In this document: piece by piece, positions 1 through 37,990 of the stretch
Layout of the letters: each line of letters begins with the position of its first letter
Numbering within the stretch: position 1 is the first letter of the stretch
Position numbers and translations under genes: made by a program
Notes under the pieces: generated by a model
What the model was told of the DNA's origin: nothing
Database searches by the model: none
What the model saw: only the letters and a program-made list of their open reading frames with translations
DNA from: Chromatiales bacterium
GTDB lineage: Bacteria; Pseudomonadota; Gammaproteobacteria; SpSt-1174
Length of the DNA stretch: 37,990 bases
Direction of reading: 5' to 3'
Assembly (NCBI GenBank): GCA_014762505.1
Contig: JABURS010000016.1
Coordinates: 1-37,990 of the forward strand

Positions 1-70
1 GGCCAGATGCCAAGCTCGTCCCTCCACCCCGACAAGCCCTTTCTGGCCTGTCGGGGCACAACATACAAGC
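1..70. repeat. 70-bp terminal repeat, left copy
   Basis: These 70 bases are the reverse complement of the last 70 bases of the window with one mismatch (position 56, G here, A in the other copy). Inside lies a hairpin: CCCCGACA (27-34) pairs with TGTCGGGG (49-56), and GCC/GGC continue the stem around a CTTTCT loop. Similarity stops at base 70. It is most likely a dispersed repeat at which assembly stopped. Confidence 0.85.
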
Positions 71-117
71 TGCGCCAGCTGCGATGGCCATGCCGGAACG
101 AGGCCGCCACCCCCCCA

Positions 118-190
118 ATCGCGCCTTGCAGCGCGCCTACGCGCAGGCCGGCCCTCACCACTCTGTGTGCTCTGTGCCCTCTGTGGCAAA
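118..190. repeat. 73-bp composite direct repeat, copy 1 (left of hicAB)
   Basis: This segment joins half of a GTAGGAG-type REP (read on the minus strand) to a CTCTGTGCCCTCTGTGGC element of the CACAGAGG family. It recurs in the same orientation at 1087-1159 with about two differences. The two copies bracket the HicA/HicB genes. Confidence 0.8.
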
Positions 191-208
191 GAATCCTGGA
201 GCCTGTTT

Positions 209-421
209 TCAGGCGTACAGGAGACGACCCTTGGGCTCGGGAATTGGGCGGCCTAGCTCCTCGGCGGTCTCGATCCATGCCTGGATGCAGTCCTGGGCGT
301 TGGCTACGGCCTGTTCGTAGGTCTCGCCGTCCGCCACACAGCCCGCCAGTTCCGGCACTTCCACGATGAAGGCCTGGTCTTCCGGGCTCCAGTAGATGAT
401 GAGTTCGTATCTAATCGACAT
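209..421 (-). CDS. hicB: HicB-type antitoxin (UPF0150 family)
   Basis: A 70-residue protein with the compact HicB N-terminal fold: an opening YELIIYWSPEDQAFIVEVPE strand pair followed by LAGCVADGETYEQAVANAQD, the sequence typical of HicB/UPF0150 proteins. HicB antitoxins bind and neutralise HicA. Many HicBs add a C-terminal DNA-binding domain; this one stops after residue 70, so it is the short form and may repress weakly or not at all. Its start overlaps the end of the upstream toxin gene by 11 bases, so the pair is one transcript on the minus strand in the order toxin then antitoxin. Family assignment is firm; activity is inferred. Confidence 0.85.
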   Translation of the reverse strand: MSIRYELIIYWSPEDQAFIVEVPELAGCVADGETYEQAVANAQDCIQAWIETAEELGRPIPEPKGRLLYA

Positions 422-671
422 CCGTCTCTCCCAGTCGATAGGCCAACAGTATATTGCGGAGCTGTTTCACTTGATAGGGCTTCGCCAGGCGGCCCTTGGG
501 CTGAAAATTGAGTATCTCTGCGATACGTTCATGCGTGTAAATGTGATGGCTGCCTCTGATGCGCTCTTCAAATCCCAGCCGGATGAGCAGCTGGCAGAGG
601 CCCTTGAATTCGATGTTTGCATCGGCGGTGCCAGACAGTATTTTGTCGCGCAGTTTCGCATGCTTTCCCAT
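411..671 (-). CDS. hicA: HicA-type toxin (putative mRNA interferase)
   Basis: An 86-residue basic protein. It matches the small HicA/YcfA double-stranded-RNA-binding-like fold: LCQLLIRLGFEERIRGSHHIYTH contains the GSHH segment whose histidine is the catalytic residue in studied HicA toxins, and a basic C-terminal part (PKGRLAKPYQVKQLRNIL) follows. HicA toxins cleave mRNA and stop translation; HicB restrains them. It is the first gene of a two-gene minus-strand operon and overlaps hicB by 11 bases. At 86 residues it is somewhat longer than the usual 60-80. No inactivating change is visible, so the toxin is probably functional. Confidence 0.85.
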   Translation of the reverse strand: MGKHAKLRDKILSGTADANIEFKGLCQLLIRLGFEERIRGSHHIYTHERIAEILNFQPKGRLAKPYQVKQLRNILLAYRLGETDVD

Positions 672-835
672 GGTGTGGTCCGTTCTTCCTGAACTGTGGA
701 TGGGTGCGCTGGGCTGTCAGGTAAGTGTAGGCGTCTCTGGTTTCGTGTCCACTATTCCGGGTCCGTCCCTTGACTGTCTTCCGCGTTATCGCGTGAGGGC
801 GCTGCCCGATAAAGCCATGAAGCCGAAGATTTTTT

Positions 836-867
836 GCCACAGAGGGCACAGAGGGCGCAGAGGGGGA
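836..867. repeat. CACAGAGG-family repeat
   Basis: GCCACAGAGGGCACAGAGGG followed by a degenerate third copy. This short element recurs through the window, nearly always between genes, and often as an inverted pair. With the REP pair at 940-1010 and the direct repeat at 1087-1159 it fills the 672-1209 gap, in which I see no credible gene. Confidence 0.75.
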
Positions 868-939
868 TGGCGGAGATCTTCTTGCCGATGCCAGCCAATG
901 CGTTGGCCATTGACGGTGGGCACGGCATTGGGTTCTGCG

Positions 940-1010
940 GTAGGAGCCGAGCCCTCTCGGCGATAACCTTCGGTGCCAGAGCCCTATCGGCCAGGGGGCT
1001 GGCCTCCTAC
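940..1010. repeat. Inverted pair of family-2 REP elements
   Basis: The pair opens with GTAGGAG followed by the hairpin GCCGAG-ccct-CTCGGC and closes with the inverted partner ending in CTCCTAC, whose stem is of the GGCCAG/CTGGCC type. It is the same element family as at 36275-36441 and 37502-37923, but with the two halves in the opposite order. Confidence 0.8.
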
Positions 1011-1086
1011 GGGAGGTGGGAGGGCGAGACGAGGTAGGCGTTAGGCAGAGAGCGCCCGTTTATGCGCACTCTAAGTGCCATGCCTG

Positions 1087-1159
1087 ATCGCGCCTTGCAG
1101 CGCTCCTACGCGCAGGCCGGCCCTCACCACTCTGTGTTCTCTGTGCCCTCTGTGGCAAA
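1087..1159. repeat. 73-bp composite direct repeat, copy 2 (right of hicAB)
   Basis: Same orientation and nearly the same sequence as 118-190: a REP half with CCTTGCAGCGCTCCTAC, then an 18-bp stretch shared only by these two copies, then the CTCTGTGCCCTCTGTGGC element. Confidence 0.8.
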
Positions 1160-1209
1160 AATCTCATGCCGGATAAACGCGGGCACCTGTAGCCGTGGCT
1201 TGAGCTGGT

Positions 1210-1542
1210 TCAGGCCCGGGGCGACCGGGGCGGGTGGTTGTTGTTGTCCTGCGACGCGGTGGCGTGCAGTTGGAGCCCAAGGGCGGAGATGACCTTCATG
1301 ACCGTATCGAAGCTGGGTACGCGTTCGCCGGAAAGCGATTTATACAGGCTTTCGCGTGAAAGACCGGTTTCGGCGGCGAGGCGGCTCATGCCGCTTGCGC
1401 GGGCGATATCACCCAGGGCCTTGGCAATGAAGGCGGCATCGTCACCGGCCTCCTCGAGACAGGCCTCCAGATAGGCGGCCATTTCCTCCGGTGTGCGCAG
1501 GTGTTCGGCAACGTCGTAGCGCGTGGTTGCTGGTTTACTCAT
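1210..1542 (-). CDS. HigA-like addiction-module antidote (HTH antitoxin)
   Basis: A 110-residue protein. Residues about 5-55 (TRYDVAEHLRTPEEMAAYLEA, then a helical stretch ending in ALGDIARASGMSRLAAETGL) and the helix-turn-helix continuing to SRESLYKSLSGERVPSFDTV match the 'putative addiction module antidote' family (TIGR02684 type). That family pairs with a small RelE/HigB-like toxin (TIGR02683 type). The expected toxin lies immediately upstream and shares an ATGA overlap with this start codon, but it carries a nonsense codon. The antitoxin frame is complete, with a polar tail after residue 95. It may persist as a stand-alone DNA-binding repressor or as an anti-addiction factor; that is inference. 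Confidence 0.85.
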   Translation of the reverse strand: MSKPATTRYDVAEHLRTPEEMAAYLEACLEEAGDDAAFIAKALGDIARASGMSRLAAETGLSRESLYKSLSGERVPSFDTVMKVISALGLQLHATASQDNNNHPPRSPRA

Positions 1543-1844
1543 GGGTCGCTCCGCAGGGTGCTTGCCAACCGTTTGGCGACAACAACGTCCATGTCCATGG
1601 CTTGTGTGCGCTTGTCGCCTCCGGCGAGAAGCAGGATGAGCTGTTTTCCCTGCTGGATGTAGTACACCCGTTAACCCGGGTCATGGTCGATGCGTAATTC
1701 GGAAACGCCCTCGCCAACGGGGCGCACATCACCCAGGTTGCCCATGGCAAGACGTTCAATGCGCACCATGATGCGCGCTCTGGCGCGAATATCGCGCAGA
1801 TCGTCCAGCCAGCGGGCGAAGACATCCGTGTTTCGCAGCTCCAT
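1539..1844 (-). pseudogene. HigB/RelE-like toxin gene interrupted by an in-frame stop
   Basis: Reading from the ATG at 1844 gives 57 residues beginning MELRNTDVFARWLDDLRD and containing MGNLGDVRPVGEGVSELRID. A TAA follows at codon 58 (1673-1671), then the frame continues as RVYYIQQGKQLILLLAGGDK to a normal TGA at 1539 that overlaps the antitoxin start (ATGA). The family motif normally reads G-P-G-Y-R-V-Y-Y, so a tyrosine codon TAC has become TAA by one base change. The remaining frame is undamaged, so the mutation is probably recent. Apart from the stop the product would be about 101 residues, the normal length for this family. It could be read through in a strain that decodes UAA, but no sign of that is seen. 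Confidence 0.85.
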
Positions 1845-1852
1845 GGGATCAA

Positions 1853-1870
1853 TGTAGCCCTGCGGCTACA
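1853..1870. promoter_or_regulatory. Palindrome upstream of the broken toxin-antitoxin operon
   Basis: TGTAGCC and GGCTACA form a perfect 7-bp inverted repeat around CTGC, 9 bases upstream of the toxin start codon. Its position suggests an operator for the downstream HTH antitoxin, which typically autorepresses. It could instead be a lone REP-like hairpin. Confidence 0.4.
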
Positions 1871-1994
1871 GTTCGTCAATGACCGGCTGCTGTCCCATTA
1901 GCCGGTATGGCGACTTTTTCGGGGAGCCTGTCAGTCCTGTCTCACCCTCACCCTTCACCCTTCACATCCCTCCTTTCCCACACAATCCCTGTCA

Positions 1995-2022
1995 TTACCA
2001 CCCCGCCGTCGCGTGTTATCAT
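1995..2022 (+). promoter_or_regulatory. Candidate sigma70 promoter of the FAD/Fe-S oxidoreductase
   Basis: TTACCA (1995-2000) and TATCAT (2017-2022) are separated by 16 bases and lie about 40 bases upstream of the start codon. Both boxes match the consensus at about four of six positions. Confidence 0.35.
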
Positions 2023-2060
2023 TCCCTCTCTTCTGAATTCACGACCTTCGATGGGTGACC

Positions 2061-5000
2061 ATGAGCGCTGACAGCGCCCGCATTCGCGAGATTCCCTATA
2101 ACTACACCTCGTTTTCCGACCGGGAGATCGTGATCCGGTTTCTCGGTGCCGAGGCCTGGGAGACGCTGAACCGCCTGCGCGGGGAGCGCCGTACGGGGCG
2201 CTCGGCGCGGATGCTGTTCGAGGTGCTGGGGGACATGTGGGTGGTGTCCCGCAACCCCTATATCCAGGACGACCTGCTGGCCAACCGCAAGCGCCTGGCC
2301 TCGCTGGTGCACGCCATGCGCCACCGCATCGCGCAGATCCGCGAGCGGGCCGAGGGCAACGACCTGGCGCTGGCCCTGGCCGACCAGGCCGACGCCGCGG
2401 TGGGGCGCTTCGAGGCTTGGTTCCCGGCCCAGCGCCAGCTGCGCCGCCGGGCGGCCCAGCGCTTCGCCAGGTACACCCGCAAGGACAACATCGACGTCGG
2501 TGGCCTGGCGCGCGTCTCGCACGTGACAGACGCCACCGACTGGCGCGTGGAATTCCCCTTCGTGGTGCTCACCCCGGACTCCGAGGCCGAGATGGCCGGC
2601 CTGGTGAAGGCCTGTATCGAGCTCGGACTCACCGTGATCCCGCGCGGGGGCGGCACGGGCTACACGGGTGGCGCGGTGCCGCTGGACGCCATGAGCGCGG
2701 TGATCAACACCGAGAAGCTCGAGGGGCTGGGCACGGTGGAGCTGCGCAACATCCCGGGCGTGGCCGAGCCGGTGCCGACGGTGCGCGCCGAGGCGGGCGT
2801 GGTGACGCGCCGCGTCTCCGAGCTCGCCTACCGGCATGGCTATGTGTTCGCCGTGGACCCCACCTCGCAGGACGCCTCCACCATCGGCGGCAACATCGCC
2901 ATGAATGCCGGCGGCAAGAAGGCGGTGCTCTGGGGCACGACCATCGACAACCTCGTCTCCTGGCGCATGGTCACGCCGGACGCCGAGTGGCTGGAGGTGG
3001 AACGCCTCAACCACAACCGCGGCAAGATCCACGACCAGGACGAGGTGCAGTTCCGCATCACCCGCTACGCCGCCGACGGCGAGACGGTGCAGGGCGAGCC
3101 GGAGATCCTCCGCTTCCCGGGCCGCGCCTTCCGCAAGCAGGGCCTGGGCAAGGACGTGACGGACAAGTTCCTGGGCGGGCTGCCGGGCGTGCAGAAGGAG
3201 GGCTGCGACGGGCTGATCACCTCCGGCGTGTTCGTGCTGCATCGCGAGCCCAAATACCTGCGCACCGTGTGCCTGGAGTTCTACGGCACCGACCTGCACG
3301 AGGCCGTGCCGGCCATCGTCGAGATCAAGAACGCCCTGGATGCCGATGACGCCGTGGTGCTCTCGGGTCTGGAGCACCTGGACGAGCGCTACGTGAAGGC
3401 GGTGAAGTACACGCCCAAGGGCGCGCGCGGGCAGATGCCCAAGATGGTGCTCATCGCCGACATCGCCGGCGACGACGAGAACCGGGTGGCCGCCGCCGCC
3501 TCCGAGGTGATCCGCCTGGCCAATGCGCGCAACGCCGACGGCTTCGTGGCCGTGAGCCCCGAGGCGCGCCGCCAGTTCTGGGCCGACCGCGCACGTACCG
3601 CCGCCATCGCCGCCCACACCAACGCCTTCAAGATCAACGAGGACGTGGTGATCCCGCTGGAGCGCCTGGCCGAGTACTCAGAGGGCATCGAGCGCATCAA
3701 CATCGAGCAGTCCATCCGCAACAAGCTGTGCATCGTGGAGGCCACCCTGGAATGCCTGGCCGGCGACTTCCCGGAGCTGCGCCGGGTGCCGGGCTTCGAG
3801 GCCAGCGACGAGGCCGCGCAGAGCCTGAAGGCCAAGATCGCGGCCGCCAGCGAGCACCTGCGCGCGGTGCAGACGCGCTGGGAGGCCATCCTCGAACGTT
3901 TCGACACGCCGGCCGCCGAGGCCGACGCCCTGCTGGACGATACTGCCCGCGCCGACCGGCGGCCGACCGACCGCGTCATCGACCTGCTGCTGCGCCGCTC
4001 CCTGCGCATCTCCTATCGCCGCGAGGTGGAGCGGCCCGTGAAGGAGATGTTCAGCGGCCGCGAGCTGGAGCCGCTGCGCGCGCGCCTGGACAAGATCCAC
4101 GGCAAGATCCTCTCCAGCCGCCTGTTCGTGGCCCTGCACATGCACGCGGGCGACGGCAACGTGCACACCAACATCCCGGTGAACTCCAACGACTACGCCA
4201 TGCTGCACGAGGCCGAGCGCGTGGTGGACGCGGTGATGGCGCTGGCCACCCGCCTGGGCGGCGTGATCTCGGGCGAGCACGGCATCGGGCTGACCAAGAT
4301 GCAGTACCTGGGCGCCGAGGCCATCGAGCAGTTCGCCAGCTACAAGCAGAAGGTGGACCCGGAAGGCCGCTTCAACCGCGGCAAGCTGATGCCGGGCTCC
4401 GGCCTGCAGGACGCCTACACCCCCTCGCTGCGCCTGTTGCAGCAGGAGGCGCTGATCCTCGAGCAGAGCGAGCTCGGCGCGCTCAACGAGGACATCAAGG
4501 ACTGCCTGCGCTGCGGCAAGTGCAAGCCCGTGTGCACCACCCACGTGCCGCGCGCCAACCTGCTGTACTCGCCGCGCAACAAGATCCTGGGCACCGGGCT
4601 CATCATCGAGGCCTTCCTCTACGAGGAACAGACCCGCCGCGGTATCTCGCTGCGGCACTTCGACGAGATGAACGACGTGGCCGACCACTGCACCGTATGC
4701 CACAAGTGCGCCACGCCCTGCCCGGTGAACATCGACTTCGGCGACGTGTCCATCCGCATGCGCAACATCCTGCGCGAGCAGGGACAGAAGCGCTTCAGCG
4801 CCGGCACCTGGGCCTCCATGGCCTTCCTCAACGTGAAGGATCCGCGCACCATCAAGCTGATGCGCACCGCCATGATCGGCTGGGGCTACAAGGCCCAGCG
4901 CCTGGCCCACGGTATTCTGAAAAACACGCGCCTGCTGCGCCGCAACAAGCGCCCCGAGAGCACCACGGGCCGGGCGCCGATCGTCGCCCAGGTGGTGCAC

Positions 5001-5912
5001 TTCGTGAAAAAACCCCTGCCGGGCGCGCTGCCCAGCCGCACCACGCGCGGCATGCTGGGGCTGGAGGACGAGAAGATCGTGCCCATCATCCGCGACCCGC
5101 GGAAGGTGACGGAAGAGAGCGATGCCGTGTTCTACTTCCCGGGCTGCGGCTCCGAGCGCCTGTTCAGCCAGATCGGCCTGGCCACGCTCGCCATGCTCTA
5201 CGAGGTGGGCGCCCAGGTGGTGCTGCCGCCGGGGTATCTGTGCTGCGGCTACCCGCAGACCTCGGGCGGCGACGCCGAGAAGGGCCAGCAGATCACCACG
5301 GAAAACCGCGTGCTGTTCCATCGCGTGGCCAACACGCTCAACTACATGGACATCAAGACGGTCATCGTCTCCTGCGGCACCTGCATGGACCAGCTGCTGA
5401 AGTACGAATTCCAGAAGATCTTCCCGGGCTGCCGCCTGCTCGACATCCACGAATATCTGATGGAAAAGGGCGTGAAGCTCGACGACGTGGAGGGCGTGCA
5501 GTACATGTACCACGACCCCTGCCACACGCCGATGAAGCAGCACAACCCGATCAAGGTCGCGGGCGCGCTGATGGGCCAGGACGTGCAGCTCTCCGACCGC
5601 TGCTGCGGCGAGGCCGGCACCTTCGCCGTGAGCCGCCCCGACATCGCCACCCAGGTGCGCTTCCGCAAGCAGGAAGAACTGCACAAGGGCATCGAGCAGC
5701 TCACCGGTCAGCCCGTCGCCCGGGCCGGCAACGTCAAGCTGCTCACCTCCTGCCCCGCCTGCCAGCAGGGCCTCTCGCGCTACGGAGAGGAGACGGGGCT
5801 GGACACCGACTACATCGTCGTGGAGCTCGCCAACCACCTGCTCGGCGAGAACTGGCAGAGTCAGTTCATAGACAGGGCCCGCAACGGCGGCATCGAAAAG
5901 GTGCTGCTCTGA
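2061..5912 (+). CDS. Long FAD-linked oxidase fused to Fe-S/CCG domains (D-2-hydroxyacid dehydrogenase type)
   Basis: A 1283-residue single-chain enzyme. An N-terminal extension of about 150 residues (DUF3683-like, by recall) precedes an FAD-binding PCMH domain with [12 protein letters not shown] near residue 191. The C-terminal cap of the GlcD/Dld family follows, with [12 protein letters not shown] near 692 and SGEHGIG near 733. Two 4Fe-4S clusters are signalled by [11 protein letters not shown] (near 815) and [12 protein letters not shown] (near 877). Two CCG repeats as in GlpC/HdrB follow: FPGCG...CCGYPQ near 1024-1063, and HDPCH...CCGEAG near 1151-1184. The family oxidises a 2-hydroxyacid such as D-lactate, glycolate or 2-hydroxyglutarate and passes electrons to quinone, probably at the membrane face; the substrate cannot be told from sequence. 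A GTG six bases upstream is an alternative start. Confidence 0.9.
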
Positions 5913-5925
5913 CGGGCAGCTCGTA

Positions 5926-5943
5926 GCCGGTTGTAAAACCGGC
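5926..5943. terminator. Hairpin after the FAD/Fe-S oxidoreductase
   Basis: GCCGGTT (5926-5932) and AACCGGC (5937-5943) pair around GTAA, 13 bases after the stop codon. No T-run follows, so it may be an mRNA 3' stabiliser or a REP-like element (GTAG precedes the stem) rather than an intrinsic terminator. Confidence 0.4.
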
Positions 5944-5957
5944 GCCATGGTTCCGCT

Positions 5958-6413
5958 GTAGGAGTGGTGCGAGCCGCGATGCCGATATCCGGCGAAGCTG
6001 CCGTGCCCGATCGCGCCTTGCAGCGCTCCTACGGAGCCGCGGTTTTTATTGTAGGAGCGGTGCAAGCCGCGATGCCGATGTCGGGCGAAGCTGCCAGACC
6101 TTATCGCGCCTGGCGGACGCTCCTACGGAGCCGCGGTTTTTGTTGTAGGAGCGGTGCGAGCCGCGATGCCGGTGTCCGGCGAAGCTGCCGTGCCCGATCG
6201 CGCCTTGCAGCGCTCCTTCGGAGCCGCGGTTTTTGTTGTAGGAGCGGTGCGAGCCGCGATGCCGCTGTCGGGCGAAGCTGGCATGCCTTATCGCGCCTGG
6301 CGGACGCTCCTACGGAGCCGCGGTTTTTGTTGTAGGAGCGGTGCAAGCCGCGATGCCGATGTCGGGCGAAGCTGCCAGCCCTCATCGCGCCTGGCGGACG
6401 CTCCTACGGGTGC
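5958..6413. repeat. Tandem array of five ~93-bp REP pairs (family 1)
   Basis: Units start at 5958, 6051, 6145, 6238 and 6332, so the period alternates 93/94. Each unit opens with GTAGGAGCGGTGC(A/G)AGCCGC and closes with the inverted partner ending GCGCTCCTAC or GACGCTCCTAC. The hairpins are GCGG/CCGC and GCGC/GCGC around TGCAAG. Units 1 and 3 share one right half (CCTTGCAGCGC), while units 2, 4 and 5 share another (CCTGGCGGACG), suggesting growth by duplicating a two-unit block. It lies directly upstream of the RAYT gene. Confidence 0.93.
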
Positions 6414-6485
6414 CAGGGTTGTATCGCCGGTGATCGTCGGGTCTAATGCCCACGTCAGCTTCATCTCCAGGGAATGGAGGGCTTC

Positions 6486-6953
6486 ATGGCAAGACAAGGA
6501 CCGCATGGCCGGGCGTTACGCCATGGACGTTATTCTGAGCCCGGTCGCATCTACCACGTCATTTCCACCACCCGGCAACGCTTGCCGTTGCTCTCCTCAT
6601 TCGAATCCGGGCGTGCCGTGGTTGCGGCGATGAGGCGTCTGGATGAATCCGCCGCCACCGATACCCTGGCCTTCGTCGTGATGCCGGATCATGTCCATTG
6701 GCTCTTCGAGCTTGGCAGGGCCATGCCGTTGTCGCGTGTGGTGGGGAGCTTCAAGAGCCATAGCGCCCGTGAGCTGAACAGGCATCATGCACATCCTTGC
6801 CGAACGGTCTGGCAACGGGGCTTCTTCGATCACGCCATTCGCGCGGAGGAAGATATTCGCGCGGTGGCCCGTTACATCGTGGCCAATCCGCTCAGGGCGG
6901 GGCTGGTCACGTCGCTGCGGGATTATCCCCTGTGGGATGCGAAATGGGTTTAG
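6486..6953 (+). CDS. REP-associated tyrosine transposase (RAYT, Y1/IS200-like)
   Basis: A 155-residue protein of the Y1 transposase superfamily. It has the RAYT opening GRYSEPGRIYHVISTTRQRL, the metal-binding HUH motif MPDHVHWLF in mid-protein, and the helix with the catalytic tyrosine ARYIVANPLRAGLV near the C-terminus. RAYTs nick single-stranded REP hairpins and are thought to spread them; they are usually single-copy and domesticated. The ATG at 6486 is chosen because GGAGG lies 5 bases upstream of it; an in-frame ATG at 6474 lacks such a site. REP arrays flank it on both sides (5958-6413 and 6964-7119), as expected of a RAYT with its own substrates. Lengths and motifs appear complete, so it is probably active. 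Confidence 0.92.
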   Translation: MARQGPHGRALRHGRYSEPGRIYHVISTTRQRLPLLSSFESGRAVVAAMRRLDESAATDTLAFVVMPDHVHWLFELGRAMPLSRVVGSFKSHSARELNRHHAHPCRTVWQRGFFDHAIRAEEDIRAVARYIVANPLRAGLVTSLRDYPLWDAKWV

Positions 6954-6963
6954 CTGCCGCCCC

Positions 6964-7119
6964 TTATCGCGCCTTGCAGCGCTCCTACGTAGCCGCGGTT
7001 TTTGTAGGAGCGGTGCAAGCCGCGATGGCGCTGTTGCGAGAATCTGCCGCCCCCTTATCGCGCCTTGCAGCGCTCCTACGTAGCCGCGGTTTTATTGTAG
7101 GAGCGGTGCCAGACGCGAT
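6964..7119. repeat. REP pairs downstream of the RAYT gene (family 1)
   Basis: Two copies of the right half (CGCGCCTTGCAGCGCTCCTACG) alternate with two left halves (GTAGGAGCGGTGC). The spacer AGCCGCGG followed by a T-run is shared with the upstream array. The last left half is degenerate (CCAGACGCG). The array ends just before the stop codon of the convergent gene at 7137. Confidence 0.9.
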
Positions 7120-7136
7120 GCCGGTACGGGGCGATG

Positions 7137-7613
7137 CTAGTCGTGATCCCAGTACCAGGTGTCGCCGATGCGGATCACGTCGATGGCGGCTTCGCGGCGG
7201 CCGTTGCGGTCGATGGTCTTCTTGTAGATGGCCTTGTCCGGTCCCGGGGGCAGGGCCTCGTACTGGCGGTGTACGCGCCGCATGATCGTCTCGCTGTATT
7301 CCAGCACCACCACGACCTCGGCCTTCTGCCACTGACCGCCTGCTTCCGTGTAGCGCAGTCCGCGGTGTTCCCTGATGACGAAGCCCTTCCAGAAGTCGCG
7401 CCAGCGGCTGGAGCGGATGGTGGGTTCGTGTCGGGGGGTGGCGAGCATCACCATGGTGTCCACGTCGTCGGCCTGATTGGCGGTGAGGAAGGTCTCGACG
7501 AGGCGCTGCGGGTCGCTGCCGGCGACGGCCGGGGACGCCCAGGGCAGAAACGCGGCGACGAGCAGGGTGAGCAGCTGGCGTCGGGACATCGGCATGGGGT
7601 TCGGTGTGGGCAT
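7137..7613 (-). CDS. Secreted protein of unknown function (possible NTF2-like fold)
   Basis: A 158-residue protein. The N-terminus (SRRQLLTLLVAAFLPWASPAVAG) is a signal peptide with twin arginines followed by a hydrophobic stretch, so Tat or Sec export is possible. The mature part begins with a helix carrying a LVETFLTANQADDVDTMV pattern, has a basic central strand region, and ends in a VIRIGDTWYWDHD strand. That pattern resembles NTF2-like lumazine/SnoaL-type proteins, but this is a weak inference. Several Met codons are close together at the start; 7613 is the longest that does not intrude into the upstream permease gene. It follows the MacB-like permease by 52 bases and may be the last gene of that operon. 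Confidence 0.65.
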   Translation of the reverse strand: MPTPNPMPMSRRQLLTLLVAAFLPWASPAVAGSDPQRLVETFLTANQADDVDTMVMLATPRHEPTIRSSRWRDFWKGFVIREHRGLRYTEAGGQWQKAEVVVVLEYSETIMRRVHRQYEALPPGPDKAIYKKTIDRNGRREAAIDVIRIGDTWYWDHD

Positions 7614-7665
7614 GGGGCAAGCATAACGGGACCAGCGGCCTGGTGCGACCATGCCGGCGGGCGGT

Positions 7666-8865
7666 CTATTCGGAGCGCAGGGCCTCGATGGGGTCGAGCC
7701 CCGCGGCGCGCCGTGCCGGGATGACGCCCGCGGCCAGCCCGACAGCGGCGGCGAGCAGCTCGGCGAAGAGCACGTAGCTGAGCGGGGTGTGGGTGGGCAG
7801 GGCCGGGACGGTGGCGCCGAGCAGCCAGGCGCCACCGACACCGAGGAGGAGGCCGGCGGCGCCGCCGATGCTGGCGAGCACCACGGCCTCGCCGATGAAC
7901 AGCGACAGCACCTGCCGGCGACTGGCACCGAGGGCGCGCAGCAGGCCGATCTCGCCGGTGCGCTCGTTCACCGAGATGATCATGATGGTGAGGATGCCCA
8001 CGCCGCCGACCACCAGCGAGATACCCCCCAGCGCACCCACCGCCAGGGTGAGGATGTCGAGGATGCCACCCAGGGTCTCGAGCATGTCGTCCTGGGTGGT
8101 GATGGTGAAGTCCTCGAAGCCGTGGCGGGCGATGAGGATGCGGCGGATCTGCGCGGCCACCTCGACGCTGCTGGCGCCCGGCTCGTAGACCACGTCGATC
8201 TCCATCACGCCTTCGCGATTGAACATGGCCAGTGCCCGGCCGGTGGGGATGTACACGGTGTCGTCGAGGTCGAAGCCCAGCATCTGGCCCTTGGATTCCA
8301 TCACGCCGATCACGCGGTAGCGTTCGCCGCCGATGCGCACGATCTCGCCGAGCGGGTTCTGCGTGCCGAACAGTTCGTCGCGCAGCGTGCTGCCGAGGAC
8401 GGCGAAGGCCCGTGCGGTGCGCGGGTCCTCGTCCGGCAGGAAGCGGCCGACGGCGGGCTGGAGCTTGAGCACGTCCGGTGTCTGCGCCCCGGCGCCGAAC
8501 ACGGTGACGCTGCGCCCGCGCTTGCCGTATTCCACCTCGGCGCTGCCCTGCACGAAGCTCGTCACGCCGCGCACCTGCGGGATGTGCGCCAGGGCATCGG
8601 CATCGTCCAGGGTGAGCGGGCGGGTGGTGTTGAATACCGCGCCGGAGACGCCATGGGTGGTGGTCCGGCCCGGATTGACGGCAACGATATTCGTGCCGAA
8701 CTGGGTGAACTCGGCGAGCACGAACTTGTGGATGCCCTCGCCCACGGAGGTGAGCAGCACCACGGCGCCAATGCCCACGGCGATGCCCAGCGCGGTGAGA
8801 AAGCTGCGCATCCGATGGGCGATGATCGCGCTGGAGGAGAGTTTCAGGAAGTCGCGGCTGTGCAT
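7666..8865 (-). CDS. MacB/FtsX-type ABC transporter permease (second permease)
   Basis: A 399-residue permease. A first membrane helix (MRSFLTALGIAVGIGAVVLLTS, residues about 18-39) is followed by a periplasmic MacB_PCD-type domain beginning with NIVAVNPGR. Three C-terminal helices (about residues 270-390) carry ISVNERTGEIGLLRALGASR, the FtsX signature that contacts the ATPase, and end with PARRAAGLDPIEALR. It lacks a fused ATPase, so it depends on the ATPase gene two cistrons upstream. It lies 15 bases after the paralogous permease, and the two probably form a heterodimer. The family exports macrolides, lipopeptides or lipoproteins, or acts as a mechanotransducer; the substrate is unknown. 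Confidence 0.9.
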   Translation of the reverse strand: MHSRDFLKLSSSAIIAHRMRSFLTALGIAVGIGAVVLLTSVGEGIHKFVLAEFTQFGTNIVAVNPGRTTTHGVSGAVFNTTRPLTLDDADALAHIPQVRGVTSFVQGSAEVEYGKRGRSVTVFGAGAQTPDVLKLQPAVGRFLPDEDPRTARAFAVLGSTLRDELFGTQNPLGEIVRIGGERYRVIGVMESKGQMLGFDLDDTVYIPTGRALAMFNREGVMEIDVVYEPGASSVEVAAQIRRILIARHGFEDFTITTQDDMLETLGGILDILTLAVGALGGISLVVGGVGILTIMIISVNERTGEIGLLRALGASRRQVLSLFIGEAVVLASIGGAAGLLLGVGGAWLLGATVPALPTHTPLSYVLFAELLAAAVGLAAGVIPARRAAGLDPIEALRSE

Positions 8866-8880
8866 GCGATTGCTTCTGTC

Positions 8881-10082
8881 CTAGCGCCGCGCCAGCGCCT
8901 GCACGGGATCGAGGCGGGCAGCGCGTCGTGCGGGCATCACCCCGAATACCAGCCCCGTGACCAGCGAGATGCCCACGGCCGCACCCAGCGCCCAGTTGGG
9001 CGGGCTCAGGGGGAAGTTGGGAAACATCTGCCCGAGGATGCCGATGCCGATATAGGCCAGCACGATGCCGAGTGCGGCCCCGAGCAGCGAGAGCATGGCC
9101 GCCTCGGTGAGGAACAGGCGCAGGATCTGGCCGCCGGAGGCCCCCACCGCCTTGAGCAGGCCGATCTCGGTGGTGCGCTGGGAGACGGCCACCAGCATCA
9201 CGTTCATGATCAGCACGCCCGCCACCCCGAGGCTGATGGCGGCGATGCCGCCCACCGCCAGGGTGAGCGCGGTGAGGATGCGGTCGAAGGTGGCGAGCAC
9301 CGCGTCCTGGGTGATGACGGTGACGTCGTCCTTGCCGTCATGACGCTCGCGGATGATCTCGCGCGCCGCCGCCACCGCGCGCGGGATGGATTCGCGGGCG
9401 CGGGCCTCCACCAGGATGCGGAACAGCCCCTCGGTGTCGAAGAGCTGCTGGGCCGAGGCCACCGGGATGAAGACCGAGTCACCGATGTCGGCCCCGAGCG
9501 ACTCGCCCTTATCGGTGAGGATGCCGATGACACGGTAGCGCCGGTCTTCGATGCGCACCCATTCACCCAGCGCGGAGGCGTTGCCGAAGAGCTCGCGCCG
9601 GACCCTGGCCCCCAGCACCACCACGTTGCTGGCCCGTTCGGCCTCGCCGGCCGGCAGGAAGCGGCCCTGCGCCATCTCCAGCTCGCGCACCGGCTGCATC
9701 TCGGCGGTGGTGCCGAGGATCATCACCTCGCGCCGCAGCCCGCCGTAGGCGATGTTCGCGGTACCGACGATCAGCGGCGCGACGTTGCGCACGGCGGAAC
9801 TGCGGTAGAGGGCCAGCGCGTCGCCCAGGGTGAGGTCGCGGGCGGTGGCCCCGACCATGGGCGGGGCGCCGCCGGTGGTCTCCGAGCGGCCCGGCAGCAC
9901 GATCACCATGTTCGAGCCCAGCGCGGAGAAGCGGTCCAGCACGTACTGGCGCGCCCCTTCGCCGAGCGAGGTGAGCAGCACCACGGCGGTCACGCCGATG
10001 GACATGGCGAGCAGCATCAGCAGCGTGCGGGTGGGGTAGCCCGTGAGCGAGCGGTAGCCGAAGCGCAGGGTGTCCTCGGGGC

Positions 10083-10086
<4 letters not shown>
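8881..10086 (-). CDS. MacB/FtsX-type ABC transporter permease (first permease)
   Basis: A 401-residue paralogue of the next permease, with the same layout: helix TRTLLMLLAMSIGVTAVVLL near residues 19-38, a periplasmic PCD domain opening with NMVIVLPGRSE, then VAVSQRTTEIGLLKAVGASG and a C-terminal PARRAARLDPVQAL. Its start overlaps the ATPase stop by four bases (ATGA), so translation is coupled. The two permeases differ throughout, so this is an old duplication giving a heteromeric pair rather than a recent copy. Confidence 0.9.
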
Positions 10087-10762
<676 letters not shown>

Positions 10763-10766
<4 letters not shown>

Positions 10767-11914
10767 GGCCGCTCGTCGCCCACCCGCACCGGCACGCTGT
10801 CGGCCAGGCCCGCGCGGTCGATGGAGGTGACGACCTGCTCGCCGGCCGCGAGCCCGTCCAGCACCTCGGTGTAGCTCCAGTTGGACAGGCCGGTCTGGAT
10901 GCTGCGCCGTTCGGCGGTGCCGCGCGGGGTCACGACGTAGATGCGCTCGCCGTCGATCACCGCCTCGGTGGGCACGCGCAGCGTATCCTCGCGGCGGTCC
11001 AGCAGCACCTCGACGTCGGCACTGTAGCCGGCCAGCAGGTCGAGGATGTCCTCGGCCACCACGAACTCGGCCTCGATGTCGACGGTGCGGGCCTGCTTCT
11101 CGTAGTCCACCACGTAGCTGCCGATACGCCGCACGCGGCCTTCGAAGGCGCGGTTCTTGAAGGCGTCCAGGGTGATGCGGGCGGGCATGTCGACGGCGAT
11201 GCCCGGGGCGTCGACCTCGTCGATGGGGGCGGTGACGTAGAAGCAGGTATTGTCGATCAGGTCGATGGCGGGCGGGATGGCCACGCCGACGGGGGAGGGG
11301 GTGACGAACTCGTTGAGCTCGGCGGTGATCTCGGCCACCACCCCTTCGAAGGGGGCGCTCAGGCGGGTGCGCTCCAGGTTGGCGGCCGCCACCTTCATGC
11401 TGGCGACACTCACGTTGGCGCGGGCCACCGCCGCCTGACACTGGGCGCGCAGGGCGCGGGCATTGGTGTCGGCGCGGTCGGCCTGTTCCTCCGAGGCCAG
11501 GCCGTCGCGGCGCAGGCGGGCGATGCGTGCCGCCTCGCGGTCGGCGGCGTCGGCCTGGGTACAGCTCGATCGGGCCGTGGCCTGGGCGGCCTGTGACTCG
11601 GCGGCGGCCAGTTCCACCTGGGCCCGGAGGTCGTTGTTCCACAGCTCCAGCAGCAGCTGGCCGGCCTCGACGAAATCGCCTTCCTGCACCGGCAGGGCGG
11701 CCACCTGGCCGCCGATGCTCGGCGTGAGCTGGGCACGGCGACAGGCCTCGACGGTGCCGGCGCGGGTGTTGGCCACGGTGCGTTCCACCGTGCCGCGCTC
11801 CGCCGTCACGGCGCGTACCGTGATGGGCTCGGGTCGGGTGTTCCACCAGATGAGGGCCGCGATGACGGCGATGATGCCGACGATGACGGCGATGCGGATG
11901 GGGCGACGACTCAC
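10763..11914 (-). CDS. HlyD/MacA-type periplasmic membrane fusion protein
   Basis: A 383-residue protein. An N-terminal anchor (IAVIVGIIAVIAALIWW, residues about 8-24) precedes a lipoyl half (GTVEACRRAQLTPSIGGQVA), an alpha-hairpin of about 80 residues rich in Ala, Gln and Arg (EQADRADTNARALRAQ), the second lipoyl half (RLSAPFEGVVAEI) and beta-barrel domains. Three cysteines lie in the exported part (EACRRA, SSCTQA, RAQCQA), which is unusual for this family. It is the first gene of the operon and overlaps the ATPase by four bases. A palindrome at 11988-12005, 74 bases upstream, is repeated upstream of the copper chaperone gene. Confidence 0.88.
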
Positions 11915-11987
11915 GCAGGACTCCTCGGCTCGTTGGGAGACACCGGATGGCGTCCCCAGACATAACTCTAGTGGAGTGCGGCGCGGG

Positions 11988-12005
11988 GGGGAATGACCGG
12001 GGTCA
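11988..12005. promoter_or_regulatory. Repeated operator-like palindrome, copy 1
   Basis: GGGGAATGACCGGGGTCA contains TGACC and GGTCA around GG. The same 18 bases occur at 29898-29915, in both cases upstream of a minus-strand operon for an envelope protein. No other copy was noticed in the window. Confidence 0.45.
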
Positions 12006-12105
12006 GTACCCGGCCTGCGTCAGGCCGGGCCTGCCGACGCGCAAACCGTGCGCCGGCAGGCTGTGGTCGGTATCCAGGCCCTCGTATTCTCAGGCCCTCG
12101 TATCC

Positions 12106-12429
12106 TCAGGCCTTGGGCACCGCGCGCACGGAGTAGTACAGGTCCTGGTCGATGATCTCGAACAGGCGGTCGATGTTCGGGTGCTTGCCCGGGTTGGCCT
12201 TCGCGTCCTCGACGTGCTCGGCGTAGAGTTCCAGCGCCTTCTGTGCCGCCTTCGGGCCCACGCCGCCGAACTCCACGGCCACCTCGTAGTACACCTTGAG
12301 CGAGCCGGCGCTGCCTTCCCTGTTCTCGATCACGAAGTCGGGCTCGTAGCCGTCACCGTAGAATTCCAGCGCGGCGAGGTTGTCGGTGTTCTGCTTCAGG
12401 GTTTCCAGGTTCTCTTTGAAGGTCGGCAT
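12106..12429 (-). CDS. DUF2322-like small protein
   Basis: A 107-residue acidic protein. NREGSAGSLKVYYEVAVEFG and ELYAEHVEDAKANPGKHPNI are characteristic and match my recollection of the uncharacterised DUF2322 family of about 100 residues in proteobacteria. No signal peptide or membrane segment is visible, so it is probably cytoplasmic. It stands alone between the exporter operon and a secreted protein on the same strand, with about 100 bases to the upstream gene. No function can be assigned. Confidence 0.75.
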   Translation of the reverse strand: MPTFKENLETLKQNTDNLAALEFYGDGYEPDFVIENREGSAGSLKVYYEVAVEFGGVGPKAAQKALELYAEHVEDAKANPGKHPNIDRLFEIIDQDLYYSVRAVPKA

Positions 12430-12528
12430 GGTGTGGTGGATCCAGGTCGTCTGAATGAGTGGGCGGCAGTGTATGCGAAGCCTGCCAGGGGCTCAACTTC
12501 ACCGCCGTGGCCGCGGGTGCCGACAGGG

Positions 12529-13098
12529 TCAGAACCCGTCGTCCAGCGCGAAGCCGCGCATCATCACCTCGCCGGTCTGCCAGGCCGTCTCCCAGCGGTC
12601 TGCCGGGGCCTCGAACCACATCACGTAGAGGGTGTCGGTCTGCCGGTTGCCGATGGCCAGCATGTACATGGTGATGACGCTGCCCGGGCGGGCCTCGTGG
12701 GTGAACTCGCAGCCGTAGCCCGCGAACGGCCCCTGCTCGAACTCCCAGGCCTTCGCGCCCTCGTAGCTGTCGGCGCAGCGGCGGATATAGGCCTCGGCGT
12801 AGGAGGCCGCGTTGTGCTGGCCGGTGCGGGCCTGCATCTGCGGGATCACGTTCAGGCTCAGCCCCACCTCGAACAGCTCGCCCGGCACGATGGCCGTCTC
12901 GGTGACGAAATAGGCCAGCGTGCCCTCGTTCTGCTCCTGGCGGAAATGCCAGCCCACCGGGACCAGCAGGTGGGCGTTCGCCGGCTCCAGGCGCTGCCAG
13001 TCGAAGCCCGCGGGCGGGGCGGGCAGCTCCGGGCCCTGTGCCAGCACGGGCGGCGCCAGGGTGAACAGCAGCGAAAAGAGCAGCAGCAGTCGGGGCAT
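12529..13098 (-). CDS. Secreted protein of unknown function
   Basis: A 189-residue protein. The first 20 residues (MPRLLLLFSLLFTLAPPVLA) are a clear signal peptide with a VLA-type cleavage site. The ATG at 13098 is preceded by GGGAGG at good spacing. The mature part starts with a proline-rich segment and WQRLEPANAHLLVPVGWHFR, a pattern found in small exported beta-rich proteins. Two cysteines about 38 residues apart (IRRCADSY and GYGCEFTH) could form a disulphide. It lies 129 bases from the divergent phosphatase gene. Nothing in the sequence gives a function. Confidence 0.7.
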   Translation of the reverse strand: MPRLLLLFSLLFTLAPPVLAQGPELPAPPAGFDWQRLEPANAHLLVPVGWHFRQEQNEGTLAYFVTETAIVPGELFEVGLSLNVIPQMQARTGQHNAASYAEAYIRRCADSYEGAKAWEFEQGPFAGYGCEFTHEARPGSVITMYMLAIGNRQTDTLYVMWFEAPADRWETAWQTGEVMMRGFALDDGF

Positions 13099-13180
13099 GG
13101 GCCCTCCCGGAAGGCGATGACGTGAGCCTGCGACTATAGCACGCGCCTGGTGCACTCCCCGGGCCATCCCCCGCTTGCGG

Positions 13181-13186
13181 TATACT
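13181..13186 (+). promoter_or_regulatory. Candidate -10 box for the HisN-like phosphatase gene
   Basis: TATACT lies 41 bases before the start codon, in the context GCGGTATACTGCCCGC. No convincing -35 box stands 16-18 bases upstream, so confidence is low. Confidence 0.3.
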
Positions 13187-13226
13187 GCCCGCTTTCGTCA
13201 AACCGCCAGCCCCAGGGGCCGAATCC

Positions 13227-13997
13227 ATGCAGAAGAGCCGCTACCTTGAAACCGCCATCCAGGCCGCCCGGGCCGCGGAGGCCGTCATCCGCAAGTACTA
13301 CCTCGGCGAGTTCGAGGTTGAGCTCAAGGCCGACCAGAGTCCCGTCACCGTGGCCGACGTGGAGACCGAGAAGACCATCCGGCAGATCATCCTCGACGCC
13401 TTCCCGGATCACGGCTTCTTCGGCGAGGAGACCGGCAAGGTCAACGCGGACGCCGAGTACAACTGGCTCATCGACCCCATCGACGGCACCAAGAGCTTCG
13501 TGCGCCGCTACCCCTTCTTCTCCACCCAGATCGCGCTGATGAAGGGCGACGAACTCATCATGGGCGTCTCCAACGCCCCCGTGTTCGGCGAGATGGCCTA
13601 TGCCGAGAAGGGCTGCGGTGCGTATCTCAACGACGAGCCCATCCGGGTGAGCGACATCAGCGAGATCGGCAAGGCCACCCTCTCGCTTGGCAACATCGCC
13701 ACCGTCGCCGGCAGCCAGCAGTGGGGCAAGGTGGGCGAGCTGGTGCAGGGCGTGAACCGCGTGCGCGGCTACGGCGATTTCTACCACTACCACCTGCTGG
13801 CCTCGGGCAGGATCGACATCGTGCTCGAGTCGGATGTGAACATCCTCGACATCGCCGCCCTGTCGGTGATCGTGGAAGAGGCCGGCGGCAAGTTCACGGA
13901 CCTAGAGGGCCGGCCGCTCAACCTCGCCACCCGCAGCGTGCTGGCCTGCAATTCCGCAGCCATGCATCAGCAGGTATTCGACGCCATCCAGGTATAG
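13227..13997 (+). CDS. Inositol-monophosphatase-family phosphatase, probably histidinol-phosphatase (HisN type)
   Basis: A 256-residue Mg2+-dependent phosphatase. The metal and phosphate motifs are intact: FFGEETG near residue 68, WLIDPIDGTKSFVRRYP near residue 88 and, near the C-terminus, NILDIAALSVIVEEAGG, which supplies the final aspartate. The segment DPIDGTKSF followed by a P-FF-TQIALM stretch resembles HisN/histidinol-phosphatase proteins more than SuhB or CysQ, but substrate calls within this family are unreliable. It is single-gene, transcribed away from the secreted-protein gene, and followed by repeats. If HisN, it performs the penultimate step of histidine synthesis. Confidence 0.8.
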   Translation: MQKSRYLETAIQAARAAEAVIRKYYLGEFEVELKADQSPVTVADVETEKTIRQIILDAFPDHGFFGEETGKVNADAEYNWLIDPIDGTKSFVRRYPFFSTQIALMKGDELIMGVSNAPVFGEMAYAEKGCGAYLNDEPIRVSDISEIGKATLSLGNIATVAGSQQWGKVGELVQGVNRVRGYGDFYHYHLLASGRIDIVLESDVNILDIAALSVIVEEAGGKFTDLEGRPLNLATRSVLACNSAAMHQQVFDAIQV

Positions 13998-14054
13998 GTG
14001 GCGCGCCTGCCGAAGTCCGGGTTCGAGGGCAGGCGCTGCGCTTGTGCCCTCTGG

Positions 14055-14248
14055 GTGCAAGCTGCGATGCCCGGTGCCGGGTGAAGGTACCGCCCCGATC
14101 GCGCCTTGCAGCGCTCCTACGAGAGCAGTGGTTTTCTGTAGGAGCTGCGCAAGCTGCGATGCCCATACCGGAGACGGAGCTGCCAACCCTGATCGCGCCT
14201 TGCGGGCGCTCCTACGGGTGCTGGCCTTTCTCTGTGCCCTCTGTGGGG
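14055..14248. repeat. REP pairs (family 1) and a CACAGAGG-family element
   Basis: GTGCAAGCTGCGATGCC (14055-), an inverted half ending GCGCTCCTAC (14120), a second left half GTAGGAGCTGCGCAAGCTGCGAT (14138-14160) and an inverted half ending at 14216 make two pairs. The left stem here is AGCT/AGCT, a third stem variant. CTCTGTGCCCTCTGTGGGG follows at 14229. This fills the gap between two convergent genes, with no gene in it. Confidence 0.8.
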
Positions 14249-14279
14249 CTTAGACCTTCCGCCTCTCGCCTGACACCCG

Positions 14280-15794
14280 TCAACCCAGGAACCGCCGGTA
14301 CACCGGGTTCTCGGTCTCTTCCCAGTACGGATAATTGAGTTGTTCGAGGAAGTCGCGCAGGCGCTTGTCGTCTGCGCGCGGCACCTGCATGCCCACCAGG
14401 ACGCGGCCGTAGGCGGCGCCGTGGTTGCGGTAGTGGAAGAGGGTGATGTTCCAGTCCTGGCCCATGTGGGTGAGGAAGTTGAGCAGGGCGCCCGGGCGTT
14501 CCGGGAATTCGAAGCGGAACAGGCGCTCGTTTTCCACCTCGGGGGCGTGGCCGCCGACCATGTAGCGCAGGTGCAGCTTGGCGACCTCGTTGTCGGTGAG
14601 GTCCTCGACGTCGTAGCCCTTGTCGCGCAGGTCCGTCATCAGCGCCTCGCGGGCGTCGCCGCCGTTGGCGACCTTCACGCCGACGAAGATCTGGGCGTCG
14701 CGGTGATCGGCGTAGCGGTAGTTGAACTCGGTGATGCCCCGTTTACCGATGGCGCGGCAGAACTTGCGGAAGCTGCCCGGGCGTTCCGGGATGGTGGCGG
14801 CGAACAGGGCCTCGCGGCGCTCGCCGATCTCGGCCCGCTCGGCCACATGGCGCAGGCGGTCGAAGTTGATGTTCGCCCCGCTGGCGATGGCGATGAGGTT
14901 CCGGCCCTCGCAGCCCTCGCGCTGTACGTAGTTCTTGAGGCCGGCGATGGACAGGGCCCCGGCGGGCTCCAGCATGGTGCGGGTGTCGTCGAAGCCGTCC
15001 TTGATCGCCGCGCAGATCTCGTCGGTGCTGACCAGCATCACCTCGTCGACGTGCTGCCGGGCGATCTTGAAGGTCTCCTTGCCGATCTGCTTCACGGCCA
15101 CGCCATCGACGAAGATGCCGACCTGGTCGAGCACCACGCGACGGCCCTTTGCCATGGCGTGATGCAGGGTGGGCGCGTCGTCCGGCTCCACGCCGATGAT
15201 GCGGATCTCGGGGCGCAGGTACTTGAGGTAGGCCGCCACGCCGGCGATCAGTCCACCGCCGCCCACGGGTACGAATACGGCATCGATCGCATCCGGGTGC
15301 TGGCGCTGCAGCTCCATGCCGATGGTGCCCTGCCCGGCGATGACGTCGAGGTCGTCGTAGGGGTGGATGAAGGTCATGCCGTCGCGTGCGGCCAGCTCCT
15401 GGGCATGGGCATAGGCCTCGTCGAAGGCGTCGCCCTTGAGGATGGCCTTGCCGCCCAGCGCACGCACCGACTCCACCTTGATCTCCGGCGTGGTGCGCGG
15501 CATCACGATCACCGCCTTGATGCCGAGCTGTCTACCCGCCAGGGCGACACCCTGGGCATGGTTGCCGGCCGAGGCGGCGATCACGCCGCGCGCCTTTTCG
15601 GTGTCCGTCAGGTGGAAGATCCTGTTGTAGGCCCCACGCAGCTTGAAGGAGAACACGGGTTGCAGGTCCTCGCGTTTCAGCAGGACGCGGTTGTTCAGCC
15701 GGCGCGACAGCGCGGCCGCCTCCATGAGCGGCGTTTCGAGGGCCACGTCGTAGACGCGGGCGGTGAGGATACGTTCGATGAGCGAGCGGGACAT
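14280..15794 (-). CDS. ilvA: Biosynthetic threonine ammonia-lyase (threonine dehydratase)
   Basis: A 504-residue PLP enzyme that converts threonine to 2-oxobutanoate, the first step of isoleucine synthesis. PLP-binding lysine 51 sits in PVFSFKLRGAYN, the glycine-rich phosphate loop is VPVGGGGLIAGVAAY, and SAGNHAQGVA is present. Two ACT-like Thr_dehydrat_C modules follow (ALFAATIPERPGSFRKFCRA, and LFRFEFPERPGALLNFLTHM), the isoleucine/valine-responsive part of the long IlvA class. Length agrees with E. coli IlvA (514). The Met at 15794 (MSRSLIERILTARVYD) is preferred over the longer frame from 15830. It is divergent from rpiA, a pairing also known in Pseudomonas. Confidence 0.96.
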   Translation of the reverse strand: MSRSLIERILTARVYDVALETPLMEAAALSRRLNNRVLLKREDLQPVFSFKLRGAYNRIFHLTDTEKARGVIAASAGNHAQGVALAGRQLGIKAVIVMPRTTPEIKVESVRALGGKAILKGDAFDEAYAHAQELAARDGMTFIHPYDDLDVIAGQGTIGMELQRQHPDAIDAVFVPVGGGGLIAGVAAYLKYLRPEIRIIGVEPDDAPTLHHAMAKGRRVVLDQVGIFVDGVAVKQIGKETFKIARQHVDEVMLVSTDEICAAIKDGFDDTRTMLEPAGALSIAGLKNYVQREGCEGRNLIAIASGANINFDRLRHVAERAEIGERREALFAATIPERPGSFRKFCRAIGKRGITEFNYRYADHRDAQIFVGVKVANGGDAREALMTDLRDKGYDVEDLTDNEVAKLHLRYMVGGHAPEVENERLFRFEFPERPGALLNFLTHMGQDWNITLFHYRNHGAAYGRVLVGMQVPRADDKRLRDFLEQLNYPYWEETENPVYRRFLG

Positions 15795-15851
15795 GCGGCT
15801 AAGATACAGGGCCGCGGTATTGGCCGACAAGCGCGCTGTGTACCCAAGCCC

Positions 15852-15880
15852 TTGTCGTTAGGGAAAAATATCCGTATCTT
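15852..15880 (+). promoter_or_regulatory. Candidate sigma70 promoter of rpiA
   Basis: TTGTCG (15852-15857) and TATCTT (15875-15880) are separated by 17 bases. They lie in the ilvA-rpiA divergent gap, which is AT-rich at this point. It would leave a leader of about 100 bases before rpiA. Confidence 0.5.
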
Positions 15881-15988
15881 GGCTGGTTTCGCGGCACGGT
15901 GGCCCAGCCTGTGCCCGGCCGCTTCCCCCGATTTTCGGAACCCCCGTCAATGACCGGGCGGTTTCGCGCAACCTTCGAGGATATACGC

Positions 15989-16648
15989 ATGAACCAGGAC
16001 GAAATGAAGAGGGCCGCGGCCGAGGCCGCGCTCGAATACGTCGAATCCGGCATGATCGTCGGCATCGGTACCGGTTCCACCGCCAACCACTTCATCGACC
16101 TGCTGGCCGGCATGAAGGGCAGGATCGACGGTGCCGTGGCCAGTTCCGAGGCCAGTGCCGAGCGCCTCAAGGGCCACGGCATCCGCGTGATGGACCTCAA
16201 CAGTGCCGGCCAGCTCTCGCTCTACGTGGACGGCGCGGACGAGTCCAACCGTCACCTGCACCTGATCAAGGGCGGCGGCGGTGCGCTGACCCGCGAGAAG
16301 ATCGTGGCCGGCGCCTCCGACAAGTTCGTCTGTATCGCCGATGGCAGCAAGCTGGTCGATGTGCTGGGCGCCTTTCCGCTGCCCATCGAGGTCATCCCCA
16401 TGGCCCGCAGCCTGGTGGCCCGCAAGCTGGTGAAGATGGGTGGTCAGCCCGTGCTGCGCGAAGGCTTCACCACGGACAACGGCAACATCATCCTGGACGT
16501 GCACAACCTGCAGATCATGGAGCCGGAGAAGATGGAGACCGCAATCAACCAGATTCCGGGCGTGGTCACGGTCGGGATCTTCGCCCACCGCGGCGCGGAC
16601 GTGTTGATCCTGGGTACGCCGGAAGGGGTGAAGAAGATCGAGGCCTGA
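15989..16648 (+). CDS. rpiA: Ribose-5-phosphate isomerase A
   Basis: A 219-residue enzyme, the same length as E. coli RpiA. It interconverts ribose 5-phosphate and ribulose 5-phosphate in the pentose phosphate pathway. Family motifs: [14 protein letters not shown], the substrate loop [31 protein letters not shown] with the general-base glutamate, and [11 protein letters not shown]. The ATG at 15989 ([18 protein letters not shown]) matches the family start, with GAGG 9 bases upstream; an upstream in-frame ATG would add 30 residues that do not fit the family. It is followed by a repeat pair and a two-way terminator. Confidence 0.97.
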
Positions 16649-16700
16649 GGGCCAGGAAGCAACCGGTCGATCATCCCATCGGCTGATAGCCCGAAGCCGC

Positions 16701-16811
16701 TTGCCACAGAGGACACAGGGCCGCAGGTGGTGTTGATGCGGTGCAGCGGGACTGTGATCCAGGGTGGGCACTGATCTTCCGGCGAAGCCTGCTCTGTGCC
16801 CTCTGTGGCAA
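16701..16811. repeat. Inverted pair of CACAGAGG elements
   Basis: TTGCCACAGAGG (16701-16712) and CCTCTGTGGCAA (16800-16811) are perfect complements about 87 bases apart. Each is followed or preceded by a second, looser copy. Confidence 0.8.
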
Positions 16812-16862
16812 ATCCGCCTTGGACCGCGATGACTGGAGGCCTGGCTGAGACAAGGCCCCATG

Positions 16863-16893
16863 AAAAAGGCCCGCCGTATGGCGGGCCTTTTTT
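16863..16893. terminator. Bidirectional intrinsic terminator between rpiA and the H1-like gene
   Basis: AAAAAGGCCCGCC, loop GTAT, then GGCGGGCC and six T. The GC stem is flanked by an A-run on one side and a T-run on the other, so it can stop transcription from both convergent genes. Confidence 0.92.
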
Positions 16894-16906
16894 CGTTGCC
16901 GTACCG

Positions 16907-17491
16907 TCAGGACTGCTCGGTCGGCGGGGTCGTGGTCGCCGGGGCTGCTGCCGGGGCGGCCTTGCGGCTGGCGCGTTTCTTCTTGGCGCCGGCCGTTTTC
17001 TTTACGACCTTCTTCTTCGGTGCGGCCTTCTTCTTGGTGACGGCCTTCTTCTTTGCCGGTGCCTTCTTGACGGCCTTTTTCTTCGCGGTCTTCTTCTTGG
17101 TGGCTACCTTTTTCTTGGCAGCCGCCTTCTTCTTGGTCGTGGCCTTCTTTTTCACGACCTTCTTCTTGGTCGCCGCCTTCTTCTTGGCGCCGGCCTTTTT
17201 CTTCACGACCTTCTTCTTCGCTGCGGCCTTCTTCTTGGTGGCTACCTTTTTCTTGGCAGCCGCCTTTTTCTTGGTCGCGGCCTTCTTCACGACCTTTTTC
17301 TTGGCGGCAGCCTTCTTCTTGGTTGCAGCCTTTTTCTTGGTGGTGGCCTTCTTCTTCGGGGCGGCCTTTTTCTTGGTGGCTGCCTTGCGTGTTGCGGTCT
17401 TCTTCTTGGTTGCCGCCTTCTTGGCAGCGGTCTTCTTGATCCGGGTTTTTGCGGTGGTCTTCTTCTTTGTCGCGGCTTTCTTAACGGCCAT
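16907..17491 (-). CDS. Lys/Ala-rich histone H1-like protein
   Basis: A 194-residue protein made almost entirely of Lys, Ala, Thr and Val in short repeats such as AATKKKAAAKKKV, with a Pro/Ala-rich neutral tail (AAPAAAPATTTPPTEQS). No globular domain is visible. Such tails resemble eukaryotic H1 C-termini, chlamydial Hc1 and Pseudomonas AlgP; they bind DNA and may condense it. The start at 17491 follows GGGAGGG at good spacing and gives MAVKKAATKKK. The gene's own DNA is a low-complexity run of TTCTTCTTGG-like repeats, so copy-number slippage between strains is likely. The flanking DNA is AT-richer than elsewhere. Calling it AlgP itself would go beyond the evidence. Confidence 0.88.
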   Translation of the reverse strand: MAVKKAATKKKTTAKTRIKKTAAKKAATKKKTATRKAATKKKAAPKKKATTKKKAATKKKAAAKKKVVKKAATKKKAAAKKKVATKKKAAAKKKVVKKKAGAKKKAATKKKVVKKKATTKKKAAAKKKVATKKKTAKKKAVKKAPAKKKAVTKKKAAPKKKVVKKTAGAKKKRASRKAAPAAAPATTTPPTEQS

Positions 17492-17677
17492 TGCTAGCCC
17501 TCCCAATGAAAAATGCTGCTGACTCGCGCCTGAGTATAAACAACCATAGTGAAAATACTAGCGTGTCAACACGATTTTATGCCTGTATGCAGGCGGTTTT
17601 GCGCAAAAAAGGCGACCAGCGGTGTGAGGTGGTGCACATGGTGTGGTCGCCTTCTGCACATGCATGCTTTCGGGGCG

Positions 17678-18010
17678 TTACTTGCCCTTCTGCGTGAGCA
17701 CTTCCTCGTTGAATGCCGCATCGGTGGTGGCGATGACCTTTTCCACGAAGCGAAAGCCTTCCACGGGGGCGTCATCGGCCATGTATTTGAGGCGCAACGG
17801 GGCCAGCGCATTGACGAAGGGCACGCGTTCGATGCTGTCGTCGGCCCCGTTGATGCCCAGCTTTTCCAGGGCGGTGCTGATGAGCTCGGCGGCATGATCG
17901 TTCTTGTGCTCGCCTGCCTTCGCCCTGGCAACGGTATCGGCGGGCGTGCCGTCGAGGATGTCGTAGTCGGTGTGGCTTTCCAGGTATTGCAGCAGTTCTC
18001 CCAGGGTCAT
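17678..18010 (-). CDS. Small hypothetical protein
   Basis: A 110-residue acidic, helical-looking protein starting MTLGELLQYLESHTDYDILD, with a purine-rich ribosome site (GGAGAG) before the ATG. No signal peptide, membrane helix or cysteine is visible. It follows the GST-like gene by 29 bases on the same strand and may be co-transcribed with it and the EVE gene. I do not recognise the family. Confidence 0.65.
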   Translation of the reverse strand: MTLGELLQYLESHTDYDILDGTPADTVARAKAGEHKNDHAAELISTALEKLGINGADDSIERVPFVNALAPLRLKYMADDAPVEGFRFVEKVIATTDAAFNEEVLTQKGK

Positions 18011-18039
18011 GGTGTCTCTCCAGGGTTGGGATGGCGGGT

Positions 18040-18717
18040 TCAGGATGCGAGCAGGCCGTCTTCGAGGCTGACATGGCAGGCCTCGCCGACCCGGCTCAGG
18101 TAATACATGAGGTCGATGGGCAGGCTGATGCCGTCCAGGACCTGCACGGGGTAGAGGTCGGCGCAGAGCAGCATGTCGGCGATGCTGATCTGGCCCATGT
18201 AGAAGCGGTTCTTCGCCAGGTGACGCGAGAGGGCACGCAGCTGGCTCATGCGATCGAGCTGGCCGTAGCCGTCATAGCGGTCGTTGGCCAGCTCCTCCAC
18301 GCTCATGTGCCAGCGGCCCTGGACCTCGGCCTTGTAGGCGGCCAGGGTCTGCGCGTCGTCGCCGATGCCGCGGTAGCCCGGGCGCATGGGGGCGTAGAGG
18401 CGTTCGATGACATGCTCCACCTTTTCGCGCCAGCCCAGCAGGGCCTGCCAGGCGGGGGCGTCGATACGGCCGGTGACCAGCGGCGGGGTATCCGGGAACA
18501 GTTCGTCGATACGCCAGAGGATGTCCACCGAGTCGGTGAGGATGCGGCCGTCGTCGAGCTGCAGCGCGGGCACGGTGCGCGCGATGCCGAGCTCGAAGAA
18601 GGTCTCGTCGTCATCATAGGCCAGCGGATGGTCGGCGTAGTCCACCTGCTTGTAGTTGAGCGCCAGGCGTACGCGCTGCGCATGCGGGCTCGACCAGAAG
18701 TGGTAAAGCGCGGTCAT
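18040..18717 (-). CDS. Glutathione S-transferase-like protein
   Basis: A 225-residue protein. The N-terminal thioredoxin-like domain (YHFWSSPHAQRVRLALNYKQ; then RTVPALQLDDGRILTDSVDI, with the cis-proline and the glutathione-contacting Asp-Ser) is followed by an all-helical C-terminal domain. The catalytic residue of this subgroup would be one of the serines in FWSSPHAQ. It starts four bases after the EVE gene ends, so the two are co-transcribed. Substrate unknown; it could also be a SspA-type regulator, but it lacks the SspA surface as I recall it. Confidence 0.8.
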   Translation of the reverse strand: MTALYHFWSSPHAQRVRLALNYKQVDYADHPLAYDDDETFFELGIARTVPALQLDDGRILTDSVDILWRIDELFPDTPPLVTGRIDAPAWQALLGWREKVEHVIERLYAPMRPGYRGIGDDAQTLAAYKAEVQGRWHMSVEELANDRYDGYGQLDRMSQLRALSRHLAKNRFYMGQISIADMLLCADLYPVQVLDGISLPIDLMYYLSRVGEACHVSLEDGLLAS

Positions 18718-18721
18718 CGGG

Positions 18722-19189
18722 CTAGATCTTCGGGCCGTCTTCCAGGCCCAGGATGAACTCCCACTGGGCCTCGGTGACCGGCATGATGGACAGGCGGTTG
18801 CCCTTGCGCACCAGCTGCATGTCTTCCAGTTCGGGATACTGCTTGAGCTCGGAGAGCGGGATGTTGCGCTTGAGCTTGCGCTTGTAGCGCACGTCAACCA
18901 GGTACCAGCGGGGGTTGTCCGGGTCGCTCTTGGGGTCGTAGTACTTGGCGTCGGGGTCGAAGGCGGTGGGGTCGGGGTAGCCTTCCTTCGCCACGGTCAT
19001 GATGCCGACGATGCCGGGTTCGTCGCAGTTGGAGTGGTAGAAGAAGATCTGGTCGCCCTTCTTCATCTGGTCGCGCATCATGTTGCGCGCCTGGTAGTTG
19101 CGCACGCCGTCCCAGGGCTCGACCTTCACGTCCTTCAGGTGATCGATGCCGAACACGTCCGGTTCCGATTTCATCAGCCAGTACTGCAT
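18722..19189 (-). CDS. EVE-domain protein
   Basis: A 155-residue single-domain protein opening MQYWLMKSEPDVFGIDHL, with WDGVRNYQARNMMRDQMKKG and IFFYHSNCDEPGIVGIM. These are the hallmark of the EVE (PUA-like) family, related to human THYN1, which binds modified bases in nucleic acids. The start is supported by GGGGGA upstream. It leads a small operon with the GST-like gene. In gammaproteobacteria this gene commonly lies near fau and zapA, as here, where fau begins its run 76 bases away on the same strand. The ligand is unknown. Confidence 0.9.
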   Translation of the reverse strand: MQYWLMKSEPDVFGIDHLKDVKVEPWDGVRNYQARNMMRDQMKKGDQIFFYHSNCDEPGIVGIMTVAKEGYPDPTAFDPDAKYYDPKSDPDNPRWYLVDVRYKRKLKRNIPLSELKQYPELEDMQLVRKGNRLSIMPVTEAQWEFILGLEDGPKI

Positions 19190-19265
19190 GGTGTCCCCCA
19201 CGGTTTTCAATGGGGTGTCAGTATAGGGGGAGGTGGCCCGGCTGCAAAACGCGCAGGTCGTGGGG

Positions 19266-19871
19266 TTATCGGGGGTGCCGGCGGTCGAAGAGCGTGAGGC
19301 CGTCCTCGGTGACCACACCGTCCAGCGGCACGTCCCAGGGTTCGCTCGCCAGCGCCTCGACCTGCTGGAAGCCGTAGGCGCAGCCGATCAGCAGCGGCCG
19401 GTGCCAGTGGCGGCGCAGGCGGCGAAAGGCGAAGGTGCGGTCATAGAAGCCGCCGCCCATGCCGAGGCGGTTGCCCCGGTCGTCGAAGCCCACCAGTGGC
19501 GTAAGCACGACATCGAGTTGTATGGGGCGGATCAGGTCGCGCTTGTGGACCACGGGTTCCGGAATGCCGAAACGGTTGGGGGCAAAGCGCGTCTCGGCGT
19601 GCCAGGCCATGAACCACAGGCGCTGGTCGCTGAGCGGCGAGAGCACGGGCAGGTACACGGACTTGTCGCGCGCCATGGCCCCGAGCAGGAAGGGCTCGAG
19701 GTCCAGCTCGCCGTTGACGGCGAGATACCCCGCGATGCGGCGTGCCGCGATGATCGGCTGGGAGGCGAGCAGGTGCCGGGCGACGCAGTCGGCCAGGTGC
19801 TCTCGTTCCGCCTCGCCCAGGGCCTTGCGGCGGGCGCGGATCTCGCGGCGTAGTTCGGTACGGGTTTCCAT
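19266..19871 (-). CDS. fau: 5-formyltetrahydrofolate cyclo-ligase
   Basis: A 201-residue ATP-dependent enzyme that converts 5-formyl-THF to 5,10-methenyl-THF. The opening METRTELRREIRARRKAL and the C-terminal LVGFDDRGNRLGMGGGFYDR with its ATP/phosphate-binding glycine loop are diagnostic, and IGCAYGFQQVEALASEPWDV follows. It lies just downstream of 6S RNA, as in E. coli, where fau (ygfA) is made from the ssrS transcript. A single REP hairpin (19883-19905) sits 12 bases upstream of the ATG, with no clear Shine-Dalgarno, so it may affect translation. The folate link fits with the gcv operon in the same window. Confidence 0.95.
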   Translation of the reverse strand: METRTELRREIRARRKALGEAEREHLADCVARHLLASQPIIAARRIAGYLAVNGELDLEPFLLGAMARDKSVYLPVLSPLSDQRLWFMAWHAETRFAPNRFGIPEPVVHKRDLIRPIQLDVVLTPLVGFDDRGNRLGMGGGFYDRTFAFRRLRRHWHRPLLIGCAYGFQQVEALASEPWDVPLDGVVTEDGLTLFDRRHPR

Positions 19872-19882
19872 TGAGAAGGCGT

Positions 19883-19905
19883 GTAGGAGCGCCGCAAGGC
19901 GCGAT
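19883..19905. repeat. Solo REP hairpin in the ssrS-fau gap
   Basis: GTAGGAGCGCCGCAAGGCGCGAT: stem GCGCC/GGCGC around GCAA, between the shared flanks GTAGGAG and GAT. It is one of the few single, unpaired copies. Confidence 0.85.
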
Positions 19906-19993
19906 TGTATTTTCGTTTACGGAGTAATCACGCCTCGCACCCAGGGGGCATGAGCGGCGCGCGTGCGGGGATTCCTTGTCGGATCAGAAAAAA

Positions 19994-20203
19994 GGTGGGC
20001 GCACTCCGCGAGTGCCGTGGTGGCCTTCGACCTTGAACCAGCGGTTCAAGTGGGAACCTTGTCACTGCCATCAGGCTTTCCGCATGCGCGACGGGCGCGC
20101 ATTTGTACGGACGTGCACACAGGCAGCGGCTTCGGATCCCGGGGTAAGTTATTAGGCTCAAGGATAATACCCAGCCACTCACGAACACCGCAGAGGCGCC
20201 CAA
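19994..20203 (-). ncRNA. ssrS: 6S RNA
   Basis: 6S RNA binds the sigma70 holoenzyme in stationary phase. The minus strand shows the family pieces in order: CTCTGCGGTGTTCG at the 5' end, CCTTGAGCC, GTGCACGTCCGT, GAAAGCCT, the CTTGAACC...GGTTCAAGG helix, and ACTCGCGGAG near the 3' end. A closing stem GGGCGC/GCGCCC joins the ends (20196-20201 with 19997-20002), and CUCUGCG pairs with CGCGGAG next to it. Six T follow (19993-19988), as for a terminator. Position between zapA and fau is the conserved place for ssrS. Ends are approximate to a few bases. Confidence 0.9.
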
Positions 20204-20261
20204 ACACTAGCTTAACTCAAGTGAGGAGAAACTGTGCAGGGGGTGAGACAGCGGGTAGCCG

Positions 20262-20573
20262 TCAGAATTCCATCTGCTGGCCCATTTCCAGGGCGTGGTC
20301 GATCTTGTCCTGCAGCAGGCGGATGCGGGAGGTCATGGACTGGCTCAGGGCCTCGCGCTGGTTGCGGTTCTGCAGCAGTTCGTGGGTGAGATTGAGGGCG
20401 GCCATGATGGCGATGCGGTCTGCGCCGACCACGCGACCGCCTTCGCGGATCTCCTGCATGCGGGTGTTGAGCAGGTTGGCGGAGGCGAGCAGGGCGCTTT
20501 GTTCCTCTGCCGGGCAGGCGACCCGGAATTCCTTGCCGAGGATGTTGACGGTGACGGCGACGCTGTCGCTCAT
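20262..20573 (-). CDS. zapA: Cell division protein ZapA
   Basis: A 103-residue protein. ZapA forms tetramers that cross-link FtsZ filaments at midcell. The N-terminal beta-hairpin VAVTVNILGKEFRVACPAEE and the long C-terminal coiled coil (ALNLTHELLQNRNQ onward) are standard, and the length is typical. Its ATG overlaps the stop of the upstream zapB-like gene by four bases, so the two are translationally coupled. 6S RNA begins 59 bases downstream on the same strand. Confidence 0.95.
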   Translation of the reverse strand: MSDSVAVTVNILGKEFRVACPAEEQSALLASANLLNTRMQEIREGGRVVGADRIAIMAALNLTHELLQNRNQREALSQSMTSRIRLLQDKIDHALEMGQQMEF

Positions 20574-20806
20574 GTGACGGCGTCTTCCATGGAGCGCAGG
20601 CGGGTGATGATGGCCTCGACCTTGGTGCGGGCAAGCTCGTTCTTTTCCACCAGCGAGGCGCGGTCCACGGTCAGGTTCTCGTTCTGCTCGCGCAGCATGC
20701 GGTTTTCCTGCTTGAGGCGCTCGACCGTCTGGATCAGCTCGCCGACACGGAACTCGAGCTTGCGCAGTTCCTGCTCGGCGACATCGTTGATGTTTTCTTT
20801 TTCCAT
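20570..20806 (-). CDS. ZapB-like coiled-coil protein (TIGR02449 type)
   Basis: A 78-residue protein that is one continuous coiled coil (LRKLEFRVGELIQTVERLKQ and on). In many gammaproteobacteria a protein of this type is encoded just before zapA, and it may serve as the ZapB partner of the FtsZ ring. The ATG at 20806 fits the family start (MEKENINDVAEQEL). No ribosome-binding site precedes it, and the likely promoter's -10 box ends only 7 bases upstream, so its mRNA may be leaderless. It overlaps zapA by four bases. Confidence 0.85.
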   Translation of the reverse strand: MEKENINDVAEQELRKLEFRVGELIQTVERLKQENRMLREQNENLTVDRASLVEKNELARTKVEAIITRLRSMEDAVT

Positions 20807-20813
20807 GCGGCTA

Positions 20814-20842
20814 ATAGTAGGTGCTGCACCGGGGCCGGTCAA
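20814..20842 (-). promoter_or_regulatory. Sigma70 promoter of the zapB-like/zapA operon
   Basis: On the minus strand TTGACC (20842-20837), a 17-base spacer, and TACTAT (20819-20814). The -35 box matches the consensus at five of six positions and the -10 box at four. The expected start of transcription falls at or within a base or two of the ATG at 20806. Confidence 0.65.
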
Positions 20843-20959
20843 CTCGACGCCGCAGGAATTATGCGACGCCAAATCAGTTACTTAGCCCCTGGTCGGATGA
20901 CCGCCGCGGGGGCTTGGTGGTAAAATGCCCGGTTTGTGACGAACACGACGGGGCAGGCG

Positions 20960-21262
20960 ATGAATCAGGGCGACACGGCGGGCATTCCGCCCATCAGCGA
21001 GGCGGCGACGATCATCGAGGGCCAGGCCCACAACGGCAAGCCCTGCCGGATCGTGGACAATACCGGGCAAATCGACCACGCCGAGCTGGAGGCCCTGCTG
21101 GCCGAGCTCATCGAGCAGAAGCAGTTCGGCCTGGCCGGCCGTTCGCTTGCAGGCGGCAACACCATCACCCTGGGGGCGCCGGACTTCACGCACATGCAGT
21201 TCGGCGACGACCTCTACCGCTTCATCCTGCTGCCCTACGAGGCCCGCATCGAGGCCTTCTGA
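20960..21262 (+). CDS. Small hypothetical protein upstream of ygfB
   Basis: A 100-residue acidic protein with an ALLAELIEQKQFGLAGRSLA stretch and a TLGAPDFTHMQFGDDLYRFI end. Cytoplasmic, with no signal peptide. The ATG at 20960 follows GGGGCAGG; a GTG at 20936 would add eight residues. It lies 29 bases before ygfB in the same direction and opens the ygfB-pepP-ubiH-ubiI run. A TAAAAT box at 20921-20926 may belong to its promoter. Pseudomonas also has a small unnamed gene near this spot, but I cannot assert that it is homologous. Confidence 0.65.
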   Translation: MNQGDTAGIPPISEAATIIEGQAHNGKPCRIVDNTGQIDHAELEALLAELIEQKQFGLAGRSLAGGNTITLGAPDFTHMQFGDDLYRFILLPYEARIEAF

Positions 21263-21291
21263 TCCCGGTATCCCGGAAGGATTTCCCTGAC

Positions 21292-21837
21292 ATGACCGAC
21301 TTCGACACCCTGCAGGCAGCCCTGGAGCGCGTGGATGCCGAGACCGGCGCCGCCGAGGGCCATGGCGCGCTGTGCGGCATGCTGTCGCTCAACCACGCCA
21401 TCGACGTGGGCCGCTGGATCGACACCCTGCTGGAGCAGGGCGAGGCGGGTGACGCCCTGGTCGGCGAGGCGCGTCGCCAGCTGCTGGAGCTGTACGAACA
21501 GACCCAGCGCAGCCTGGATGACAGCAATCTCGACTTTGCGCTGCTGCTGCCCGACGACGACGAGCCGCTGGAACTGCGCGTGCGTGCCCTGGCCGAATGG
21601 TGCCAGGGGTTTCTTTACGGCCTGGCCATGGCGGGTTACCGTGCCGGTGACGAGCTGCCGGAAGACACGGCCGAGTTCGTGAAGGACCTCAACGAGATCG
21701 CCCGTGCCAGTTTCGAGGTGGGTACGGGCGAGGAAGACGAGACCGCCTATGCCGAGGTCAGCGAGTACGTGCGCATGGGCGTGCTGATGGTCAACGAGGA
21801 GATGCAGCCGAGCAAGGCGCCGCCGCGGCTGCACTGA
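21292..21837 (+). CDS. ygfB: YgfB/UPF0149 family protein
   Basis: A 181-residue all-helical protein. GHGALCGMLSLNHAID near the N-terminus and EWCQGFLYGLAMAGYR in the centre are the two UPF0149 signatures. A second acidic helical half follows (EYVRMGVLMVNEEM). The gene order ygfB-pepP-ubiH-ubiI is standard in gammaproteobacteria. Family members have been tied to regulation (in Pseudomonas, YgfB represses ampDh3), but the biochemical role is not clear from sequence. Confidence 0.92.
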   Translation: MTDFDTLQAALERVDAETGAAEGHGALCGMLSLNHAIDVGRWIDTLLEQGEAGDALVGEARRQLLELYEQTQRSLDDSNLDFALLLPDDDEPLELRVRALAEWCQGFLYGLAMAGYRAGDELPEDTAEFVKDLNEIARASFEVGTGEEDETAYAEVSEYVRMGVLMVNEEMQPSKAPPRLH

Positions 21838-21897
21838 TCGGTGTCGCAGATCGCAGGCGCCGGATCACGGCGCCGTTAAAGCCCTTCCCGAGGTGTT

Positions 21898-23220
21898 ATG
21901 AGCATACCGCTGAGCGAATTCACCCGCCGCCGCAAGCAGCTGATGCGGATGATGGACAGGCACGCCATCGCCATCATCCCGGCCGCGCCGGTGCGCATCC
22001 GTAACCGTGATGCCGAGTACCCCTACCGGCAGGACAGTGACTTCCTGTACCTCACCGGTTTCTCCGAGCCCGAGGCGGTGGCGGTGCTGGTGCCGGGGCG
22101 CGAGCACGGCGAGTACGTGCTGTTCTGCCGCGAGCGTGATCCGGTGATGGAGACCTGGCACGGCCGCCGCGCCGGCCAGGACGGCGCCATCGAGCAGTAC
22201 GGTGCGGACGATTCCTTCCCCATCTCCGACATCGACGAGATCCTGCCCGGCCTGATGGAGGATCGCGACACGGTGTACTACACCATGGGCCGCGACACCG
22301 ATTTCGACCAGAAACTGATGGGCTGGATCAACCGCCTGCGCGAGCAGGTGCGCGCCGGCGCCCATCCGCCGCACGAGTTCATCTCGCTGGAATACCTGCT
22401 GCACGACATGCGCCTGTACAAGTCGCGCTCCGAGGTCAAGGCGATGAAGGAGGCCGCGCGTATCGCCGTGACGGCGCACCGGCGGGCCATGCAGGTCTGC
22501 CGGCCGGGCATGAAGGAATACGAGATCGAGGCGGAGCTGCTGTACGAATTCCGCCGCAACGGCGCCGAGCCTGCCTACCAGAGCATCGTCGGCGGCGGGG
22601 CCAACGGCTGCATCCTGCACTACACCGAGAACACCGACGAGCTGAAGGACGGCGACCTGCTGCTGATCGATGCCGGCGCCGAACACCTGGGCTACGCCTC
22701 GGACATCACCCGCACCTTCCCGGTGAACGGTCGCTTCAGTGACGCCCAGCGCGAACTCTACGAGGTGGTGCTGGAGGCGCAGGCCGCGGCCATTGCGAAG
22801 ACCGTGCCCGGCAACCACTGGAACGATCCGCACATGGCCGCGGTGAAGGTGCTCACCCGCGGACTGGTCGAGCTGGGGCTGCTCAAGGGCAAGCCCGCCC
22901 AGCTGATCAAGGAGGGCGAGTACCGCCGCTTCTACATGCACCGCACCGGCCACTGGCTGGGACTCGACGTGCACGACGTGGGCGATTACAAGCTCGACGA
23001 GGAATGGCGCCTGCTGGAACCGGGCATGGTGACCACGGTCGAGCCCGGCCTCTACATCCCGGCCGGCAGCAAGGGCGTGCCGAAGCGCTACCATGACATC
23101 GGTATCCGCATCGAGGACGACGTGCTCGTTACCAGAGACGGCCATGACGTGCTCACCGAGGCCGCGCCCAAGCACCCGGATGCCATCGAGGCCCTCATGA
23201 GCGAGGCGGCCGCGGCCTGA
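21898..23220 (+). CDS. pepP: Xaa-Pro aminopeptidase (aminopeptidase P)
   Basis: A 440-residue metallopeptidase of the M24 pita-bread fold that removes N-terminal residues preceding proline. The N-terminal non-catalytic domain (RNRDAEYPYRQDSDFLYLTGF) matches PepP. The catalytic domain has GGGANGCILHYTEN, LLLIDAGAEHLGYASDITRT (two metal-binding aspartates), HWLGLDVHDVG (metal His), TVEPGLYI (Glu) and IGIRIEDDVLVT (Glu). Length equals E. coli PepP within a residue or so. Its stop shares one base with the ubiH start. Confidence 0.97.
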   Translation: MSIPLSEFTRRRKQLMRMMDRHAIAIIPAAPVRIRNRDAEYPYRQDSDFLYLTGFSEPEAVAVLVPGREHGEYVLFCRERDPVMETWHGRRAGQDGAIEQYGADDSFPISDIDEILPGLMEDRDTVYYTMGRDTDFDQKLMGWINRLREQVRAGAHPPHEFISLEYLLHDMRLYKSRSEVKAMKEAARIAVTAHRRAMQVCRPGMKEYEIEAELLYEFRRNGAEPAYQSIVGGGANGCILHYTENTDELKDGDLLLIDAGAEHLGYASDITRTFPVNGRFSDAQRELYEVVLEAQAAAIAKTVPGNHWNDPHMAAVKVLTRGLVELGLLKGKPAQLIKEGEYRRFYMHRTGHWLGLDVHDVGDYKLDEEWRLLEPGMVTTVEPGLYIPAGSKGVPKRYHDIGIRIEDDVLVTRDGHDVLTEAAPKHPDAIEALMSEAAAA

Positions 23221-24479
23221 TGCGTAAGCACTACGACATCCTCATCGTCGGCGGCGGCATGGTGGGCGCCACGCTCGCCGCCGCGCTGGCCGATACCGGG
23301 CTGGCCATCGGCATGCTGGAGGCGCGGCCCTTCGGCGTACCCGGGGAGGCGCCGCCCTCGCCGAGCTTCGACGACCGCTCCATCGCCCTGTCCTGGGGCT
23401 CACATCGCATCCTGCGCGGCGCCGGCCTGTGGGAGGCGCTGTGCGACGAGGTCGCGCCCATCCGCCATATCCACGTCTCCGACCGCGGCCACTTCGGCGC
23501 TGCGCGCATCGACCATGCCGAGGAGGGTGTCGAGGCCCTGGGCTACGTGATCGAGAACCGCGTCATGGGCCGCGTGCTGATGCAGGCGCTGGCCGAGCGG
23601 CCGAACGTGGAACTGATCGCGCCGGCCACCCTGGTGGATTTCGACAACGCCGAGTCGGGCGTGACGGCCGAGGTGGACTGCGACGGGGAGCCGCGGCGGC
23701 TGAGCGCGAACCTGCTGGTGGCCGCCGACGGCACCGGCTCGCCGGTGCGTCGCCGGCTGGGCATCAATGCCGTCACCGAGGACTACGGCCAGGCCGCGCT
23801 CATCGCCAACGTGGGCGTGAGTGCGCCGCATCGCCACGTCGCCTACGAGCGCTTCACCGACAGCGGGCCGCTGGCGCTGCTGCCGATGACGCCGGGCCCG
23901 GATGGCGAGACGCGCTGCTCGCTGGTGTGGACGCACCGCAGCGCGGAGCTTGCGCGTACCGAGGCGCTGGACGATGCGGCCTTCCTCGCCGCCCTGCAGG
24001 AACGCTTCGGCTACCGGCTGGGGCGCTTCACGCGCGTGGGGCGGCGGGCGAGCTATCCGCTGGCGCTCACGCACAGCACCGAATTCACGCGCCGGCGCGT
24101 GGCCATCGTCGGCAACGCCGCCCACACCCTGCACCCGGTGGCCGGCCAGGGCTACAACCTCGCCCTGCGCGACGTGGCCCTGCTGGCGGAACTCGTGGCC
24201 GACGCCTGCCATGCGGGCGGCGACATCGGCGGCATCGAGGTGCTCGACGCCTACGAGACCGGCCGCGCGGCCGACACCCGCGACGTGGTGCGCTACACCG
24301 ATGCGCTGGTGCGGCTCTTCTCCAACGCCTCCTTTGCGCTGGGTCATGCCCGTGCCGCCGGACTCCTCGCCGTGGACCTCGTCGGTCCGCTGCGCCACTG
24401 GCTGGCACGCCAGAACATGGGGATTCGCCACACCGGCCCGCGGCTCGCGCGCGGCCTGCCGCTGGAGGCTGCCCGATGA
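23220..24479 (+). CDS. ubiH: 2-polyprenyl-6-methoxyphenol hydroxylase (UbiH)
   Basis: A 419-residue flavin monooxygenase of ubiquinone synthesis (C4 hydroxylation). The Rossmann motif DILIVGGGMVGATLAAAL opens the chain, GYVIENRVMGRVL is the UbiH/UbiI signature, and AIVGNAAHTLHPVAGQGYNL is the second FAD motif with the family's GD replaced by GN. It overlaps pepP by one base and ubiI by four (ATGA). The order places it as UbiH, with UbiI next; by pairwise sequence alone the two could be confused. Confidence 0.92.
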   Translation: MRKHYDILIVGGGMVGATLAAALADTGLAIGMLEARPFGVPGEAPPSPSFDDRSIALSWGSHRILRGAGLWEALCDEVAPIRHIHVSDRGHFGAARIDHAEEGVEALGYVIENRVMGRVLMQALAERPNVELIAPATLVDFDNAESGVTAEVDCDGEPRRLSANLLVAADGTGSPVRRRLGINAVTEDYGQAALIANVGVSAPHRHVAYERFTDSGPLALLPMTPGPDGETRCSLVWTHRSAELARTEALDDAAFLAALQERFGYRLGRFTRVGRRASYPLALTHSTEFTRRRVAIVGNAAHTLHPVAGQGYNLALRDVALLAELVADACHAGGDIGGIEVLDAYETGRAADTRDVVRYTDALVRLFSNASFALGHARAAGLLAVDLVGPLRHWLARQNMGIRHTGPRLARGLPLEAAR

Positions 24480-25684
24480 CGGGGGCGCAGTACCATGACG
24501 TGGTGATCGTCGGCGGCGGCATGGTGGGTGCGACGCTGGGTTGCGCGCTCGCCCGCGAGGGCCGGCGCATCGCCGTGATCGAGGCGCGCGAGCCCGCCCC
24601 CTTCGACCCCGCCGCCGACTACGACCTGCGCGTCTCGGCCATCAGCCGGGCCTCGCAGCGCATCTTCGAACACCTGGGCGCCTGGCCGGGCATGCTCGCG
24701 CGCCGCGCCAGCCCCTACGCGCACATGCACGTGTGGGACGCCACCGGCAACGGCGAGATCCATTTCGACTGCGCCGAGCTCGGCGAGCCCAACCTCGGTC
24801 ACATCATCGAGAACCGCGTGATCCAGGATGCCCTGCTCGAGCGCCTGAAGCACGAGGACAACGTGAGCTGGCTGTGCCCGGCCTCGCTCGCGGCCCTGAC
24901 GGTCGAGGCGGATGGCGCGCGGCTCACGCTGGAGGACGGGCGCGAGCGGCGCACCCCGCTCGTGGTCGGGGCCGACGGCGCGCGATCAAAGGTGCGCGAA
25001 CTGGCCGGCATCGACGTGGCGCGCCAGGCCTATGGCCAGCGCGGCGTGGTCGCCACCGTGGCCACCGAGAAACCGCATGCAGCTACCGCCTGGCAGCGCT
25101 TCCTGCCCACGGGGCCGCTGGCCTTCCTGCCGCTGGCCGACGGGCGCTGCTCCATCGTCTGGTCGGCGGACGATGCCCGCGCCGAGGCCCTGATGGCAAT
25201 GGACGATGCGAGCTTCGCCCGCGAGCTGGGCGCGGCCTTCGGCCACCGCCTGGGCGGGATCGTCTCCGTCTCGCCGCGTGCCGCCTTCCCGCTGGCGGGC
25301 TCCCAGGCCGCCGCGTACGTGCGTCCGCGCATCGCCCTGGTGGGCGATGCCGCCCACACCATCCACCCGCTCGCCGGGCAGGGGGCCAACCTCGGCTTCC
25401 TCGATGCGGCCGCGCTGGCCGACGTACTGGCCGGGGTGCCGGCCGGCGGCGACCTCGGCCACCACGCCCTGCTGCGTCGCTACGAGCGCGCGCGCCGCGG
25501 CGACAACTTCCTCACCATGCGCGCCATGGAAGGCTTCAAGCTGCTGTTCGGCAACGACCTCGCCCCGCTCGCCTGGCTGCGCAACACGGGGCTCGCGCTC
25601 ACCAACCGCGCAGGACCGGTCAAGCACGAACTGATACGACGGGCGATGGGGCTGAGCGGGGAGCGGCCGACGTTGGCGCGGTGA
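24476..25684 (+). CDS. ubiI: 2-octaprenylphenol hydroxylase (UbiI/VisC)
   Basis: A 402-residue FAD-dependent hydroxylase paralogous to UbiH (C5 hydroxylation of the ubiquinone ring). The dinucleotide motif is DVVIVGGGMVGATLGCALAR; YDLRVSAISRASQRIFEHLG and GHIIENRVIQDALL are family signatures; IALVGDAAHTIHPLAGQGAN is the FAD-ribityl motif with the canonical GD. The ATGA overlap with ubiH means coupled translation. A strong hairpin of CACAGAGG elements lies 26 bases downstream and may end the operon. Confidence 0.93.
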   Translation: MTGAQYHDVVIVGGGMVGATLGCALAREGRRIAVIEAREPAPFDPAADYDLRVSAISRASQRIFEHLGAWPGMLARRASPYAHMHVWDATGNGEIHFDCAELGEPNLGHIIENRVIQDALLERLKHEDNVSWLCPASLAALTVEADGARLTLEDGRERRTPLVVGADGARSKVRELAGIDVARQAYGQRGVVATVATEKPHAATAWQRFLPTGPLAFLPLADGRCSIVWSADDARAEALMAMDDASFARELGAAFGHRLGGIVSVSPRAAFPLAGSQAAAYVRPRIALVGDAAHTIHPLAGQGANLGFLDAAALADVLAGVPAGGDLGHHALLRRYERARRGDNFLTMRAMEGFKLLFGNDLAPLAWLRNTGLALTNRAGPVKHELIRRAMGLSGERPTLAR

Positions 25685-25709
25685 AAGGCGTTCGGCGGTA
25701 AGTCTGATT

Positions 25710-25784
25710 GCCACAGAGGTCACAGAGGTCACAGAGATGACCGGGAGTCCGTTTTGACTCTGTGCGCTCTGTGACCTCTGTGGC
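25710..25784. repeat. CACAGAGG inverted pair with an 18-bp perfect stem
   Basis: GCCACAGAGGTCACAGAG (25710-25727) pairs perfectly with CTCTGTGACCTCTGTGGC (25767-25784). It lies between the convergent ubiI and GGDEF-EAL genes. It has no T-run but would be a strong RNA hairpin on both strands. Confidence 0.88.
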
Positions 25785-25850
25785 GTTAACACATAGGACG
25801 GGCCATGCCCGTCTCACATCTCACGTCTCAAATCTAACGCCCGACTCCGT

Positions 25851-28271
25851 TCACGCCCGGCTGCGGGTGTCCCGGCGTCTGGGGAGCACGTCGGCGAGTT
25901 CCTGCGGTTTTCCCAGGGCGTAGCCCTGGGCGTAATCGACGCCGAGGTCGCGCAATCGCCGGACGATGGCCTCCGAGGAGGCGAATTCGGCGATGGTCTT
26001 CATGCCCATCACCTGGCCGACCTCGTGGATGGCGGCCACCATCGCCTCGTCGGTGGGATCGTCGATCATCTCCTTGACGAAGGCGCCGTCGATCTTGAGG
26101 TAATCCACCGGCAGTTTCTTCAGGTACATGAACGAGGACAGGCCGCTGCCGAAGTCGTCCAGCGAGAAGCTGCAGCCGCGCTTGCGCAGCTGGCGGATGA
26201 AGGTCTCGGCACGTTCCAGGTGGGTGACGGCCGCGGTCTCGGTGATCTCGAAGCAGATCTGTTCGCCCGGCGTCTCGTGCGCGGCCATGGCCTCGCAGAC
26301 GTAGTCGAGGAAGCGGTCGTCGCCCAGCGAGTTGCCCGACAGGTTGATGGACAGGATGGCATCGCCGATGTCGTAGCGCGGGTCATGGACCAGCGACAGC
26401 GCGGCTTCCACCACCCAGCGATCGATGGCCTGCATCACGCCGAAGCGTTCGGCCGCCGGGATGAAGGGGCCGGCCGAGACGATCTGTCCGTCGAGGTCGG
26501 TCATGCGCAGCAGCAGTTCGTAGTGCGGCCGGCGGTCGCTGCCGTCCAGGGAGACGATGGGCTGGGCGACCAGGTGCAGGCGTGCGCTGGCCAGCGCGTC
26601 CTTCAGCAGGGTGGCACGCATCAGCTGGCGCTGGTGCATGGAGTCCTGGCCGGTGGCCTCGTCGAGCACGAAGATGCGGCCGCGGCCCTCGTCCTTGGCG
26701 GTGTAGCAGGCGACGTCTGCGCCCTTCATGATCTGAGTGACGTTCTCTGAGTCGGCGGTGATGGCCACCACGCCGATACTGGCGCCGGGCTCGAACTGGC
26801 GGGATTCCCACTGGATGCTGGAGGCATGGATCGCGGCGAGCACGGCCTCGGCCTCCTGGCGTGCCTGTTCGAGGTTGCAGTTCCACAGCAGCATGGCGAA
26901 CTCGTCGCCGCCCAGGCGCGCGAGGTGGAAGTGGCCGTCGCAGATGTTGAGCTGCGACATGCGTGCGGCCAGGATGCGCAGCACGTGATCGCCGGCCTCG
27001 TGGCCGGCGGTGTCGTTGATGATCTTGAACTGGTCGAGGTCGATGTAGCAGATGGCGTGCTGGCTGCCGTTGCGGCGGGCGTCGATCAGCGCGAGTTCGA
27101 CGCGGCGCTCGAATTCGTAGCGGTTGATGAGCCCGGTGATGGCGTCGTGCGTGGCCTGGTAGTCGAGGCGCCGGGTGACGCGGGTGAGTTCGGTGATGTC
27201 GCGCAGCACCAGTACGGCACCGGTGAGCGTGCCGTCATGCGCCTGCAGGGCGGCGGCCGACTCCAGCACCATGTGCTCCTGGCCGCTGCGGGCCCCGAGC
27301 ACCAGGGGGCTGGTGCCGACGTGGCTGCCGCGGTTGCGCAGGCAGTTCAGCACCTGGGTATGAATGGCCTGCTCGCTGTCGGCGTCGGTGAGCTGCACGA
27401 TCTCGTCGACGGGGCGGCCGGCGGCCTCGGGTTGCGACCAGCCGGTCAGCGTCTCGGCAATGGCGTTCATGTAGTCGACGCGGCCCTCGGTATCGGTGCT
27501 GATGACGGCGTCGGTGATGGAATCGAGGATGACCTGTACCCGGTCCTTCTCGCTGGCGAGTTCCCGGTAGCTCTGGCCGAGCCGGGCGAGCAGGCCGTCG
27601 AAATTGCGTGCCAGCAGGCCGACCTCGTCGGCGCGGCCCAGCAGGGCCGTGTCCAGCGGTGTGCCGTCCAGCGAGGCCCCGTCGATGAGGCCGGCCAGGC
27701 GCGTCATGGGGCGCACGATGTGGCGCAGGAGGAGGAAGGTGGCGAGCGTCAGGGTGAGCAGGGCCAGCAGCAGGGCGGTGCCGAGCACCCAGAGGTCCTC
27801 GAAGCCGAGGATGCTGTCGTGGTCGATGTAATAGGCCACGTGGGCGTTGGCGAAATGCTGGCGGCCGAGGTAAACGGGTTCGATGATCTCGATCACCGGC
27901 TGTCCCTGGTAATGCTTGCGGGTGACCAGGGTGTCGGCGAGCTGGCGATAGGCGTCATGGCGCGTGGCCACCTTGCCGGGGTCCGTGTGCGCGACGATCA
28001 GCCCGTTGGGGCGCGAGATATAGGCGTAGGCATAGTCTTCGGCGGGGATGGCGGCCTTGAGCCAGCGCTCCAGCAGCTCGTAGTCGCGTGCGGCCAGGGC
28101 ATCCAGGCTGCCCTCGGCCAGTGCTGCCGCCAGCGTGCGCGCCTGCATCTCGCGGCTGGTCTCGAAACGGTGCTCGGTGGTCTCGTAGAGGATGTAGCCC
28201 AGCAGGAGGGTGGTGGCGAGAAACACCGCCACCAGGCTGAGCAGCAGGCGACGGAACAGCGAATGCCTCAT
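25851..28271 (-). CDS. Membrane GGDEF-EAL protein with periplasmic sensor, HAMP and PAS
   Basis: An 806-residue c-di-GMP enzyme. A helix at about 7-27 and another (GTALLLALLTLTLATFLLL) near 165-183 flank a periplasmic sensor domain. A HAMP segment (RHIVRPMTRLAGLIDG) and a PAS domain (VILDSITDAVISTDTEGRVD) follow. GGDEF is intact at 454-458, and no RxxD inhibitory site is seen before it. The EAL domain reads ELL at 585-587, but FEITET, LDDFGSGLSSF and VDYLKIDGAFV keep the metal and catalytic residues, so phosphodiesterase activity is possible. Its ATG overlaps the PhnD-like gene (ATGA), so it is translated with it. Confidence 0.93.
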   Translation of the reverse strand: MRHSLFRRLLLSLVAVFLATTLLLGYILYETTEHRFETSREMQARTLAAALAEGSLDALAARDYELLERWLKAAIPAEDYAYAYISRPNGLIVAHTDPGKVATRHDAYRQLADTLVTRKHYQGQPVIEIIEPVYLGRQHFANAHVAYYIDHDSILGFEDLWVLGTALLLALLTLTLATFLLLRHIVRPMTRLAGLIDGASLDGTPLDTALLGRADEVGLLARNFDGLLARLGQSYRELASEKDRVQVILDSITDAVISTDTEGRVDYMNAIAETLTGWSQPEAAGRPVDEIVQLTDADSEQAIHTQVLNCLRNRGSHVGTSPLVLGARSGQEHMVLESAAALQAHDGTLTGAVLVLRDITELTRVTRRLDYQATHDAITGLINRYEFERRVELALIDARRNGSQHAICYIDLDQFKIINDTAGHEAGDHVLRILAARMSQLNICDGHFHLARLGGDEFAMLLWNCNLEQARQEAEAVLAAIHASSIQWESRQFEPGASIGVVAITADSENVTQIMKGADVACYTAKDEGRGRIFVLDEATGQDSMHQRQLMRATLLKDALASARLHLVAQPIVSLDGSDRRPHYELLLRMTDLDGQIVSAGPFIPAAERFGVMQAIDRWVVEAALSLVHDPRYDIGDAILSINLSGNSLGDDRFLDYVCEAMAAHETPGEQICFEITETAAVTHLERAETFIRQLRKRGCSFSLDDFGSGLSSFMYLKKLPVDYLKIDGAFVKEMIDDPTDEAMVAAIHEVGQVMGMKTIAEFASSEAIVRRLRDLGVDYAQGYALGKPQELADVLPRRRDTRSRA

Positions 28272-29155
28272 TCGGCTTCCCCGCCCTGCATGATCTCGAG
28301 CTGGTGCCGGGTGAGCTCCTCCACGGCGGGGTCGTAGGCGGCGAAGGACTGGATCTTGAGCGGTCGCATGGCGGCGAGGATGGCACGGCCCTGTGCGTCG
28401 TTGATCATGCCCATGCCGGCCTCGCGCAGGGCCGAGACGATCCCGGGGTCGAGGTCGGGGCGGACAGCGATGACGTGCTCGGCATACTCGAAGCTCACGC
28501 CCACCACGGCGAGGTCGCCCATGTCGATCTTCTCGCTAAGCAGCTGGTAGCGCAGGCGGCAGAGGGCGGCGGCATCGTAGTCGCCGAGCAGCACGCCGTA
28601 GACGGAATTCGGGTGATTGCGGGTGAAGAACTCCTGTGTCTCGACGCCGCTCTCGATGCCCTGCTCATAGAGATAGGACCGCGGCGCGAGATAGGAGCCG
28701 GCGCCCATGGGGCTGACATAGGCGATGCGCCGGTTTTCCAGGTCGGCCACCGTGCGGATGCCGCTGTCGGCACGCACGAAGATGTGGCTCTGGCTGACGT
28801 TGCGGCCCTCCAGGTTGATCATCTGCAGCACCGCCACCGAGTGACCGCTCTGCTTGAGCCGGTAGTGGATGTGGCCGTTGATGTAGAAGAAGTCGAGTTC
28901 GCCGGCCTTGATGGCGTCGCGCATGGCCTCGAAGCCGCGAGGTACCACGATGCTGATGCGCCGTCCCAGCCGGTCTCCCAGGTAATCGGCAAACGGCTGC
29001 CAGTCGGTATGGGTCTGAGCCGGTGGGGCCAGCGAGAGCACGCCGAGGCGCAATGGCCGCTGCTCCGGCGGTTCGGCGGCGGCGAGTACGGGCAGCAGGC
29101 CGCCGATGAGCAGCAGGGCGAGGCCGAGCCGCCCGATGAAGGTGTGCAAGATCAT
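28268..29155 (-). CDS. PhnD-like periplasmic binding protein
   Basis: A 295-residue exported protein of the phosphate/phosphonate-binding PhnD family. A signal peptide (LGLALLLIGGLLPVLAAAE, to about residue 27) is followed by LRLGVLSLAPPAQTHTDWQPFADYLGDRL, a typical opening. AIKAGELDFFYINGHIHYRL and NRRIAYVSPMGAGSYLAPRS are the ligand-cleft segments. No transporter permease or ATPase is next to it; instead its stop overlaps the GGDEF-EAL gene. In such pairs the binding protein probably acts as a sensor subunit. The ligand cannot be read from sequence; phosphonate is not implied. Confidence 0.88.
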   Translation of the reverse strand: MILHTFIGRLGLALLLIGGLLPVLAAAEPPEQRPLRLGVLSLAPPAQTHTDWQPFADYLGDRLGRRISIVVPRGFEAMRDAIKAGELDFFYINGHIHYRLKQSGHSVAVLQMINLEGRNVSQSHIFVRADSGIRTVADLENRRIAYVSPMGAGSYLAPRSYLYEQGIESGVETQEFFTRNHPNSVYGVLLGDYDAAALCRLRYQLLSEKIDMGDLAVVGVSFEYAEHVIAVRPDLDPGIVSALREAGMGMINDAQGRAILAAMRPLKIQSFAAYDPAVEELTRHQLEIMQGGEAE

Positions 29156-29282
29156 GGTCCGGGACTCACCGTGGGGAGCATGAAATAACGAGTGTAGTGT
29201 TTTTTCTGCGTAGGGGGCGCGAGCCGGGCTCGCAGCCGCAGGCCAGCGCGTCCTCAGGGTAGTCGGCCTGTGGGGTGGGGGT

Positions 29283-29310
29283 ATTCCCCGGCCGGCACGA
29301 GCCGGGGAAT
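29283..29310. terminator. Hairpin between the copper chaperone and phnD-like genes
   Basis: ATTCCCCGGC (29283-29292) and GCCGGGGAAT (29301-29310) are perfectly complementary. A T-run follows only on the plus strand, while both neighbouring genes are on the minus strand, so it may not be an efficient terminator. Confidence 0.45.
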
Positions 29311-29347
29311 TTTGCCGACGAGCGGTGACGCGTGGTGCGGGCGCGGC

Positions 29348-29842
29348 CTAGTGATGCGTGTGCCCGTTGTCATGGCCGTGGTCATGACCGTGGGGCTGGG
29401 CCCCGTCGATGCCCGCCCGGCGCACCTCGGCCCGGACCGGCAGGCGGCTGCCGTCATCGAAGTGCAGCGTGATCTCGCTGACATCCCCGGCGCGCAGGGG
29501 GCGTGCCGGGCGCATGAGCATGAGGTGGTAGTCGCCGGGCTTGAGCTCCACGGCCCCGCCGGCCGGCACCGGGATGCGTTCCTGGGGCATCATGCGGGCC
29601 ATGCCGTCCTCGAATACCGACCGATGCAGCTCGATGGCCCCGAAGTCGGCGCCCTCGGCCTTCACCAGGGCGCGTTCGGTCCCGGAGTGGTTGGTGAGCA
29701 CCAGGTAGCCGGCCAGCATCGGGGCGCCGGGCGGGGCCTCGCGGATCCAGGCATCGCTGGCCGTCACGGCGTCGTCGGCCTGGGCCGCGGCGGCAAGGCA
29801 CAGGGTCAGGGAGAGGAGGGCGAGTCGGAGAAGGGTGTGCAT
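29348..29842 (-). CDS. Periplasmic PCu(A)C copper chaperone with His-rich tail
   Basis: A 164-residue exported protein. A signal peptide (to about residue 22) precedes DAVTASDAWIREAPPGAPML. The copper motif H(M)X10MX21HXM is met exactly by H73, M84, H106 and M108. PCu(A)C proteins carry Cu(I) to the CuA site of cytochrome c oxidase. The C-terminus after residue 148 is a histidine-rich tail (HGHDHGHDNGHTHH) that probably binds extra Cu(II) or other metal. It is a single gene; an 18-base palindrome-containing element lies 56 bases upstream. No Sco or other cox genes are in the window. Confidence 0.93.
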   Translation of the reverse strand: MHTLLRLALLSLTLCLAAAAQADDAVTASDAWIREAPPGAPMLAGYLVLTNHSGTERALVKAEGADFGAIELHRSVFEDGMARMMPQERIPVPAGGAVELKPGDYHLMLMRPARPLRAGDVSEITLHFDDGSRLPVRAEVRRAGIDGAQPHGHDHGHDNGHTHH

Positions 29843-29897
29843 GGTCGTCGAATCCTCGGATGGTCTCGAACCGGCATCATAACAGGCCTGACCGGCA

Positions 29898-29915
29898 GGG
29901 GAATGACCGGGGTCA
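29898..29915. promoter_or_regulatory. Repeated operator-like palindrome, copy 2
   Basis: Identical 18 bases to 11988-12005, with TGACC/GGTCA around GG. It lies between the copper chaperone start and the gcv promoter, 14 bases before the latter's -35 box. Confidence 0.45.
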
Positions 29916-29928
29916 CGCCCGGGCGGGC

Positions 29929-29957
29929 TTTCGATCCGCCGCGGCCTGGTTTATATT
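29929..29957 (+). promoter_or_regulatory. Candidate sigma70 promoter of the gcv operon
   Basis: TTTCGA (29929-29934), a 17-base spacer and TATATT (29952-29957) put transcription start just before the first glycine aptamer at about 29965. The -10 box is good and the -35 weak. Confidence 0.55.
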
Positions 29958-29974
29958 CCCCAGTCTGATCGACA

Positions 29975-30182
29975 TTCTCGTGGGAGAGGCCCGGCATGCC
30001 CGGGCGCCGAAGGCGCAATTTCCGCCCGGAAACGCTCAGGCAAAAGGACCGCGAGGGGTTTGAGGCCGCCGGATCTTCCGTCCGCGCCTCTTCGATTGGC
30101 TCTGGAGAGCGGCCCCGTGGGGCCCACCGAAGGTGAGGGGAGCGCGGCAGCGCCCCAATCTCTCAGGTTACCGGACAGAGGG
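29975..30182 (+). promoter_or_regulatory. Tandem glycine riboswitch
   Basis: Two glycine aptamers in series. Aptamer 1 (29975-30055) has GTGGGAGAGGC, GCCGAAGG, AAACGCTCAGGCAAAAGGACC. Aptamer 2 (30098-30182) has TCTGGAGAGC, CACCGAAGG, CAATCTCTCAGGTTACCGGAC, and ends in ACAGAGG. They are joined by a linker of about 42 bases. An intrinsic terminator follows at once. In known tandem glycine switches glycine binding turns the gene on, so excess glycine would induce its own cleavage. The gcvT start codon is 54 bases after aptamer 2. Confidence 0.96.
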
Positions 30183-30220
30183 GCGGCCGACGGCAGCAAT
30201 GCCGGCCGGCCGCCTTTTTT
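30182..30220 (+). terminator. Riboswitch expression-platform terminator
   Basis: GGCGGCCG (30182-30189) pairs with CGGCCGCC (30207-30214), continued by CGGCA/TGCCG around a GCAA tetraloop, then six T. The 5' arm starts where the second aptamer's closing helix ends, so glycine binding can compete with it. Confidence 0.9.
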
Positions 30221-30235
30221 CGTTTGGGAGATGAC

Positions 30236-31327
30236 ATGGCCAATCGCACCGCACTGTACGACCAGCATCTGGAAGCCGGGGCCCGCATGGTGGACTTTGC
30301 CGGCTGGGAGATGCCCATCCACTACGGCTCCCAGATCGAGGAGCACCACACCGTCCGCGAGGCCGCCGGGATGTTCGACGTCTCGCACATGGTGGTGGTC
30401 GATCTGCGCGGCGCGGGCGTGCGCGACTACCTGCGCCACCTGCTGGCCAACGACGTGGCCAAGCTCAAGACGCCGGGCAAGGCGCTGTACAGCTGCATGC
30501 TCAACGAGCGCGGCGGCGTCATCGACGACCTCATCACCTATTACCTGGCCGACGACTTCTACCGCGTGGTGGTCAACGCCGCCACGCGCGACAAGGATCT
30601 GGCCTGGATGCGCCGCCAGGCCGAGGGCTTCGACGTCAGCCTCAGCGAGCGCGACGACCTGTCCATGATCGCCGTGCAGGGCCCGTCGGCCCGCGGGATC
30701 GTCTGTTCGCTGCTGGAGGACGGCGACCGCACCGCCGCCGAGAACCTGGGCGTGTTCGTCGGCCAGCAGCTGGGCGAGCTCTTCATCGCCCGCACCGGCT
30801 ACACCGGCGAGGACGGCTTCGAGATCATGCTGCCCAATGCCGACGCCCCCGGTTTCTGGGGCGCGCTGGCGGCCGCCGGCGTCAAGCCCATCGGTCTGGG
30901 CGCGCGCGACACCCTGCGTCTGGAGGCGGGCATGAACCTCTACGGCACCGACATGGACGAGGACATCTCCCCGCTGGCGGCCGGCCTGGCCTGGACCGTG
31001 GCCTGGGAGCCGGCCGAACGCGGCTTCATCGGCCGCCAGGCGCTGGAGCAGCAGAAGGCCGCGGGTGTGCAGCAGAAATTCGTCGGCCTGGTGCTGGAGG
31101 GCAAGGGCGTGCTGCGTTCGCACCAGAAGATCATCGTCGAGGGTGTCGGCGAGGGCGAGGTCACCAGTGGCACCTTCTCGCCGACCCTGGGCGTGGCCAT
31201 CGCCATGGGCCGCGTGCCCGTGGGCACCGACGCGCGCTGCGAGGTCGAGATCCGCAACAAGCGCCTGCCGGCGCGCATCGTCAAGCCGCCGTTCGTGCGC
31301 AACGGCAAGGCCTGCATCGAACTCTGA
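30236..31327 (+). CDS. gcvT: Glycine cleavage system T protein (aminomethyltransferase)
   Basis: A 363-residue tetrahydrofolate-dependent enzyme (E. coli 364). It takes the aminomethyl group from lipoyl-H protein and releases ammonia and methylene-THF. [45 protein letters not shown] and [16 protein letters not shown] are diagnostic. The ATG at 30236 has GGGAG 6 bases upstream. It is the first gene after the riboswitch; gcvH follows 45 bases later. Confidence 0.97.
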
Positions 31328-31372
31328 CAGCCACAATCGAACCGTACTGACTGAACCTTGAGGGGCACGATC

Positions 31373-31765
31373 ATGAGCAACGTACCGTCCGACCTGAAAT
31401 ACACCAAGAGCCACGAGTGGGTGCGCGACAACGGCGATGGCACCGTCACCGTCGGTGTCACCGACCATGCCCAGGAGCTGCTGGGCGACCTGGTCTTCGT
31501 CGAGACCCCGGAGGCCGGCTCCAACCTGGCCGCCGAGGATGCCTGCGCGGTGGTCGAGTCCGTGAAGGCCGCCTCCGATGTCTACGCGCCGCTGGCCGGC
31601 GAGGTGGTGGAAGGCAACGAGGCCCTGGCCGATTCCCCCGAGGTCGTCAACAACGATGCCTACGGCGAGGGCTGGCTGTTCAAGCTGCGCCCGGCGAATG
31701 CCGGTGACCTCGATGGCCTGATGGACGCCAACGCCTACAACCAGCTGCTGGAAGACGAAGCCTGA
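31373..31765 (+). CDS. gcvH: Glycine cleavage system H protein
   Basis: A 130-residue lipoyl carrier. The lipoylated lysine is K65 in [15 protein letters not shown], and [22 protein letters not shown] and [12 protein letters not shown] are characteristic. It shuttles the aminomethyl group between P, T and L proteins. The gene for L protein (lpd) is not in the window, as is usual. Next gene is gcvPA after 39 bases. Confidence 0.97.
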
Positions 31766-31804
31766 TCGACTGACGGGCTCCATTTCGACAACACGGATCA
31801 ACCC

Positions 31805-33160
31805 ATGCCGTTCATTCCGCACACGCAAGACGACATCCGCGAGATGCTGGCCACCATCGGCGTGCCCAGCATCGAGACGCTGTTCGACGAGATCCCGGCC
31901 GAGCTGCGCACGGGTGAGCTCAAGGGCATCCCGGATGCCATGAGCGAGATGGAGATCACCCGCCTGATGGGCGGGCGCGCGGCCCAGGATGCCGGCGCGC
32001 TCAACTTCATCGGCGCGGGCGCCTACGAGCACCACATCCCGGCCGCCGTCTGGCAGATCGCCACCCGCGGCGAGTTCTACAGCGCCTACACGCCCTACCA
32101 GGCCGAGGCCTCGCAGGGCACGCTGCAGCTCATCTACGAGTACCAGACGATGATGACCGGGCTGACCGGCATGGACGTCTCCAACGCCTCGCTGTACGAC
32201 GGCGCCTCGGCGCTGGCCGAGGCCGTGCTCATGGCGGTGCGCGTCCATCGCAAGTCGAAGTCGCGCCGCATCCTGGTGCCGACCAGCGTGCACCCGGCGT
32301 ATCGCGCCACCACGCATGCCATCGTCGACGGCCAGGCGATCGAGCTGGTGGAGGTGCCCTTCGATCCGGCCAGCGGCCGGGTCTCGCTGGATGCGCTCAA
32401 GCCCTATGAGGGCGAGGACTACACCGCGCTTGTCATCCAGCAGCCAAATTTCTTCGGTACGCTGGAAGAGGTGGACGAACTCACCCGCTGGGCGCGTGCC
32501 AACAACGTGCTGGTGATCGCGGTGGTCAACCCGCTCACGCTCGCGCTGCTCACCCCCCCGGGCGAGTGGGGCGACGACGGCGTGGACATCGTCTGCGGCG
32601 ACGGCCAGCCGCTGGGCGCGCCGCTGTCCTCCGGCGGGCCGTATTACGGCCTGATGTGCTGCCGGCAGGAACATGCCCGCCAGATGCCCGGGCGTATCGT
32701 CGGGCGTACCGTGGATGCCGACGGCAAGCGCGGTTTCGTGCTCACGCTGCAGGCGCGCGAGCAGCACATCCGCCGTTCCAAGGCCACCTCGAACATCTGC
32801 ACCAACCAGGGGCTGGTGGTCACCGCCTCCACCATCCACATGGCCCTGCTGGGGCCCGAGGGCCTGGAGCGCGTGGCGGCTGCCAGCCATGCCAACACGC
32901 AGGCCCTGGTCGAGCGCGTCGCGGCCGCAGGCGTGAAGCCGCTGTTCACCGGCGAGCACTTCCACGAGGTGGTGCTGAAGCTCGACCGTCCTGCCGCCGG
33001 GGTGCTCGCGAGCATGGCCGGGCAGGGCGTGCTGGGCGGTTACGACCTCGGCCAGGACTACCCGGACATGGCCGACTGCCTGCTGGCCTGTGCCACCGAG
33101 ACCAAGACCGGGGCCGACCTCGACGCCTACGTCGCGGCCCTCAGGACCGCGCTGGCCTAG
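31805..33160 (+). CDS. gcvPA: Glycine dehydrogenase (decarboxylating) subunit 1
   Basis: A 451-residue alpha half of the split P-protein, beginning [62 protein letters not shown] and [17 protein letters not shown] are conserved. It lacks the PLP lysine, which resides in the other subunit, but contributes to the fold. With GcvPB it decarboxylates glycine. A thiol peroxidase gene is inserted before gcvPB. Confidence 0.95.
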
Positions 33161-33217
33161 CGGGCCATCAAAAGACACGACAAAGACAATCCAGAAAGCA
33201 TCCCAAGGAGAACAGAC

Positions 33218-33715
33218 ATGGCAAAGATCACGCTGCAAGGAAATGAGATCCACACCAACGGCGAGCTGCCGGCCGTCGGCAGCCAGGCCCCGGCCTTCAC
33301 GCTGGTGAACACCGACCTGCAGGACGTCACGCTGGATACCTGGAAGGGCAAGAAGAAGCTGCTCAACATCGTGCCGAGCCTCGATACCCCGGTCTGCGCC
33401 ACCTCGACGAAGAAGTTCAACGACTTCGCCAAGGACCGTGACGACGTGGTGATGCTGGTGATCGCCGCCGACCTGCCGTTCGCCATGGGCCGCTTCTGCG
33501 GTGCCGAGAACGTCGACAAGGTCGTGCCGCTGTCCATCATGCGCGACCGCCACTTCGCCAAGGACTACGGCGTGCTCATCACCGACGGCCCGCTGGCCGG
33601 CATCACCGCCCGTGCCGTGGTGGTCGTGGACGAGAACGACAAGGTCGTTTATACGCAGCTCGTGCCAGAGATCGCCGAGGAGCCGGATTACGACAAGGCG
33701 CTGGCTGCGCTCTAA
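33218..33715 (+). CDS. tpx: Thiol peroxidase (atypical 2-Cys peroxiredoxin)
   Basis: A 165-residue peroxidase that reduces lipid and alkyl hydroperoxides with thioredoxin. Peroxidatic Cys60 ([10 protein letters not shown]) and resolving Cys94 (MGRFCGAE) match E. coli Tpx C61/C95. The ribosome site AAGGAG stands close before the ATG. It is inside the gcv operon, between gcvPA and gcvPB, so it may share glycine control; it probably also has its own expression, which cannot be judged here. A REP pair follows its stop by four bases. Confidence 0.96.
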
Positions 33716-33719
33716 AAAT

Positions 33720-33791
33720 GTAGGAGCGCCGCAAGGCGCGATCAGGCTTTGACCTGCGCTGGAACGCCATCGCGCCCTGCAGCGCTCCTAC
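33720..33791. repeat. Inverted REP pair (family 1) between tpx and gcvPB
   Basis: GTAGGAGCGCCGCAAGGCGCGAT (left, stem GCGCC/GGCGC, loop GCAA) and an inverted partner ending GCGCTCCTAC. It lies inside an operon and may stabilise or end the upstream message, changing the amount of gcvPB relative to tpx. Confidence 0.9.
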
Positions 33792-33846
33792 GGTTACCTA
33801 TTTGAGATACAGCCGGCCGCAGGCCGACGTGAGTCAGGACCGAGAC

Positions 33847-35304
33847 ATGCTGATTTTCGAACACTCCCGTGAAGGTCGCCGCGCCGCCGCCCAGGCGCCG
33901 CTCGAGAAGGTCGAGGCCAAGGGCCTGCCGGAACGCTTCCGCCGCCGGCAGCGCGCGCCGCTGCCCGAGGTGTCGGAGATGCAGGTGGTACGACACTACA
34001 CGCGTCTGTCGCAGAAGAACTTCTCCATCGACACGCAGTTCTATCCGCTGGGTTCCTGCACCATGAAGTACAACCCGCGGGCCTGTAACAGCCTGGCCAT
34101 GCTGCCGGGGTTCCTCGACCGCCACCCGCTGGCGCCCGAGACCCACAGCCAGGGGTTCCTCGCCTGCATGTTCGAGCTGCAGGAGATGCTCAAGGACGTC
34201 ACCGGCATGAAGGGCGTGTCGCTCACGCCGATGGCCGGTGCCCAGGGCGAGTTTGCAGGTGTGGCGATGATCCGCGCCTACCACGAGTCGCGCGGCGACA
34301 GCGCCCGCACCGAGATCCTGGTGCCGGACGCGGCGCACGGCACAAACCCGGCCACCGCCGTGATGTGCGGTTACACGGTGAAGGAGATCCCCACCGACCG
34401 GCAGGGCGACGTCGACATGGACGCGCTGAAGGCCGCCGTTGGCCCCCAGACCGCCGGCATCATGCTCACCAACCCGTCCACGCTGGGCGTGTTCGAACGC
34501 AGGATCAAGGAGATCGCGAAGACCATCCACGATGCGGGCGGCCTGCTCTACTACGACGGCGCCAACCTCAACGCCATCCTCGGCAAGGTGCGCCCGGGCG
34601 ACATGGGCTTCGACGTCATTCACATGAACCTGCACAAGACCTTCTCCACGCCGCACGGCGGTGGCGGTCCGGGCGCGGGGGCCGTGGGGGTGAGCGAACG
34701 CCTGATGCCCTTCCGCCCGATCCCGGTGGTGGAAAAGGAGGGCGAGCGCTATCGCTGGCTGAAACAGGCCGACCTGCCGCAGAGCATCGGCCGGCTCTCC
34801 GCCTTTGCCGGCAACGCCGGGGTGCTGCTGCGCGCCTACATCTACATGCGCATGCTTGGTCGTGACGGCATGCACCGTGTGGCCGACTTCTCCACGCTCA
34901 ACGCCAACTACCTGATGGCGCGCCTGCGCGAGAAGGGTTTCGACCTCGCCTTCCCCGAGCGCCGTGCCACCCACGAGTTCATCGTCACCCTCAAGCGCCA
35001 GGCGAAGGAACAGGGCGTGACCGCGATGGACTTCGCCAAGCGCCTGCTGGACTTCGGCTTCCACGCGCCGACCACCTACTTCCCGCTGCTGGTGCCCGAG
35101 TGTCTGCTCATCGAGCCCACCGAAACGGAAGCGAAGGAGGCGCTGGACGGTTTCGTCGATGCCATGGTCGCCATCCAGGCCGAGGCCGAGAGCGATCCGG
35201 AGAAGGTGAAGGGCGCGCCCTATACCCAGCCGAACCGCCGTTTCGACGAGGTGCGCGCGGCGCGCGAACTCGACCTGCGCTACAACCCCGGGACTGCGGC
35301 CTGA
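33847..35304 (+). CDS. gcvPB: Glycine dehydrogenase (decarboxylating) subunit 2
   Basis: A 485-residue beta half of the split P-protein with PLP-lysine 264 in [68 protein letters not shown] and [19 protein letters not shown] are family landmarks. The start [10 protein letters not shown] at 33847 (AGGA upstream) is chosen over a TTG at 33802. A REP pair separates it from tpx. Its stop overlaps the dgkA start by one base. Confidence 0.95.
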
Positions 35305-35666
35305 TGGGCAAACCCGGGAATACCGGCCTGATACGTATCGTGCGGGCCGGTTACTACTCCTGGAAGGGGCTGCGCTCCACCTTCAAGCACGAGGCGGCAT
35401 TCCGCCAGGAACTGCTGCTGTTCGTCATCCTCGCCCCGGCGGCGCTCTACTTCGGCCAGACCGGTGTGGAGCGTGCGCTGCTCATCAGCGTGCTCATGCT
35501 GGTGCTGGTGGTCGAGGTGCTCAATTCCGGCATCGAGGCCGTGGTCGACCGTTTCGGCTCCGAGCAGCACAAGCTCTCCGGTCGCGCCAAGGACATGGGG
35601 TCGGCCGCCTCCTTCATCGCCCAGGTGAACGTCCCCGTGGTCTGGGGTCTGGTGCTCTTCGGCTGA
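35304..35666 (+). CDS. dgkA: Diacylglycerol kinase (prokaryotic)
   Basis: A 120-residue, three-helix inner-membrane enzyme that phosphorylates diacylglycerol released by lipid and osmoregulated-glucan metabolism. The active-site stretch VEVLNSGIEAVVDR (residues 70-83) and GLRSTFKHEAAFRQEL are conserved; membrane helices are near 38-50, 57-74 and 100-118. The ATG overlaps the gcvPB stop by one base, so it is the last gene of the operon; functional link to glycine is not apparent. Confidence 0.95.
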   Translation: MGKPGNTGLIRIVRAGYYSWKGLRSTFKHEAAFRQELLLFVILAPAALYFGQTGVERALLISVLMLVLVVEVLNSGIEAVVDRFGSEQHKLSGRAKDMGSAASFIAQVNVPVVWGLVLFG

Positions 35667-35693
35667 CGGGCCGGCAATACCCGGAGACCCCGC

Positions 35694-36278
35694 ATGAAAC
35701 GACTCCTCCTGATACTCGGCGGCATCGCCCTGCTGTTCTACTGGATGGGCCGGCAACCGGTCGAGGTGCCGCCGGGGCAGCTGGCGCCGAGCATCCCAGT
35801 CCAGCGGGACCTGCATGCGGCACCCGCCCTGACGCACAACGGCTACGCGCTCACCGCCCTGGCCGATTTCGAGATCGAGGCCCGCGTGCTCGCCACCGAG
35901 CGCTACCGTATCGGGCGCGAGGCCGAGCTGTCACCCGTCGATCTCGCCCTGGGCTGGGGGCCGATGTCCGACTCCGAGGTGCTCCGGCACATCAGCATCC
36001 GTCAGTCCAATCGCTTCTATTACTGGCGTGTCGAGCAGTTCCCCATCCCGCGCCGCGACATCGAGACCCACTCCGCCAACATGCACATGATCCCCGCCGA
36101 CAAGGGCGTCCGCGACACCCTGCTCGATGCGCGCCCGGGGCAGGTCGTCCGCATCCAGGGACGCCTCGTGCGCGCCGATGCCGACGATGGCTGGCACTGG
36201 GTCAGCTCGCTCACCCGCAACGACACCGGCAACGGCGCCTGCGAGCTGGTATATGTGGAGCATGCGGAGTTGAGGTAG
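35694..36278 (+). CDS. Membrane-anchored protein of unknown function
   Basis: A 194-residue protein. One N-terminal helix (LLLILGGIALLFYWMG, about 4-19) lacks a cleavage site and probably anchors it; the rest (YALTALADFEIEARVLATER, then LALGWGPMSDSEVLRHISIRQ, NRFYYWRVEQFPIP and HSANMHMIPADKGVRDTLL) would be periplasmic. HIPAD-like and GQVVRIQGRLV stretches resemble proteins I have seen annotated as hypothetical in gammaproteobacteria. The last base pair of the gene is inside a REP element: its stop TAG is the TAG of GTAGGAG. It follows dgkA by 27 bases. Unknown function. Confidence 0.8.
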   Translation: MKRLLLILGGIALLFYWMGRQPVEVPPGQLAPSIPVQRDLHAAPALTHNGYALTALADFEIEARVLATERYRIGREAELSPVDLALGWGPMSDSEVLRHISIRQSNRFYYWRVEQFPIPRRDIETHSANMHMIPADKGVRDTLLDARPGQVVRIQGRLVRADADDGWHWVSSLTRNDTGNGACELVYVEHAELR

Positions 36279-36344
36279 GAGGCCAGCACCCTGGCCGACA
36301 AGGTACCGGCACGGAGGCCATCGCCGAGAGGGCTCGGCTCCTAC
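36275..36344. repeat. Family-2 REP pair overlapping a stop codon
   Basis: The left half GTAGGAG-GGCCAG-cacc-CTGGCC begins within the last codons of the upstream gene, supplying its TAG. The right half is the inverted GCCGAG/CTCGGC hairpin ending CTCCTAC. Confidence 0.88.
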
Positions 36345-36367
36345 GGTGTGGTGACAGGCACAAAAAT

Positions 36368-36441
36368 GTAGGAGGCCAGCCCCCTGGCCGATAGGGTTGC
36401 ACCCGGCATGGTCATCATCGCCGAGAGGGCTCGGCTCCTAC
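36368..36441. repeat. Family-2 REP pair
   Basis: GTAGGAG, stem GGCCAG/CTGGCC around CCCC, then GAT. The partner is GCCGAG/CTCGGC around AGGG, ending CTCCTAC. With the previous pair it fills most of the gap 36279-36534. Confidence 0.9.
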
Positions 36442-36534
36442 GCAACTTGTGACTTAATCCCCCCGTAACCCCCGCTTCACGTCCGCGTCATCCCCGCCTG
36501 CAATCCTCCTCCAAACCATCATGGAGGGGCCGCC

Positions 36535-37359
36535 ATGACGTCCTTGCACTTTCGCAGCATCTTCATCTCCGACGTGCACCTGGGTACGCGCGACTGCCGC
36601 GCGGACTTCCTGGTCGATTTTCTCGAGTCCACCGAGAGCGAGTTTCTCTACCTGGTCGGCGACATCGTCGACCTGTGGGCGATGCGCCGCTCGGTGCACT
36701 GGCCGCCCTCACATACGCGGGTGTTGCAGCTGATCTTCGAGAAGGCGGCGAAGGGCTGTCGGGTGGTCTATATCCCGGGCAATCACGATGAACTGATGCG
36801 CGACTTCGTCGGCACCGAGATCAACGGCGTGAAGATCCTGCGTGATGCGGAACACCGGACGAACGACGGGCGCCGGTTCTTCGTCAGCCATGGCGACGAG
36901 TTCGATACCTTTGTGCGTCACAACGGCCTGCTGCGCGTGGTGGGGGACGGGATCTATCCCTTCCTGCTCATGCTCAACCGTGGCTTCAACGGCCTGCGCC
37001 GCCGCTTCGGCCACCCCTACTGGTCGCTCGCCAGCTTCATCAAGTCGAAGGTGGGGAACGCGCGCCGTTACATGGACAAGTACGAGACCGCCGTGGCCCG
37101 GTCGGCCGCCAGCCAGGACTACGACGGTCACATCTGCGGCCACATCCACAAGGCGGGCATCGTCTCGCGCGACGGCATCCTCTACTGCAACGACGGCGAC
37201 TGGGTGGAGCACTGCACCGCCCTGGTCGAGGACGCGGAGGGCCGCCTCAACCTCCTGCACTGGGCGGACCGCAAGCAGATCGAGCAGGTGAGCGAGGGGA
37301 TGGCGGTCGAGGCGGCGCTGATTCCGTTGACGGCGTTAGGGTTCAGGCATCAGGCGTAA
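36535..37359 (+). CDS. LpxH-like UDP-2,3-diacylglucosamine diphosphatase family phosphoesterase
   Basis: A 274-residue calcineurin-like metallophosphoesterase. Metal motifs: ISDVHLGT near residue 12, VGDIVDLWAMR near residue 40, PGNHDE near 82, HGDEFD near 120 and CGHIHKAG near 200. The length and the HGDEFD segment fit LpxH/LpxH2, which hydrolyses UDP-2,3-diacyl-GlcN to lipid X in lipid A synthesis. Neighbours do not confirm the pathway. The second part (GDWVEHCTALVEDAEGRL) is also characteristic of this group. Good start: GGAGGGGCCGCC lies just upstream. Confidence 0.88.
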   Translation: MTSLHFRSIFISDVHLGTRDCRADFLVDFLESTESEFLYLVGDIVDLWAMRRSVHWPPSHTRVLQLIFEKAAKGCRVVYIPGNHDELMRDFVGTEINGVKILRDAEHRTNDGRRFFVSHGDEFDTFVRHNGLLRVVGDGIYPFLLMLNRGFNGLRRRFGHPYWSLASFIKSKVGNARRYMDKYETAVARSAASQDYDGHICGHIHKAGIVSRDGILYCNDGDWVEHCTALVEDAEGRLNLLHWADRKQIEQVSEGMAVEAALIPLTALGFRHQA

Positions 37360-37368
37360 AGGCCAATT

Positions 37369-37434
37369 GCCACAGAGGACACAGAGCTGAGTCGGGCTGT
37401 TTTCTTCCTCTGTGATCTCTGTGCCCTCTGTGGC
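37369..37434. repeat. CACAGAGG inverted pair
   Basis: GCCACAGAGGACACAGAG (37369-37386) and CTCTGTGCCCTCTGTGGC (37417-37434) pair with one mismatch, 10 bases after the LpxH-like stop codon. It may serve as a terminator. Confidence 0.8.
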
Positions 37435-37923
37435 TAAAACAGCTTCAAGGCGCATAGCGCCACCCATGCCTCACACTTGACGCCTCCCGCCCCACCCTCC
37501 GGTAGGAGGCCATCCCTCTGGCCGATGGGGTTGTGCAGCGGGCATGGTCGTTATCGCCGAGAGGGCTCGGCTCCTACGTGTATGGCTCTTCCCCTCTGTG
37601 CCCTCTGTGGCTAAAACAGCTTCAAGGCGCGTAGCGCCACCCATGCCTCACACCTGACGCCTTCCGCCCCATCCTCCGGTAGGAGGCCAGCCCTCTGGCC
37701 GATGGGGTTGTGCAGCGGGCATGGTCGTTATCGCCGAGGGGGCTCGGCTACGTGTATGGCTCTTCCCCTCTGTGCCCTCTGTGGCTAAAACAGCTTCAAG
37801 GCGCGTAGCGCCACCCATGCCTCACACTAGACGCCTCCCGCTCCACCCTCCGGTAGGAGGCCAGCCCTCTGGCCGATGGGGTTGTGCAGCGGGCAAGGTC
37901 GTTATCGCCGAGAGGGCTCGGCT
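37417..37923. repeat. ~175-bp tandem repeat, two full units and one truncated
   Basis: Units begin at 37417, 37594 and 37768. Each contains CTCTGTGCCCTCTGTGGC, a hairpin GGCGC-GTA-GCGCC (in units 2 and 3), and a family-2 REP pair. The third unit's right hairpin stops at the start of the terminal repeat at 37921. Differences between units are few, so duplication is recent. No gene is seen in 37360-37990. Confidence 0.9.
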
Positions 37924-37990
37924 TGTATGTTGTGTCCCGACAGGCCAGAAAGGGCTTGTCGGGGTGGAGGGACGAGCTTGGCATCTGGCC
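37921..37990. repeat. 70-bp terminal repeat, right copy (inverted)
   Basis: Reverse complement of bases 1-70 with one mismatch. It replaces the end of the third tandem unit: the family-2 hairpin breaks off after CTCGGCT and the terminal element follows immediately. Confidence 0.85.

Follow-up and report, generated by a model that had tools for sequence, protein, structure and literature searches.

In a 37,990-nucleotide stretch of DNA from a Chromatiales bacterium (hereafter the window), we find a locus that is very probably a REPtron: one RAYT gene accompanied by its cognate GTAG-1 REPs, arranged as tandem BIME-like REPINs on both sides of the gene. Positions 5958–6407, all upstream of the gene, comprise five tandem REPINs (inverted REP pairs) with a period of 93/94 bp, in which units start at 5958, 6051, 6145, 6238, and 6332 (spacing 93/94/93/94). 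Each has GTAGGAGCGGTGCRAGCCGCGAT as its forward REP, followed by ~29 bp of linker and then an inverted REP, which is of either type A (ATCGCGCCTTGCAGCGCTCCTAC) or type B (ATCGCGCCTGGCGGACGCTCCTAC). The locus is composed of the following features:

5958–6050 (+), REPIN unit 1, type A: forward REP 5958–5980, inverted REP 6010–6032
6051–6144 (+), REPIN unit 2, type B: forward REP 6051–6073, inverted REP 6103–6126
6145–6237 (+), REPIN unit 3, type A: forward REP 6145–6167, inverted REP ~6197–6219 with a mutated head (CTCCTTC)
6238–6331 (+), REPIN unit 4, type B: forward REP 6238–6260, inverted REP 6290–6313
6332–6407 (+), REPIN unit 5, type B: forward REP 6332–6354, inverted REP 6384–6407; nearest to unit 2 (95%)
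6025–6324 (+), stem-loops resembling terminators (GCTCCTACGGAGC + CGCGGTTTTT), four in all, where units meet; identified by pattern match only
6474–6953 (+), RAYT gene, 159 amino acids from the first ATG; second ATG at 6486
6966–6988 (−), REP half directly past the RAYT stop codon
7004–7026 (+), REP half
7057–7079 (−), REP half
7097–7119 (+), REP half, last in the cluster, with one stem mismatch (GCGGT/GACGC)

Of the right halves of the upstream units, those at 6010 and 6197 are of type A, the latter with one change, and those at 6103, 6290, and 6384 are of type B, which gives the order A-B-A-B-B. Units of the same type are 90–95% identical (1 versus 3, 95%; 2 versus 4, 94%; 2 versus 5, 95%; 4 versus 5, 90%), compared with 84–86% for A-B pairs, and unit 5 resembles unit 2 more than it does the adjoining unit 4. 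Within this array, a 187-bp period outscores a 94-bp period in Tandem Repeats Finder (92% versus 88% matches), and in a second array of the genome (C29, L148) the double period is likewise favored (186 versus 93 bp). These results give good support to the duplication of a two-unit block. The first-pass annotation of this DNA had described five tandem ~93-bp inverted pairs, an A-B-A-B-B order suggestive of such a duplication, further REP halves downstream of the gene, and a RAYT with an intact HUH motif and catalytic tyrosine; the unit identities and the double period, the four halves within 6966–7119, and the protein comparisons below bear it out on each count. A decayed sixth forward REP between unit 5 and the gene was considered and rejected, as its alignment was no better than that of shuffled sequence (321 of 2000 shuffles were as good). 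In the textbook RAYT arrangement, the flanking REPs are inverted (REP-rayt-iREP). At this locus, both REP orientations are present on either side of the gene, and the innermost pair (6384 and 6966) shares the same orientation. Past the last REP unit, and with its stop codon abutting it, lies a 161-amino-acid reading frame (7137–7622, − strand) that matches no Pfam family and has no relative at the compared loci outside its own genome.

As judged from sequence profiles, the family membership of the RAYT is settled. The reading frame matches NCBIfam NF047646 (REP-associated tyrosine transposase) at 143.5 bits (E 4e-42; cut-off 80), and the IS200 model scores it below its own cut-off (46.5 versus 55). 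The only solved relative we found is E. coli TnpA-REP (PDB 4ER8, E 9e-10). The HUH motif is formed by H73 and H75, and the catalytic Tyr134 aligns with Y115 of the E. coli enzyme, the residue altered in its catalytic mutant Y115F (PMC8266576). Among 91 relatives, H73 is conserved in 91, and H75 and Y134 in 90 each. The second ATG (6486) has a GGAGG-like sequence upstream and is likely the start. We found no other close family member in the genome, in line with RAYTs, which characteristically occur once per genome and would not themselves be mobile. The only other Y1 gene found there (L163 6607–7116; G000:C37 ~127994–128503), which we considered as a rival source of the REPs and rejected, is 26% identical to the RAYT and has unrelated flanks that carry CATAGGGCGGCCC(A/G)TGGCCGCC repeats and no GTAG; in its association with CATAGGGCGGCCC repeats it resembles the TIRYT/TIRtron type (PMC3733652).

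The REPs of this locus belong to an abundant family. The pattern GTAGGAG-N(8–14)-CGCGAT has 98 exact matches in the 2.77-Mb genome, compared with 2 for the reversed pattern, and ~90 REP hairpins are dispersed through the genome, in keeping with the scattered elements that the first-pass annotation had supposed. One of the 98 (C35:175557) is a chance match inside a conserved gene that is also found in a congener. Although 81% of the sequence examined was called coding, 88 of the 98 matches fall outside called genes and 10 inside; these fractions cover the stretches around REP matches rather than the whole genome, and the intergenic figure is approximate, as genes were called with a simple codon-usage caller that placed at least one gene on the wrong strand. 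Several contigs terminate ~120 bp from a REP, which suggests that arrays were probably broken or collapsed in assembly and that the copy numbers are minimal. GTAG-1 REPs are defined by GTAG, two unpaired nucleotides, a palindrome, and a 3-bp tail (PMC3733652), and the REPs of this genome have all four; between GTAGGA and GAT they fold into a hairpin (5-bp stem, 4-nt loop), the type-B half less well. Stem changes among copies and species are compensated (GCGG/CCGC, GCGC/GCGC, and GCGA/TCGC). Array units can be aligned over their full length, across both REPs and the linker, with ~27 other stretches of the genome, which indicates that the dispersed unit is the REPIN. Elsewhere in the window, REPs of this family occur as follows:

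1087–1109 (−), dispersed REP
14054–14217 (+), two-REPIN cluster: degenerate forward REP at ~14055, exact inverted REP 14098–14120, near-match forward REP at 14138, exact inverted REP 14192–14215
19883–19905 (+), dispersed REP; the same site in the congener is occupied by an inverted pair of different stem
33720–33791 (+), dispersed REPIN: forward REP at 33720, inverted REP at 33769

The same flanks had been reported earlier at 14055, 19883, and 33720. The latter two are exact, whereas 14055 is degenerate and lacks GTAGGAG; the copies at 1087 (−) and 33769 (−) had been overlooked.

Other repeats are also present in this genome. A second REP class, GTAGGAGCCGAG-CCCT-CTCGGCGA, has a 6-bp stem and 27 exact genomic copies versus 0 in the control; its copies in the window are:

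940–963 (+), second-class REP
36321–36344 (−), second-class REP
36418–36441 (−), second-class REP
37554–37577 (−), second-class REP

We found no RAYT flanked by this class, which is perhaps an orphan REP family left by a lost RAYT. A dispersed repeat of the CCACAGAGGACACAGAG type has ~50 genomic matches and forms part of some REP arrays (window 37332–37434; L167 1957–2712; L140).

The upstream array contains more terminator-like stem-loops than expected (four, versus 1.3 ± 1.2 in shuffles), and these are oriented toward the RAYT gene. Damping of RAYT expression by hairpins has been suggested (PMC3733652), and by analogy those upstream of this gene may hold its expression down. The four plus-strand sites could also be read as attenuators or terminators of the upstream FAD-oxidase gene, with the repeats unrelated to the RAYT. 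This is hardly credible in view of the GTAG heads, the compensated stems, and the genome-wide dispersal, and a like arrangement surrounds the RAYT of the congener, which lies elsewhere in that genome.

Comparison with this congener (G001; an assembly 75% complete, in 260 contigs) bears on the age of the elements. Its RAYT is the sister of the window RAYT in our tree (support 100/92), yet the two are only 59% identical, while a neighboring host protein is 91% identical between the genomes. The congener gene occupies a different locus, within its own REP array, in which stems are GCGAC/GTCGC or GCGAT/ATCGC; the stem flanking it occurs in none of the 98 elements of the present genome. Approximately 70 congener elements do share stem types with this genome, and the only RAYT detected in the 75% complete assembly has a different flanking stem. 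The congener thus has many such REPs with no detected RAYT of the same type, which weakens the case for their upkeep by this RAYT lineage. About 15 of 33 congener REP clusters occupy the same positions as clusters here; an automatic count gave 17, and we discounted a chance match within a gene and an array divided between two contigs. The two halves of the divided array, and L201:8725, are placed by flank alignments. Many dispersed copies therefore predate the species split.

These shared positions limit what can be attributed to the window RAYT. The first-pass annotation had proposed this copy as the source of the scattered elements. The identity of the RAYT and of the REPs, and their cognate pairing, are supported; the claim of source overreaches because ~15 sites are older than the species. 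Recent seeding of all dispersed elements by this gene copy is accordingly quite unlikely: it would suit the lack of a second close RAYT in the genome and the fact that the type-A half of the array, GTAGGAGCGCTGCAAGGCGCGAT, is the commonest REP (24 of 98), but it is contradicted at the shared sites, and common dispersed variants, such as the 14 copies of GTAGGAGCGCCGCAAGGCGCGAT, are absent from the array.

The shared sites also record change. At one (L152/L189), a single REPIN here corresponds to approximately five tandem copies in the congener; at another (L155/L196), there is a single REPIN, possibly static. Local expansion or contraction of arrays is thus seen at shared sites and not at the RAYT locus. 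At old shared sites, elements of one stem type seem to have given way in situ to those of the other (window 19883 and L201, where the same site bears a different stem; L160/L188). The RAYT locus itself is a synteny breakpoint (window 7139–7658; L183, L185, and L219). The congener assembly contains neither the 3′ end of the gene upstream of the RAYT nor the orthologous junction. MacB, the downstream neighbor of the RAYT locus, has a different partner in G001 and G002, where the next gene is dehydrogenase-like. In the present genome that dehydrogenase-like gene lies on C35:129033, adjoining the segment that flanks the RAYT in G001. The break reflects either repeat-driven rearrangement or misassembly. 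Both RAYT loci, here and in the congener, appear to lie at chromosome rearrangement breakpoints. An improbable extension of these observations is that the sister RAYTs, having parted in locus and stem, have arrays that overwrite each other's sites and help rearrange the chromosome.

A possible, though clearly less probable, alternative to the REPtron reading is that the RAYT is domesticated and serves its host, with REPs kept mainly by vertical inheritance and by host functions (transcription ends, gyrase binding) and with arrays altered by unequal recombination. The positional sharing of clusters between genomes whose RAYTs are so diverged and differently located would be expected from such a history, as would the terminator-like unit junctions, but REP presence tracks RAYT presence. 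In 56 genomes, mostly one per family, we scored a close RAYT (E ≤ 1e-20) against at least 5 REPs: 7 genomes had both, 3 the RAYT only, 2 the REPs only, and 44 neither (Fisher p 1.7e-5, which is indicative, as the cut-offs were fixed after the tables were seen). In each of the 3 RAYT-only genomes, at least one RAYT is accompanied by GTAG hairpins whose stems differ. A same-family relative from outside the genus (one genome) has neither RAYT nor REP; a relative lacking the gene is thus also without the elements, which are abundant elsewhere in the present genome, so that neither outcome named by the first-pass annotation as counting against it is seen. In a set of 91 RAYT loci, drawn mostly from Gammaproteobacteria and Betaproteobacteria, the density of GTAG hairpins is 2.7/kb up to 700 bp from the gene versus 0.28/kb beyond, and 59 loci have at least 2 such hairpins within 700 bp, which indicates that a RAYT amid its own REPs is common.

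For the REPtron, we envisage the following mechanism. The RAYT would most likely bind single-stranded REP hairpins, recognized as GTAG, GA, a 5-bp stem, a 4-nt loop, and a GAT tail; it most likely then nicks beside them through Tyr134 and rejoins the ends. Such nicking and rejoining would allow REPINs to multiply near the RAYT gene and, rarely, to seed other intergenic sites. Binding and nicking by the window protein are proposed from its homologues in E. coli, Stenotrophomonas, and Marinomonas. Homologous RAYTs bind and nick single-stranded REPs, with GTAG important to cleavage, and E. coli TnpA-REP is active on the REP strand and inactive on the iREP (PMC8266576). We infer that array growth is driven by the RAYT; ordinary unequal recombination could also produce it.

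The locus conforms to the REPtron/GTAG-1 family (PMC3733652, PMC2817692) in its GTAG, two unpaired bases, short stem, and 3-bp tail, in a RAYT with HUH and tyrosine motifs placed amid its own REPs, and in the dispersal of intergenic copies. It differs in that its stem and loop sequences are lineage-specific, and in its number of REP halves, with ten before the gene, of which one has a mutated head, and four after it. E. coli TnpA-REP (yafM) with BIME-2 (PMC2817692; PDB 4ER8) offers a homologous enzyme with tandem REP pairs on both sides, but E. coli has longer, bulged REPs, whereas those described here are short with nearly perfect stems; one third of RAYTs are directly associated with BIMEs (PMC2817692). 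In Pseudomonas fluorescens SBW25, whole REPINs with their flanks likewise stand in tandem next to each RAYT, and tandem clusters give a 184-bp next-neighbor peak; the 98 exact copies here are far below the 1,053 GI–GIII sequences of that strain (PMC3116915). The different stem flanking the congener RAYT (GCGAC/GTCGC) recalls the "orthoswitch" change of REP class, which was reported mainly at syntenic RAYT genes, whereas the RAYTs compared here lie at different loci; class switching with RAYT relocation has also been published (PMC3686654). A RAYT within a REP array, tandem REPIN clusters, and the switching of stems have thus all been described before, and this locus illustrates them clearly without being out of the ordinary. 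Its value lies in a clean RAYT/REPIN pair together with a congener that offers shared sites, differing array lengths, and a changed stem, so that the slow co-evolution of the transposase and its repeats can be followed site by site, leaving the accepted picture of these systems unchanged.

Follow-up and report, generated by a model that had tools for sequence, protein, structure and literature searches.

Two families of short hairpin elements that share one flank are spread over the window (the whole stretch of DNA analysed here, 37,990 nt) and the rest of its genome. They are best read as two REP hairpin families of the GTAG-1 type, mostly arranged as REPIN-like dimers with their GTAG ends outward. 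It is rather probable that family 1 is cognate to the RAYT gene (REP-associated tyrosine transposase) at 6474..6953 and that family 2 reflects a different RAYT specificity, whose own RAYT is not visible here; the assignment of an enzyme to each family is one that we infer. An initial annotation had described two REP families with the same flanks and covarying stems, and had suggested that one enzyme recognises the flank while the stem drifts. The observation is real and is partly confirmed, with the corrections given below, and the interpretation is supported in part only.

Two hairpin families with a common flank

Family 1 comprises hairpin A, GTAGGA-GCGG(T)-gcaa-(G)CCGC-GAT, and hairpin B, GTAGGA-GCGC(T)-gcaa-(G)GCGC-GAT, with a 5-bp stem and a GCAA-like loop. 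Family 2 comprises hairpin C, GTAGGA-GGCCAG-ccct-CTGGCC-GAT, and hairpin D, GTAGGA-GCCGAG-ccct-CTCGGC-GAT, each of 25 nt with a 6-bp stem and a CCCY loop; the loop identity between the two families is 0.25. Both families carry the GTAG tetranucleotide at one end, followed by two unpaired bases (GA) before the stem. The GAT tail described initially is retained, and the proposed 5' flank GTAGGAG is shortened by one base: the bases left unpaired are the six of GTAGGA, and the seventh, G, belongs to stem pair 1.

GTAGGAG is indeed enriched in the window, with 31 copies against 1.78 expected and none of 100 shuffles reaching 31. In the genome as a whole, GTAGGAGCG was counted 121 times, a figure inflated by the many chance matches of a 9-mer (178 for the reversed control); structured family-1 hairpins number 86 (controls 0), and the GTAGGAGGCCAG and GTAGGAGCCGAG seeds 30 (control 1) and 27 (controls 3), respectively. 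Both families are thus multicopy (86 structured and 57 seeded copies), and the copies in the window lie between genes. The genome stretches were picked by 5' seeds, from 100 of the 121 GTAGGAGCG places listed, with imperfect copies under-counted.

Family 1 occurs in the window at about 1.1, 6.0-7.1, 14.1, 19.9 and 33.7 kb and is densest around the RAYT gene, with a dimer array upstream (5958..6407) and further hairpins downstream (6966..7119). The other copies are a hairpin at 1087-1109, which stands 77 bp from a family-2 dimer at 940..1010 (D at 940 (+), C at 1010 (-)), a group at 14098..14215, in which the copy at 14138 (+) has T.T at stem pair 3, a lone hairpin at 19883..19905 (+) and a dimer at 33720..33791. 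The interval 36275-37923, to which both families had been assigned, contains family 2 and not family 1. Here the forward copies are hairpin C and the reverse copies hairpin D. A damaged C (GTAGGA-GGCCAG-cacc-CTGGCC-GAC, with tail GAC) at 36275..36299 (+) has its partner D at 36320..36344 (-), and the C at 36368..36392 (+) is paired with the D at 36417..36441 (-). They are followed by a C variant (GGCCA-tccctc-TGGCC) at 37502..37526 (+), a D at 37553..37577 (-), a C at 37679..37703 (+), whose reverse partner (about 37735-37753) lacks some of the GTAGGAG head, a C at 37853..37877 (+) and the remainder of a D at 37904..37923 (-), which is cut at CT (GTAGG-AG) by the end of an insertion sequence.

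Pairing and covariation of the stems

We analysed 205 GTAGGAG seeds, taken from the window and 56 genome stretches. A perfect stem (4 bp or longer) follows 152 of them, compared with 3.6% in random sequence, and 138 of these 152 hairpins end in GAT. In an arm-shuffle test the tail, and not the pairing itself, fixed the geometry, so that 161 of the 205 seeds could be used and the 44 that fitted neither geometry were excluded. In the family-1 geometry (n=102) the fraction of Watson-Crick cells is 0.876, and exchanging arms at random between elements lowers it to 0.769 (maximum of 1000 shuffles, 0.800); in family 2 (n=59) it is 0.983 and falls to 0.815 (maximum 0.881). The arms are therefore paired far beyond chance. 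Changes on both sides of the stem are nevertheless restricted to pair 4 in family 1 (66 C-G and 35 G-C) and to pairs 2 and 4 between hairpins C and D of family 2. Covariation within this genome consists of few independent swaps, the counts of which are inflated by copy number. As expected of GTAG-1 REPs, the palindrome is preserved by complementary changes, save for T.T at pair 3, where 10 of 102 family-1 elements have both arms altered and the pairing lost; this subtype (T) is the partner in 11 dimers, and its computed fold is weak. T.G stands at pair 5 in 45 of the 102 family-1 elements.

The comparison across relatives comprised 72 RAYT loci, namely 56 of the 57 places found first, the weakest (35% identity) being left out, and 16 places in genomes with family 2; two of the loci, L176 and L199, are neighbouring and have near-identical RAYTs. 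Within 900 bp of the RAYT genes we collected 312 GTAGGA heads regardless of their downstream sequence. A perfect stem of 5-7 bp follows 216 of them, with 2.7 expected from shuffled sequence, and an alignment whose stem arms fail to covary, sought as contrary evidence, was not found. The hairpins of these loci contain 42 different stems, and among the 276 hairpins with one mismatch or none, 263 have a GAT, GAA or GAC tail. Stem pair 1 is G-C in all 38 loci that have two or more hairpins and pair 2 is C-G in 32 of them, and each of pairs 3-5 takes all four Watson-Crick types. A recurrent GTAG hairpin is absent at 28 of the 72 loci. Covariation across the related loci is strong, unlike the few swaps within this genome; the earlier statement that both arms change together thus applies to the 72 loci, whereas in this genome the independent swaps are few and T.T is an exception. 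That the hairpin is under selection, and that its stem sequence can drift as long as the arms pair, likewise holds across the 72 loci, in agreement with published biochemistry (PMC8266576).

RAYT genes and their hairpins

The RAYT gene of the window (6474..6953, + strand) has an intact reading frame with the HVH motif and the tyrosine. Its product matches NF047646 with 143.6 bits (cut-off 80) and is similar to the solved TnpA-REP structure 4er8; the HxH and Y columns are invariant in the RAYT alignment. The gene is flanked on both sides by family 1 only, and family 1 is best read as its cognate repeat. A second enzyme elsewhere, as had been proposed, is encoded on contig C37 (NF047646, 162.6 bits). 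As the family-2 enzyme, however, it was rejected, since its 3.3-kb locus is devoid of GTAGGAG and the gene is flanked on both sides by an unrelated repeat of its own, CATAGGGCGGCC..GGCCGCC. A search of the visible assembly at E up to 10 gave no other GTAG-type RAYT or remnant, so that a decayed family-2 RAYT there was rejected, and none of the RAYTs found in this assembly has GGCCAG or GCCGAG hairpins at its flanks.

The sister RAYT, from a genome of the same genus (G002), is 59% identical to that of the window and is joined to it in the tree with support 99/98. It is flanked by GTAGGA-GCGAT-gaga-ATCGC-GA and GTAGGA-GCGAC-gaaa-GTCGC-GAT, in which, compared with the window hairpins, the flank is identical, the loop is of the GNNA type and the stems (GCGAT/GCGAC) are new. 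The exact 25-nt hairpin C is common outside this genome, with at least 80 loci, grouped by title into 26 genomes, and the matches listed come from Thioalkalivibrio, Ectothiorhodospiraceae, Natronospirillum, Comamonadaceae, Comamonas and Polaromonas. Of the 26 hairpin-C genomes listed, 14 have a homologue of the window RAYT, at 16 places in all. GGCCAG hairpins flank seven of these 16 (L281-L284, L290, L292 and L293) and GCCGAG hairpins flank L291, so that homologous RAYTs flanked by family 2 occur in Thioalkalivibrio, Natronospirillum and Comamonadaceae. In the other 12 of the 26, which are draft genomes, no homologue was found at E up to 1e-10. One of the 12 is that of the isolate Comamonas badia. 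In the RAYT tree the GGCCAG-flanked Thioalkalivibrio proteins form one supported group of four, and the window RAYT stands apart with that of G002; the positions of the other GGCCAG carriers are not resolved.

Dimers and the difference between partners

The REPIN, as Bertels and Rainey reportedly described it in 2011, is a repeated unit of two REPs in inverted orientation; here, by comparison, the partners mostly bear different stems. We found 61 distinct dimers, that is, inverted pairs with their GTAG ends outward. None of them combines family 1 with family 2, while 29 such hybrids would be expected under random pairing; dimers with altered arms were placed in a family by a pattern devised after inspecting those arms. 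The dimers are of the types CD (22), AB (13), BT (11), BB (10) and AA (1), with 4 unclassed, and in family 2 C is paired with D in 22 of the 22 typed dimers of this genome. The mean identity of the spacers is 0.53 for CD, 0.57 for AB, 0.69 for BT and 0.36 for BB.

A preference for heterodimers is on record and is stated to lack an obvious explanation (PMC3733652). In computed folds of 55-85 nt dimers, which ignore proteins and kinetics, GGCCAG homodimers of other genomes form one long hairpin with a mean of -35.6 kcal/mol (DNA parameters), compared with means of -18.4 for the GGCCAG/GCCGAG dimers of this genome and -20.7 for those of others. Different stems in the two partners thus make for a weaker cross-hairpin. 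Homodimers are common in other genomes (24 in the fold set), and selection against the long hairpin is a possible pressure on partners to diverge, not a rule.

What the enzyme may read

Two recurrent stems are present at one locus in 24 of the 72 RAYT loci, giving 26 within-locus pairs. The offset, stem length and loop length are the same in 21 of the 26, and geometry together with a loop identity of at least 0.5 is shared by 19 of 26, compared with 253 of 2320 pairs between loci (11%); seven of the 26 break the loop or geometry rule. Among the 21 same-geometry pairs, stem position 1 never differs and position 4 differs in 12. Stem similarity within a locus is also raised (0.67 against 0.22 permuted), so that loop and stem are not cleanly separated and the claim for the loop is softened. 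Hairpin similarity can be predicted from RAYT identity only where the latter exceeds about 60%.

Biochemical work on a Marinomonas RAYT (Corneloup et al. 2021, PMC8266576), in the part of the text available, describes for the Mb enzyme a perfect palindrome of 5 bp, separated from GTAG by two bases. Changes at stem positions 2 and 3 were tolerated and mismatches were harmful; stem changes had little effect if pairing was retained, and three of the four loop bases were decisive (PMC8266576). In the mechanism that we propose, the RAYT would read the single-stranded GTAGGA, the intact hairpin and the loop; the middle stem pairs would not be read and could therefore undergo compensatory turnover. 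We infer that the loop is the key to RAYT specificity. The earlier idea of an enzyme that recognises the flank while the stem drifts holds as far as drift with retained pairing is concerned; the flank, however, is not the only common feature, since geometry and loop are also common. Nor is the stem simply free: its inner pairs vary, yet GGCCAG-CCCY is retained at RAYTs that are only 50-66% identical.

Which enzyme serves family 2

Since stem length and loop differ between the families and hybrid dimers are absent (0 of 61), two specificities are more likely than one enzyme, and they are further supported by the flanks of the window RAYT, which hold family 1 only, and by the presence of family 2 beside homologous RAYTs elsewhere. 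The family-2 RAYT of this genome may have been lost, may never have been present or may lie in unassembled sequence. Against this explanation, family 2 shows no more decay than family 1, which would not be expected of a family that has no enzyme: substitutions per site in the 3' halves are 0.0345 and 0.0041 for family 2 and 0.0115 and 0.0312 for family 1. Neither this decay nor the dimer spacers show family 2 to be older. In addition, 14 of the 27 clusters of family 2 have a family-1 cluster no more than 150 bp away, with 0.2 expected if the elements could fall anywhere in the genome and 2.3 if they were confined to a tenth of it, the tenth being an assumption. Such co-clustering could reflect a shared enzyme or shared landing sites, and together with the intactness of family 2 it could point to one enzyme, or equally to recent loss, a RAYT in missing sequence or shared landing sites.

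That the single RAYT at 6474-6953 moves both families, reading the shared GTAGGA...GAT and the paired stem and serving family 2 in trans, had been suggested initially and is a possible reading, which we regard as unlikely but worth taking seriously. The common flank, the lack of another visible GTAG-type RAYT in the assembly, the equal intactness of the two families and their clustering all agree with it, and E. coli TnpA-REP is described as cleaving some foreign REPs in the available text (PMC8266576). It has to account, however, for the restriction of the RAYT flanks to family 1, the different stem lengths and loops, the missing hybrids, the homologous RAYTs beside family-2 hairpins elsewhere and the decisive loop positions reported for a RAYT with the same REP layout (PMC8266576, available part). 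That a family-2 RAYT exists in the organism and is hidden in unassembled sequence is rather unlikely: a gene that is present once and is about 480 bp long would be expected to assemble, and the completeness of the assembly is given as 100, even though there are 43 contigs, many of which end in REP-borne copies of the insertion sequence, and family 2 looks fresh.

A role in RNA, with the elements retained as transcription terminators or RNA hairpins and covarying for this function and not for mobility, seems improbable to us. The window copies do lie between genes, covariation would be expected for RNA also and T.G pairs are present, but the strand-specific GTAG heads, the outward dimers and the arrays around the RAYT gene fit REP mobility, and the same association of hairpins with RAYTs recurs in relatives. 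Chance or composition bias, for which a GC-rich genome and short motifs might speak, can practically be dismissed in view of 31 GTAGGAG copies against 1.8 expected and of perfect stems after 216 heads against 2.7 (and after 152 of 205 seeds against 3.6% in random sequence). We offer only tentatively a wider picture, in which the GTAG-1 flank would be a docking site common to rival RAYTs and to the IS110-like element described below, the loop would be the private key of each RAYT, the middle of the stem would be free, dimer partners would be driven to differ in stem because the long cross-hairpin between them is then weaker, and family 2 would have invaded, its RAYT being either gone or hidden.

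Relation to known REP systems

The elements resemble the GTAG-1 REPs of Di Nocera et al. 2013 (PMC3733652), as far as the text of that paper was available, in the GTAG end, the two unpaired bases, the 5-6 bp stem and the 3-nt tail, as well as in their dimers, complementary stem subfamilies and association with RAYTs. GTAG-1 is reported there from Thioalkalivibrio K90mix (PMC3733652); its running text, as compared here, gave no match to this genome, to both hairpin pairs, to the T.T subtype or to the loop insertion. The available parts of Nunvar et al. (2010, PMC2817692; 2013, PMC3686654) describe complementary mutations that preserve the REP palindrome, orthologous RAYTs that carry different REP classes, hybrid BIMEs and the frequent occurrence of REPs without a cognate RAYT. 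In contrast to those RAYT/REP pairs, family 2 lacks a visible RAYT and yet its decay is not raised, and its exact 25-mer spans beta- and gammaproteobacteria. Marinomonas Mb TnpA-REP has the same layout of 5-bp palindrome and GTAG spacing (PMC8266576); the loops here are GCAA-like and CCCY and not TTNA. The hairpin sequences of both families were not found in the running text of the literature searched.

Complementary stem changes, REP classes that differ between orthologous RAYTs, REPs without a cognate RAYT and hybrid arrays are thus already in print, as far as the available text goes (PMC2817692, PMC3686654, PMC3733652). The present case is a new member of this known kind and adds a clean comparative picture of the fixed and the free parts of the hairpin, a record of natural mutagenesis that indicates what a RAYT may read. 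The flank and the first pair do not vary, the inner stem does so freely, and each RAYT locus usually has its own loop and geometry. With its two loop classes and a single visible GTAG-type RAYT, the genome is also a direct test case for specificity in vitro.

An insertion sequence at the shared flank

The ends of one insertion sequence stand at both edges of the window and at several other contig ends, inside REPs of both families. One lies at 1..67 (+), within a family-1 hairpin and followed by CTGCGCCAGCTGCGAT at 70-85, and the other at 37924..37990 (-), within a family-2 hairpin. Its visible C-terminal peptide of 30 residues has a weak IS110 likeness (NF033542, E 0.0054, 15.9 bits, cut-off 140); searches of the assembly examined found neither PF02371 nor the body of the element. 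The element, tentatively IS110-like, is a second user of the flank common to both families.

IS621 is known to insert into REPs at a CT core (PMC11208160), and other elements also insert into REPs (PMC1525189), according to the parts of these sources available. The present element resembles IS621 in both respects, whereas its own core is the AG of GTAGG-AG and only its ends are visible in the assembly. At the left end of the element, three junctions follow ..CTCGG-CT and three follow ..CGCAG-CT; these six come from the two ends of the window, the two ends of C22, C43 and C4. At its right end, seven junctions read ..CT-CCTAC. All 13 therefore lie at GTAGG-AG with the stem following, a fixed-core insertion in REPs. 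The left-end targets (n=6) are of the CCGAG and CTGCG types, which make up 42 of the 205 seeds, and from this limitation the insertion sequence seems to read part of the stem too.

Insertions and variants of the family-1 and family-2 hairpins

The two edges of the window (1-69 and 37922-37990) are the same end of one IS110-like insertion sequence, hosted by a family-1 REP at 1-69 and by a family-2 REP at 37922-37990. At all 13 of the 13 junctions found for this element, the insertion point is GTAGG-AG, within the shared REP flank. The interval 37440-37923 is a tandem repetition of a family-2 dimer plus ~100 bp of flank, with unit spacings of 177 and 174 bp. A separate repeat, CCACAGAGG..CACAGAG / CTCTGTG..CCTCTGTGG, adjoins the family-2 hairpins at 37370-37440, and also at ~37590-37620 and ~37760-37800.

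Family 1 includes an amplified subtype, GTAGGA-GCTGC-gcaa-GCTGC-GAT, which carries a T.T mismatch, that is, a change in both arms and yet a loss of pairing; it is found at window 14138 (+ strand) and, among other copies, in stretches L234 (237, 329), L236 (1682, 1913) and L268 (824, 917). In some family-1 hairpins (~9 copies, two stem types), TTTATGCCCTCTGGG or a near variant is inserted in the loop: L228 746, L230 731, L232 647, L237 1053 and 1161, L244 1086, L247 948, L263 738 and L268 715.

Other RAYTs and their repeats

A second RAYT, at L010 1240-2090 on contig C37 of the same assembly, has its own REP family, CATAGGGCGGCC..GGCCGCC and GGCGGGC..GCCCGCC. At homologous RAYT loci (L189, L203, L206-L208, L214 and L218-L221), a second head class was observed, in which GTAG is followed without a gap by a stem of 7-8 bp, often GTCGGGC or GGCCGAA, with a loop that is often TTCA. 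Both head classes are present at L189, with an identical loop.
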